Shown here: piece after piece, positions 1-33,672 of the stretch
Layout of the letters: the number at the start of each line of letters is the position of its first letter
Position numbering within the stretch: the first letter of the stretch is position 1
Origin: Candidatus Hebobacteria bacterium
GTDB lineage: Bacteria; Armatimonadota; Hebobacteria; Hebobacterales; Hebobacteraceae
Assembly: GCA_029821495.1 (NCBI GenBank)
Contig: JALGTG010000005.1
Span: 1-33,672, forward strand
Reading direction: 5' to 3'
Length of the DNA: 33,672 nt
Position numbers and translations under genes: made by a program
The notes under the pieces: model-generated
Seen by the model: only the letters and a program-made list of their open reading frames with translations
What the model was told of the DNA's origin: nothing
Database searches by the model: none

Positions 1-2
1 TG

Positions 3-620
3 GGCAGCATCCCGTTCGGGGTGATCGTCGGGCGCGCTTGGCGTGGGGTAGATGTGCGGGAGTACGGCAGCCACAACATAGGCTTCGCCAATGCGCTTCG
101 CGTGCTAGGATGGGGGCCGGCTTTGGCTGTGCTCGTGGGTGACGTGGTGAAGGGCCTCGGTCCGGTGCTGGTGGGCCGGGAATTGCTGGCGGCGTTGGCC
201 GTGCCTGGGCGGGAACTCTGGATATTCGCCGTGGCGATCGCGCCGATTCTGGGGCACAGCTTCTCGGTGTTCCTGCGGCTCCGGGGAGGCCGTGCCGTGG
301 CGACGACGCTTGGGGCGCTGCTCGGCATGTCCTGGCCTGCGGCACTGGTCGGCCTGGGTGTATGGCTGCTGCTGGTTGGGACGACTCGCCGTATCTCGGT
401 AGGCTCGATGGGCGCATGCGCGGCGGTGCCAGCATACATGGCTCTGAGTGGCCACTCGTGGGAGCTGTCGGTGTTCTGGAGTGGGGTGGGACTGCTCGTG
501 ATCCTCCGCCATGTCAGCAACATCGGCCGGCTGGCACGGGGCACTGAACCGAAGATCGGGCAGCGAGTGGCGGTGAAGGGGACCGGCGGTCGCGGAGGGA
601 TGCAGGATCGTGAGGGCTAG
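3..620 (+). CDS. plsY: Glycerol-3-phosphate acyltransferase PlsY, 5'-truncated by window edge
   Basis: Frame is open to the window start and reads GSIPFGVIVGRAWRGVDVREYGSHNIGFANALRVLG..., containing PlsY motifs GSIPFG and GSxNIG; multipass hydrophobic; followed by gpsA. Confidence 0.9.
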   Translation, partial: GSIPFGVIVGRAWRGVDVREYGSHNIGFANALRVLGWGPALAVLVGDVVKGLGPVLVGRELLAALAVPGRELWIFAVAIAPILGHSFSVFLRLRGGRAVATTLGALLGMSWPAALVGLGVWLLLVGTTRRISVGSMGACAAVPAYMALSGHSWELSVFWSGVGLLVILRHVSNIGRLARGTEPKIGQRVAVKGTGGRGGMQDREG

Positions 621-674
621 GGGCGTGGGGTCGCGCTACGGAGGAGGGAGCGGTCCCAAGCTGCAGGTGGTAGT

Positions 675-1694
675 ATGAGCGAAGGGAGAGGCACGATCGC
701 CGTGATCGGCGCTGGGAGCTGGGGCACCGCGCTCAGCATCGCGCTCGGCCAGGCCGGCTGGCGCGTGAAGCTCTGGGCGAGGCGGGCAGAGATCGCGGAG
801 GCCGTAGCTCGCGAGCGACGCAACCCGGAGTACCTCTCAGGCTTCGAGCTGCCTGATTCGGTGAAGGCCACGGCGGATCTCGAAGAGGCCGCGTTGGGCG
901 CGGAGATGGTCGTCCTGGCGGTTCCGTCACAAGGGGTCCGCGCGGTGTGTGAGGCACTGGCGCCACACGTTACGGCGGATCAAGGCGTCGTCAGCGCCGC
1001 GAAGGGGCTCGAGCACAAGACCGGTCGGCGGCTCTCGGAGGTGATAGAGGAGTGCCTGGGTGCGGACCGGATGGGCGAGGTGGCAGTGCTGTCCGGCCCG
1101 AATCTGGCGCTGGAGGTGGCCGGTGGCACTGCGACCGCCAGCGTAGCCGCCTGCGCCAGGGCGGAGTTCGCGACACGGGTCCAGGCGGCCGTCAGCACGC
1201 CGCGGTTTCGCGTCTACACCAACGCAGACGTAGTAGGAGTAGAGCTCGGGGGCGCGCTGAAGAACATCGTCGCGATCGGGGCCGGTGTGAGCGACGGGCT
1301 CGGGTTCGGCGACAACACGAAGGCCGCGCTGATGACTCGGGGGCTGGCGGAGATCACGCGACTCGGCGTGGCGCTGGGCGCGCGTTCGGAGACATTCCGG
1401 GGTCTGTCGGGGATGGGCGATCTGGTGGCAACCTGTGCGGGGCGCAAGAGCCGAAACCATCGAGTGGGCTACGAACTCGGGAAGGGGCGGAAGCTGCCGG
1501 ATATTCTGGCCGGCATGATCCAGATCGCGGAAGGTGTGGAGACCACGAGAGCGGCGCTGCAGGTGGCGGCGCCGCTGGGTGTGGAGATGCCGATAGCAGG
1601 CGCGGTCCACCGCATACTGTTCGAGGAGGTGTCGCCGCTGGAGGCCGTGGGGTCGCTGATGGAGCGCGCCTGGCGGGACGAGCTCGATGAGTGA
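675..1694 (+). CDS. gpsA: NAD(P)H-dependent glycerol-3-phosphate dehydrogenase
   Basis: N-terminal IAVIGAGSWGTALSIALG Rossmann motif; GVELGGALKNIVAIGAGVSDGLGFGDNTKAALMTRGLAE is typical of GpsA. Confidence 0.95.
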   Translation: MSEGRGTIAVIGAGSWGTALSIALGQAGWRVKLWARRAEIAEAVARERRNPEYLSGFELPDSVKATADLEEAALGAEMVVLAVPSQGVRAVCEALAPHVTADQGVVSAAKGLEHKTGRRLSEVIEECLGADRMGEVAVLSGPNLALEVAGGTATASVAACARAEFATRVQAAVSTPRFRVYTNADVVGVELGGALKNIVAIGAGVSDGLGFGDNTKAALMTRGLAEITRLGVALGARSETFRGLSGMGDLVATCAGRKSRNHRVGYELGKGRKLPDILAGMIQIAEGVETTRAALQVAAPLGVEMPIAGAVHRILFEEVSPLEAVGSLMERAWRDELDE

Positions 1695-1719
1695 AGGGAG
1701 ATGCGTCGACGCGGGTCGG

Positions 1720-2100
1720 CTAGGCGTCGACCGGAGCCTTGACTTCCATCTCCTTGAGCACCTCGACGACTTGAGAGAGGCGAAAGGGCTTGCACAGGCA
1801 GGTAGACGCGCCGCTGCGGAGGGATTCCTGGATGATGTCGTCTTTGGCAAAGCCGGTGATCATGACGAACTTGGCGGTAGACTGCACGTCTCGCAGCTTC
1901 TTCAGCGCGTCGAGCCCGTTCATGCCGGGCATTCGGATGTCGAGGAATATGAGGTCGAACTTCCGTTCATCTGCGATTTCGAGCGCGGCTGTGCTGTCCT
2001 GACAAGTGGTGACCTGATGCCCGAACCGCGCCAGCACATCTCGCAGAAGAAGGCAAATGCTCTGCTCGTCGTCGACAACAAGGATCTCAAGTGACCGCAT
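1720..2100 (-). CDS. Single-domain response regulator (CheY-like receiver)
   Basis: From the internal ATG at 2100: MRSLEILVVDDEQSICLLLRDVLARFGHQV...DLIFLDIRMPGMNGLDAL...KPF; receiver signature with no output domain. Confidence 0.9.
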   Translation of the reverse strand: MRSLEILVVDDEQSICLLLRDVLARFGHQVTTCQDSTAALEIADERKFDLIFLDIRMPGMNGLDALKKLRDVQSTAKFVMITGFAKDDIIQESLRSGASTCLCKPFRLSQVVEVLKEMEVKAPVDA

Positions 2101-2255
2101 TTCGGTGGCTGCCTCCTCACGAGGGCAGGAGGCGCCGGCCGCGCCTCTGCCACAGGCGATTATTCCACATTCACGATAGCGTGCGGAGGCGAAAGGACTG
2201 CCCCGCCAGACCGTCGAAACGGGGTATCTCAGGTAGGCTGGAATAGGAGTCACCC

Positions 2256-3710
2256 ATGGAGGAGACGCGCCGTCCGACCGGCTACATCGTTTTTGCGGTC
2301 ATTGCCATAGCGCTCATTGCGTGGCTGACTGGCCGCTACCTGCAGAAACGGGCGTTGCTTCGAGACCTGGGGAGCAACGATATGGCCGTCCGCGTGGATG
2401 CCGCCCGGAAGCTCCTGGAGATGCGGAAGCTGGAGGATTCACTGCCCGCTCAGCCGATCATTCGCCGCAGCAAGACCGCGGAGGCGCTGGGCGAGATCGG
2501 CTCTGAGGACGCGATGCGCGTTCTGGGCGTGATCCTGCGGGACCAGGAGGATGCTCCGCGGCGCTGGGCGCGACAGGCGCTGGAGGATCTGGGAGAGCGG
2601 GCCGTGCCTACTCTGCTAGCGGCACTCTCTGCCGGCGGCGACCCCTGCGACCAGGCACTGGAGGCGCTGGCGGAGCTGGGACCCTCGGTTGCGCCTAAGG
2701 TTCGCTTCTTCATGCTCGATGGCGGGTCCAGGGACGGGGCCACTTGGGCGCTGGCGGAAGGCGGTCGGGTCGGGGTCGAGGCGCTGCTGCGCGCGTGTCA
2801 CAATCCGGACAACGGGATACGGAGTGCGGCGCTCGGGGCGCTCGGGGGCTACGAGGTGGAAGCTGCGGTGGGGCCGGCACTCGAGAACGTCAATAATCCA
2901 CCTCACGGCAGTGTGAAGACGGCAGCGATCAAGGCTCTTGGGCTAATCGGCGACCGGAGAGCAGTTCCTGATCTGATTCCTCGCCTTGAGGAGAAGGACT
3001 TCCGCGAGGCGGCCGTCACGTCTCTCGGACAGATTGGTGACCCGAGGGCCGTGCAGCCCATACTGTCTACCCTTACGGCGACCGACAAGCGTTACCGCAA
3101 TGCCGCCGTGCTCGCGCTGCGGCGGATCGGAGCGCCCGCCTTCGACTCGCTGGTGAGGGAGCTGCGGTCGCGCGAGGTGCTGATGCAGCGGGCGGCTGCT
3201 GCTGCCCTGGTGGGATCTAACACCCGCCGGCTGAACGTCGCTCTCGCTTCGGCACTCCGGGACGAAGACCCACAGGTCCGGGCCTCTGCGGCACTGGCGC
3301 TGGGGTGGGATGGCAACCTAGCGGCCGTCGAGCCGCTTCACGGTGCGCTGGTAGATCCATCGTGGCGGGTGGTGGACGCGGCAGTGAAGGCGCTGGGCGA
3401 AGTAGGGGTGGGCGCGATCGCCCGGCTCCAGGATGTGCTGCGTGACCCGACCGAGACCTCAACAGTGCGCTACCAAGTGGCCAGGGCGATGGCGGCAATG
3501 GGGGATGCGGCCGTCGATCCACTGATCGCGGCGCTCTCGCAGGTGGACCCAGAGGTGCAGAAGTGGAGTGCGGTGGCGCTGGGAGAGATCGGCCAAGTCG
3601 AGCCACAGGCCGTCGAGGCGCTGGAGGAGCTTGAGCGGGCCGGGTCGAGCGACGTCAAGTGGGTTGCGGGCGAGCAGCTAAGACGGCTGAGACGGCTCCA
3701 GACGCTGTAG
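2256..3710 (+). CDS. HEAT-repeat protein with N-terminal TM anchor
   Basis: N-terminal TM segment (YIVFAVIAIALIAWLTG), then many ~30-aa helical repeats (e.g. AVPDLIPRLEEKDFREAAVTSLGQIGDPRAVQPILSTL). Confidence 0.85.
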   Translation: MEETRRPTGYIVFAVIAIALIAWLTGRYLQKRALLRDLGSNDMAVRVDAARKLLEMRKLEDSLPAQPIIRRSKTAEALGEIGSEDAMRVLGVILRDQEDAPRRWARQALEDLGERAVPTLLAALSAGGDPCDQALEALAELGPSVAPKVRFFMLDGGSRDGATWALAEGGRVGVEALLRACHNPDNGIRSAALGALGGYEVEAAVGPALENVNNPPHGSVKTAAIKALGLIGDRRAVPDLIPRLEEKDFREAAVTSLGQIGDPRAVQPILSTLTATDKRYRNAAVLALRRIGAPAFDSLVRELRSREVLMQRAAAAALVGSNTRRLNVALASALRDEDPQVRASAALALGWDGNLAAVEPLHGALVDPSWRVVDAAVKALGEVGVGAIARLQDVLRDPTETSTVRYQVARAMAAMGDAAVDPLIAALSQVDPEVQKWSAVALGEIGQVEPQAVEALEELERAGSSDVKWVAGEQLRRLRRLQTL

Positions 3711-3766
3711 GGGGCCGCGGAACGCGCCATGTTGTCGTATTCCCCGCCAAGCCGTTGCGTGGCTTG

Positions 3767-3787
3767 CTTGACAACAATACTATCAAG
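3767..3787. promoter_or_regulatory. HAIR-type operator (predicted HspR binding site)
   Basis: CTTGA(3767-3771)-11 nt-TCAAG(3783-3787), the same arm spacing as the HAIR consensus CTTGAGT-N7-ACTCAAG; upstream of dnaK, with hspR encoded in the same cluster. Confidence 0.75.
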
Positions 3788-3797
3788 GTAGTATCAT
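3768..3797 (+). promoter_or_regulatory. Putative sigma-70-type promoter of dnaK cluster
   Basis: TTGACA (3768-3773), 18-bp spacer, TATCAT (3792-3797), in a locally AT-rich stretch. Confidence 0.6.
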
Positions 3798-3909
3798 TAC
3801 GTATGCTAACAGGGTATGATCGTGAGCACTGGGGGCGAGTAGCGCCAGCAGTGTCAGTTCAGGGCTCCGTAGGTGCCCTGCATGTATCGCGGACAGGGAG
3901 GTAGACACC

Positions 3910-5838
3910 GTGCCTAAGGTTATTGGGATCGACTTGGGGACCACCAACTCTGTGGTGGCAGTGATTGAGGGAGGCGAGCCGGTGGTGATCGCCAACGCGG
4001 AGGGGAGCCGCTTGACTCCCTCTGCAGTGGGTTTCACCAAGAGTGGAGAGCGTTTAGTTGGTCAGCCGGCAAAGCGGCAGGCTATCATCAACGCTGAGAA
4101 CACTGTCTATTCGATCAAGCGCTTTGTGGGGAGGCGGTTTGGGGAGATCGAGCACGAACGGTCGATGGTACCCTACCGCGTGGTAGAGGGCCACAATGGG
4201 ATGGCTGTAGTGACTATCGGGGACAAGCAGTACACCCCGGAGGAAGTCTCGGCAATGATCCTCCGCAAGCTCAAGGAGGATGCGGAGGCCTATCTGGGAG
4301 AGAAGGTGGCGAAGGCCGTCGTCACCGTTCCGGCCTATTTCAACGATTCGCAGCGCACCGCCACGAAGAATGCTGGTGAGATCGCGGGTCTCGAGGTACT
4401 GCGGATAATAAACGAGCCCACAGCGGCATCCCTGGCGTACGGCTTCGGCCGGGAGGAGAGCAGAGAAGAGACGATCTTGGTGTGGGATCTGGGGGGCGGG
4501 ACATTCGACGTTTCTCTGCTGGAAGTGGGTGAGAACGTCTGCGAGGTGAAGGCTACGAACGGCGACACGCACCTCGGCGGGGACGACTGGGACGAGCGCA
4601 TCGTGAACTACATCGCAGACGAGTTCCAGCGGGAACAGGGGATTGACCTGCGGAAGGATCGACAGGCGCTCCAGCGGCTTCGGGAGGCGGCGGAGAAGGC
4701 GAAGGTAGAGCTCTCGACAATGGTGCAGACGACGATGAATCTGCCATTCATCACAGCGGACCAGACCGGCCCGAAGCACCTGGATATGAACCTGACCCGG
4801 GCGAAGTTCGAGGAGCTTACTCAGGATCTGCTTGACCGCATGGCCGGGCCGTTTGAGCAGGCGGTGGCTGACGCCAAGCTCAGAGCAGAGCAACTCGATC
4901 ACGTGATTCTGGTGGGTGGTGCCACTCGGATGCCGATGGTGCAGGAGCTGATCAAGCGGCTGACGGGCGGCAAGGAGCCGCACAGGGGGGTCAACCCGGA
5001 CGAAGTGGTGGCGATGGGGGCGGCGATACAGGCGGGGATCATCGTGCGGGAGGTGGCCGACGTCTTGCTGCTGGATGTGACTCCGCTGTCGCTGGGCGTG
5101 GAGACGGTAGGCGGAGTGATGACGAGGATGATGGAGCGCAACACCACGATCCCGACGCAGAAGACCGAGGTCTACTCGACGGCGGCCGACACCCAGACCG
5201 AGGTGGAGATCCACGTGCTGCAGGGAGAACGGCCGATGGCTGCGGATAACCGGAGTCTGGGCCGCTTCCGGCTGACCGGTATTGCGCCTGCTCCGCGCGG
5301 TGTGCCGAAGATAGAGGTCACCTTCAGCATCGATGTGAATGGTATTCTGAACGTGACGGCCAAGGATATGGCGACCGGGAACAAGCAGGAGATCACCATA
5401 TCTGGGGCGAGCTCGCTCGAGCGCGGCGAGGTGGATCGGATGGTGAAGGACTCCGAGCAGCATGCGGACGAGGACCGGCAGCGCCGCGAGGATGCTGATA
5501 CTCGGAATCAGGCAGAGCAGCTGATGTACGCGGCGGAGCGGAGCCTGAAGGATCTTGGGGATAAGGTGTCTGGAAGCGACCGCGAGGCTGCGCAGAAGGC
5601 GATAGAGGGAGTGCGCAAGGCGCTGGAGGACGGGGATGTCAGTCGCGTGCGCGCGGCAACGGAGCAGCTCCAGCAGGCTTTCTCGAGGATCTCTGAGGCT
5701 GCGTATAAGCAGGCCGCGGAGACGGCCGGACAGGAGCAGGCAGGCGGCCCCACAGATGAGAGCGGCGGGCAAGAGACCGAAGGGGGAGGGGAGGAGGACG
5801 ACGGGGTCATTGACGCGGAGTTCCGCGAGAGCGAGTAG
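3910..5838 (+). CDS. dnaK: Molecular chaperone DnaK (Hsp70)
   Basis: GTG start after [51 protein letters not shown]; full-length Hsp70 architecture. Confidence 0.98.
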
Positions 5839-5866
5839 AGGGCGGAGCGCGCGGAGAGTTGGAACT

Positions 5867-6295
5867 ATGAGCTTCCGAGACTGGGACATCTCTGGGCACG
5901 CGTCGCCGCTCCGGCGGGAGCTTGAGCGGCTTGCATCGTCCCTTCTGTCGGGTCGGGAAACGGGAGACGAGGGCGTTTGGGCGCCGCCGGTGGACATCTA
6001 CGAGCGAAGGGAGAGCCTAGTCCTGCTTGTTGACCTGCCGGGCCTCAAGCGTGAGGATATAGAGGTGCAAGTTGAATCCGATACAGTGACGATCCAAGGC
6101 GAGAGGGCGCCGAGGGGGAGAGCCGACAGCATTCGGGTGGAGCGACCGTCAGGTCAGTTCCACCGCTCGTTTCGGATCGGCGTGCCGATCGGGACGGGGG
6201 AGGTCCGAGCGAGCTACCGGGACGGGGTGCTGGAGATCAGTCTCCCGAAGGCCCTGCCCGGACCTGCGCGCGTGCCCATAGACGCGGATAGGTGA
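5867..6295 (+). CDS. Hsp20/alpha-crystallin family small heat shock protein
   Basis: From ATG 5867: VDIYERRESLVLLVDLPGLKREDIEVQVESDTVTIQGER...FHRSFRIGVPIGTGEVRASYRDGVLEISLPK; typical alpha-crystallin domain. Confidence 0.92.
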   Translation: MSFRDWDISGHASPLRRELERLASSLLSGRETGDEGVWAPPVDIYERRESLVLLVDLPGLKREDIEVQVESDTVTIQGERAPRGRADSIRVERPSGQFHRSFRIGVPIGTGEVRASYRDGVLEISLPKALPGPARVPIDADR

Positions 6296-6301
6296 GTACG
6301 G

Positions 6302-7354
6302 GTGCCTGCAAGGCGCAAACGCGACTACTACGAAGTGCTCGGTGTGAGCCGAGATGCGAGCGAGAAGGACGTCAAACGCGCTTTCCGCCGCCTTGCACGC
6401 AAGCATCATCCGGACGTGAACCCGGGCGACAAGGATGCAGAGCGGAAGTTCAAGGAAGCCAGCGAGGCCTACGAGGTCCTTCGGGATGCGAAGAAACGCC
6501 AGCAGTATGACCAGTTCGGCCACGGGGCGGCCTTCTGGGGGCAGCAGGGAGCGGGCGCGCCAGGCGGATTCACCTGGCAGACGACCGCGGGGCCGGACTT
6601 CAACTACGGCTTTGGGGGACTCAACGATGTGTTGGAGGAGATTCTCGGGGCTCGAGGGAGTGGAGGTGGACGCGGTACGCCTTTCACGCGTGTTCGCCCG
6701 CGGCGCGGTCAGGACGTCCAAGTAGAGATCAGTCTCGCGCTGGAGGATGCGTACCGCGGCACGGAGCGCAGGGTAGCAGTTCCGATGCCCGAGATGTGCC
6801 CGGCGTGCCAGGGGGCCGGTCTTACCGTCGGGGGGGTGCCGTGCACTAGTTGTGGGGGCAAGGGGCAGATCGAGCGGGTCAAGCGGCTGGACGTGAGCAT
6901 CCCGGCGGGGGTCCGCACTGGGTCGAGGATTCGGCTTGCCGGTCAGGGCATGCATGGGCCCGGGATGACGGCCGGGGATCTGTACCTGATTCCGAAGATA
7001 GCTGCACACCGCTTGTTCGGGAGACAGGGGGACGACCTGCACTGCGAGGTGCCCGTGAGCTACACGGAGGCTGCCCTCGGCGCCGAGATAGAAGTGCCCA
7101 CGCTGAACGGGAAGGTGAAGGCGAAGGTGCCCGCGGGCACGTCATCCGGGCAGCGACTTCGTCTCTCTGGGAAGGGCATGCCCAGGATGAAGGGCGGCGG
7201 CCACGGCGACCTGTACTTGCGTGTGCGGATTGTTGTGCCCAAGAACCTGACCGATGAAGAGAGGAAGCTAATAGCGCGTCTCGGCAAACTGCGGCGAGAC
7301 AGTCCGCGCGCCGACCTTCGCGCTCAACGGCCGGGCGAGGGAAGTAGGCGGTGA
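6302..7354 (+). CDS. dnaJ: DnaJ-family chaperone with reduced Cys-rich region
   Basis: J-domain with HPD ([28 protein letters not shown]), G-rich region, two CxxCxGxG motifs ([16 protein letters not shown]), and DnaJ C-terminal domains. Confidence 0.93.
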
Positions 7355-7704
7355 GCATGAGAAGAGACGGCTCAGAGCCGGTGTATGTGATCAGCGTGGC
7401 GGCGAAGCTGGTGGATGCCCATCCACAGACACTCCGCCTCTACGAGCGGCTGGGTCTACTCATGCCCGCTCGGACCGAGAACAACATTCGGCTCTACTCG
7501 GATCATGACATAGAGCGTCTGCGGCAGATACAGCGCCTCACGAGTGTGGGGCTGAACCTCGCCGGGGTAGAGATGGTGCTCGATCTGTTGGCGCGCATGG
7601 AGAGCATGCGCCAGGAACTCCGGGATGAGTTGAGCCAGCGAGAGGAAGAGCTGGCGCGGGAGATACGGCGTCTGCGCCGACAGGTTGTGAGCGGCGGGAG
7701 GTAG
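7351..7704 (+). CDS. hspR: MerR-family heat shock repressor HspR
   Basis: [53 protein letters not shown] is a MerR HTH with HspR-type sequence; overlaps the dnaJ stop by 4 nt; heat-shock context. Confidence 0.88.
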
Positions 7705-7895
7705 ACCGCGGTAGTGCTCCCGCGTCCGCTGTCTTGGGCGGCAGCTTCCGTCGCCCAGTGCTGGGTGCCGGTTCGGCGTGAAGAGGGGAAGACTGCGTCG
7801 CGGTGGGAGTTCTTCGCGGCGCGGCAGGGGGCGAGTCGCTGGTGGGAGCCAGTCTCTTGCGATGCGAGGGTGTATAGCTAAGGGGAGTGCGGCAA

Positions 7896-10355
7896 ATGGA
7901 CGTCAACAAGTTTACCGATAGAGCGAAGCAGGCGCTGGCAGCGAGTCAGGAGATAACGCGCCGCTATCAGCACTCGCAGGTGGATGTGGAGCACCTGCTG
8001 TTGGCGCTCCTGGAGGCCAGCGACGGGCTGGCGACGCAGATCATCGAGCGCGCTGGCGGCGATGCGGCGGCGGTTCGCCGCGAGGTGGAGGCTGTCCTCG
8101 CCCGCGGCCCGAAGGTAGAGGTGCGAGGCGGGGGGACGGGACAGATCTACGCGACTCCCGCTCTGCTGGAGATACTGGAGCGGACCGCCTGGGATCACGC
8201 CCAGCGTATGCAGGACAGCCTGATCGCCATCGAGCACCTGCTCCTCGGGATTGTCGCACAGGGGAGTTCAGAGGCCGCACGCATCCTGACGTCGCACGGC
8301 GTCACGGCCGAGGGAATCGGCCGCGCGCTGGTGGATATCCGGGGCAGTCAGCAGGTGACGGATGAGGGGGCGGAGGGGCGCTACCAGGCGCTCGAGCGGT
8401 ACAGCCGCGACCTGACGGACTTGGCGCGCCAGGGGAAGCTCGATCCAGTGATCGGCCGCGACGGGGAGGTGCAGCGTGTCATCCAGGTTCTGAGCCGTCG
8501 CACCAAGAATAACCCCGTCCTGATCGGCGATCCGGGGGTCGGGAAGACCGCCATCGTCGAGGGCCTGGCACAGAAGATCATCTCGGGCGAGGCGCCTCGG
8601 ACTCTTAAGGACAAGCGGGTGATCGGCCTCGACCTGGGGGCGATGGTTGCCGGCTCGAAGTTCCGCGGCGAGTTTGAGGAGCGGATGAAGGCGGTGATGG
8701 ACGAGATTCGAAAGGCGGAGGGGAAGATAGTACTCTTCATTGACGAACTCCACACCGTCGTGGGCGCCGGCGCCGCGGAAGGGGCTATCGACGCCTCGAA
8801 CATGCTGAAGCCAGCGCTGGCGCGCGGGGAGCTTCAGTGCATCGGCGCTACAACGCTGGACGAGTATCGGAAGCACATCGAGAAGGATGCCGCGCTGGAG
8901 CGCAGGTTCGCGCCGGTCTTCGTGGAGGAGCCGAGCGTCGAGGATACTCTTGCGATCCTCAATGGCTTGCGCGAGCGCTACGAAGAGCACCACGAGGTGA
9001 AGTACGAGGACAAAGCGCTGGAAGCAGCCGCGCGCCTCGCGGCGCGATACATTACTGATCGCTTCCTGCCGGATAAGGCGATAGACCTGGTGGACGAGGC
9101 AGGCTCGAAGAAGCACCTGCAGGCGGAGTTGGCGCCTCCTAAGATCACGCAATTGGAGGGGGAGGTAGCGCGGCTTGAGGAGCAGCGGGAAGCGGCCGCG
9201 CTGAGGCAGGACTACGAGGCTGCGGCGAAGTTCAAGCAAGAGATCGAGGTGCTTCGCGGCCAGCTCGCGGAGGAGCATGCGAAGTGGGAGTCAGAGACGG
9301 GCGGGCGCGACTCTCAGGTCACGGAAGAGGATATTGCCGAGGTGGTCTCCGGGTGGACCGGCATTCCGGTTTCGCGGATGTTCGAGGAGGAGAGCGGGAA
9401 GCTGCTCCGGATGGAGGAGGAGCTGCACAAGCGTGTGATCGGCCAGGACGAGGCGGTGCATGTGATATCCGAGAGCGTTCGCCGCGCGCGGGCAGGGCTC
9501 AAGGATCCTAAGCGGCCCATCGGCTCCTTCATCTTCCTGGGCCCGACCGGCGTCGGGAAGACGGAGCTGGTGCGGGCGCTGGCGGAGTTCCTCTTCGACG
9601 ATGAGGAGGCGATGGTCCGGCTCGACATGTCGGAGTATATGGAGCGCTTCGCAGTTTCGCGCATGATCGGCGCTCCTCCGGGCTATGTTGGCTACGAGGA
9701 GGGCGGGCAGCTCACTGAAGCGGTACGCCGGCGTCCCTATCGCGTCATCCTGCTGGACGAGATAGAGAAAGCCCACCCCGATGTGTTCAACGTCCTGCTG
9801 CAGATTCTGGAGGACGGTCGTCTCACGGATGCATCCGGTCGAGTCGTTGACTTCAAGAACACCGTCATCATCATGACGAGCAACCTGGGGAGCCAGCACG
9901 TTCGTTCCGGCTCTCTCGGGCTGGGCGGCGGCATCGAGGACTTCAAGCGCACCCGAGAGGAGATGCTCGCTGAGCTGAGGCGGACCTTCAGGCCGGAGAT
10001 GCTCAACCGGATCGACGAGATCATCGTCTTCCGGCCGCTCACCAAGGAGCAGATTGAGCAGATTGTGGACCTGATGCTGGACAGGGTGAGCGAGCAGCTA
10101 TCAGAACGTGGGATCAAGCTTCAGTCCACACCGGCGGCTCGATCCTTGCTCGCCAAAGAGGGATTCGATCCCGAGTACGGTGCTCGGCCGCTTCGTCGCA
10201 CCGTACAGCGGCTTGTCGAGAACCCGATTGCCCGCGGTATACTTCAAGGCGAGCACCGCGAAGGCGACACGATAGAGCTGGACGTGGATGACGGGAAACT
10301 CGTCACCAGGCTGCTCGTGCCTGCTGCGGAGAGAGAGGCGGCGGACACAGACTAG
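7896..10355 (+). CDS. AAA+ chaperone ATPase, ClpB/ClpC family (mixed features)
   Basis: ATG 7896 preceded by AAGGGGAG. Two Walker A motifs ([18 protein letters not shown]), ClpB-like N-domain ([19 protein letters not shown]), short ClpC-like middle domain with UVR-like segment. Confidence 0.93.
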
Positions 10356-10492
10356 CGGAAGCGCGGGACCGCAAAGCGCCCTGCTTCCGTCACAGTTACT
10401 TCACACGCGGCGAGTAAGCTCAGTCATGGCAGGGGGTCAGCGAGGGTTGCTGGGCCCCCCGCCGTTTCCTCAGTTCGGGGCTGGAGGGCTCT

Positions 10493-11647
10493 TTGGGAAC
10501 GCTGGGCGAAGCGGTAGACGTCTTCAAGTGCTGCGTGTTCACGTGGAACGTGCTCACTATCGTGTTGCCCGCGTTTCTCCTGGCCGGGGCCCTCGTCGTG
10601 TTCGTGCCGAGTCATGCGGTCATGAAGTACCTCGGCGCGAAGGCGAACAGGCTGATCTCCTACGGTGTGGCCGCCATTTCCGGCAATGTGATCACGGTCT
10701 GCTCATGTAACGTGGTGCCGATTTTCGCTGGGATCCTACGTAGAGGGGCAGGCATAGGCCCGGCGTTCTGCTTCGTCTTCGCTGCGCCGGCCATCCATAT
10801 CGTCAACACGGTTTTCACGTACCAGGTGATAGGTGCGAAGCTGGCACTGTGGCGGCTGTTGACAGTGCCCATCGTCGCCATATTTGTTGGGATGACACTG
10901 GCACTGCTCTTCCGCAGGGAAGGGCAGGCCAGGCGGCAGGACGCAGAGGCCGGCCCCGCGGTCGCGCTGGTGCAGACACCCGGGCAGACGAAGCGGGGCG
11001 GGGTGTTCCTGAGTGCGCTCGTGGCAGTGATGATATTCGGGGCGTGGACCCCGCTGGACGATAGACTCCCCGAGGGGGTAGGGCAATTCGTTCGCCTCGG
11101 GGGGGTGGTGGTCGTTATGGCGGGGCTCACATGGCTGGCCGTGCGGTGGTTCGGGAAGGAGGAGACACTGGAATGGGGCCGCCAGACCTATCTGCTTCTG
11201 CGGATGATCCTGCCGATATTCATCCCCGCCGTGATAGCGATAGGGCTGCTGATCGGCTATGTTACCATCCCTACCGAGTGGATCTCTCCGACGGCGGCCC
11301 AGCAAGAGTCGGGAGAGATCGGGCTGAAGTTCGGCCATCCGCACGGCAACGCCTTCTTGCCTGTGCTGCTCTCATCCATCTTTGCCACGCTGATGTACTT
11401 CCCCATGCTGACAGAGGTCGTGTTCGCCAAAGGGGTGCTCCTCCAGAGGGTGGCGCTGGGTCCGGCGCTGGCGCTGTTGCTAGGGGGGCCGGGCTTGAGT
11501 CTTCCGGGACTGCTGCTGGTCGGCCGCGTAGCGGGGTGGCGGAAGATGGTCGCCTACTGGGTGGTCATGGTGCTGCTCATCACCGTGGTCGCCTATGCCT
11601 TCGGGTCGTACTACGGCCGGTACCTCTGCTCGTGCCAACTTCAGTAG
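10493..11647 (+). CDS. UPF0718/DUF318 (ArsP-like) family permease
   Basis: Multipass hydrophobic protein; CSCNVVPIFAGILRRGAGIGPAFCFVFAAPAI resembles the CSCxxxP...RRGA motif of this permease family; TTG start preceded by GGAGGG. Substrate unknown. Confidence 0.7.
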   Translation: MGTLGEAVDVFKCCVFTWNVLTIVLPAFLLAGALVVFVPSHAVMKYLGAKANRLISYGVAAISGNVITVCSCNVVPIFAGILRRGAGIGPAFCFVFAAPAIHIVNTVFTYQVIGAKLALWRLLTVPIVAIFVGMTLALLFRREGQARRQDAEAGPAVALVQTPGQTKRGGVFLSALVAVMIFGAWTPLDDRLPEGVGQFVRLGGVVVVMAGLTWLAVRWFGKEETLEWGRQTYLLLRMILPIFIPAVIAIGLLIGYVTIPTEWISPTAAQQESGEIGLKFGHPHGNAFLPVLLSSIFATLMYFPMLTEVVFAKGVLLQRVALGPALALLLGGPGLSLPGLLLVGRVAGWRKMVAYWVVMVLLITVVAYAFGSYYGRYLCSCQLQ

Positions 11648-11767
11648 CCGAGCGCCTGACAGTCAGGTAGGGCCCCGCGAAGGGAATTCCGTCCTCTCCC
11701 CGAAGACAGGCCGCGGCAGTCGTGGTGAAGTATGGCCGCGGAGTCCACTGCCGGGGAGGCCAAGGAC

Positions 11768-13003
11768 ATGGCACGAGTGCTGGTGGCCGGAGGCGGGCCC
11801 GCGGGGCTGGCGGCTGCGGTGGCCGCGGCGAGGCGAGGAGCCGAAACTCTGCTCATCGAGCGTTACGGCTTCCTCGGCGGCATGGCCACCGCCGGACTCG
11901 TGAACCCATTCATGGGATGGCATGCAGGGGGGAAGCCACTCGTCGGCGGTATCTTCCAGGAGATGCTCGACTTGATGGCCGCCGCCGGCGGGTACGGGTG
12001 TGAGCGCCAGCCTACGGCCTTCGATGCCGAGGTCCTCAAGCTCGTCGCAGACCAGCTCTGCCAGCAGGCGAGGGTGGAGGTGCGGTTGCACACGCTTGTG
12101 ATTGGCGCTCATGTCGAAGACGGCAGCATCGCGTGCGTTGCCACTGAGAGCAAGTCAGGTGGGGAGGAACCGGCGGCCGACATCTACGTGGACTGCACCG
12201 GCGATGCTGACCTTGCGTTCCTCGCCGGTGTGCCATGTGATGAGGGCAGGGACGGCGACCACCTCACTCAGCCGATGACCCTGAACTTCCGTATGGCCAA
12301 CGTTGACGTCGAGCACATGGCGCCGCGGAAGGAGATCAACCGCCTCTTCGATGCTGCAAAGGCGGAGGGGCGTGTGACATGCCCGCGTGAGAACGTCCTG
12401 CTGTTCTATGCCCTTAACCCAGGGGTAGTGCACTTCAACACGACGCGTGTGACAGGTCTGCGAGCGACCAGCGCCGCGGACTTGACGGCAGCCGAGTTCG
12501 AGGGACGTCAACAGGCGCATGAGCTGGCGCGCTTCTTGGCCGCGGATGTGCCCGGCTTCGAGCACGCCTACCTACAGCAGTGTGCCGCCCAGATCGGCGT
12601 GCGGGAAAGCCGGCGGATCCGGGGCCACTATGCTCTGACGGGCGAGGATGTAGTGGATGCGAGGAAGTTCCCCGACGGCATCGCGCGCAGCAACTACCCC
12701 ATTGATATTCACAGCCCGACGGGAGCCGGAACGGTCATCCGCAGCGTCCCCGAGGGTGACCACTACGAGATCCCCTATCGCTGCCTGTTGCCGCTGGGGG
12801 TAGATAACCTGCTCGTCGCCGGACGCTGCATTTCTTCCACCCACGAAGCCCAGTCCTCGCTCCGCATCATGCCGACGTGCTTCGCGATGGGCGAGGCAGC
12901 CGGAGTCGCGGCGGTGATGGCTGCGGAGCGAGGAATCGCGCCCGCGGAGGTCCCCCCCGAGGAGCTTCGAGAAGCGCTCCGGGAGCAGGGGCAGGTTGTA
13001 TGA
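11768..13003 (+). CDS. FAD-dependent oxidoreductase
   Basis: MARVLVAGGGPAGLAAAVAAARRGAETLLIERYGFLGGMATAGLVNPFMG dinucleotide-binding motif; C-terminal LLVAGRCISSTHEAQSSLRIMPTCFAMGEAAGVAA. The alternative upstream start is 11732. Confidence 0.88.
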   Translation: MARVLVAGGGPAGLAAAVAAARRGAETLLIERYGFLGGMATAGLVNPFMGWHAGGKPLVGGIFQEMLDLMAAAGGYGCERQPTAFDAEVLKLVADQLCQQARVEVRLHTLVIGAHVEDGSIACVATESKSGGEEPAADIYVDCTGDADLAFLAGVPCDEGRDGDHLTQPMTLNFRMANVDVEHMAPRKEINRLFDAAKAEGRVTCPRENVLLFYALNPGVVHFNTTRVTGLRATSAADLTAAEFEGRQQAHELARFLAADVPGFEHAYLQQCAAQIGVRESRRIRGHYALTGEDVVDARKFPDGIARSNYPIDIHSPTGAGTVIRSVPEGDHYEIPYRCLLPLGVDNLLVAGRCISSTHEAQSSLRIMPTCFAMGEAAGVAAVMAAERGIAPAEVPPEELREALREQGQVV

Positions 13004-13012
13004 TCCAGATGC

Positions 13013-15739
13013 CTATTGCTCTCCAGTCTCCTCGAGCGGCCCCGCGATCACGGCCACATACCCAGTGGGGTGCAGGAACTCGTGGGCTGCCTCGTGAACC
13101 TGCTCGGCGGTGATGTCGCGCAGTATGGTCGGGTATTCGTAGGGGAAGTACGCGCCCAGGTCGTAGAAGGCGGACAGCATTAGGTTCTGCGCGATGCCGG
13201 AGAAAGTCTCCATCCGCCTTGCGACAGTGCCCTCGGCATAGTCCTTCCAGAGCTTCATCTCCTCGGCAGATGGTGGCTCCTTCTGGATCCTCTCCAACTC
13301 CTCTATAGCCGCGGAGAGGGCCTTGTCCACGTTCTCTGGGTTGACGCCCATTTGGAGGATCCATGGGCCTGGGCCCCAGTAGGCCCGATAGGCGCTCCAC
13401 ACGTAGTATGCCAGCCCCATGTCCTCCCGGATGCGCATGTTGAGCCGGCTCATGAAGCCGGAGCCCAGCACGTAGTTCATGAGATCCGCCGGGTAGTAGT
13501 CCGGGTCGCGCCGGCTGATGCCGGGGAATCCGAGGGCGATGTCTGCTTGCGTCTTGTTGGCGAGTGGTACCCGCACAACTCTGGTTTCGCTGGGCAGGGG
13601 GACCGCGGGGAGCTCTGGGGAGGCCGGCTTGCCGCCCTGCTTCCAGTCGGCGAAGGCCTCGTTGACTAGCCTTTCCACTGCCTCTGGGTGCATGTCTCCG
13701 ACGATTGCCAGGAGTGTGTTCTCGGGTCGGTAGTAGCGAGAGTGGAAGGCGACGAGGTCGTCGCGGGTGATCGCCGCTACGGTCTCCGCGGTCCCGAGCC
13801 GGGGGTAGTGCAGGGGGTGTCCCTCCGGGTAGAGCTGGGCGAGAAACTCCTTCTCGGCCACCCTCATCGTGTCTTCGTCCCTTCGCTCCTGCCCGGCGAT
13901 GATCTCGGATCGCACCTTCTCAATCTCATCGGGCGGGAAAGAGGGGAGCACGAGCTGCTCGGCCGCGGAGTCGAGAAGGAGTTTCAGGTCCTCTTTGAGG
14001 CAGCGCCCGGACACGGTTGCCACTTGTATGCCAGTGCCCAAGGCAAGGCCCGCCGCCGCGAACTCCAAGTCCTCTCTGATCTCCGGCCAAGTTCGCTTCT
14101 CTGTGCCGCGCGAGAGCATCTCTGCGCAGAACGCGGCTAGGCCCGCTTTGCCTGGTGGATCGAAGGTCGGCCCCGCCACGATGTTGCCGTAGATCGCGAT
14201 GAACGGCGCGGCATGGTTTTCCTGGAGGAGTACCCGCATGCCGTTGGCCAGCTTCAGCTCATGGATGGACGGCACGGGGCCCAGCCCGGGCGGCACTGGC
14301 AGGGGAGAGGGGCATCGGTCGGCGCTCAGATCGTCCCATGCGTCCCGGTGATGCCGCCAGCGGACGTCGAGGGGATAGGCGCCTCCTCCCAGGGCTCCGG
14401 CGTCCTGCTGGCCGGTCGCAACGAGCCAACCGACCGTGCGGTTCTCAGGGGTGAAGTATGTGCGGGCCATGCGCTGGATGTCCTCGGCAGTGACCATGTC
14501 TACTGTCTCGGGAAAGGCGTGAAGGTAGTCGTAGTCGTGGATAATGTGGTAGTAGCCGATCTGCTGAGCGAGCTTGGTGACGCCATCGGCGGCGTAGACG
14601 AAGTGTGCCTTTGTTTGGTTCTTCGCTTTCTGAAGCTCATGCTCCGAGACCGGCTCCTCCCTGAGGCGGTCGAGGACGGAGTCCAGGGCGTTCTCCGCCT
14701 GCTGATGCTCAACGCCTGGACGCAGCGCGACCTCAAAGGCGAAGACCGTTGGTTCGGGATTCTCGTAGTCCCACCCTCCGGCCTGCGAGGCGAGGCCTGT
14801 GTGGACCAGGGCCTTGTACAAACGGCTGGTGCGGCCGCCGCTGACCACGTTCTGGAAGACCTCCAACACGACGTGGTCCAGGTGTTGGATCGGGGGAACC
14901 TCGTAGACTGCCTGGAGGTATGAGGTCCGGCCCGGCAGTTCGAGCTTGACTCTTCTCTCCCCGGTTGGGCCTCGCCCCGGGTTGGGAGCTGGCGGGTCGG
15001 TCTCCGCTCGCGGGATCGGACCGAAGAACTCCTCGGCCTTGGCGAAGACCTCTTCGGCCTGGATGTCGCCAACCACGACGAGCGCGGCGTTGTTGGGTGC
15101 GTAGTGCCTCTCGTAGTAGGAGGCGACTTGCTCCTTGCCGAGGGCGCGCAGGTCGTCTTTCTCGCCGATCACCGTGCGGCCGTAGGGCTGGCCGGCGAAC
15201 TGCGTCGCCATAACCTTCCGTCGCAGCAGGAACGCGGGGTCGTTCTCGGCTCCCTCGAACTCGGACAGCACGACGCCCTTCTCTGCTTCGATATCCTCTG
15301 TGTCCAGGAGGCAGTTCGACATGCGGTCCGACTCAATGTCGAGGGCGAGGTCGAGGGCGTCGCGCGGCAGTGTCTCGACGTAGGCCGTGTAGTCCATCGA
15401 GGTGAAGCCGTTCAGGTACCCGCCTTGGGCGGTCACAAGCCGAGTCTGCTCGCGGCCGCTGAACCGCTCGGTTCCCTTGAATGCCATGTGCTCCATGAAG
15501 TGGCTCAGGCCGGCCTCACCGGGCCCTTCATGTCGCAGCCCCACTCGGTACCAGATGAAAGAGCAGATGAGAGGGGCCGAATGGTCTTCCTGCACCAGGA
15601 TGTCCAGACCGTTGGACAAAGTGTGCCGCTGCACATCGCCAGACGATGCACTCGCGGAGAGGGCGCACGCAAGTAGCATCGTTCCGGCAACTAGCACGGC
15701 CCACAGTATCAGTACCGCCATCTTCCTTGGCTCCTTCAT
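13013..15739 (-). CDS. M16-family zinc metallopeptidase, two M16 domains, secreted
   Basis: Hydrophobic N-terminus after ATG 15739; first domain contains HFMEHMAFKGTERF (HxxEH); the second domain at the equivalent site reads LAAFCAEMLSRGTEKR, with no HxxEH. Confidence 0.92.
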   Translation of the reverse strand: MKEPRKMAVLILWAVLVAGTMLLACALSASASSGDVQRHTLSNGLDILVQEDHSAPLICSFIWYRVGLRHEGPGEAGLSHFMEHMAFKGTERFSGREQTRLVTAQGGYLNGFTSMDYTAYVETLPRDALDLALDIESDRMSNCLLDTEDIEAEKGVVLSEFEGAENDPAFLLRRKVMATQFAGQPYGRTVIGEKDDLRALGKEQVASYYERHYAPNNAALVVVGDIQAEEVFAKAEEFFGPIPRAETDPPAPNPGRGPTGERRVKLELPGRTSYLQAVYEVPPIQHLDHVVLEVFQNVVSGGRTSRLYKALVHTGLASQAGGWDYENPEPTVFAFEVALRPGVEHQQAENALDSVLDRLREEPVSEHELQKAKNQTKAHFVYAADGVTKLAQQIGYYHIIHDYDYLHAFPETVDMVTAEDIQRMARTYFTPENRTVGWLVATGQQDAGALGGGAYPLDVRWRHHRDAWDDLSADRCPSPLPVPPGLGPVPSIHELKLANGMRVLLQENHAAPFIAIYGNIVAGPTFDPPGKAGLAAFCAEMLSRGTEKRTWPEIREDLEFAAAGLALGTGIQVATVSGRCLKEDLKLLLDSAAEQLVLPSFPPDEIEKVRSEIIAGQERRDEDTMRVAEKEFLAQLYPEGHPLHYPRLGTAETVAAITRDDLVAFHSRYYRPENTLLAIVGDMHPEAVERLVNEAFADWKQGGKPASPELPAVPLPSETRVVRVPLANKTQADIALGFPGISRRDPDYYPADLMNYVLGSGFMSRLNMRIREDMGLAYYVWSAYRAYWGPGPWILQMGVNPENVDKALSAAIEELERIQKEPPSAEEMKLWKDYAEGTVARRMETFSGIAQNLMLSAFYDLGAYFPYEYPTILRDITAEQVHEAAHEFLHPTGYVAVIAGPLEETGEQ

Positions 15740-15749
15740 TGCTGTGACC

Positions 15750-16550
15750 TCACTTGGTCTTGCCTCCCGCACGCGCGGTGAGCATGAAGACGACCAGCGG
15801 CGCGATGAGGACGGCTATCACGCCGATGAGCTTCGCGGCGCCTGGAACGAGGACGAGAATGGCGAAGGCTAGACCTGCGGCGCCGACCCCGACCCCGGTC
15901 AGGACCGCCTGGCGAGCCGGTTCCATCATGCTGAACGTGTGTCGCCAGACTTCCCACGCGGAGTAGACGCGTCCGCACTCGGGGCACGACGGCGATCTCT
16001 CGGGGCGCGGCGTGCGGCATCTCGGGCACAAGAACTCCTTCTGGCCCCCGCGCTCGAGCTGCGCTTTCAGCCGCTCCAGCCAGTAGCGCTCCTGACGCAG
16101 AGATGGCTGCAGCCGAAGCGCGCTCTCGTATTCCTCGATCGCGCGCTCGGTTTCGCCGCGCTCACGGTAGGCGTCCGCGAGCAGCGAGTGCGCAGCAGTG
16201 TTGTCCGGGTCGATGTACAGCGCTTCCTCGTACCTGGCGATCTCGGCCTGATCCAGCCTTCGCGTCAGCCTCCGGTCGGATGCTCGCGCCAACAGATGGA
16301 ATACCACTGCCCCGCCGCCCACGACAGCGAAGAGCAGTATGATGCCTGGTCCTCCGACCAGGGCCATCCTGACGCAGACGAAGACGAGTGCAAAGAGAAC
16401 TGCCGTCAGCAAGAATGCCTCTCGACCGGATACCTTGCGGGAGAAGAGTGCCGACAGGATCATGTATCCGCCAGCGAAAGCGATCGCAGCGCAGATCACC
16501 ATCTTGAAGACCAGCACGAAGGCAGAGAAGAAGTCTCCTGGCGTCGGCAC
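15750..16550 (-). CDS. Membrane protein with TPR and zinc-ribbon segments
   Basis: Several TM segments, TPR-like DNTAAHSLLADAYRERGETERAIEEYESALRLQP, and zinc ribbon LCPRCRTPRPERSPSCPECG. Confidence 0.75.
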   Translation of the reverse strand: MPTPGDFFSAFVLVFKMVICAAIAFAGGYMILSALFSRKVSGREAFLLTAVLFALVFVCVRMALVGGPGIILLFAVVGGGAVVFHLLARASDRRLTRRLDQAEIARYEEALYIDPDNTAAHSLLADAYRERGETERAIEEYESALRLQPSLRQERYWLERLKAQLERGGQKEFLCPRCRTPRPERSPSCPECGRVYSAWEVWRHTFSMMEPARQAVLTGVGVGAAGLAFAILVLVPGAAKLIGVIAVLIAPLVVFMLTARAGGKTK

Positions 16551-16561
16551 GCTCCCCCTCC

Positions 16562-17407
16562 TTAGGGCAGGCTCACGTTGTTGCCGTCAATCCGCATGAG
16601 CCGGAGGTGGAAATCGATCTCGAGGCGGCTCTGCATCTGGAATGTCCGTGGTCCCTCAGGCAGCTCAAGCGTGACCTCCGAGTTGGTTCGAACTAGTGTG
16701 TGTCCTTCATGTCGGGCCACCATGCCGCGCGCCACCAGCAAGTCGAGTTCGGACTGCTGCAAGATCTCCCCTGCCAGCCGCGTGGTCAAACCCAGTGCCT
16801 CACTTCGCTCCGCGAGCGCAAGGGGAGACCTGCTTTCACCTACGATACGTGCTACCCGTTCGTCTCCTTCGTCCCGAATCCCGACCAGCCGGGCCCACTG
16901 TCGTGCGTCAGACTCCTCCCACTCCCACTCGTCGCCTGCAGCCACTCGCCTCGCCGGCAGGACAACCGCCGAAGGCTGCGACATCAGCGCAATGAAACTC
17001 CGTTCAAGCGCTCCCGCCCGGCTCTCGCCAGTCGCCAGGGAGACGTCGAGGATATTGCCCTGGGCCGTCATGCGGACCTGCAGATGGGGCCACTCGCCGC
17101 GCCACAGGCTTGCGAACGTCCCGCCAGCGCCCCTGATTGTCACGGGCCGTGCGCTGACCCTCAACCACATGGTCCCGTCGGGGCCGTGCGCTATTACCTC
17201 TTCTGTGAGCGCCATCTCCGCCGACATGAGGACGGGCCGGCGCTCGCCGAGGCTGATCTGCTCGCCGCTCACCTCCAGCAGGAGGCGGTACTCCGCAACC
17301 TGGCCCAGCGGCCGCCAGTAGCGAAGCTCAATGCCTCTTGGGATGAGTTCGGAGACGGGCGAGAGCGCTGTCGCGAACGCGCACATGGCGGCGATTATGC
17401 TGCTCAT
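16562..17407 (-). CDS. Hypothetical secreted protein
   Basis: From ATG 17407 a short hydrophobic leader (MSSIIAAMCAFATALS), then a beta-rich domain; 7 nt after the mrdA stop, consistent with an operon. Confidence 0.65.
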   Translation of the reverse strand: MSSIIAAMCAFATALSPVSELIPRGIELRYWRPLGQVAEYRLLLEVSGEQISLGERRPVLMSAEMALTEEVIAHGPDGTMWLRVSARPVTIRGAGGTFASLWRGEWPHLQVRMTAQGNILDVSLATGESRAGALERSFIALMSQPSAVVLPARRVAAGDEWEWEESDARQWARLVGIRDEGDERVARIVGESRSPLALAERSEALGLTTRLAGEILQQSELDLLVARGMVARHEGHTLVRTNSEVTLELPEGPRTFQMQSRLEIDFHLRLMRIDGNNVSLP

Positions 17408-17414
17408 CGCGCGG

Positions 17415-19202
17415 CTAGTCCCCTGCGGCCGGCGAAGCCGCAAGCGTCGTGCTCTCCGGTGTCCATGCCGGCCGCTCGGCCGGAGGGAGGAGGGCTGTGT
17501 CGAGAACATGCCTGGCAACAGGAGCTGCTACCGAGCTGCCCTGTCCACCGTGCTCGATGAGCACGACGACGACGAGCCTCGGGTCGTCGGCCGGCGCATA
17601 GCCCGCAAACCACGCGTGCGGATCGCCGCCCGGGGCCTGAGCTGTGCCGGTCTTGCCGGCGATGGCATAGCTTGGGGTCGCGATGCCGGTGGCGGTCCCG
17701 CCCGGCGCGACGACAGCCTCCAACCCGGCCCTGAGTACTGCCACTGTCTCCGGACGGAGCCCGACAGGGCGCGCCTCGGCGGCAGGGGCGTAGTCATACT
17801 CCGCCTCAATGCGAGCGATTACGTGGGGCTGAACCAGGTACCCTCCGTTGGCGACCACGGCGAACTCCCTGGCGACCTGAAGCGGCGTCACCAGTACATC
17901 GCCCTGTCCGATCGCCATCTGGCAGGTGTCACCGGGATACCACGGTTCTGCTCGGGCCCGATGCTTCCACTCCTTTGTGGGGACGAGGCCGGAACTCTCA
18001 TCGGGTAGATCGACTCCGCACTCCTGTCCCAGTCCGAACCGTCCTGCCATGTCCGCCAGCGCGCTCGGGCCCACGCGCTGCCCGAGGGTGGCGAACATGA
18101 CGTTGCAGGACTGCGCGAATCCTCGCAGGAAGCTGACGGTGCCGTGCCCGTTCCGACGCCAGCAGCGGAGAGCCCAATCGCCGATGCGGTAGGCACCGTT
18201 GCAGTGGAAAAGGCTGTGAACGTCGCATCGGCCGGTCTCCAGCGCCGCCGCTGCGGTGATCACCTTGAACACAGACCCGGGTGGATACCGGGAGGTCGTG
18301 GCCCTATCGAGTTGGGGGTGGCCTGGGCCGCTGAGCAGCTGCCACTCATCCGCCGTCAGTGCGCCCACGAAGAGATTCGGGTCATAGCATGGGTGGCTCG
18401 CGAGCGCGAGAATCTCCCCGGTCTGTGGATCCATTGCGACAACAGCGCCGGCGCGGCCGCCGAGGGCCTCTTCCGCCGCGCGCTGGAGATCCAGATCGAG
18501 CGTGAGCCATACGTTGCGGCCGGGCCGGGGAGGGACAGTGCCCAACGTGCGCACTCGACGCCCTCGCGCGTCCACTTCGATCTGGTCACCCCCATCTCTC
18601 CCTCGAAGCACGTGCTCGGCTACTCTCTCGACCCCCGCCTTCCCGATAAGGTCGCCCGGCTGATGGCCCGCGTTCTCTGGTCGGGTGAGTTCCTCTGCGC
18701 TGATCTCGCGCGCGTAGCCGAGAACGTGGGCGGCGAGGGAACGGTGGGGGTACTCGCGAACTGCATCCGCTACCACGCTCACTCCGGAGAGATACGGGGA
18801 GTGCTCCTGGAGCCGCGCAACCGCGTCGAAGGAAGCATCTCGCCACAGGAGCATTGGCTCGTACTGCATCGCGCCCGCTCGATCCAGCGCATCCCTGACT
18901 TCTGCGCCGCCGAGCCCGAGAAGCCGGGCAAGGCCGGCCGCCGCGTCGTCAGTCCCGGCCATGCTCAACTCCTCCGGAACCACGCGCACAGAGAAGGCAA
19001 GCCGGCTCGTGGCGAGTATCCGCTCATGGCGATCGTAGATCGTTCCGCGTGGGGAGAGCCTCCGGACGATGCGAATACGGTTCTCGTCGGCCAACTGCCG
19101 GTTCTGCTTCCCCTCGACGACCTGAAGCTGGACCAGTCGGACCATCACCACGGCGAACACGATGACGACCAGTGCCCGTAGTATCGCGAGGCGCTGGGCC
19201 AC
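17415..19202 (-). CDS. mrdA: Penicillin-binding protein 2 (MrdA-like transpeptidase)
   Basis: N-terminal TM anchor, YPPGSVFK (SxxK), SCN (SxN) and AGKTGTAQ (KTG) motifs; adjacent to mreD. Confidence 0.93.
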   Translation of the reverse strand: MAQRLAILRALVVIVFAVVMVRLVQLQVVEGKQNRQLADENRIRIVRRLSPRGTIYDRHERILATSRLAFSVRVVPEELSMAGTDDAAAGLARLLGLGGAEVRDALDRAGAMQYEPMLLWRDASFDAVARLQEHSPYLSGVSVVADAVREYPHRSLAAHVLGYAREISAEELTRPENAGHQPGDLIGKAGVERVAEHVLRGRDGGDQIEVDARGRRVRTLGTVPPRPGRNVWLTLDLDLQRAAEEALGGRAGAVVAMDPQTGEILALASHPCYDPNLFVGALTADEWQLLSGPGHPQLDRATTSRYPPGSVFKVITAAAALETGRCDVHSLFHCNGAYRIGDWALRCWRRNGHGTVSFLRGFAQSCNVMFATLGQRVGPSALADMAGRFGLGQECGVDLPDESSGLVPTKEWKHRARAEPWYPGDTCQMAIGQGDVLVTPLQVAREFAVVANGGYLVQPHVIARIEAEYDYAPAAEARPVGLRPETVAVLRAGLEAVVAPGGTATGIATPSYAIAGKTGTAQAPGGDPHAWFAGYAPADDPRLVVVVLIEHGGQGSSVAAPVARHVLDTALLPPAERPAWTPESTTLAASPAAGD

Positions 19203-19205
19203 GGC

Positions 19206-19700
19206 TCACAGCACCTCCTCTCTGCGCCCGACCAGCGCTCGCCGGCACCGGGTGACGAGCGCAAAGGCAATCGGGGTCAACAGCGCATGGTAGGCCGTCC
19301 GAAGGCCGATGATCCGCGGTGCCTGCGACCAGTCGGCGCTCCGACAGAGGAGCATGAAGACCGCCTCATTGACGACGGTCAGCACGACCGCACTGACGAC
19401 GGGCACCAGCCAGTTCTCCCTGAACATCCTGCCCGCCAGGGCACCGGAGCCGAACCCACTCACCGTCTTGCTGATGGCGAACGCGCCGATCGCCGCCTGT
19501 TGAAGCCCGCCCTGCATCAGGCCGCAGGCGAAGCCGACCAGCGCGCCGGCGTGGCGGCCGCTGGCCAACCCAATACAAATCGTCCATACGAGGAGCAAGT
19601 CGGGGGACACGCCCCAGGCAGTGATAAGATCGTCCAAGGCGTTCTGGAACACGGCAAGCGCGTAGGTGACGAGTGTAGCAGCAACAATGCAGCGCGCCAT
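19206..19700 (-). CDS. mreD: Rod shape-determining protein MreD-like membrane protein
   Basis: From ATG 19700 about five hydrophobic segments, ~164 aa, immediately upstream of mrdA; partly by synteny. Confidence 0.7.
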   Translation of the reverse strand: MARCIVAATLVTYALAVFQNALDDLITAWGVSPDLLLVWTICIGLASGRHAGALVGFACGLMQGGLQQAAIGAFAISKTVSGFGSGALAGRMFRENWLVPVVSAVVLTVVNEAVFMLLCRSADWSQAPRIIGLRTAYHALLTPIAFALVTRCRRALVGRREEVL

Positions 19701-19822
19701 ATGGGCCTCTTCGCAAAGGGACCGCGTGGACTCGATGCGAGCGCGCTTCACTCATTCCCAAGTACGCCCGCCCTGTCTCCACAGGTTCCACGCTCACCAT
19801 GTGCCCCCTCCCCGAGGGCCAG

Positions 19823-19850
19823 TGAAAAAGGGCGGAGATCGCTCCGCCCT
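19823..19850 (-). terminator. Rho-independent terminator (minus strand)
   Basis: On the minus strand GGGCGGAG-CGAT-CTCCGCCC-TTTTTCACT: perfect 8-bp stem (19830-19837/19842-19849), tetraloop and T5 tract. Confidence 0.8.
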
Positions 19851-19955
19851 CGGGCTCCTGGGGTTTGCCCGCGCACATCCCGCCGGGCACTCATCATGGT
19901 CCTCGGTGGCGTCCGCCGCCCGCCAGGCGGCGTCTGTCAGCGGTCCGCGCGGGTC

Positions 19956-20279
19956 TCAGTCTCTGTGGGGCGCTGGGGGATGCGCCTCTGCCTGACGCGA
20001 AGTCTCCAGCTCCTCGGATGTCCTCTCCGCTGCGAGCCTGCGATGCCGAAACGACAGCTCGACCTGCTCGTACCAAGTAAGCACGGCTTCCTCGTACGAC
20101 CCTGTTCTTGGGTACCACCCGACCTCGTCGCCTCTTCGCCTCTCCACGGCACTGGTCCCGTTCGCGCTTCTCACTGCCCTACGTCGCGCCGAACACAGTA
20201 CAAGATACCGGCCGGGCAGCTCGCGCGTCAACCCGGAACGCGACATAGCGCGCCAGTCTCTGTCCATCACCTGAGACAT
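19956..20279 (-). CDS. Hypothetical protein, 107 aa
   Basis: Intact ORF in an otherwise empty gap, followed ~105 nt downstream on its own strand by a strong terminator; no recognised domain. Confidence 0.4.
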   Translation of the reverse strand: MSQVMDRDWRAMSRSGLTRELPGRYLVLCSARRRAVRSANGTSAVERRRGDEVGWYPRTGSYEEAVLTWYEQVELSFRHRRLAAERTSEELETSRQAEAHPPAPHRD

Positions 20280-20318
20280 GGCGCACTGCTTCTCCCTGGG
20301 CGCGTCGGGGACTGGGCC

Positions 20319-20378
20319 GTCCAGACACAGTCACAGGCGGCCGGCTGTGATCCCGGCCATGCACGTTCGTGTCTGGAC
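20319..20378. repeat. Nested inverted repeats (possible structured RNA element)
   Basis: Outer 10-bp perfect stem GTCCAGACAC (20319-20328)/GTGTCTGGAC (20369-20378); inner TCACAG (20331-20336)/CTGTGA (20344-20349). Confidence 0.6.
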
Positions 20379-20394
20379 GTGCTGCGTATATGAC

Positions 20395-20841
20395 CTACAG
20401 GTCGCCTTCTTGGAGTGGCTGCGAGTGGTAGACGCGCTGCTTGACCACGCGCCCGGTCTTCGTGTCTGCTAGCACATATCCCTTGACTAGGTCGACCCTC
20501 ATCGTCGGCTGTTGCAGGACATCCAGCCCGATATAGCGGGTCACCGCCGTGACGTAGCCGTCCACTGAGTAGCGACCCACCTCGTCGCCGCTGGGATCGG
20601 CCGCCTGCTCCAACACCTGGCCTTTGCTGTTCACCAGCCGCCCGGTCGCTGTATCAAGGATCAGGTCCGGCACGGCTACCTGATACCGACCCACAGGTTC
20701 CTGGTCCTGCGCCACACCGCGCGTGACTCCCCAAGAGAGGAAGGCCGCCGCCGCGCACAGCACAATCGCCGCCGCTGCTATTCTGAATCCGCGCTCACTT
20801 CTTGGCACAGCCGTCTCCTTTCCCTCCGCATTCACCATCAA
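20395..20841 (-). CDS. Hypothetical secreted or anchored protein
   Basis: Single N-terminal hydrophobic segment (GFRIAAAAIVLCAAAAFLSWGVTRGVAQ), then two similar segments (DLILDTATGRLVNSKGQVLEQ and GYVLADTKTGRVVKQRVY). Confidence 0.65.
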   Translation of the reverse strand: MMVNAEGKETAVPRSERGFRIAAAAIVLCAAAAFLSWGVTRGVAQDQEPVGRYQVAVPDLILDTATGRLVNSKGQVLEQAADPSGDEVGRYSVDGYVTAVTRYIGLDVLQQPTMRVDLVKGYVLADTKTGRVVKQRVYHSQPLQEGDL

Positions 20842-20908
20842 TATACCATATGTCTATCATCATCTCAGCGTGTGGGCAGGGACGCTCCCGGCGCGACACG
20901 AACACTAC

Positions 20909-21778
20909 ATGCCCATGAACGCGGCACCGGAGCCTAGACCGTTTCGCCTGATCGCCCTCGACCTCGACGGGACCCTCCTCAATGACCGCGGCGAGGTGTC
21001 CGCGTCGGATGCCGCCGCTCTCCAGGGCTTCGCCAGGTCGGGAGGTGTGGTTGTGCTCGCCTCGGGGCGGATGACGGCAAACATCCGCCCCTTCTATGAT
21101 CTGCTGGGAATCGACGGACCGAGCATCGGCTACAACGGCGCGCTGGCGCGGGATTCGCGGTCTGCCGGGCGCGGCGTGATTGTCGAGACCCCTCTCGCGG
21201 CTCGCTACGCCGACGAACTCGTTGACTATACGCGCCGGGAGCGCTTCCACCTGAACTACTACCTGAATGAGCAGCTCTATGCGCGCGATGACGCTGGCCT
21301 GCGACGCTTTGCCGATCTGTACTCCCAACAGACCGGCGCGCGCTTCTCGTTCTTGCCGGATCTTGAGCGCTTGCGGGGTCGTCGGCCCACGAAGTGCATA
21401 CTCATAACCGATCCCACTGTGCCGGGGAGACCGGATCTGCGCCGCCGAGACGAGCTCTACGAGGTGTGGCAAGCACGCTGGGGTGAAGAGGTAACCGTGA
21501 TGAGGACCAACCCCGAGTACCTCGAGTTCTACCACCGCGATGCGAGCAAGGCCAATGCTCTGGCGGCCGTAGCCGAGCACTATGGGATCGAGCGATCACT
21601 GACTCTCGCCTTCGGTGACAACTACAACGATCTGTCTATGCTGAAGTGGGCCGGTTGCGGTGTCGCGGTTGCGAACGCGGCCTCAGGCGTAAGAGCAGGC
21701 GCTGACTGGGTTTCTCCTCTCACTAACGAGGAGAGCGCGGTTGGAGACGCCATTCGGCGTTTGGTGGTGTCAGCGTAG
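20909..21778 (+). CDS. HAD-superfamily Cof-type phosphatase
   Basis: FRLIALDLDGTLLNDRGEVS (DxDGT), LASGRM, and C-terminal LAFGDNYNDLSMLKWAGCGVAVANA. Confidence 0.92.
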   Translation: MPMNAAPEPRPFRLIALDLDGTLLNDRGEVSASDAAALQGFARSGGVVVLASGRMTANIRPFYDLLGIDGPSIGYNGALARDSRSAGRGVIVETPLAARYADELVDYTRRERFHLNYYLNEQLYARDDAGLRRFADLYSQQTGARFSFLPDLERLRGRRPTKCILITDPTVPGRPDLRRRDELYEVWQARWGEEVTVMRTNPEYLEFYHRDASKANALAAVAEHYGIERSLTLAFGDNYNDLSMLKWAGCGVAVANAASGVRAGADWVSPLTNEESAVGDAIRRLVVSA

Positions 21779-21789
21779 CCCCCGACCTG

Positions 21790-23070
21790 TCATCTGGGCG
21801 CGCTCCGCATGCTGAAGTTGCCGGCCCTGTCGAACCTCAACTCGAGGGGATTGCCCAAGACAGTGACGCGCGGGTGGCGCCGCGCCTCTCCAAGCAACCC
21901 CTCTGACATCCACATGCGGCCGAGAGTGAGCGTGTCCGCGAGTCGCACTGCGCGCACGCGCTTCGGGTCAGGTGTCCCGAGGGCCGTCATCGCGACTTCC
22001 ATCAGCTCTTGGTCGTTGCGTAGGACGACGGGCAACTTGGCGCGATTCAGGAAACCTGTGTGCAACACGTTGGTCCTGACCGCGGCCCAGTCGATCTTCC
22101 TCAACAGCCGTTCCGTCACCAGATCGGCCAGCCCGGTCCCGAGCGCGTTGCCGCGCGACTCGGGCGTCAGATCCAGGACCGCGATGACGCCGATGTTGGT
22201 CTCCTCGAACTCGGGCTCGCCCCAGATCATGCGTCTTCCGATGACGTGGGTGTCGAAGCCCGCGCCGCTGATGTCCTTGCCAATCCGGTCGACTATGAGC
22301 AGGTCCAGATCGCGGAACGGAATCCGAGCCGCGTTGCGCCTCGCCCTCCGGAGCAGCGCCTTCTCGCGAGCGAGCACGACTCCGGCGGGGACCCCCACGA
22401 TGTCTGCGGTCTGATGATAGCCGTTCTCAAGGATCGCCAGCCCGCCGAGCACCCGCAGTCGTTCCAGCAGGATCTGAGCCGCCTCCGGGATGTCCTCCCG
22501 CAGGCTGGCACACCGGCGGGAGTGCATCGCAATCGCGCCCTTTCGCTTGCCGACGCCGATCGCTAGCATCTTGGCCAGCCCACTCTCGCAGACTCCTGTG
22601 AAGTCGGTGTGCTGCTTGATCCGATTCATCACGATGAGGCCGTCCGCCCCCAGCGCTTCGCGACTTGCGTAGACGGCGGTCCCGCTCCGCGTAGTTCCCA
22701 CCTGCACCGCAGCCATGGCGGCCCGTATTGGTGCCCCGACAGACTCTGGGGTGACGCCAAGCGCCCTCAGCAGCGCCGTCTGGCCAGCGGCAGTTGCGCC
22801 GCCGTGGCTTCCCATGGCAGGCAGGACAAATGGGCTCCCGCGGCGCTCCTTAACGAGTCTCACCACCGATGCGGTAATCGAGGCAATGTTGTCGATCCCC
22901 CGGCTGCCGACCGTGATGGCGACGCGATCGCCGCTGCTGATGCTCCGCGCGATACGCGAGGCGTCCCACCCGTGTCTGATCGCTTCCTCGAGGTCGCTCA
23001 CACGACGGGAGTAGAGCCGCTGCTCGATCTCCATCATCCGAGGCAGTCGCACTTCGGTCATCCTCTCCAC
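21790..23070 (-). CDS. LarA/DUF2088-like (lactate racemase domain) protein
   Basis: DRVAITVGSRGIDNIASITASVVRLVKERRGSPFVLPAMGSHGGATAAGQTALLRALGV resembles the LarA N-terminal domain family; function unassigned. Confidence 0.7.
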   Translation of the reverse strand: MERMTEVRLPRMMEIEQRLYSRRVSDLEEAIRHGWDASRIARSISSGDRVAITVGSRGIDNIASITASVVRLVKERRGSPFVLPAMGSHGGATAAGQTALLRALGVTPESVGAPIRAAMAAVQVGTTRSGTAVYASREALGADGLIVMNRIKQHTDFTGVCESGLAKMLAIGVGKRKGAIAMHSRRCASLREDIPEAAQILLERLRVLGGLAILENGYHQTADIVGVPAGVVLAREKALLRRARRNAARIPFRDLDLLIVDRIGKDISGAGFDTHVIGRRMIWGEPEFEETNIGVIAVLDLTPESRGNALGTGLADLVTERLLRKIDWAAVRTNVLHTGFLNRAKLPVVLRNDQELMEVAMTALGTPDPKRVRAVRLADTLTLGRMWMSEGLLGEARRHPRVTVLGNPLELRFDRAGNFSMRSAPR

Positions 23071-23220
23071 CGATCAGATGCTCAGTCTGGCTTTAGCGGG
23101 ACTTCGCTCTCTCCGCATGCCATCCCTGTTCTTGCCCCAGATAGCAGGACCATCTCGGCGCAGTGTCAAACAACCGGACGGGGTGGCCATGTCGCCTGTA
23201 CCGCGTGCGGCCGAGGTCAG

Positions 23221-24189
23221 ATGATGCCTGAGGCAATAACCCTTGGCGAACTGCTGGTAGACTTCGTCTCCATAGACAAGGATGTCTCGCTGGCCGGCTT
23301 GCCGAGCTTCGCCGGGGCGGCCGGTGGGGCGCCCGCGAACGTCGCAGTGGGCCTCGCCCGCCTTGGAGTAAGCGCAGGCTTTGTTGGCAAGATTGGCGGC
23401 GACCCCTTTGGGGAGTTCCTCCGCAGAGTGCTCGACGGCGAGGGAGTAGACACGGGTTCCCTCCGGATAGCGCCAGGCGCGCGCACGACGCTCGCCTTCG
23501 TTGCAACTCGCAGCGACGGTCAGAAGGACATCTGCTTCTATCGTAATCCAGGCGCCGACATGCTCCTCACCGCGGACGAGATCAACCGGGATTACTTGCA
23601 GTCGGCCCGCCTCTTCCATTTTGGGTCTGTCAGCCTCAGTCGCTCTCCGGCGCGCGAGGCAACCATGCACGGGGCCATGGTCGCCCGCGATGCCGGCCTC
23701 ATCGTCTCGTACGATCCAAACTGGCGGCCGAGCTTGTGGGATGACGAACTCGACGCGAAGGGGCACCTTTGGGAAGCGATGCCCCTGGCCGATGTGGTGC
23801 ACTGTGCAGAGGAGGAGTGGGAGTTCGTCACCGGCACCAGCGACTTGGAGACGGGGGCGCACGCGATTCTGAGTGCGGGGCCAAAGCTCGTCGTCGTTAC
23901 GCTGGGAGAGCGGGGGTGCTATTACGACAACGGGGACTCACGGGGAGCCGTGGCCGGGTTCCGCGTCGAAGCCGTCGATCCGCTTGGCGCAGGCGATGCC
24001 TTCGTCGCCGCCATGTTGTCCCAACTGATGTACGCACCCCGCGGCGAGGCGTTGCCGGACGCGAGGCTGCGAGAGATCATGAGGTACGCGAACGCGGCCG
24101 GCGCTCTCACATGCACCCGACGGGGCGTGATACCATCTCTGCCATCCGCGGGGCAACTGGAGGAGTTCATCCGCTCAGACGCCGGCTAG
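23221..24189 (+). CDS. PfkB-family carbohydrate kinase
   Basis: LGELLVDFVS...GGAPANVAVGLARLGVSAGFVGKIGGDPFGEFL (PfkB N-terminal signature) and DPLGAGDAFVAAMLSQL (C-terminal DxxGAGD). Confidence 0.93.
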   Translation: MMPEAITLGELLVDFVSIDKDVSLAGLPSFAGAAGGAPANVAVGLARLGVSAGFVGKIGGDPFGEFLRRVLDGEGVDTGSLRIAPGARTTLAFVATRSDGQKDICFYRNPGADMLLTADEINRDYLQSARLFHFGSVSLSRSPAREATMHGAMVARDAGLIVSYDPNWRPSLWDDELDAKGHLWEAMPLADVVHCAEEEWEFVTGTSDLETGAHAILSAGPKLVVVTLGERGCYYDNGDSRGAVAGFRVEAVDPLGAGDAFVAAMLSQLMYAPRGEALPDARLREIMRYANAAGALTCTRRGVIPSLPSAGQLEEFIRSDAG

Positions 24190-24210
24190 CTGGTCCGGAG
24201 AGCGGTCGGG

Positions 24211-25602
24211 CTACTCGGTGAACTCCTTGGCGGCTTCGCGCGTCACGATGGCTCGCAGAGCAGTCGATGCGGCCAGCCTGACACTCGGATCTGGATCCCT
24301 GAGGCATTCGGCAATGGCACGCAGGCTGTCCGGCGCACCAGTTCGGCCGAGCGCCCGTGCTGCTTCGGCTCTCACCAACGGGTCGGGGTCTCGGAGAGCG
24401 AGTGCCAGGGCGGGAGCGGCGGGCAAGCCGACCTCGCCGAGCCGTTGAGCTGCTTCGGCGCGCCGGGCCGGGTCGCGGTCGCGCAGCCCAGCCAGCGCGT
24501 CTGAGACGTCGTCAGGATCTCTCGTGCCGCCGTCGGCCGCGAGGGCCGCTGTTCGTCTCTCAATGGCGGCGATCTCTTCATCGGTCATTCCGAGGAGTTG
24601 AAGCCCGGCGATTATGGCGGTTCGCACTCGTCGCGGCCCGTCGATAACGCACTCCACGACATCGCCCTCCTCGGAGAGCTCTGTCAGGTCTGGTTCAAGT
24701 TGCAGTAGGGCTTCAGTGAGGAACTCTCCGGCTCCGGGAGTGTTTGCCTCTGCCAGCAGCGAGAATGCACGTGCACGGACAAACCAGTCCGGGTCGGAAT
24801 TCGCCAGCCGCTGCAGGTCTTGCGCCGTCGCTTCCGCGTCAACACGGGCCATTACCTCCGCGACGGCCGAACGCACCTCAGGCTCCGGGTCCGTTTCGAG
24901 CAGTGGAAGAAGGACCTTCTTGACTGACGGCTCGCCGATGCTTCCCAGGGACTCCACGGCCAGCCTGCGGGCCTGCGTGCTCGGATTCGTGAGCTGTCCC
25001 ACGAGCGCCTCGACGGCCTCCTCACCCATTCGCACCAGGGTCGCTCCCGCCGTCTCCGCCAGCCGCCGGTCGGGTGAGGACAGCGCTTCCGCAAGACGGT
25101 CGGCAGCGTAGTCGGGGTCACGGGCGACAATGGCATACGATGCGGCGCGCGCCACATCGGGGTCATCCTGGCCCAGCGCCTCGAGGAGCTGCTCCAACGC
25201 TCGTTCGTCCCCAACGTCGCCGAGCGCCTGGATCGCCCTCAGCTTCGCTGGATACCCTCCCCGCTGTAGATCGCGCGACCACATGTCCAGGGCCCGCGTT
25301 TCCCTCAGCACCTCGATTGCAGCCGACCGAACCGTGGCGTCGTTCTCCTTCAGCAGCTCGTGGGCCGCTGCCGTTGCCGCGCGCACGTCCCCGAATCCGG
25401 TCAGCTCCTCCACCGCGGAGGACTGCTCCTCAACCGCTGCCAGGGTGGTAGCCGGCCTGCGAAGCCGGTCAGCTATGCGGCGGGCCCGGCCCAGCACGAC
25501 GGCATAGCGCCATCGCAGCGCTAACCGCAACGCCAGTGCTGCCGCCGCCAGACACAGAAGGAAAACCGCCAGCATCTTCACTACGCCAAGCTCAACGCCC
25601 AT
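24211..25602 (-). CDS. Membrane-anchored HEAT-repeat protein
   Basis: N-terminal TM (VVKMLAVFLLCLAAAALALRLAL), then serial HEAT/PBS-lyase-like repeats; start is 21 nt from the GT2 stop. Confidence 0.85.
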   Translation of the reverse strand: MGVELGVVKMLAVFLLCLAAAALALRLALRWRYAVVLGRARRIADRLRRPATTLAAVEEQSSAVEELTGFGDVRAATAAAHELLKENDATVRSAAIEVLRETRALDMWSRDLQRGGYPAKLRAIQALGDVGDERALEQLLEALGQDDPDVARAASYAIVARDPDYAADRLAEALSSPDRRLAETAGATLVRMGEEAVEALVGQLTNPSTQARRLAVESLGSIGEPSVKKVLLPLLETDPEPEVRSAVAEVMARVDAEATAQDLQRLANSDPDWFVRARAFSLLAEANTPGAGEFLTEALLQLEPDLTELSEEGDVVECVIDGPRRVRTAIIAGLQLLGMTDEEIAAIERRTAALAADGGTRDPDDVSDALAGLRDRDPARRAEAAQRLGEVGLPAAPALALALRDPDPLVRAEAARALGRTGAPDSLRAIAECLRDPDPSVRLAASTALRAIVTREAAKEFTE

Positions 25603-25623
25603 ACTAGCTCCATCCGGCAGCGA

Positions 25624-26904
25624 TCAGAGCCCCGGCGGCTCCGCGCTGCCCGCCACCCGGACCGTCTTCTCCCACCGAAGCTTCTCTTGTCTTACCACAT
25701 CAAGGTAGTGAGCCTTTGCGCAAACATACACCCAGACCTGGCAGTACGTGAAATACATCGCGGCCGCTACCAGCAGATTCAGCGGTGTGTGCTCTCGTTC
25801 CACCGCCAGCGATATGGCGAGCTCGAGCAGGAAGAGCGCGAATGCCAGCCCCCACAACACCATCAGTGGGTCGCTCGCGAGCCCCACCTTGGCTCCCACG
25901 ATCAGACCGGAGACGAGTATTAGGTCCGACAGCACCAGGATGATGAAGAAGAAGTGGTAGATGGTGAGCAGGTGCATCACTTCCAGGAGCAGGTCTCTGC
26001 GACGCATCCGGCCCAGCCGCGGGAGGAACTTCCGCACCACGTACGTTCCGCCCCGCGCCCACCTCAGCCGCTGCCGCAGCCACACGCTCCAGTGCTGTGG
26101 CTCCGGCTCCCACGTTACGGCGTAGGGCACGAACTTGATCCGGTATCCACCCTGGCTCAGCCGCACGGTCAACTCGGCGTCATCGGCGATCGCCGTCGGA
26201 TCCCAGCGACCTGCGCGCTCTAGAGCATCCCGTCGGATCACGTAATTGGTCCCCGGCAGTGAGGCCAGCCCGAACAGACGCCATCTGCCGGCTTGGATGA
26301 TCCACTGGAAACTGATGAACTCGATATTGACACACCGCGTTAGGAAGTTAGTTGCTCGGTTGAGTGTCCGCACCTTGCCTACGGCCGCCGCCAGCCGCTC
26401 GTCGGCCAGCATCTCTGCGACCAGGTATCGGAGGCTGCCTGGCTCGGGCGAGTTGTCCGCGTCGTACACCGCGAGCAGGTCGTGCGAGGCATACTGCAGC
26501 GCCAGGTTCAGAGCGTGCGACTTCCCCTTGCCTCCCAGTCCGCGGGGCAGGGAGACTAGCTTTACCCGCCGGTCGGTCGCCATTACGTGCTCGATCACGC
26601 GCCGCGTCCGGTCGTCCGACGAGTCGTCGATGACGATGATCTCCATCCGGTCACGCGGGTAGTCGAGGTGGAGCAGGCTCTCTAGAGTGCCTGCGATTAC
26701 GATCTCCTCATTGTGAGCGGGGACCAGAATCGAGACGCCGGGCCACTCCCCCGATACACTCGCTCTTCGTTTCGCTGCTGCCGCCTCCCGCGAGTACACA
26801 TACCCGGCAATCGTCAACACGACGTGGAAGATCAGTATGGCCCATGCGCCGACAACGCACAGCCCGAGCAGCACGTCACGGATCAGTGCGGGCCAGTTCG
26901 TCAC
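25624..26904 (-). CDS. Family 2 processive-type glycosyltransferase (BcsA/PgaC-like), membrane
   Basis: VSILVPAHNEEIVIAGTLESLL, IIVIDDSSDD, VYDADN, IADDAELTVRL, QRLRWARGG (D,D,D,QxxRW), N- and C-terminal TM segments. GTG start 26904 overlaps the upstream stop (26901). Confidence 0.9.
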   Translation of the reverse strand: MTNWPALIRDVLLGLCVVGAWAILIFHVVLTIAGYVYSREAAAAKRRASVSGEWPGVSILVPAHNEEIVIAGTLESLLHLDYPRDRMEIIVIDDSSDDRTRRVIEHVMATDRRVKLVSLPRGLGGKGKSHALNLALQYASHDLLAVYDADNSPEPGSLRYLVAEMLADERLAAAVGKVRTLNRATNFLTRCVNIEFISFQWIIQAGRWRLFGLASLPGTNYVIRRDALERAGRWDPTAIADDAELTVRLSQGGYRIKFVPYAVTWEPEPQHWSVWLRQRLRWARGGTYVVRKFLPRLGRMRRRDLLLEVMHLLTIYHFFFIILVLSDLILVSGLIVGAKVGLASDPLMVLWGLAFALFLLELAISLAVEREHTPLNLLVAAAMYFTYCQVWVYVCAKAHYLDVVRQEKLRWEKTVRVAGSAEPPGL

Positions 26905-29462
26905 GGCAGTCCTTCGTATGCGCGTCGTAGCACCGGCCAGGCTCTCTTGCGGTCTATCGCGGCTGTATGGTAGCACTCAATGCCGTTGGGCTCCGCCTCT
27001 CGGACTCGCTCGATGGTCTCTGCGATGTCGGCTGGCCTCATCCGCTGTGAACCAAAGTCCGTCAACTCGACATGGAGAATCACGCCTGCTCGGCCGTCCG
27101 TCCTCCGCACGAGCCGCGCTGCTGTTTCCGCCGCCCAGTCCGTGTTGAACACCTCCGGCCCGTAGATCGCGGCCCACTGCTGCCAGATGATCTCGAAGTT
27201 CACCCAGTCCGGCGGGTAAGGCCCGTCCAGCAGGGCATCAAGGTCGAAACCGGATTCCTCGGCCTGCCGCCCGGGCGAGAGAATGGCACCGTTATCGAGG
27301 GCATCGCTAATGGTCATGACGTAGCTTTCTATGCCTTCTTCAGCGATAGCTTTCATGCATTCCGAGAGGAACTCCGTCATTCCCTCCGCCCGGAACTGGC
27401 GCCAGACGGCTCCTCCCAAAGGTTCCCCTGGATGAGCATTGGCAAACTCCTCTCTGCACACATGGCAGTAGCAGGCCTGGTCACCAAACCAGTTAACGAC
27501 CGGCTCGCACAGCTCTATGCCATCCAGCGTAGGGTACCGGCGTCCCAGGTCTCGCATCAGACCGGCGAACCAGCGCCTTACCTCTGGGTTGCGAGTGCAT
27601 AGGAAGTACGCGGCATGGAGCCTGAGCGGATTGTGCGCCTTTCCGTCCTTGGTCCGTTCCCGCCACTTCGGGTGTCGCAGCCACATGCCGCGGTCTCGGC
27701 CGTTGTACATCCAGGCGACGACCCTGATGTCGCGATCATGGCAGGCATCCAGGAGATGGGCCAGCAAATCCTGCCGCCCCCATTCGCTGACGGACGCGCC
27801 GCGGTACCGTGTTCGATAGGCAGCTCCTCCATCTACATTATAAGCGTAGAAGAAGACAGTGTTGACCCCATTGAGAGATAACTGATCTGCGAGCGTCTCC
27901 GCCAGCTCTCTGCCTGAATGTCTGGAAGGCGAGTAAGCCCACGGATCCACGGTCACACCCTTGATGAACGGCCGCGCCGTTGTCTCTCTCAGCAGTTCGA
28001 CCATGGCAGCGCTTCGCGGCGGCGCGCTGATCTCGTGTTCGGGTGCGTTCGTTCTGACCGCCAGAGCTCTCTGCGCCAGGACATCCCACTTCGGGCCGAA
28101 GATCGTCTCTCGCAGAACAGCCTTGGGCTCCACTCTCACAGTCGCTTTGCCTGATGCCAGCGTCCGCCGAGAGTCGCTCACCCGCACCCCGAGGTCACGA
28201 AGGTCTGCAGTCTGCCAGCCATCCGACTCTCGGCTGGCCACGAATTCGAGGAAGGGAGCAGCCGGGGCCCAAAGGCCGAACGAGACAAGCGCCGTGGCGT
28301 CCCGCACTACCTCTTGCATCACCATCCGATCGACATCGGCCTGTGCGATGTGGCCTGCATCGCTTATCGCGATCGCCGCGGGGAGCAGGCCGCCCGCGCA
28401 GTAGGGCGGGGAGTCGTCCGGCTCGGCTATGCGCAGCCGAAAAGGATTGCCGCCATTGGCGGGGCCGGCCCACGCCACGGGATGAAGTCCGACCTCCCAG
28501 GCAAGACGCCAATGCTCCACTGCGTCCACGCCGCCGCTTGACACCAGTGCTATAGCCGCACCCAGCGACTCCGCTTCCCGTAGTCCTCGCACCGCCTGTG
28601 GGCGCTCCGACAGCGGCACCGCCCCCCAGTTCGTTGCTGCCATCACCGCTACGGGCACCCCTTGCGCCAGCACCGGCCGGACTACGCTTGGCACTTGCCT
28701 GCGTGTCGTCCAGATCGGTACATCCCGCAGCACGCACACCAGCCGCCGTGGCTCGCCTTCGTGCGGCTCCCCCAGGATCTCGTGCAGCGCATCGGCCCAG
28801 ATGCAGCCCGTCCAGAACCGTTCCCGTTTCAGCACCGGCCCCGCTGCCGCGTACCAGAGCCGTTCGCTCCGGGCGATGAAAGGGCGGCGGTTCGTGCCGC
28901 GCACTGCCCCAGAGAGGACTTGCGCGCCCTCCCGCGCTGCCACCGATGGGATCGGCACCCTTTCTGCGTGTCGCTGCCCGCTGTAGGAGATCGTCCAGGG
29001 AACGGCTGGTGCAGGACCTCCCTGCCCTGGTGCTGGCTCCAGCCCGAGCGCGTCGATCGCCGGGTCACCCAGGGACTCCACCCCTGGTCCTACCCACGTC
29101 GCCGTCCCCTCGTATGCAGAGAGATCGGCAGCGAAGCTCTGCCGGGCCGCCGCATCCGGCTTTCCGGCGAAGTAGAAAGCATGCGAGTATACCGCTAGCT
29201 GGACCGCCTCGTATTCGGCGGCCGAGGCAATCGCGCACCGTTGGTCGAAGTGAGCGATAAGTGTGTCGAGTGCCTGCGCCGACTCCGCGACCGCTGGCCC
29301 GCCCGGCCCCTCAGTCTCCACGACTATGAGCACGGAGGGAGGCAGTTCTTCCATCCGCAAGGAGGGGCTCTCGACCGGGGGCACAGGCTGCGAACGATGA
29401 CAGGCCGACAGCCATATGCATATCGGCACCATACAGGCAAGAAGCAGAACGCGACGCCACAT
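26901..29462 (-). CDS. Lipoprotein: DUF2334-deacetylase-like N-terminal region fused to GHL/PgaB-C-like glycoside hydrolase domain
   Basis: Signal with lipobox-like LSAC (MWRRVLLLACMVPICIWLSACHRS). N-terminal half parallels the DUF2334-like protein at 29466-31211; C-terminal half (IKGVTVDPWAYSP...NGVNTVFFYAYN...LDGIELCEPVVNWFGDQACYCHVC) parallels 31489-32547. Confidence 0.72.
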   Translation of the reverse strand: MWRRVLLLACMVPICIWLSACHRSQPVPPVESPSLRMEELPPSVLIVVETEGPGGPAVAESAQALDTLIAHFDQRCAIASAAEYEAVQLAVYSHAFYFAGKPDAAARQSFAADLSAYEGTATWVGPGVESLGDPAIDALGLEPAPGQGGPAPAVPWTISYSGQRHAERVPIPSVAAREGAQVLSGAVRGTNRRPFIARSERLWYAAAGPVLKRERFWTGCIWADALHEILGEPHEGEPRRLVCVLRDVPIWTTRRQVPSVVRPVLAQGVPVAVMAATNWGAVPLSERPQAVRGLREAESLGAAIALVSSGGVDAVEHWRLAWEVGLHPVAWAGPANGGNPFRLRIAEPDDSPPYCAGGLLPAAIAISDAGHIAQADVDRMVMQEVVRDATALVSFGLWAPAAPFLEFVASRESDGWQTADLRDLGVRVSDSRRTLASGKATVRVEPKAVLRETIFGPKWDVLAQRALAVRTNAPEHEISAPPRSAAMVELLRETTARPFIKGVTVDPWAYSPSRHSGRELAETLADQLSLNGVNTVFFYAYNVDGGAAYRTRYRGASVSEWGRQDLLAHLLDACHDRDIRVVAWMYNGRDRGMWLRHPKWRERTKDGKAHNPLRLHAAYFLCTRNPEVRRWFAGLMRDLGRRYPTLDGIELCEPVVNWFGDQACYCHVCREEFANAHPGEPLGGAVWRQFRAEGMTEFLSECMKAIAEEGIESYVMTISDALDNGAILSPGRQAEESGFDLDALLDGPYPPDWVNFEIIWQQWAAIYGPEVFNTDWAAETAARLVRRTDGRAGVILHVELTDFGSQRMRPADIAETIERVREAEPNGIECYHTAAIDRKRAWPVLRRAYEGLP

Positions 29463-29465
29463 GGT

Positions 29466-31211
29466 CTATGTCCGCCGTTGCAGGATAACCTGTGTTGCGT
29501 AGATGAGTATGAGCAGACCGCAAGCCGCGATTCCGACCAGGACCACGACGTGCGCAATTCTGTATATCAAGCGATTAGTTGCAGACTGCATACCACCCTC
29601 GAGGGTGAGGATCGGCCGGGGCCGCTGGCCCGGCGGATAGGTGATGAGCAACGCTCCCGGCACTACCTCGGCCCTGTCGCGGTCGTCGGAGCCGGGTCGC
29701 TCGAACGAATGGGTCCCGCCGTGCTCCGGGGCAATGAGCATCGCAGCCCACCGCTCGGGAATGAGCTCTCCGGCCAGGCAGGGCGCGTCAACCGAGTGGA
29801 TGTGCAGAGATTCTCCCTCCGTCCAGTTCCTCATTGCACGGAGGTTGGCGAACTCGTAGCCGAGTTGTCGCAGGCCGCGCACGAGCAACTCCACATTCGA
29901 GAGACTGGCGGCGGGATCAATGGTAGCTGTGACCCAGGCGTCTGTGAGCGGCGCGTAGCGGCGCGCGTCTGCGAGCATGGCCTCGACCTCGCCATGTCCC
30001 TCATTCAGAGGTGGCAGATTGTCCGGGATAATGCGGTGGCCGAAGCTGTCGACTCGGACGAGAAATGGAAACGCGGCCCGCGCGCCTTCCGCTTCGCGGC
30101 GCTGCCACAGAGTCGAACACAACGCAGCGCTGCCAGCCGTATCTTCGGCCGGCGCCGCCGCGCCCGGGCTGACCCATGCCACGGGATAGAGCCCGCACCT
30201 CGCCAGCTCCGACATCGCCTTCTCGAAGCGAGGGCGGACAGCACTCTCCCCAGTTTCTCCGCCGGCCCCTGCCCTACTCACTGTCGACGGCGACTGCGCG
30301 TAGAGGCCGTGCGACACAATGCTCGCGCCGTTCGCCTGCGCGCCGCGCAGCAGTCCCACCAGCGTCCGCTTGCTACTCAGGGGCAGGCTCCGGCCTGTTG
30401 CTGGGTCCCGGATCTCTGGCGCCACCGCGATCGCGAAGGGCACCCCGGCGTGGTGGAAGTACTCGATCAGCCCGGCGAGCGCATTCGTCTCACTTTCCGC
30501 CGATATCCCTGCAATGCAGATGAGCGCCTGCCTGGAGTCGGGATGTCTCTCTCCGAGAACACTGTGCAGTTGGTCGCACAATACGAAGTGGCTTCCGCCA
30601 TCCGGGGTCTCAAACAACGGGAGCTCAGCGAAATACCAGAACTCTCCACTGCGGACCGCGTAGGGTAGCGGCTGCCCATCTCCTTGAGCGAGCGCCAGTA
30701 CATGACACACATCCGGCCGTGTCACCACGATCTCGGGCAGCAGCGCGTTGGCCCGGCGATAGTGCTGGCCCTCGTATACGACGCGCCTCGGATGAGTCGA
30801 TGACTCGGTCTCTCCGAGACGAAACCCATAGCGTCCCAGAGAGAACCGGTCGGCGAGCTGTTGCAGATTGGCGCCGAGCCAACAGACGGGCCGGTCGCTG
30901 TCATAGATATCGACCAGGAGGGCGTCGGTCAGATCGGCTCCCTCCATCGTGCCGAGGTAGACGGTAGCGTCATAGCGTGTGATATCGCCTGCCCGGTAGT
31001 CTTGGGTGGAAACCGTCGCTGCGCTGTAGTCGAAGTGGCCCAGCAGGTCCAGCACTGCAGCCACAGCACGCTCCTCCGCCGACCCGGGCGCCGCAGCGTC
31101 GTGAACGACCATAACGCGCTTGCCCGCGGCTTCAACGGAACTGGCGGGCAGAGGGGTCAGCAGCAGCAGAATGGTCGTGACAGTGGTTCTCATGAGGACA
31201 CATACATGCAT
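29466..31211 (-). CDS. DUF2334 (polysaccharide deacetylase-like) membrane protein
   Basis: N-terminal signal (start 31211 or 31193), FWYFAELPLF...LCDQLHSVLG...GLIEYFHHAGVPFAIAVAPEIRDP...LVGLLRGAQANGASIVSHGL, and C-terminal TM (AHVVVLVGIAACGLLILIYATQVIL). Confidence 0.7.
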   Translation of the reverse strand: MHVCVLMRTTVTTILLLLTPLPASSVEAAGKRVMVVHDAAAPGSAEERAVAAVLDLLGHFDYSAATVSTQDYRAGDITRYDATVYLGTMEGADLTDALLVDIYDSDRPVCWLGANLQQLADRFSLGRYGFRLGETESSTHPRRVVYEGQHYRRANALLPEIVVTRPDVCHVLALAQGDGQPLPYAVRSGEFWYFAELPLFETPDGGSHFVLCDQLHSVLGERHPDSRQALICIAGISAESETNALAGLIEYFHHAGVPFAIAVAPEIRDPATGRSLPLSSKRTLVGLLRGAQANGASIVSHGLYAQSPSTVSRAGAGGETGESAVRPRFEKAMSELARCGLYPVAWVSPGAAAPAEDTAGSAALCSTLWQRREAEGARAAFPFLVRVDSFGHRIIPDNLPPLNEGHGEVEAMLADARRYAPLTDAWVTATIDPAASLSNVELLVRGLRQLGYEFANLRAMRNWTEGESLHIHSVDAPCLAGELIPERWAAMLIAPEHGGTHSFERPGSDDRDRAEVVPGALLITYPPGQRPRPILTLEGGMQSATNRLIYRIAHVVVLVGIAACGLLILIYATQVILQRRT

Positions 31212-31246
31212 TCCCAGCGCGAGGGCACAGGAAACACAACGCTAGC

Positions 31247-31275
31247 ATAGTATCATGCCACATCGGGCCCGGCAA
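31247..31275 (-). promoter_or_regulatory. Possible promoter of the minus-strand polysaccharide-locus operon
   Basis: Minus strand TTGCCG-17 bp-TACTAT (4/6 matches in each box), ~35-55 nt upstream of the 31211/31193 starts. Confidence 0.3.
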
Positions 31276-31488
31276 AGCAACGCGGCCGGGGCCACATACG
31301 GGTCTCGTGCCGCAGGCAAGAAGGATGCCCGGCCGGACGCGGAGGTCATCCGGCCGGGATGCGCCTGTGTCGGCGGCTGACTGGGCGTCGTGCCGCCGCC
31401 AGGTCGCCTAAGGTCACTGCCCCCCTGTTACTGCTCCCGCGAATCAACGCAGAGCCGAGACGTTCGATCGACGCCGGCGCCTCCGCTG

Positions 31489-32547
31489 CTAGATTCCCGG
31501 CCCAAGCCATGCCACCCGCAGGCGTCCAGGGGCGTCCTTTGTCCTCTCAAGTTGATAGCTGTCGTAGATGTCAATGCCGTAGGGACGGCCTTGCACAGCG
31601 GCGGCGATGGTGCGTCCCAGGCTGGGCCCGTCGAGACTGCCGCACCCGAAGTCCGTCACCTCAATGTGTGCGATCAGCCGCGCCCTGCCTTCGACCATTC
31701 GCTTCGCGTCGCTCACGGCCCCGCCTGTCCAGTCCGCAGTGAATGTGTTCTGGTCCTCGTACAGCGCAGCCCACTGCTGCCAGATTAGCTCCGCCTGTAT
31801 CACGTCCGGCCTCGACGGGGCGGTCAACACTCCCTCCAGGTCGAAACCGGTCGCGTCCCGCACCTGCCCGCTCGACATGAGATTCCCGTCGCGGCCGGCG
31901 GTGAAGACTGTGGTGACGTGGCTTTCCATCTCGTAGCTGTGCGCCAGCCGACCGGTCGCAGCCAGCAGACGGGTCAGCCCATCAGCGCGGAACTCCCGCC
32001 ACTTCTTCCCAGGGGCCGGCTGCCCCGGGTGCGTCTCGTGGAACTGATCCGTGCAGTGCTCGCAGTAGCACGTGTGGTCACCCCACCGGTCGATCTGGAA
32101 TTCAGCCATGTCGATGCCGTCCAGGTCGGGGTAGCGTGTCAGCAGGTCGTCTACCAACCCCAGCCACCACTGCATCACCTCGGGGTTGCGCACGCACAGA
32201 AGGTAGCTGTCGCCACCGGGCTTGTAGTCGGCCCCGTCCTTCGTCTTCTGGCGCCAGTCCGGGTGGGCTTCCCACATCTGCTTGTGCTCCACCCCGTTGA
32301 GCCAAGCGATCACCTTGATGCTCCGGTGGTGCGCCTGCCGGATCACCTGGCCCAGCAGATCCTGCCGCCCGTAGTCTTCCATTATGCTGCCGGGGTAGGT
32401 GGTGTGATAGCGAGCGCCGTAGACCTTGTTGTAGGCGTAGAAGTAGACCAGGTTCACTCCCTGCTCCGCCCACGACTCGGTTAGCCTCTCCGCGAGCTGT
32501 CCTGCAGACAGCCCTCTGCCGTAGTAGTAGCCGGCGTCGAATCGCAC
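31489..32547 (-). CDS. GHL/PgaB-C-like glycoside hydrolase domain protein (probably frameshifted C-terminal part)
   Basis: Co-linear with the C-terminal half of 26901-29462: GVNLVYFYAYN, LDGIDMAEFQIDRWGDHTCYCEHC, IWQQWAALY, HIEVTDFG. No signal peptide or SD at the GTG start. Confidence 0.72.
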   Translation of the reverse strand: MRFDAGYYYGRGLSAGQLAERLTESWAEQGVNLVYFYAYNKVYGARYHTTYPGSIMEDYGRQDLLGQVIRQAHHRSIKVIAWLNGVEHKQMWEAHPDWRQKTKDGADYKPGGDSYLLCVRNPEVMQWWLGLVDDLLTRYPDLDGIDMAEFQIDRWGDHTCYCEHCTDQFHETHPGQPAPGKKWREFRADGLTRLLAATGRLAHSYEMESHVTTVFTAGRDGNLMSSGQVRDATGFDLEGVLTAPSRPDVIQAELIWQQWAALYEDQNTFTADWTGGAVSDAKRMVEGRARLIAHIEVTDFGCGSLDGPSLGRTIAAAVQGRPYGIDIYDSYQLERTKDAPGRLRVAWLGPGI

Positions 32548-32996
32548 GCGGGGACCAGTGGAACGGCAGGGGCCGGCACCGGACTCGGTGCGCTGGCGGC
32601 AGCAGGCGGCGGTTCGCTGGCTCGCAGCGCGGCCTCATAAGAGGGGGTGGCCTTGTCCAGCGCCGGCCCAGGCAAACGGTCGTTTCCTGTAGGCGGTCTT
32701 CTTGGCGTGGGGGAGGCGGCCGCGTCTGCCCGCTCGGGCAGGGGTTCAGGGACGGCGGGGAGCGCGAATTGGGCGTGCCGCTCCTCCGTGCGCGTCACTG
32801 CTGGCGCCTCTTGGGCTGATTCGGGAGCGCGGCTCCCCGCTGTGTGGTCTTGGGTTGGTGGTTTCGCATCCCAGAACAGGTGAGGGGACCTTTCCCAGCT
32901 ACGGCGCGTGCCGAAGTAGGCCGCTACCATGAGTAGCGCGACAAGGGGAAGAGGTAGGACCAGCTTCAATATGTCGGCCCGGCCGCGTCGTCGCAT
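32481..32996 (-). CDS. TM anchor and Pro/Ala-rich linker, likely N-terminal part of the 31489-32547 protein
   Basis: MRRRGRADILKLVLPLPLVALLMVAAYFG TM segment, then a low-complexity P/A/E linker; overlaps the hydrolase ORF in a different frame. Confidence 0.55.
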   Translation of the reverse strand: MRRRGRADILKLVLPLPLVALLMVAAYFGTRRSWERSPHLFWDAKPPTQDHTAGSRAPESAQEAPAVTRTEERHAQFALPAVPEPLPERADAAASPTPRRPPTGNDRLPGPALDKATPSYEAALRASEPPPAAASAPSPVPAPAVPLVPACDSTPATTTAEGCLQDSSRRG

Positions 32997-33097
32997 CGTC
33001 CTTCAGTCCCTCACGACGCCGGCCCGCGTCAGCGAACTGCGGGCATCGGCTTGGGATGGGACCGGCCAGGGATGGCGCGCATCACGGGCAATAGAAA

Positions 33098-33125
33098 AGA
33101 GCCAAGGGTTTTCACCCTTGGCTCT
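33098..33125 (-). terminator. Rho-independent terminator (minus strand)
   Basis: On the minus strand AGAGCCAAGGGT-GAAA-ACCCTTGGCTCT-TTTCTATT: perfect 12-bp stem, 4-nt loop, T-rich tail. Confidence 0.75.
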
Positions 33126-33186
33126 GGCTGGATCTTCGGCTCTTTGGCTCTAGATTGCGCTCAGACTCGCGTTCGGCAGACCTGAA

Positions 33187-33474
33187 CTACCGATATGTAA
33201 TTCTCAGGTTCTCCCCGCTGATGACTATGTCTCGTCTGCACAGCTTACAGCGCAGGATCAGCGTCTCGCCGTCTCTGTACGCCCACCACTTGCCGCACAG
33301 GCAGCGCGCCTTCTTCACATCGCTACCCTCGGCCGTCTCGCGCGCGGTTTGTGGCGGCGATTCTTTAGCAGTTCCTACAGACACGCAAGAACCATCCCTA
33401 CAGGTCTCATCCGAGTGGATTGTTCCATATTCGCACACCAATCCCACAGTCTGACTCGTCAGCGTCCCGCACAA
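33187..33474 (-). CDS. Small Cys-rich zinc-ribbon protein (Com-like C-terminus)
   Basis: C-terminus CLCGKWWAYRDGETLILRCKLCRRDIVI has a CxC...CxxC zinc-ribbon pattern; followed on the same strand by a strong terminator. Exact start uncertain. Confidence 0.5.
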   Translation of the reverse strand: MCGTLTSQTVGLVCEYGTIHSDETCRDGSCVSVGTAKESPPQTARETAEGSDVKKARCLCGKWWAYRDGETLILRCKLCRRDIVISGENLRITYR

Positions 33475-33672
33475 GCGCTCGGTAGGCCATTCGGTGCGCT
33501 AGGGAGCTCTGCGGACGCGTGGCATCGGCGGTGCATTCGCCCTGTAGGGTCGTGCGACGAGATGGGGAGACACGCCGCGACCCCGCCAAGTTGCGTTCTA
33601 GCGGGGCCGCGGCGCGACTGACACTGTCGGCGGGCTGTCAGGCCGCCGTCTTCTCCCAGCCCCCGAGTTCCG

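Follow-up and report, generated by a model that had tools for sequence, protein, structure and literature searches.

The closest described systems to the locus considered here are the PNAG loci (pgaABCD and icaADBC), the Pel system with its PelA protein (CE21/GH166), and the B. subtilis ydaJKLMN and Listeria pssA-E loci, the latter two being small synthase operons around a GT2 glycosyltransferase (PMC4125290, PMC13274460). PelA is built in the order hydrolase, mixed alpha/beta, deacetylase and beta-rich domain; its mixed alpha/beta domain has been proposed to bind carbohydrate or PelB, and P. aeruginosa biofilm formation needs the PelA deacetylase residues (PMC12022489). In NDST1 and Agd3, a role in polymer binding or guidance has been proposed for the N-terminal domain (PMC10864358). 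Among the literature searched, we found nothing on exopolysaccharide loci under the name DUF2334.

We analyzed a block of genes from a member of the class Hebobacteria, lying in a stretch of 33,672 nucleotides (the window, contig C130 of a 3.0 Mb assembly in 317 contigs that is 91% complete). The initial annotation had read this block as a locus that assembles and trims a surface glycan with a rearranged PgaB-like toolkit. The modules, fold classes, coupling and neighbourhood of that reading stand, whereas deacetylation does not, and the best fold match of the DUF2334 protein is to PelA, not PgaB. The block is most likely a variant of the PNAG, Pel and Yda/Pss kind that is a member of none of them.

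As in the PNAG loci, the GT2 is nearest to PgaC/IcaA (the nearest NCBIfam model being TIGR03937 PgaC_IcaA, at 162.6 bits, under its cut-off of 422.3), and the lipoprotein has a NodB-like N-half and a TIM-barrel C-half in the PgaB order, with a barrel that overlays the PgaB C-terminal domain. The barrel, however, belongs to GHL6/GHL10 rather than GHL13, the lipoprotein carries an extra Rossmann-like domain, and the catalytic NodB deacetylase motifs are lost in five of five lipoproteins. PgaB-type GHL13 (GH153, PF14883) gave no match in eight genomes of the family, with an E. coli control that matched, and neither a PgaA porin nor PgaD is found among the block genes, in agreement with the porin-less reading of the initial annotation. 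With PelA, the block shares the Rossmann-like and NodB-like domains and, in the lipoprotein, a hydrolase in the same polypeptide. The lipoprotein order is, however, Rossmann-like, NodB-like, hydrolase, with the hydrolase C-terminal rather than N-terminal and of another family; the CE21 metal triad and catalytic acid are lost, and none of PelB-G was seen in the block. The yda and pss loci, which we take to include a DUF2334-type protein, differ in that the block DUF2334 appears inactive by motif loss. They differ also in their BcsB-like protein and GGDEF c-di-GMP receptor, which a domain search of the block proteins did not find (defining genes from PMC4125290, PMC13274460).

Loci outside the class should be considered as well. 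A Streptomyces plasmid locus contains wecB, GT2, DUF2334 and GH113. A Comamonadaceae plasmid locus (L121, CP099603.1) contains wecB, GT2, DUF2334, a TPR/NfrA_C porin and DUF4434, which is presumably a TIM barrel. Both resemble the block in placing a GT2 next to a TIM-barrel hydrolase and a DUF2334 protein that has a Rossmann-like domain, and differ from it in that DUF2334 is motif-complete, the proteins are separate, wecB is present and, in Comamonadaceae, there is a porin. As the three partners recur in unrelated phyla, a polysaccharide role of the DUF2334-GT2 pairing is supported generally. L121 also resembles the E. coli Nfr (N4 glycan receptor) system plus a motif-complete DUF2334; the wecB requirement of Nfr points to UDP-ManNAc as precursor (PMC8669472, PMC8669469). 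Near the Hebobacteria block, we found no nucleotide-sugar gene. A Wza-type Poly_export gene lies away from the block in six of the eight family genomes and is absent from the window's incomplete assembly.

Gene layout and conservation in the family

In transcription order, the block consists of the TM/Pro-rich ORF, the GHL ORF, the DUF2334 membrane protein, the lipoprotein, the GT2 and the HEAT protein, all on the minus strand (Table 1). The tight spacing described in the initial annotation was confirmed: the GT2 starts with the GTG at 26904, which overlaps the lipoprotein stop (GTGA, 26901-26904), and the lipoprotein begins 3 nt past the stop of the DUF2334 gene. The HEAT gene, last of the tight group, starts 21 nt past the GT2, and the same gap is found in L076, L077, L078 and L081. 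The GHL gene is set off upstream by ~270 nt that include a weak terminator-like hairpin, and may thus have a separate transcript, although the total of terminator-like hairpins in the pattern scan was not above chance. Downstream of the block (window 21790-23070) lies a gene for a nickel-pincer-cofactor isomerase of group 22 (LarA-like), in conserved synteny in relatives.

Table 1 Features of the block and its flanks, with positions in the window.
Feature	Position	Strand	Evidence
HEAT-repeat protein, 463 aa, one N-terminal TM	24211..25602	-	Pfam HEAT_2 1.8e-58
GT2 glycosyltransferase, 426 aa	25624..26904	-	PF13641 8.4e-34; motifs and TM
Lipoprotein, 853 aa; N-half Rossmann-like plus pseudo-NodB (DUF2334-like), C-half a GHL TIM barrel	26901..29462	-	Pfam, alignment, predicted structure, Foldseek
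DUF2334 protein, 581 aa: signal peptide, Rossmann-like, NodB-like, C-terminal TM 552-570	29466..31211	-	PF10096 6.6e-15
Terminator-like hairpin, weak T tail, between GHL and DUF2334 genes	31328..31358	-	Pattern scan
GHL hydrolase domain, 352-aa ORF, downstream gene piece	31489..32547	-	GHL10 2.9e-12
N-terminal TM and Pro-rich linker, 171-aa ORF, upstream gene piece	32481..32996	-	Matches N-terminal part of single ORF in L035, L037, L041
Terminator-like hairpin with T tail, upstream of block	33098..33125	-	Pattern scan

The conservation of the neighbourhood, named as a check in the initial annotation, was found in six other genomes of the family, where the gene order recurs completely or, at contig ends, partially. 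G005 and G007 carry the whole series from GHL through DUF2334, lipoprotein and GT2 to HEAT; in G003, G004 and G006, contig ends cut it short. The GTGA overlap is identical in all six genomes checked (the window, L076, L077, L078, L079 and L081). Among 61 sampled genomes, long relatives of the lipoprotein, with both halves, are found in the same family only. Searching 84,980 species genomes with short peptide patterns, by which distant relatives can be missed, yielded six loci, all in those same-family genomes. Judging from these two sequence surveys, the lipoprotein is found only in this family. Named relatives of the lipoprotein are mostly from Armatimonadota, including Candidatus Hebobacterum abditum and other Candidatus Hebobacteria (class described in PMC10290634), with one record labelled Bacillota.

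Two of the family genomes should be read with care. In G001 (CP070816.1, presented as one chromosome), the block appears to be divided between two distant places, which we rejected as a scaffolding artefact, as both sides end in 100 N (L034:4860-4959 and L035:7409-7508) and the terminal 141 nt of the two distant edges are identical; the sequence was probably mis-scaffolded through the DUF2334 gene. In G006 (L042), the GT2 gene is spread over three frames and the lipoprotein gene over two, reflecting frameshifts or assembly errors.

Of the TM segments of the GT2, one is N-terminal and about three are C-terminal; the protein has a DxD motif (DAD148) and a QxxRW motif (QRLRW278), and its dN/dS is 0.10. 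A longer, 450-aa form starting at 26976 was rejected as starting too early, the 426-aa form being supported. Outside the family, we found no DUF2334 or GHL neighbour for the GT2 relatives of L124-L129. As the GT2 of L124 and L125, from another family of the class, is 42% identical and stands without these partners, such a GT2 can presumably work alone.

The DUF2334-like domains

The DUF2334 membrane protein exceeds the gathering cut-off of PF10096 (55.7 vs 26 bits). A PDB sequence search with the protein and its profile gave nothing useful. Its predicted structure (pLDDT 75, pTM 0.70), compared with the PDB by Foldseek, matched PelA first (9cgy, E 1.9e-10) and human NDST1 second (8cd0, 8.1e-9), followed by CE4-type 2vyo, ArnD 8t0j and amidotransferase-type domains, the last probably matching the N-terminal part. 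The protein thus presents the Rossmann-like and NodB-like arrangement of PelA and NDST1, which upholds the expected fold; as the rmsd over the full-length matches is 10-12 Å, the domains match, while their mutual orientation probably does not. The lipoprotein had been described as one DUF2334-like and one GHL-like half, and Pfam confirms the latter. The N-half has no match to PF10096 or to any Pfam family, and its link to DUF2334 comes from the alignment, the tree and an identity of ~25% to the adjoining DUF2334 protein.

To follow the motifs, we aligned the block proteins with 13 canonical DUF2334 proteins, of which 10 come from Armatimonadota and three are plasmid-encoded in other phyla. The motifs R-[IL]-E-D, H-G-x-T-H, P-H-Y and [FY]-H are all present in 13 of 13 canonical proteins; the full set of four is found in none of the seven block DUF2334 proteins and in none of the five lipoprotein halves. 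In the block DUF2334 proteins, both His of HxxxH are kept in 0/7, P-H-Y in 0/7 and the Asp in 1/7. In the lipoproteins, the Asp in RDV and His327 are invariant, and the HGxTH segment and other motifs are lost. The losses differ between genera, and no family member examined has the metal and acid motifs in either of its DUF2334-like proteins. A working deacetylase in the locus, as the initial annotation implied, is thus not supported, and its 'deacetylase-like' should read pseudo-deacetylase. At the same time, dN/dS (Nei-Gojobori) is 0.17-0.25 for DUF2334 (three pairs, two of them with dS below 0.8) and 0.16-0.17 for the lipoprotein, which indicates that the domains are under purifying selection. 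Motif loss combined with low dN/dS is most naturally read as a non-catalytic function that was kept. On these sequence grounds, both NodB-type domains of the block are probably dead DEACETYLASES, i.e. pseudo-deacetylases, and would hold or guide a polymer rather than edit it. A second DUF2334 gene elsewhere in the genome (C184) has complete motifs; as no GT2 homologue adjoins it, it was ruled out as a second copy of the block.

Hydrolase barrels and the origin of the lipoprotein

The lipoprotein (lipobox LSAC) exceeds in its C-half the gathering cut-offs of GHL6 (43.4/35 bits) and GHL10 (29.5/27.9), and the upstream GHL ORF exceeds that of GHL10 (46.8/27.9); to our knowledge, these are hydrolase-like families without a defined function. 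In an AlphaFold model of the lipoprotein from 10 sequences (pTM 0.49), the C-half barrel has a pLDDT of mostly 75-90. The N-half is less certain, with a weak NodB part and several stretches under pLDDT 50. By Foldseek against the PDB, the C-half matched glycosidase TIM barrels, including the PgaB C-terminal domain (4p7q, E 1.1e-8), whose target-normalised TM-score of 0.70 is the highest among the 50 matches listed, although many other TIM barrels among them equal it in E-value. The proposed hydrolase fold, a TIM barrel overlaying the PgaB glycosidase domain, is thereby borne out. Across 11 barrels of the lipoprotein and GHL proteins, four acidic residues never vary: D506, E653, E757 and E799 in the numbering of the lipoprotein. 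In the eight-strand barrel model, E757 sits at strand 6, while E653 and E799 lie past strands 4 and 7, respectively, and we take the strand-4 and strand-7 positions (E653, E799) to be the acid/base and nucleophile of clan GH-A. From the predicted structure and the invariant acidic residues, we infer that the barrels of the lipoprotein and of the anchored protein are glycan hydrolases.

The second membrane-anchored GHL-like protein of the initial annotation holds up by its GHL10 match but is not one reading frame in the window, where the GHL and TM/linker ORFs are in different frames with a 67-nt overlap. Five relatives encode a TM anchor or linker together with the GHL domain in a single ORF, 515-597 aa long from stop to stop (one contains an N gap and one is truncated by the contig end). 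As these relatives have about 24-30 additional residues between the linker motif and the barrel, the window has either a frame-changing deletion or an assembly error. The barrel's dN/dS against L035 is 0.18 (Nei-Gojobori), such that any break in the gene would be recent or not real.

In FastTree phylogenies, the lipoprotein C-halves and the block GHL proteins form a group separate from the phylum's other GHL proteins (supports 0.991 and 0.995), and the lipoprotein N-halves group with the block DUF2334 proteins, apart from canonical DUF2334 (0.994), on a long branch (1.6) for which long-branch attraction is possible. As each half is nearest to its own single-domain neighbour, the trees suggest that the lipoprotein arose by duplication and fusion of two neighbours.

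Readings of the locus

On balance, we favour reading the block as a locus for a polysaccharide synthase, accompanied by hydrolases and by pseudo-deacetylases that would bind glycan non-catalytically. The GT2, judging by its family, TM layout and QxxRW, would polymerise a sugar and pass the polymer across the inner membrane; outside that membrane, the DUF2334 protein and the lipoprotein N-half would bind and guide the nascent chain, and the GHL barrels of the lipoprotein (itself the presumed product of fusion) and of the membrane-anchored hydrolase may cut or trim it. The HEAT protein is probably a scaffold on the cytoplasmic side. Weighing against this reading are the lack of a porin in the block and of a nucleotide-sugar gene near it, the weak NodB part of the lipoprotein model and the partnerless GT2 of L124 and L125. 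For Hebobacteria, an uncultured class of marine sediments, the reading is a first hypothesis of how a surface glycan may be assembled. A fold kept under selection while its chemistry was dropped suggests a separable non-catalytic role, for which the block is a natural test system. Only tentatively would we go further and propose a porin-less synthase that dispenses with deacetylation, essential in PNAG and Pel, in which the two dead NodB-type modules form a polymer-binding conduit, one of them duplicated and fused to a hydrolase in an order permuted relative to PelA.

Other explanations should be considered when referring to these results. The locus might instead modify a glycolipid, the GT2 adding one sugar to a membrane lipid in the manner of HpnI or ceramide glucosyltransferase and the periplasmic proteins trimming or binding the product. 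The GT2 does match the HpnI and HpnB models and ceramide glucosyltransferase chains, but at 69 bits for the former against 162.6 for PgaC/IcaA; moreover, it has QxxRW, and a single sugar would hardly call for two GHL barrels. We consider this reading unlikely. Less probable again is that both DUF2334 domains are active esterases or deacetylases through another set of residues, with the polymer deacetylated as by PgaB and PelA. Such activity would suit the PelA/NDST1-like fold and domain layout, as well as the invariant Asp and His327 of the lipoprotein. However, none of 12 sequences combines the Asp with the two His of HxxxH and the later His motifs, the losses vary by genus, and PelA alanine mutants of D517, D519, H589 and H593 have no detectable esterase activity (PMC12022489). 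The least probable reading is that the block turns over an existing envelope glycan, with no exopolysaccharide made and the GT2 acting in repair or decoration, as might be argued from the two hydrolases, the lack of an exporter in the block and its wider synteny in relatives, which includes a penicillin-binding protein. The conserved translational coupling of GT2 and lipoprotein nonetheless suggests a stoichiometric partner of a synthase.
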